Assembly: GCA_017407885.1 (NCBI GenBank) | Contig: JAFQVU010000088.1 | Location: 1-6,530 of the forward strand | DNA: 6,530 nucleotides | Direction of reading: 5' to 3' | Origin: Clostridia bacterium | GTDB lineage: Bacteria > Bacillota_A > Clostridia > Oscillospirales > CAG-272 | Shown here: one piece after another, positions 1-6,530 of the stretch | How the letters are laid out: every line of letters starts with the position of its first letter | How positions within the stretch are numbered: position 1 is the first letter of the stretch | Notes under the pieces: model-generated | What the model was told of the DNA's origin: nothing | Databases searched by the model: none | Seen by the model: only the letters and a program-made list of their open reading frames with translations | Translations under genes and position numbers: made by a program

Positions 1-152
1 ATTGATACCGCAGTATGTGCGCCGGAGCAGACCTCCGTAAAAAAGTCAGCATATGACAGTATGCGAAAGTGGATGTGTTTACATCAAGCCGGGTGGCACC
101 GCAGGAGTTGATATCTCCTGTCCCAGCAGATTGTGGGGACAGGAGTTTTTTG
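1..152 (+). ncRNA. T-box riboswitch leader of trpB, 3' part only
   Basis: The conserved T-box core GGGTGGCACCGC is at 91-102, just after a small hairpin (GATGT 72-76 with ACATC 81-85) that fits the helix preceding the core. CAGGAG (102-107) can pair with CTCCTG (115-120) to form the antiterminator. The same CTCCTG is the 5' arm of the terminator that follows, so the two folds are mutually exclusive. This is the hallmark of a T-box: uncharged tRNA binds the antiterminator bulge and permits read-through. Stem I with the specifier codon lies upstream of the window, so the sensed tRNA is not visible. Tryptophan is expected from the downstream gene but is not shown. The left boundary is the window edge, not a real end. 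Confidence 0.9.
115..151 (+). terminator. Conditional terminator of the trpB T-box
   Basis: A perfect 10-bp stem, CTCCTGTCCC (115-124) with GGGACAGGAG (136-145), has an 11-nt loop and is followed by six T (146-151). Its 5' arm competes with the antiterminator, so it works as a regulated attenuator and not as the end of an upstream gene. Confidence 0.93.
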
Positions 153-214
153 TTTGTCCCTGCCGGCATATTTTATATAGAGAGCATTGCTGCTCAATGA
201 AAGGATGATTTACT

Positions 215-1582
215 ATGGAAAATATCCCTTACAAAATTTACCTTAACGAAAACGAGCTTCCGAAGCAGTGGTACAACCTGCGCGCCGATATGAAAAACAA
301 ACCGGCACCGCTTCTCAATCCCGAGACAATGAAGCCTATGACCGCAGAGGAACTCGCCCCCGTATTCTGCGATGAGCTTATAAAGCAGGAGCTTGACGAC
401 ACTACTGCGTATTTCGACATTCCGGAAGAAATCCTTAACTTCTACAAGATGTACCGTCCCGCACCGCTTACACGCGCGTACTTCCTTGAAAAGAAGCTTG
501 GTACCCCCGCTAAAATATATTATAAATTTGAGGGAAATAATACCAGCGGTTCCCATAAGCTTAACTCCGCTATTGCGCAGGCTTACTACGCAAAGAAGCA
601 GGGACTTAAGGGTGTCACCACCGAAACCGGCGCAGGTCAGTGGGGCACAGCGCTCTCCATGGCTTGCTCATACTTCGACCTCGACTGCAAAGTATATATG
701 GTTAAGTGCTCATACGAGCAGAAGCCTTTCCGCCGCGAGGTCATGCGTACATACGGCGCATCGGTAACCCCCTCTCCGTCCATGGATACTGCAGTCGGAC
801 GCAAGATAAATGCTGAGTTTCCGGGAACCGGCGGAAGCCTCGGATGCGCTATTTCCGAAGCGGTCGAAGCTGCCACCTCGATGGAAGGATACCGTTACGT
901 CCTCGGAAGTGTTATGAATCAGGTGCTCCTGCATCAGTCCATAATCGGTCTTGAATCCAAGCTCGCTATGGATAAATTCGGCATCAAGCCGGATATCATC
1001 ATCGGCTGTGCCGGCGGTGGCTCCAATCTCGGCGGTCTTATTTCGCCTTTCATGGGTGAGAAGATACGCGGTGAGGCTGATTACCGCTTCATTGCAGTTG
1101 AGCCTGCATCATGCCCGAGTCTTACCCGCGGCAAATATGCATACGACTACTGCGACACCGGCGCGGTCTGCCCTCTACAGAAAATGTATACACTCGGAAG
1201 TGGATTTATGCCGGCGGCAACTCATGCAGGCGGTTTGCGTTACCACGGCATGAGCTCAACCCTTTCACAGCTTTATGACGACGGCTTAATGGAAGCTGTT
1301 TCTGTCGATCAGACAGACGTATTCGCGGCGGCAGAACTGTTCGCCCGCGTTGAAGGTACACTTCCCGCCCCCGAATCGAGCCACGCAATCCGCGTTGCAA
1401 TCGACGAGGCACTCAAATGCAAGGAGACCGGCGAAGAAAAAACGATTTTCTTCGGTCTGACCGGTACGGGATACTTTGATATGATGTCCTATGAAAAATT
1501 CCACAACGGCGTCATGCAGAACTACGTTCCCACCGATGAGGAAATCAACAAGGCGCTCGCGAAGTTACCCAAAGTTGAATAA
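215..1582 (+). CDS. trpB: Tryptophan synthase beta chain, TrpB2 type (PLP-dependent)
   Basis: TrpB condenses indole with L-serine to give tryptophan using pyridoxal phosphate, in the cytoplasm. At 455 residues it is longer than classical TrpB1 (about 400) and has the extended N-terminal region typical of TrpB2. Visible motifs are the PLP-lysine segment GSHKLNSA with K115, the ETGAGQWG motif with the expected catalytic acid E137, and the glycine-rich phosphate-binding loop GCAGGGSNLGG (264-274). The ATG at 215 follows AAAGGA (200-205) at 9-nt spacing. No trpA or other trp gene is next to it: an intrinsic terminator follows the stop directly and the next gene is convergent. As a T-box-controlled single gene it probably salvages free indole, or pairs with a TrpA encoded elsewhere. 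TrpB2 proteins often couple poorly to TrpA. O-phosphoserine use or serine deaminase activity is possible and cannot be excluded here. Confidence 0.95.
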   Translation: MENIPYKIYLNENELPKQWYNLRADMKNKPAPLLNPETMKPMTAEELAPVFCDELIKQELDDTTAYFDIPEEILNFYKMYRPAPLTRAYFLEKKLGTPAKIYYKFEGNNTSGSHKLNSAIAQAYYAKKQGLKGVTTETGAGQWGTALSMACSYFDLDCKVYMVKCSYEQKPFRREVMRTYGASVTPSPSMDTAVGRKINAEFPGTGGSLGCAISEAVEAATSMEGYRYVLGSVMNQVLLHQSIIGLESKLAMDKFGIKPDIIIGCAGGGSNLGGLISPFMGEKIRGEADYRFIAVEPASCPSLTRGKYAYDYCDTGAVCPLQKMYTLGSGFMPAATHAGGLRYHGMSSTLSQLYDDGLMEAVSVDQTDVFAAAELFARVEGTLPAPESSHAIRVAIDEALKCKETGEEKTIFFGLTGTGYFDMMSYEKFHNGVMQNYVPTDEEINKALAKLPKVE

Positions 1583-1594
1583 TATAATACACAC

Positions 1595-1630
1595 AAAAAA
1601 GCTGTCTGCAATTCATGCAGACAGCTTTTT
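1595..1630. terminator. Bidirectional intrinsic terminator between convergent genes
   Basis: GCTGTCTGCA (1601-1610) pairs perfectly with TGCAGACAGC (1616-1625) across a 5-nt loop. Six A precede the stem and five T follow it, so there is a U-tract on either strand. It starts 12 nt after the trpB stop and sits 8 nt beyond the stop of the convergent ligase gene, so one hairpin can serve both transcripts. Confidence 0.92.
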
Positions 1631-1633
1631 ATA

Positions 1634-3925
1634 TTATTTTTTCTCGTCTCCGCGAAGCTCAACACGGCGAATCTTACCGCTGATCGTCTTCGGAAGCTCA
1701 TCCATGAATTCAACAATTCTCGGATACTTATACGGCGCGGTGTGCGTCTTGACGTATTCCTGAATTTCCTTTTTCAGTGCATCATTGCCCTCTTTACCCT
1801 TGACAAGAACAATAGATGCCTTGACTACCTGACCGCGAATCTCGTCGGGTGCCGCGGTGATAGCACATTCAAGGACATACGGAAGCTCCATTATTACCGA
1901 CTCGATCTCAAACGGACCGATACGGTATCCGCTCGACTTGATGAGGTCATCGGTACGTCCGACGTACCAATAATAGCCGTCCTCGTCCATCCACGCAGTA
2001 TCTCCGGTGTGGTAATATCCGTCATGCCATGCTTCCTTGGTCTTTTCGTCGTTATCATAATATCCGAGGAAGAGGCCGCAGGGGACGTGTTCTGCGGTAC
2101 GGATGCAAATCTCGCCTGTCTCACCGATCGCACAGCGCTTACCGTCAGGATCAAGGATCTGTACATCGTAAAGCGGGCTCGGCTTACCCATCGACCCGGG
2201 TTTAGGTTCCATTCCGACAAGGTTTGCAAGTGCAAGCGTAGTCTCGGTCTGACCGAAGCCTTCCATCAGCGCAATGCCGGTTGCCTTGATCCACTGCTGA
2301 TATACCTCGGGGTTGAGTGCCTCGCCTGCTGTGTTGGAATACTTAAGGCTCGACAGATCAAAGCGCGAGAGATCTTCCTTTATAAAGAAGCGGTACATGG
2401 TAGGCGGAGCACAGAATGTTGTGATGCCGTATTTTGCGAACAGCGGAAGGATGTCGTTCGCATCAAACTTGTTGAAATCGTATGTAAACACCGCCGCCTC
2501 GCAGAGCCACTGTCCGTAGTATTTACCCCACAGTGCCTTGCCCCATCCGGTATCGGAGATAGTAAAGTGGATACCGTCGGGGTCTACATTGTGCCAATAC
2601 TTTGCAGTGATAAAGTGACCGAGCGCATATTTGCAGCTGTGCGTTGCAATCTTGGGATATCCGGTCGTACCCGAAGTGAAAAACATGAGTATCGGATCGT
2701 CTCCGCACGCAGTGTCATCGGTGCGCTCATATACATCGGAGAAATTCTCAAATTCCTCAAATTTGCGCCAGCCGTCCATTTCTTTGTGTTCATTAGCGCA
2801 ACAGAGTATCTTTGTCTTAAGGCTTTCACATTTTGGAGCCGCAAGCTCTGCCTGATGCGCTACGTCACCGTCTGCGGTGCAGATGACTGCAGACACGCCC
2901 GCCGCATTGAAACGGTACTCAAAATCATGCTCAACGAGTAGGTTTGTCGCCGGGATAATGACAGCTCCCATCTTATGAAGAGCGGTGATGGTTACCCAGA
3001 ACTGCCAATGGCGCTTGAGAACGACCAGCACGCGGTCACCCTTTTTAATTCCGAGCGATTCAAAGTAATTTGCCGCTTTTGCAGAAAGCTTTGATATGTC
3101 TCCGAATGTAAAACGGCGCTCGGTTTTATCCGCAGAAAGATGAAGCATCGCAAGCTTGTCAGGATTCTTTGCAGCGATTGCATCCACGCAGTCAAAACCG
3201 AAGTTGAACTTGTTCTCGTCCTTAAATTTAATCGAATTTAAAACACCCTTGTCATCAAGCGTCGTTTCGATAAAGTTTTCCCAGACTGCACCTGTTTTTT
3301 CGACAGAAACTACACGGGGTGTTTTTTCAAATGTCGGCGCGCTGTAGTCATACGCCTTACCCTCTGCATCAATTACAACTGCAAGGAATTTACAATCTGT
3401 GCCATATGCAACCATACCGTGAGGTGTTCCGCTGTCATAGTAGATTGAATCGCCTTCGGAGAGCACCTCAACATGATCGTCGATCTGCACCTTCAAATTA
3501 CCCTCGAGAATATAGTCAAACTCCTGCCCCTCGTGAGTTGCAAGCTTGATCGGTCTATTCTGCTCTTCCTCGTGATATGCGGCTGTAACAACAAACGGCT
3601 CGGCTGTTTTATTTTTAAAAAGCGGAGCAAGGTTGTTGTATCTGAAGCCCTTACGGCGCACGATTGGAAGCCCCTCACCGGATTTTGTAACCGAGAATGA
3701 GGTAAGAGTTGGGCTGGAGCCTTTCAGAATATCCGTGGCATCAACCCCAAAGGTCTGTGCACATTTATGTATAAAGGTGAAGCTGAAGTCAGACTCGCCG
3801 GATTCGACAGCCATGTATTCTTCTTCACTGACACCGGTACGCTTCGCCATTTCATCTGTCGTGAGTCCCATAATTTCACGAAGCGCGACAAGACGTTCGG
3901 CAATCTCTTTTAATTTGTTTTCCAT
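1634..3925 (-). CDS. HTH (XRE)-cupin-acyl-CoA synthetase (AMP-forming) fusion protein
   Basis: One continuous 763-residue frame holds three modules. An XRE-type helix-turn-helix is at about 4-69 (MGLTTDEMAKRTGVSEEEY core). A cupin is at about 110-190, with likely metal ligands H131, E135 and H169. An AMP-forming acyl-CoA ligase occupies about 205-763. Ligase motifs are the P-loop TSGTTGYPK (417-425), GFGQTET (556-562), TGD (640-642) and the C-terminal catalytic lysine K751 in PKTISGKIRR. The block beginning SDTGWGKALWGKYYG resembles medium-chain acyl-CoA synthetases. The reaction would be carboxylate + ATP + CoA to acyl-CoA + AMP + PPi; the substrate cannot be read. The start is the ATG at 3925, 8 nt after GGAGG. 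An upstream in-frame TTG (3940) overlaps that Shine-Dalgarno and is unlikely. A T-box leader lies upstream, so expression should rise when a particular tRNA is uncharged. The HTH-cupin half looks like a small-molecule-sensing repressor and may autoregulate. Confidence 0.92.
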   Translation of the reverse strand: MENKLKEIAERLVALREIMGLTTDEMAKRTGVSEEEYMAVESGESDFSFTFIHKCAQTFGVDATDILKGSSPTLTSFSVTKSGEGLPIVRRKGFRYNNLAPLFKNKTAEPFVVTAAYHEEEQNRPIKLATHEGQEFDYILEGNLKVQIDDHVEVLSEGDSIYYDSGTPHGMVAYGTDCKFLAVVIDAEGKAYDYSAPTFEKTPRVVSVEKTGAVWENFIETTLDDKGVLNSIKFKDENKFNFGFDCVDAIAAKNPDKLAMLHLSADKTERRFTFGDISKLSAKAANYFESLGIKKGDRVLVVLKRHWQFWVTITALHKMGAVIIPATNLLVEHDFEYRFNAAGVSAVICTADGDVAHQAELAAPKCESLKTKILCCANEHKEMDGWRKFEEFENFSDVYERTDDTACGDDPILMFFTSGTTGYPKIATHSCKYALGHFITAKYWHNVDPDGIHFTISDTGWGKALWGKYYGQWLCEAAVFTYDFNKFDANDILPLFAKYGITTFCAPPTMYRFFIKEDLSRFDLSSLKYSNTAGEALNPEVYQQWIKATGIALMEGFGQTETTLALANLVGMEPKPGSMGKPSPLYDVQILDPDGKRCAIGETGEICIRTAEHVPCGLFLGYYDNDEKTKEAWHDGYYHTGDTAWMDEDGYYWYVGRTDDLIKSSGYRIGPFEIESVIMELPYVLECAITAAPDEIRGQVVKASIVLVKGKEGNDALKKEIQEYVKTHTAPYKYPRIVEFMDELPKTISGKIRRVELRGDEKK

Positions 3926-3933
3926 AGTAAAAT

Positions 3934-3938
3934 CCTCC
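3934..3938 (-). promoter_or_regulatory. Shine-Dalgarno that fixes the ligase start
   Basis: GGAGG on the minus strand lies 8 nt before the ATG at 3925-3923. The only longer in-frame option is a TTG whose final G pairs into this element, so the ATG is preferred and the protein begins MENKLKEIAER. Confidence 0.85.
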
Positions 3939-4000
3939 AAAAATTGAAATAGTAAAATTCAGAAGGCTTGGACCTCTCGGCAATTTGATTTCGGAAAAAC

Positions 4001-4043
4001 AAAAAACGCCTCAAAGCGGGAACTCTTCCCTTTCTTTGAGACG
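4001..4043 (-). terminator. Conditional terminator of the ligase T-box
   Basis: On the minus strand CGTCTCAAAG (4043-4034) pairs with CTTTGAGGCG (4016-4007) with one G-U. An inner helix GGGAA (4030-4026)/TTCCC (4022-4018) extends it, and six T follow (4006-4001). The 5' arm overlaps the antiterminator's 3' arm (ATTCCG, 4047-4042), which gives the alternative folds expected of a T-box switch. Confidence 0.93.
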
Positions 4044-4281
4044 GAATGTTTAACTATTCCGCGGTACCACTCAAATTGCGCATTTAACGCCACTTTGCGG
4101 ACTCTAACAAGTCCTTTGTCTTTACGCGACAGCACGTGAAAGCCTACTTATAAAAACATGTTCGGTTCCAAGCTCGGAAGCGATTGGTCGTATTGATAAA
4201 CACCACATCGGCTCGCACCATCCGCCGACTCTCTGAAGAAACATCTATCTGACCGTCTTCGTCACAGCCTTTTTATTTACG
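4001..4281 (-). ncRNA. Complete T-box riboswitch leader of the HTH-cupin-ligase gene
   Basis: Read on the minus strand, the leader starts about 7 nt after a consensus -10. The base of Stem I carries a kink-turn: GC (4268-4267), a UGU bulge and GA (4263-4262) opposite GA (4175-4174) and GC (4173-4172), continued by GAAG/CUUC. The conserved AGAGAG is at 4234-4229, followed by a distal hairpin, UCGGC (4228-4224) with GCCGA (4212-4208). The T-box core TGGTACCGCGG is at 4069-4059. The antiterminator CGGAAT (4061-4056) pairs with ATTCCG (4047-4042). The specifier lies on the 3' arm around 4192-4181, but the register is ambiguous. AUC (4184-4182, Ile), ACC (4188-4186, Thr), GAC (4189-4187, Asp) and UAC (4192-4190, Tyr) all occur there, so the tRNA is not assigned. 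Confidence 0.93.
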
Positions 4282-4303
4282 TTTAGTATTATAGCATACT
4301 AAA
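4282..4303. promoter_or_regulatory. Inverted repeat over the -10 of the ligase promoter (operator candidate)
   Basis: TTTAGTAT (4282-4289) and ATACTAAA (4296-4303) form a perfect 8-bp inverted repeat with a 6-bp spacer that covers the minus-strand -10 hexamer. A bound dimer would block RNA polymerase. Its right arm also forms a 9-bp inverted pair with a second copy: GCATACTAA (4294-4302) and TTAGTATGC (4323-4331), about three helical turns apart centre to centre. The arrangement is seen directly; binding is inferred. Confidence 0.45.
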
Positions 4304-4316
4304 GTGAGATTGTCAA
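4288..4316 (-). promoter_or_regulatory. Consensus sigma-A promoter of the T-box-ligase unit
   Basis: On the minus strand a perfect TTGACA (4316-4311) is separated by 17 nt from a perfect TATAAT (4293-4288). Transcription should start near 4281, giving a leader of about 355 nt before the ligase ATG. A fully consensus core suits a gene controlled by downstream attenuation or by a repressor. Confidence 0.9.
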
Positions 4317-4325
4317 GGGTAATTA

Positions 4326-4367
4326 GTATGCATATTTTTACATGTGTTCATGTAGGTTTATACATAC
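4326..4367. promoter_or_regulatory. Two-tier dyad between the divergent promoters (operator candidate)
   Basis: TACATG (4339-4344) and CATGTA (4349-4354) form a perfect inverted repeat around TGTT. An outer pair, GTATGCATA (4326-4334) and TATACATAC (4359-4367), matches at 8 of 9 positions and is centred on exactly the same point (4346.5). The dyad fills most of the space between the two -35 boxes and touches the plus-strand -35. Such symmetry suggests a dimeric regulator; the HTH of the ligase fusion is the obvious local candidate, by inference only. Confidence 0.5.
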
Positions 4368-4368
4368 C

Positions 4369-4397
4369 TTGACATTCCTTGAATTTTGGTGTATCAT
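4369..4397 (+). promoter_or_regulatory. Sigma-A promoter of the flavin-reductase-like gene
   Basis: TTGACA (4369-4374), a 17-nt spacer and TATCAT (4392-4397). Transcription should start near 4404, giving a short leader of about 35 nt. It diverges from the ligase promoter, with 52 bp between the two -35 boxes. Confidence 0.82.
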
Positions 4398-4438
4398 ATA
4401 GAAAATGCGATTTCTCGAATTGAAACGGAGTATATTTT

Positions 4439-5092
4439 ATGAATCAAAACACCAAGCTCAAATGGAAGGGCGGAACACTACTCGCTCCTCTGCCAGCGGT
4501 AATGGTAAGCTGTGGTACGATGGACAAGCCCAATATTATAACGATCGGCTGGACGGGTATTATCAACTCCGATCCGGCAAAAACCTATATCTCAATCCGC
4601 CCGTCACGCTATTCATACGAGCTTGTAAAAAAGGCAGGAAAATTTGTTATAAATCTTGCCACAGAAGACCTCGCTCGCGCAACCGATTACTGCGGTGTGC
4701 GTTCGGGAAGGGACGAGAATAAATTTGAAAAGTGCAGTCTTACTGCTGTTCCTGCGCACGAGCTTGAGGATACCCCCGTCATTGCAGAAAGTCCCATAAG
4801 CCTTGAGTGCCGCGTTACCGACATAGTACCGCTCGGAACTCACGATATGTTTGTGGCTGATGTCGTTGCGGTTGACGTCGCTCCTTCGCTTTTCGATGAA
4901 AAGGGCGCTCTGCATCTTGAGCTTGCAAAGCTGATTGCATACTCTCACGGTGACTATTTTGCGCTTGGAAGAAAGCTCGGTGATTTCGGTTACTCAGTGC
5001 GCAAAAAAAGCACAGTCAAGCGACGCGCCGCACAGAAAAAACATACGCAGAACAGCAAACGCCGTCCTGCGCCAAAGAAAAAGCATCAGTAA
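4439..5092 (+). CDS. Flavin reductase-like protein (FMN-binding split barrel) with a basic C-terminal tail
   Basis: The 217-residue protein has the N-terminal pattern of the flavin reductase/flavoredoxin family: a hydrophobic strand with PLPAVMVSCG, then KPNIITIGWTG (30-40) and a DPAKTYISIRPSRYSYELV block with INLATE following (45-76). Family members bind FMN non-covalently in the cytoplasm and pass electrons from NAD(P)H or a partner redox protein; the electron partner cannot be read here. The ATG follows ACGGAG (4425-4430) by 8 nt. The fold appears to end near GDFGYSV, after which residues 188-217 form a tail with 14 Lys/Arg in 30, ending KRRPAPKKKHQ. That tail is probably disordered and could bind nucleic acid or acidic partners. 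The gene shares a divergent regulatory region with the ligase unit and overlaps trmO tail to tail by 7 bp with no terminator at its own stop. Confidence 0.85.
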   Translation: MNQNTKLKWKGGTLLAPLPAVMVSCGTMDKPNIITIGWTGIINSDPAKTYISIRPSRYSYELVKKAGKFVINLATEDLARATDYCGVRSGRDENKFEKCSLTAVPAHELEDTPVIAESPISLECRVTDIVPLGTHDMFVADVVAVDVAPSLFDEKGALHLELAKLIAYSHGDYFALGRKLGDFGYSVRKKSTVKRRAAQKKHTQNSKRRPAPKKKHQ

Positions 5093-5760
5093 GCTTCAAC
5101 CGATACAACGGTAAGTACACCGTCCGACACGGTGAATTTTATCTCATAGCCGGCAAAACCGAAACCGAAAACACGCTCTCCGTCCTTTGCACGTACTGCG
5201 GGACGCGGATCCTCGGCAAGGAGCGCTATCGCCGCTTCACGCTTGTCTTCGGGCAGTTTTTTGAGAAGTTCATCCGGGAAATCAACATCCAGCTTTGCCC
5301 CGAACACCTCATCAGCAAATCCGCCGGATGCATCCGGGTGTGAATCTGCATACGGAAGATACGGTTTTATATCGTATATCGGCGTTCCATCCATCATATC
5401 AGCGCCGCTGACTATAAGCACACTTCCCTCTTTGGGATTATTCTCAACCCGAATAAGCTTTACGCATGAAAGACCGATTGGGTTCGGTCGAAACGGCGAT
5501 CTCGTTGCAAAGACTCCGACACGCTTGTTTCCGCCGAGTCTCGGTGGACGTACTGTCGGTGACCAATCCTCGCGCACCGATTCGGAGAACTGCCATATCA
5601 GCCACAAATGAGACCACTGTTCGATTCCGCGCAGCGCTTCTGGCACGCGGAATTCAGGCTCGAAAACGATCTTCGACTCAAGCATGGAAAGCAGTCCGCT
5701 CTGGCGCGGTATGCCGAATTTATCGGGGAAATCGGTATGTATTCGAGCGATTATTTTCAA
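5086..5760 (-). CDS. trmO: tRNA (N6-threonylcarbamoyladenosine37-N6)-methyltransferase TrmO
   Basis: TrmO (TsaA, YaeB-like) uses S-adenosylmethionine to methylate t6A at position 37 of ANN-decoding tRNAs, chiefly threonine tRNA, giving m6t6A and tuning decoding. The 224-residue protein begins KIIARIHTDFPDKFGIPRQS. It carries the family signatures RPPRLGGNKRVGVFATRSPF, continuing into RPNPIGLS (71-98), and GADMMDGTPIYDIKPYLPYADS (119-140). Length is normal and nothing is missing. The start is a TTG at 5760, preceded by GGTGG (5772-5768) at 7-nt spacing; no upstream in-frame start fits and the N-terminus aligns with the family. The stop (TGA, 5086-5088) lies inside the last codons of the convergent flavin-reductase-like gene. 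No strong promoter was recognised upstream. A strong hairpin sits about 7 nt before its Shine-Dalgarno. Confidence 0.93.
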   Translation of the reverse strand: MKIIARIHTDFPDKFGIPRQSGLLSMLESKIVFEPEFRVPEALRGIEQWSHLWLIWQFSESVREDWSPTVRPPRLGGNKRVGVFATRSPFRPNPIGLSCVKLIRVENNPKEGSVLIVSGADMMDGTPIYDIKPYLPYADSHPDASGGFADEVFGAKLDVDFPDELLKKLPEDKREAAIALLAEDPRPAVRAKDGERVFGFGFAGYEIKFTVSDGVLTVVSVEAY

Positions 5761-5778
5761 ACTATCACCACCGTTTTT

Positions 5779-5809
5779 AAATCGTCCGCAGTTTTGCGGA
5801 CGATTTTTT
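5779..5809 (+). terminator. Plus-strand intrinsic terminator just upstream of trmO
   Basis: A perfect 12-bp stem, AAATCGTCCGCA (5779-5790) with TGCGGACGATTT (5795-5806), has a GTTT loop. The T-run at 5804-5809 is on the plus strand. On the minus strand only three T follow, so it is not a good terminator for the downstream trmO. The only plus-strand gene upstream ends at 5092, so this hairpin probably ends the flavin reductase transcript after it has crossed trmO in antisense. In trmO mRNA the same bases form a 5'-UTR hairpin. Confidence 0.8.
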
Positions 5810-6091
5810 ATTTGTGAATTATTGTTTATTTATGGGTACGGTCGCTTTCTTGAAAGAAAGCGACACAAAGAACTTTATACGGCGCATACGCTCATAGAGT
5901 GTTTGGCTAAAGCTTCGAGTAGGACGCTCTCGGTAGTTGGGGCCCGCCTCACTCCGGCTCCTCCGCCTTCGCTCGGTATCCCAACGACCGGAACGGCTCA
6001 CTGCTTCTTTAACCATATTAATACTGTTTTACTGCAAAAAGCAACTAAACGCCCCCATTGTTGAAGAACGATCTACCTGCTAACTCGAAAT
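5810..6091. repeat. Non-genic interval with nested inverted repeats, possible dispersed element
   Basis: No convincing gene was found between trmO and the HAD gene. Besides the 5841-5864 repeat, CGGTAGTTGGG (5931-5941) and CCCAACGACCG (5980-5990) can pair at 10 of 11 positions. GGCTAAAG (5914-5921) is nearly complementary to CTTTAACC further out (6010-6017), so the pairing is nested. The loop at 5942-5979 is GC-rich and pyrimidine-rich on the plus strand, in contrast to AT-rich flanks. A minus-strand frame of 65 codons (6016-5819) spans the whole structure, with Arg-rich residues and an end reading FFVSLSFKKATV. It has no Shine-Dalgarno. My recollection is that similar short stretches recur in clostridial genomes; this was not checked. 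It may be a MITE-like or REP-like repeat or a structured RNA. Confidence 0.45.
5841..5864. repeat. Perfect 11-bp inverted repeat
   Basis: GTCGCTTTCTT (5841-5851) and AAGAAAGCGAC (5854-5864) are perfect complements separated by 2 nt. No T-run flanks it on either strand, so it is not an intrinsic terminator. It lies at one end of a non-genic stretch that looks like a small repeat element. Confidence 0.85.
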
Positions 6092-6530
6092 TCATATAAT
6101 CCCCAAATTTACAAATGCATTATAGATTCCGTCACGGTCGATGGAATCTGTAATCACATCGGCGGCGGCTTTGATCTCGTCCGAGGCATTCCCCATCGCA
6201 ACTCCAATGCCTGCCGCACGGATTATAGTAATATCGTTGCCGGCATCACCTATTGCAACGGTGTCGCGTATGTCTGCGCCGACTCGGTTTATCAGCTCCG
6301 CCATACCGTGAGCTTTATTCACCTCGGCAAGGTTGACCTCACCACAGGTAAGCGGCATATCCTTAAAGCTGAACGGATCTATATTGTAAGCAGGACCAAG
6401 AAGTGTCCTCATACGGTCAAGCTCAAATTTTGAATCATAGTATATGACCTTTTCAACATTGTCAAGCGAGTTCATATCCGCAATTTCCACATCGCCCATC
6501 AGCGATGCAACTGATTCGGCGGCGATATCC
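6092..6530 (-). CDS. Cof-type HAD-IIB family phosphatase, C-terminal part
   Basis: The frame is open to the window edge, so the N-terminus (with the nucleophile aspartate motif) lies outside and only 145 residues are visible. Numbering from the visible Met at 6499, the motif III lysine is in EVNKAHGMAEL. Motif IV is AIGDAGNDITIIRAAGIGVAMGNA, split here as AIGDAGND then ITIIRAAG, with the two acidic/amide residues that bind Mg. The ending DGIYNAFVNLGII is typical of the family. Such enzymes are cytoplasmic Mg-dependent phosphatases acting on sugar phosphates or flavin/PLP precursors; the substrate cannot be told from the C-terminus. The Met at 6499 is unlikely to be the true start because the upstream codons continue in frame and the core fold would be incomplete. 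No clear terminator was seen after the stop. Confidence 0.9.
   Translation of the reverse strand, partial: DIAAESVASLMGDVEIADMNSLDNVEKVIYYDSKFELDRMRTLLGPAYNIDPFSFKDMPLTCGEVNLAEVNKAHGMAELINRVGADIRDTVAIGDAGNDITIIRAAGIGVAMGNASDEIKAAADVITDSIDRDGIYNAFVNLGII

Follow-up and report, generated by a model that had tools for sequence, protein, structure and literature searches.

Introduction

T-box leader RNAs raise the expression of the genes they control when their amino acid is scarce. Acyl-CoA ligases for branched acids are known from other settings, such as MbcS of Listeria, which supplies branched acyl-CoA primers for anteiso fatty acids. The medium-chain acyl-CoA synthetase MacsMa prefers 2-methylbutyrate, and in its pocket a glycine replaces the tryptophan of Acs, as described in the relevant section of PMC10455477. 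Branched-chain volatile fatty acids have been known as growth factors of rumen bacteria since the 1960s (the 1962 work of Allison and co-workers, as cited in a passage of PMC7356843). Among the matches listed from open-licence full texts, none describes a T-box upstream of an acyl-CoA ligase gene or of a Vor operon, and the terms 'acyl-CoA' and 'oxidoreductase' do not occur in the main text of the T-box surveys PMC2494555 and PMC3766115. Here we describe a window of 6,530 nucleotides from a Clostridia bacterium, in which a T-box leader precedes an acyl-CoA ligase fused to helix-turn-helix (HTH) and cupin domains (Table 1).

Table 1. Features of the ligase gene and its leader (window positions)
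Feature	Position	Strand	Basis
HTH-cupin-acyl-CoA ligase fusion, 763 aa from ATG	1634..3925	-	Pfam, NCBIfam
AMP-binding_C domain with lysine K751	1673..1909	-	Pfam, 75.8 bits (cut-off 24.5)
AMP-binding (adenylation) domain	2057..3181	-	Pfam, 209.6 bits (cut-off 29.9)
Cupin (Cupin_2)	3377..3544	-	Pfam, 51 bits (cut-off 27.2)
XRE-type HTH (HTH_19)	3719..3898	-	Pfam, 33.3 bits (cut-off 30.2)
Intrinsic terminator and U tract, overlapping the antiterminator	4001..4043	-	RNA fold
T-box leader (stem I, linker stems, antiterminator)	4034..4274	-	RF00230 covariance match, below cut-off
T-box core GTGGTACCGC; bulge UGGU, variable base U at 4066	4061..4070	-	Sequence
Specifier codon AUC (Ile), then G	4182..4184	-	Position in Rfam alignment
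AGAGAG motif, stem I	4229..4234	-	Sequence; agrees with conserved motif in Rfam alignment
Sigma-70 promoter TTGACA-17-TATAAT, TG before -10	4288..4316	-	12/12 matches

The fusion protein and its leader RNA

The initial annotation had described an AMP-forming ligase fused to XRE-type HTH and cupin domains, and all four Pfam domains score above their cut-offs. The same domain set is present in full-length relatives of the fusion, and K751 is invariant across 19 aligned sequences. An alternative in-frame TTG start at 3940 gives a fusion of 768 aa. The best NCBIfam model is MbcS (NF047394), which the fusion matches with 436.7 bits against an equivalog cut-off of 850; the protein is accordingly not classed as MbcS. 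The best match in the PDB is MacsMa (3ETC), with 653.6 bits compared with 378.7 for the next structure. Gly558 and Trp444, the equivalents of the MacsMa pocket residues as read by eye from the 3ETC alignment, are present in 94/94 aligned ligases, a set from which 8 more distant ligases were excluded. The pocket is therefore of the kind found in MacsMa-type medium-chain acyl-CoA synthetases, with glycine in place of the Acs tryptophan and an alternate tryptophan. The pocket tryptophan is numbered 260 in the 3ETC chain and 259 in the cited section of PMC10455477.

The same annotation had called the T-box complete, and a cmscan search of the window agrees, aligning the full RF00230 model (1-219) with an E-value of 6.7e-19, though the score of 84.4 bits lies below the Rfam gathering threshold of 93, at which the window leader yields no RF00230 match. 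The gathering score is a curator's cut-off rather than a trait of the T-box itself, and it is straddled by the scores of orthologous ligase leaders, which range from 75.1 to 106.9 bits. Some lie above (G017:C19:3789, 96.0; G030:C174:12096, 104.9; G012:C53:50198, 105.1; G024:C21:113445, 106.9), and the nearest relatives of the window are, like it, among those below (G001, 87.7; G002, 91.5; G003, 75.1). The full-length alignment contains a stem I with kink-turn, AGAGAG motif and specifier loop, and the core UGGNACCGCG with its antiterminator is mutually exclusive with a terminator, as judged from the window sequence and the terminator fold. The terminator stem (4043-4007, minus strand) is followed by six U, and the fold of 4096-3985 has a z-score of -2.60, with 3/200 shuffles equally good. 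A simple scan limited to loops of 3-8 found no minus-strand terminator at the leader, and folding the entire leader by itself gave no useful signal (z -1.07). The region holds three promoter-like sites compared with a shuffle mean of 1.1, and TTGAC(A)/TATAAT-like pairs also occur upstream of many relatives' T-boxes. The promoter extends 35 bases past 4281, where the span originally annotated ended.

Specifier codons among related ligases

The specifier, which the initial annotation had left to be fixed, is AUC (Ile) in the Rfam alignment, and the same codon recurs in relatives. A T-box core lies upstream in 69/80 genome loci with close relatives of the ligase, and AUC was read in 68/68 readable leaders of this first set, the window included (67 by script and one, L007, by eye after a script mis-parse). 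In a second set, made up of 52 regions of other genomes, 61 ligase starts gave 32 AUC, 12 GUA and 17 without a T-box found, with no other codon; four of these leaders were parsed by eye, and for six the script also proposed a triple farther upstream, which was disregarded. As a control of the reading rule, 15 leaders were parsed, and the 3 that precede genes identified by eye as pheS-like all gave UUC. One T-box scanner is imperfect, finding AUC in 62 of the 69 core-bearing loci and misreading one as AAA, and another parsed 15 leaders in 40 loci, of which at least three rows look wrong (L090, L100, L117). The leader shared by L090 and L140 (G040) was read once as UGU and once as GUA, so its valine label is doubtful. 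No T-box was found for ten first-set ligases, nine of them from one Ruminococcus-rich clade, or for eight distant ligases. A cultured strain, Ruminococcus flavefaciens SAb67 (G024), carries both kinds: L141 has an AUC T-box, and L054 lacks one.

The variable bulge base, left free in the search, is U in 69/69 of the relatives' T-box cores, which fits the A73 that tRNA-Ile and tRNA-Val carry. The GUA (Val) specifier belongs to a second ligase clade; ten GUA ligases form a single clade in a quick tree (SH-aLRT 97). Position 462 of the ligase is Gly in 70/70 AUC ligases and Ala in 10/10 GUA ligases, a difference that may reflect ancestry only, since the GUA ligases form one clade, and from which L132, an AUC ligase with Ala at this position, was excluded. 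L132 adjoins the GUA clade in the tree yet has AUC.

Gene neighborhoods and genome content

At eight loci a ligase with an Ile T-box is followed by a ligase with a Val T-box and then by genes for an NTPase, VorB, VorA, VorC and IlvE, an order that points to activation, reductive carboxylation and transamination. In the relatives' operon VorB reaches 540.7 bits against a cut-off of 399 (NF005507), VorA and VorC are also present, and the branched-chain aminotransferase scores 395.5 against 250 (TIGR01123); ligase, VorABC and aminotransferase occur together in relatives such as L034, L176 and L178. The earlier proposal that the ligase feeds amino acid synthesis, by activating a branched or aryl acid for reductive carboxylation, is supported by this operon. 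The neighborhood, specifier and structure comparisons yielded nothing in favor of an aryl acid. Homologous neighborhoods with no link to an amino acid would have spoken against the proposal; instead the relatives' ligase sits with Vor and an aminotransferase. The window ligase has a TrpB-like gene and a flavin reductase gene as neighbors, with no vor or ilvE gene within the 6.5 kb. The three closest relatives have vor on a different contig from the ligase, where the scanner that recovers AUC in 62/69 known leaders detected no T-box next to vor. Within an even sample, the ligase lies at most 10 kb from VorB in 17/49 ligase genomes.

The expectation that a 2-oxoacid oxidoreductase would accompany the ligase, for which the window itself offers no gene, holds at the level of genomes: 37 of 40 ligase-bearing genomes have VorB above cut-off, compared with 9 for IlvC and 9 for IlvD, and IlvC is present in 14/14 control genomes. 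When one gene split in two pieces is counted, IlvC is kept in 10/40 ligase genomes and absent in 30; the keepers include the near relatives G002 and G003, and 7/10 keepers have IlvA too. Across 147 genomes of the order, mostly MAGs that may be incomplete, IlvC occurs in 9/49 with a ligase of at least 960 bits versus 67/98 others (Fisher p 8.8e-9), in a test that ignores kinship and with a limit chosen after the list was seen, about seven candidates having been scored per genome. With a ligase hit at 1e-200 as the criterion, the counts are 20/71 versus 56/76 (p 3.4e-8). At an E-value of 1e-60 or lower, 47/98 genomes lacking the fusion have VorB as well, so Vor is not specific to the proposed pathway. 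A restriction of the Val ligase to IlvC-less genomes was considered and rejected: it held for 10/10 in the first set, with absence judged at cut-off, but is contradicted in the second by G115, which carries a Val ligase together with IlvC.

A proposed route to isoleucine and its alternatives

The evidence supports a narrower version of the initial annotation, with an isoleucine specifier, a valine sister clade and a 2-methylbutyrate ligase as the closest solved enzyme. The T-box, the Ile and Val specifiers, the ligase class, the relatives' Vor-IlvE operon and the frequent absence of IlvC and IlvD are read directly from sequence. We infer the substrate, the direction of Vor, the response to tRNA charging and the resemblance of the window organism to its relatives. 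With a probability of roughly 80%, the fusion is a branched-chain acyl-CoA ligase, its likeliest substrate 2-methylbutyrate, that serves isoleucine synthesis under a tRNA-Ile T-box. Uncharged tRNA-Ile would allow readthrough of the T-box terminator into the ligase transcript, and the AMP-forming ligase would convert 2-methylbutyrate, a branched-chain volatile fatty acid, to 2-methylbutyryl-CoA. VorABC, a 2-oxoisovalerate-type ferredoxin oxidoreductase, would then reductively carboxylate this product to 3-methyl-2-oxopentanoate, which IlvE would transaminate to isoleucine. The duplicated sister ligase, with its Val (GUA) T-box, would most likely lead from isobutyrate to valine by the same route. 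A gut bacterium short of isoleucine thus appears to respond by inducing an enzyme through which a branched fatty acid is turned back into this amino acid.

The same acyl-CoA ligase could serve a different acid or purpose. Were propionate activated, propionyl-CoA would yield 2-oxobutyrate for the classical IlvBCD route, which also provides an isoleucine link and accords with the IlvC retained in 10/40 genomes (one split) and with G020 and G038, which have IlvC but no IlvA or CimA above cut-off. We consider it unlikely, because in the 30/40 genomes without IlvC 2-oxobutyrate would lead nowhere by the classical route, the Val-specified sister ligase would go unexplained, and the closest solved enzyme favors 2-methylbutyrate (cited section of PMC10455477). 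A role in the synthesis of anteiso membrane fatty acids, for which the ligase would provide branched acyl-CoA as primer and the Ile T-box would sense isoleucine shortage as a proxy for lack of primer, would suit the best NCBIfam match, MbcS, even at a score short of its cut-off; it is improbable given that the relatives' operon partners, Vor and the aminotransferase, handle amino acids and not lipids, and that Ile and Val specifiers fall in two separate ligase groups.

The direction and the codon reading have also to be weighed. Catabolism from amino acid through acyl-CoA to branched acid with a gain of ATP, as in amino-acid fermenters, is very improbable, since induction by a T-box upon amino acid scarcity is the opposite of catabolic need and IlvC is absent from 30/40 ligase genomes, even though Vor enzymes are known from branched-chain amino-acid oxidation (in the portion of PMC13290082 concerned). 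If the specifier were misread and the real codon were UCN (Ser), shifted one base on, every UCN codon would be represented, as the base after AUC is A in 43, C in 18, G in 6 and T in 1 of the 68 parsed leaders. However, AUC itself is invariant, the GUA leaders share its layout, the bulge U is at odds with the G73 that tRNA-Ser carries, and the same rule gives UUC for three pheS-like leaders, in one of which a C follows the codon; a serine specifier can hardly be credited.

To the preferred route from 2-methylbutyrate to isoleucine a second layer of control could be added, which we regard as possible but doubtful. As a trigger enzyme, the fusion would bind promoter DNA through its HTH-cupin half and sense the free branched acid or the state of the enzyme, so that synthesis would require both uncharged tRNA (through the T-box) and available branched acid (through the cupin). 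In 23/80 relatives, though not in the window, an identical 15-mer, TTTGAATATCACAAA, sits downstream of the -10 box and ahead of the T-box; it is a candidate operator. If true, a trigger enzyme with one ligase per amino acid, each under its own specifier, would amount to a regulon for amino acids that draws on fatty acids obtained by cross-feeding.

Comparison with known systems

The system may supply the missing genetic side of the branched-acid growth requirement of rumen bacteria. The T-box specifier would act as a label that proposes the acid served by each ligase, and hence the genes behind the requirement, giving a testable gene set for branched-acid cross-feeding with a practical bearing on ruminant nutrition. 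Carboxylic-acid ligases would also join the known T-box targets. The T-box leaders known upstream of ileS and of ilv genes (RF00230) have the same stem I, Ile specifier, core, antiterminator and terminator, but they govern a tRNA ligase, a transporter or the classical ilv genes, whereas here the target is a branched-acid CoA ligase, joined in relatives by Vor and IlvE. The MbcS acyl-CoA synthetase model, although the best in NCBIfam, is matched at about half its curated cut-off and covers the ligase part only. MacsMa of Methanosarcina acetivorans, a 2-methylbutyrate-CoA ligase, is the closest solved sequence and shares the pocket Gly and Trp; it is an archaeal chain of 580 residues that aligns from fusion residue 236 on and has no HTH-cupin part. 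The physiology of branched-acid growth factors, as far as the cited passage covers it, involves the same precursor-product pairs as those proposed here, which the present analysis links to candidate genes and an RNA switch.

Leader, gene and flanks

On the minus strand of the window, a promoter, a T-box, a terminator and a gene for a 763-aa protein follow one another in that order (see table). The T-box match lies under the Rfam gathering score of 93, as do the T-boxes of the nearest relatives (87.7, 91.5 and 75.1), and those of some orthologous ligase leaders exceed it (96.0 to 106.9). The protein family is large (at least 7,998 relatives scored), and precomputed Pfam matches place the HTH, the cupin and both ligase domains in all 120 relatives among the matches listed. 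On the plus strand, a second, 5′-truncated T-box precedes a TrpB-like gene; its specifier falls beyond the window edge, and its UGGC bulge would suit a G73 tRNA such as tRNA-Trp.

Features of the window, with Leu-type T-boxes in relatives' loci (L-numbers)
Feature	Location	Strand	Evidence
Second T-box, 5′-truncated	1-128	plus	24.5 bits, E 0.001
TrpB-like gene	215-1582	plus	NF009057, 674 bits vs cut-off 366
Sigma-70 promoter, perfect	4316-4288	minus	Promoter scan
T-box, full-length	4274-4034	minus	Rfam model match, 84.4 bits, E 6.7e-19
Terminator	4043-4001	minus	RNA fold
Ligase gene (XRE-type HTH, cupin, both AMP-forming ligase domains)	3925-1634	minus	Pfam
Leu (CUC) T-box before LeuA-like gene	L044:2770		
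Leu (CUC) T-box before LeuA-like gene	L060:11949		
Leu (CUC) T-box before LeuA-like gene	L132:3572	minus	

An isoleucine specifier

The specifier place in the Rfam alignment reads AUC (Ile) in the window. Among a first set of loci, the best 80 of at least 558 confirmed relatives, a T-box core lies upstream in 67 and a variant core in two more (L013 and L058); none is visible upstream in ten, and L051 offers merely 87 bases to inspect. With the window counted, 70 leaders carry a core, and 68 of these could be parsed, L028 and L058 being truncated at a contig end. The script returned AUC for 67 of the 68 and mis-parsed the other (L007), which reads AUC by eye; as a control, the same reading rule gave UUC in all three leaders before pheS-like genes. 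The helix beside the specifier loop, scored in 64 leaders, is paired at four of four positions in 44, at three in 13 and at fewer in seven, with changes on either side of the helix (GGUC/GACC, GGAU/AUCC, GGCA/UGCC). All 69 T-box cores of relatives examined carry U as the bulge base; position 73 is A in tRNA-Ile and G in tRNA-Ser, so that this U agrees with the former and disagrees with the latter.

Between the -10 box and the T-box, close to the likely transcription start, TTTGAATATCACAAA is identical in 23 of the 80 relatives (L010, L012, L013 and 20 more). It is a candidate operator for the HTH domain; the window itself does not contain it.

A predicted route from branched acids

At L034, L044, L060, L061, L064, L067, L072, L075, L078 and other loci of relatives, co-oriented genes for a P-loop NTPase, VorB, VorA, VorC (together a 2-oxoisovalerate-type ferredoxin oxidoreductase, Vor) and IlvE lie, in that order, downstream of the single or paired ligase gene. 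At L034 and L044, VorB scores 540.7 and 548.8 bits (cut-off 399) and IlvE (TIGR01123) 395.5 and 417.6 (cut-off 250). For the VorA and VorC genes there, hits to beta and gamma oxidoreductase families fall short of the equivalog cut-offs, and the Pfam hits, TPP_enzyme_C and POR, clear theirs. Two vor-ilvE operons have their own T-box, with AUC in genome G008 (L128) and probably GUA in G040 (L140). Ligase, Vor and IlvE together would turn a branched acid into a branched-chain amino acid.

Two genomes reached via Lachnospiraceae loci split the match: one stretch for HTH-cupin and a distinct adjacent one for the ligase, next to VorABC (L138:3453-5689 and L139:3427-5627, both minus strand). The arrangement may show how the fusion arose.

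By sequence, the closest solved structure, well ahead of the next matches, is 3ETC (MacsMa). The published account describes 2-methylbutyrate as its preferred substrate, with Gly replacing the range-setting Trp of acetyl-CoA synthetases and a different Trp serving in its place (PMC10455477). Both residues are kept in the window ligase (Gly558, Trp444) and have equivalents in 94 of 94 aligned ligases, all at 55% identity or more; being common to Ile and Val ligases, they cannot separate the two substrates. For the window ligase we infer 2-methylbutyrate.

A probable valine twin

Eight first-set loci hold tandem ligases with one T-box each, the first AUC and the second GUA (Val; codons at L078 read by eye), and two further GUA ligases lie elsewhere in genomes (L143, L144). 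These ten form a single clade nested within the AUC ligases; L132 adjoins it yet carries AUC, so the correspondence of codon and clade is imperfect. A second set from other genomes of the same order (61 ligase starts in 52 regions) gave AUC for 32, GUA for 12 and no T-box for 17, with no other codon. Its tandem pairs run AUC then GUA in eight of nine; in the ninth, L217, the T-box of the second ligase was not found. At L068:10522 a GUA T-box lies downstream of the first ligase, yet the genome yielded no second ligase of full length. T-boxes of a further kind, with CUC (Leu), precede LeuA-like genes at several of these loci; the single such gene put through a family search (L044) fell under the cut-off of all 16 NCBIfam models matched.

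Distribution of IlvC, IlvD and VorB

Among 40 ligase genomes hand-picked from the 80 loci, VorB is above cut-off in 37 (in two pieces in G016), IlvC in nine (in two pieces in G002; remaining matches reach 31 bits or less) and IlvD in nine (split in G038); six more genomes encode IlvD-like proteins that score 495 to 526 bits, below the cut-off of 618. Of 147 genomes drawn evenly from the order, 49 have a ligase scoring 960 bits or more; nine of these contain IlvC, against 67 of the other 98 (p 8.8e-9, kinship ignored). When any match at 1e-200 counts as ligase, IlvC occurs in 20 of the 71 genomes with a ligase and 56 of the 76 without (p 3.4e-8, kinship likewise ignored). VorB is found in 48 of the 49, within 10 kb of the ligase in 17, and also in 47 of the 98, so Vor by itself is not diagnostic.

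IlvA accompanies IlvC in seven of ten IlvC-bearing first-set genomes, where the ligase therefore looks like an additional salvage route. An instructive case is G020, with IlvC and IlvD, neither IlvA nor CimA above cut-off, and one ligase, Ile-specified, inside a vor-ilvE operon. G001 and G006 have citramalate synthase above cut-off, with IlvC missing and no IlvD above cut-off. The window's nearest relative with a genome (L001, 86% identity) lacks IlvC and IlvD there, and the genomes of the next nearest, L002 and L003, have IlvC; in all three, vor and ligase lie on different contigs.

Relation to known physiology

The proposal of the initial annotation, that the T-box-controlled ligase feeds amino acid synthesis, for example through acid activation and reductive carboxylation, holds, and is sharpened to isoleucine, with 2-methylbutyrate, Vor and IlvE as the predicted components and a valine twin beside them. 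Branched acids as amino-acid precursors are long-known physiology, described for methanogens (PMC10658910) and rumen cultures (PMC7356843); the new part appears to be a dedicated, codon-labelled gene set.
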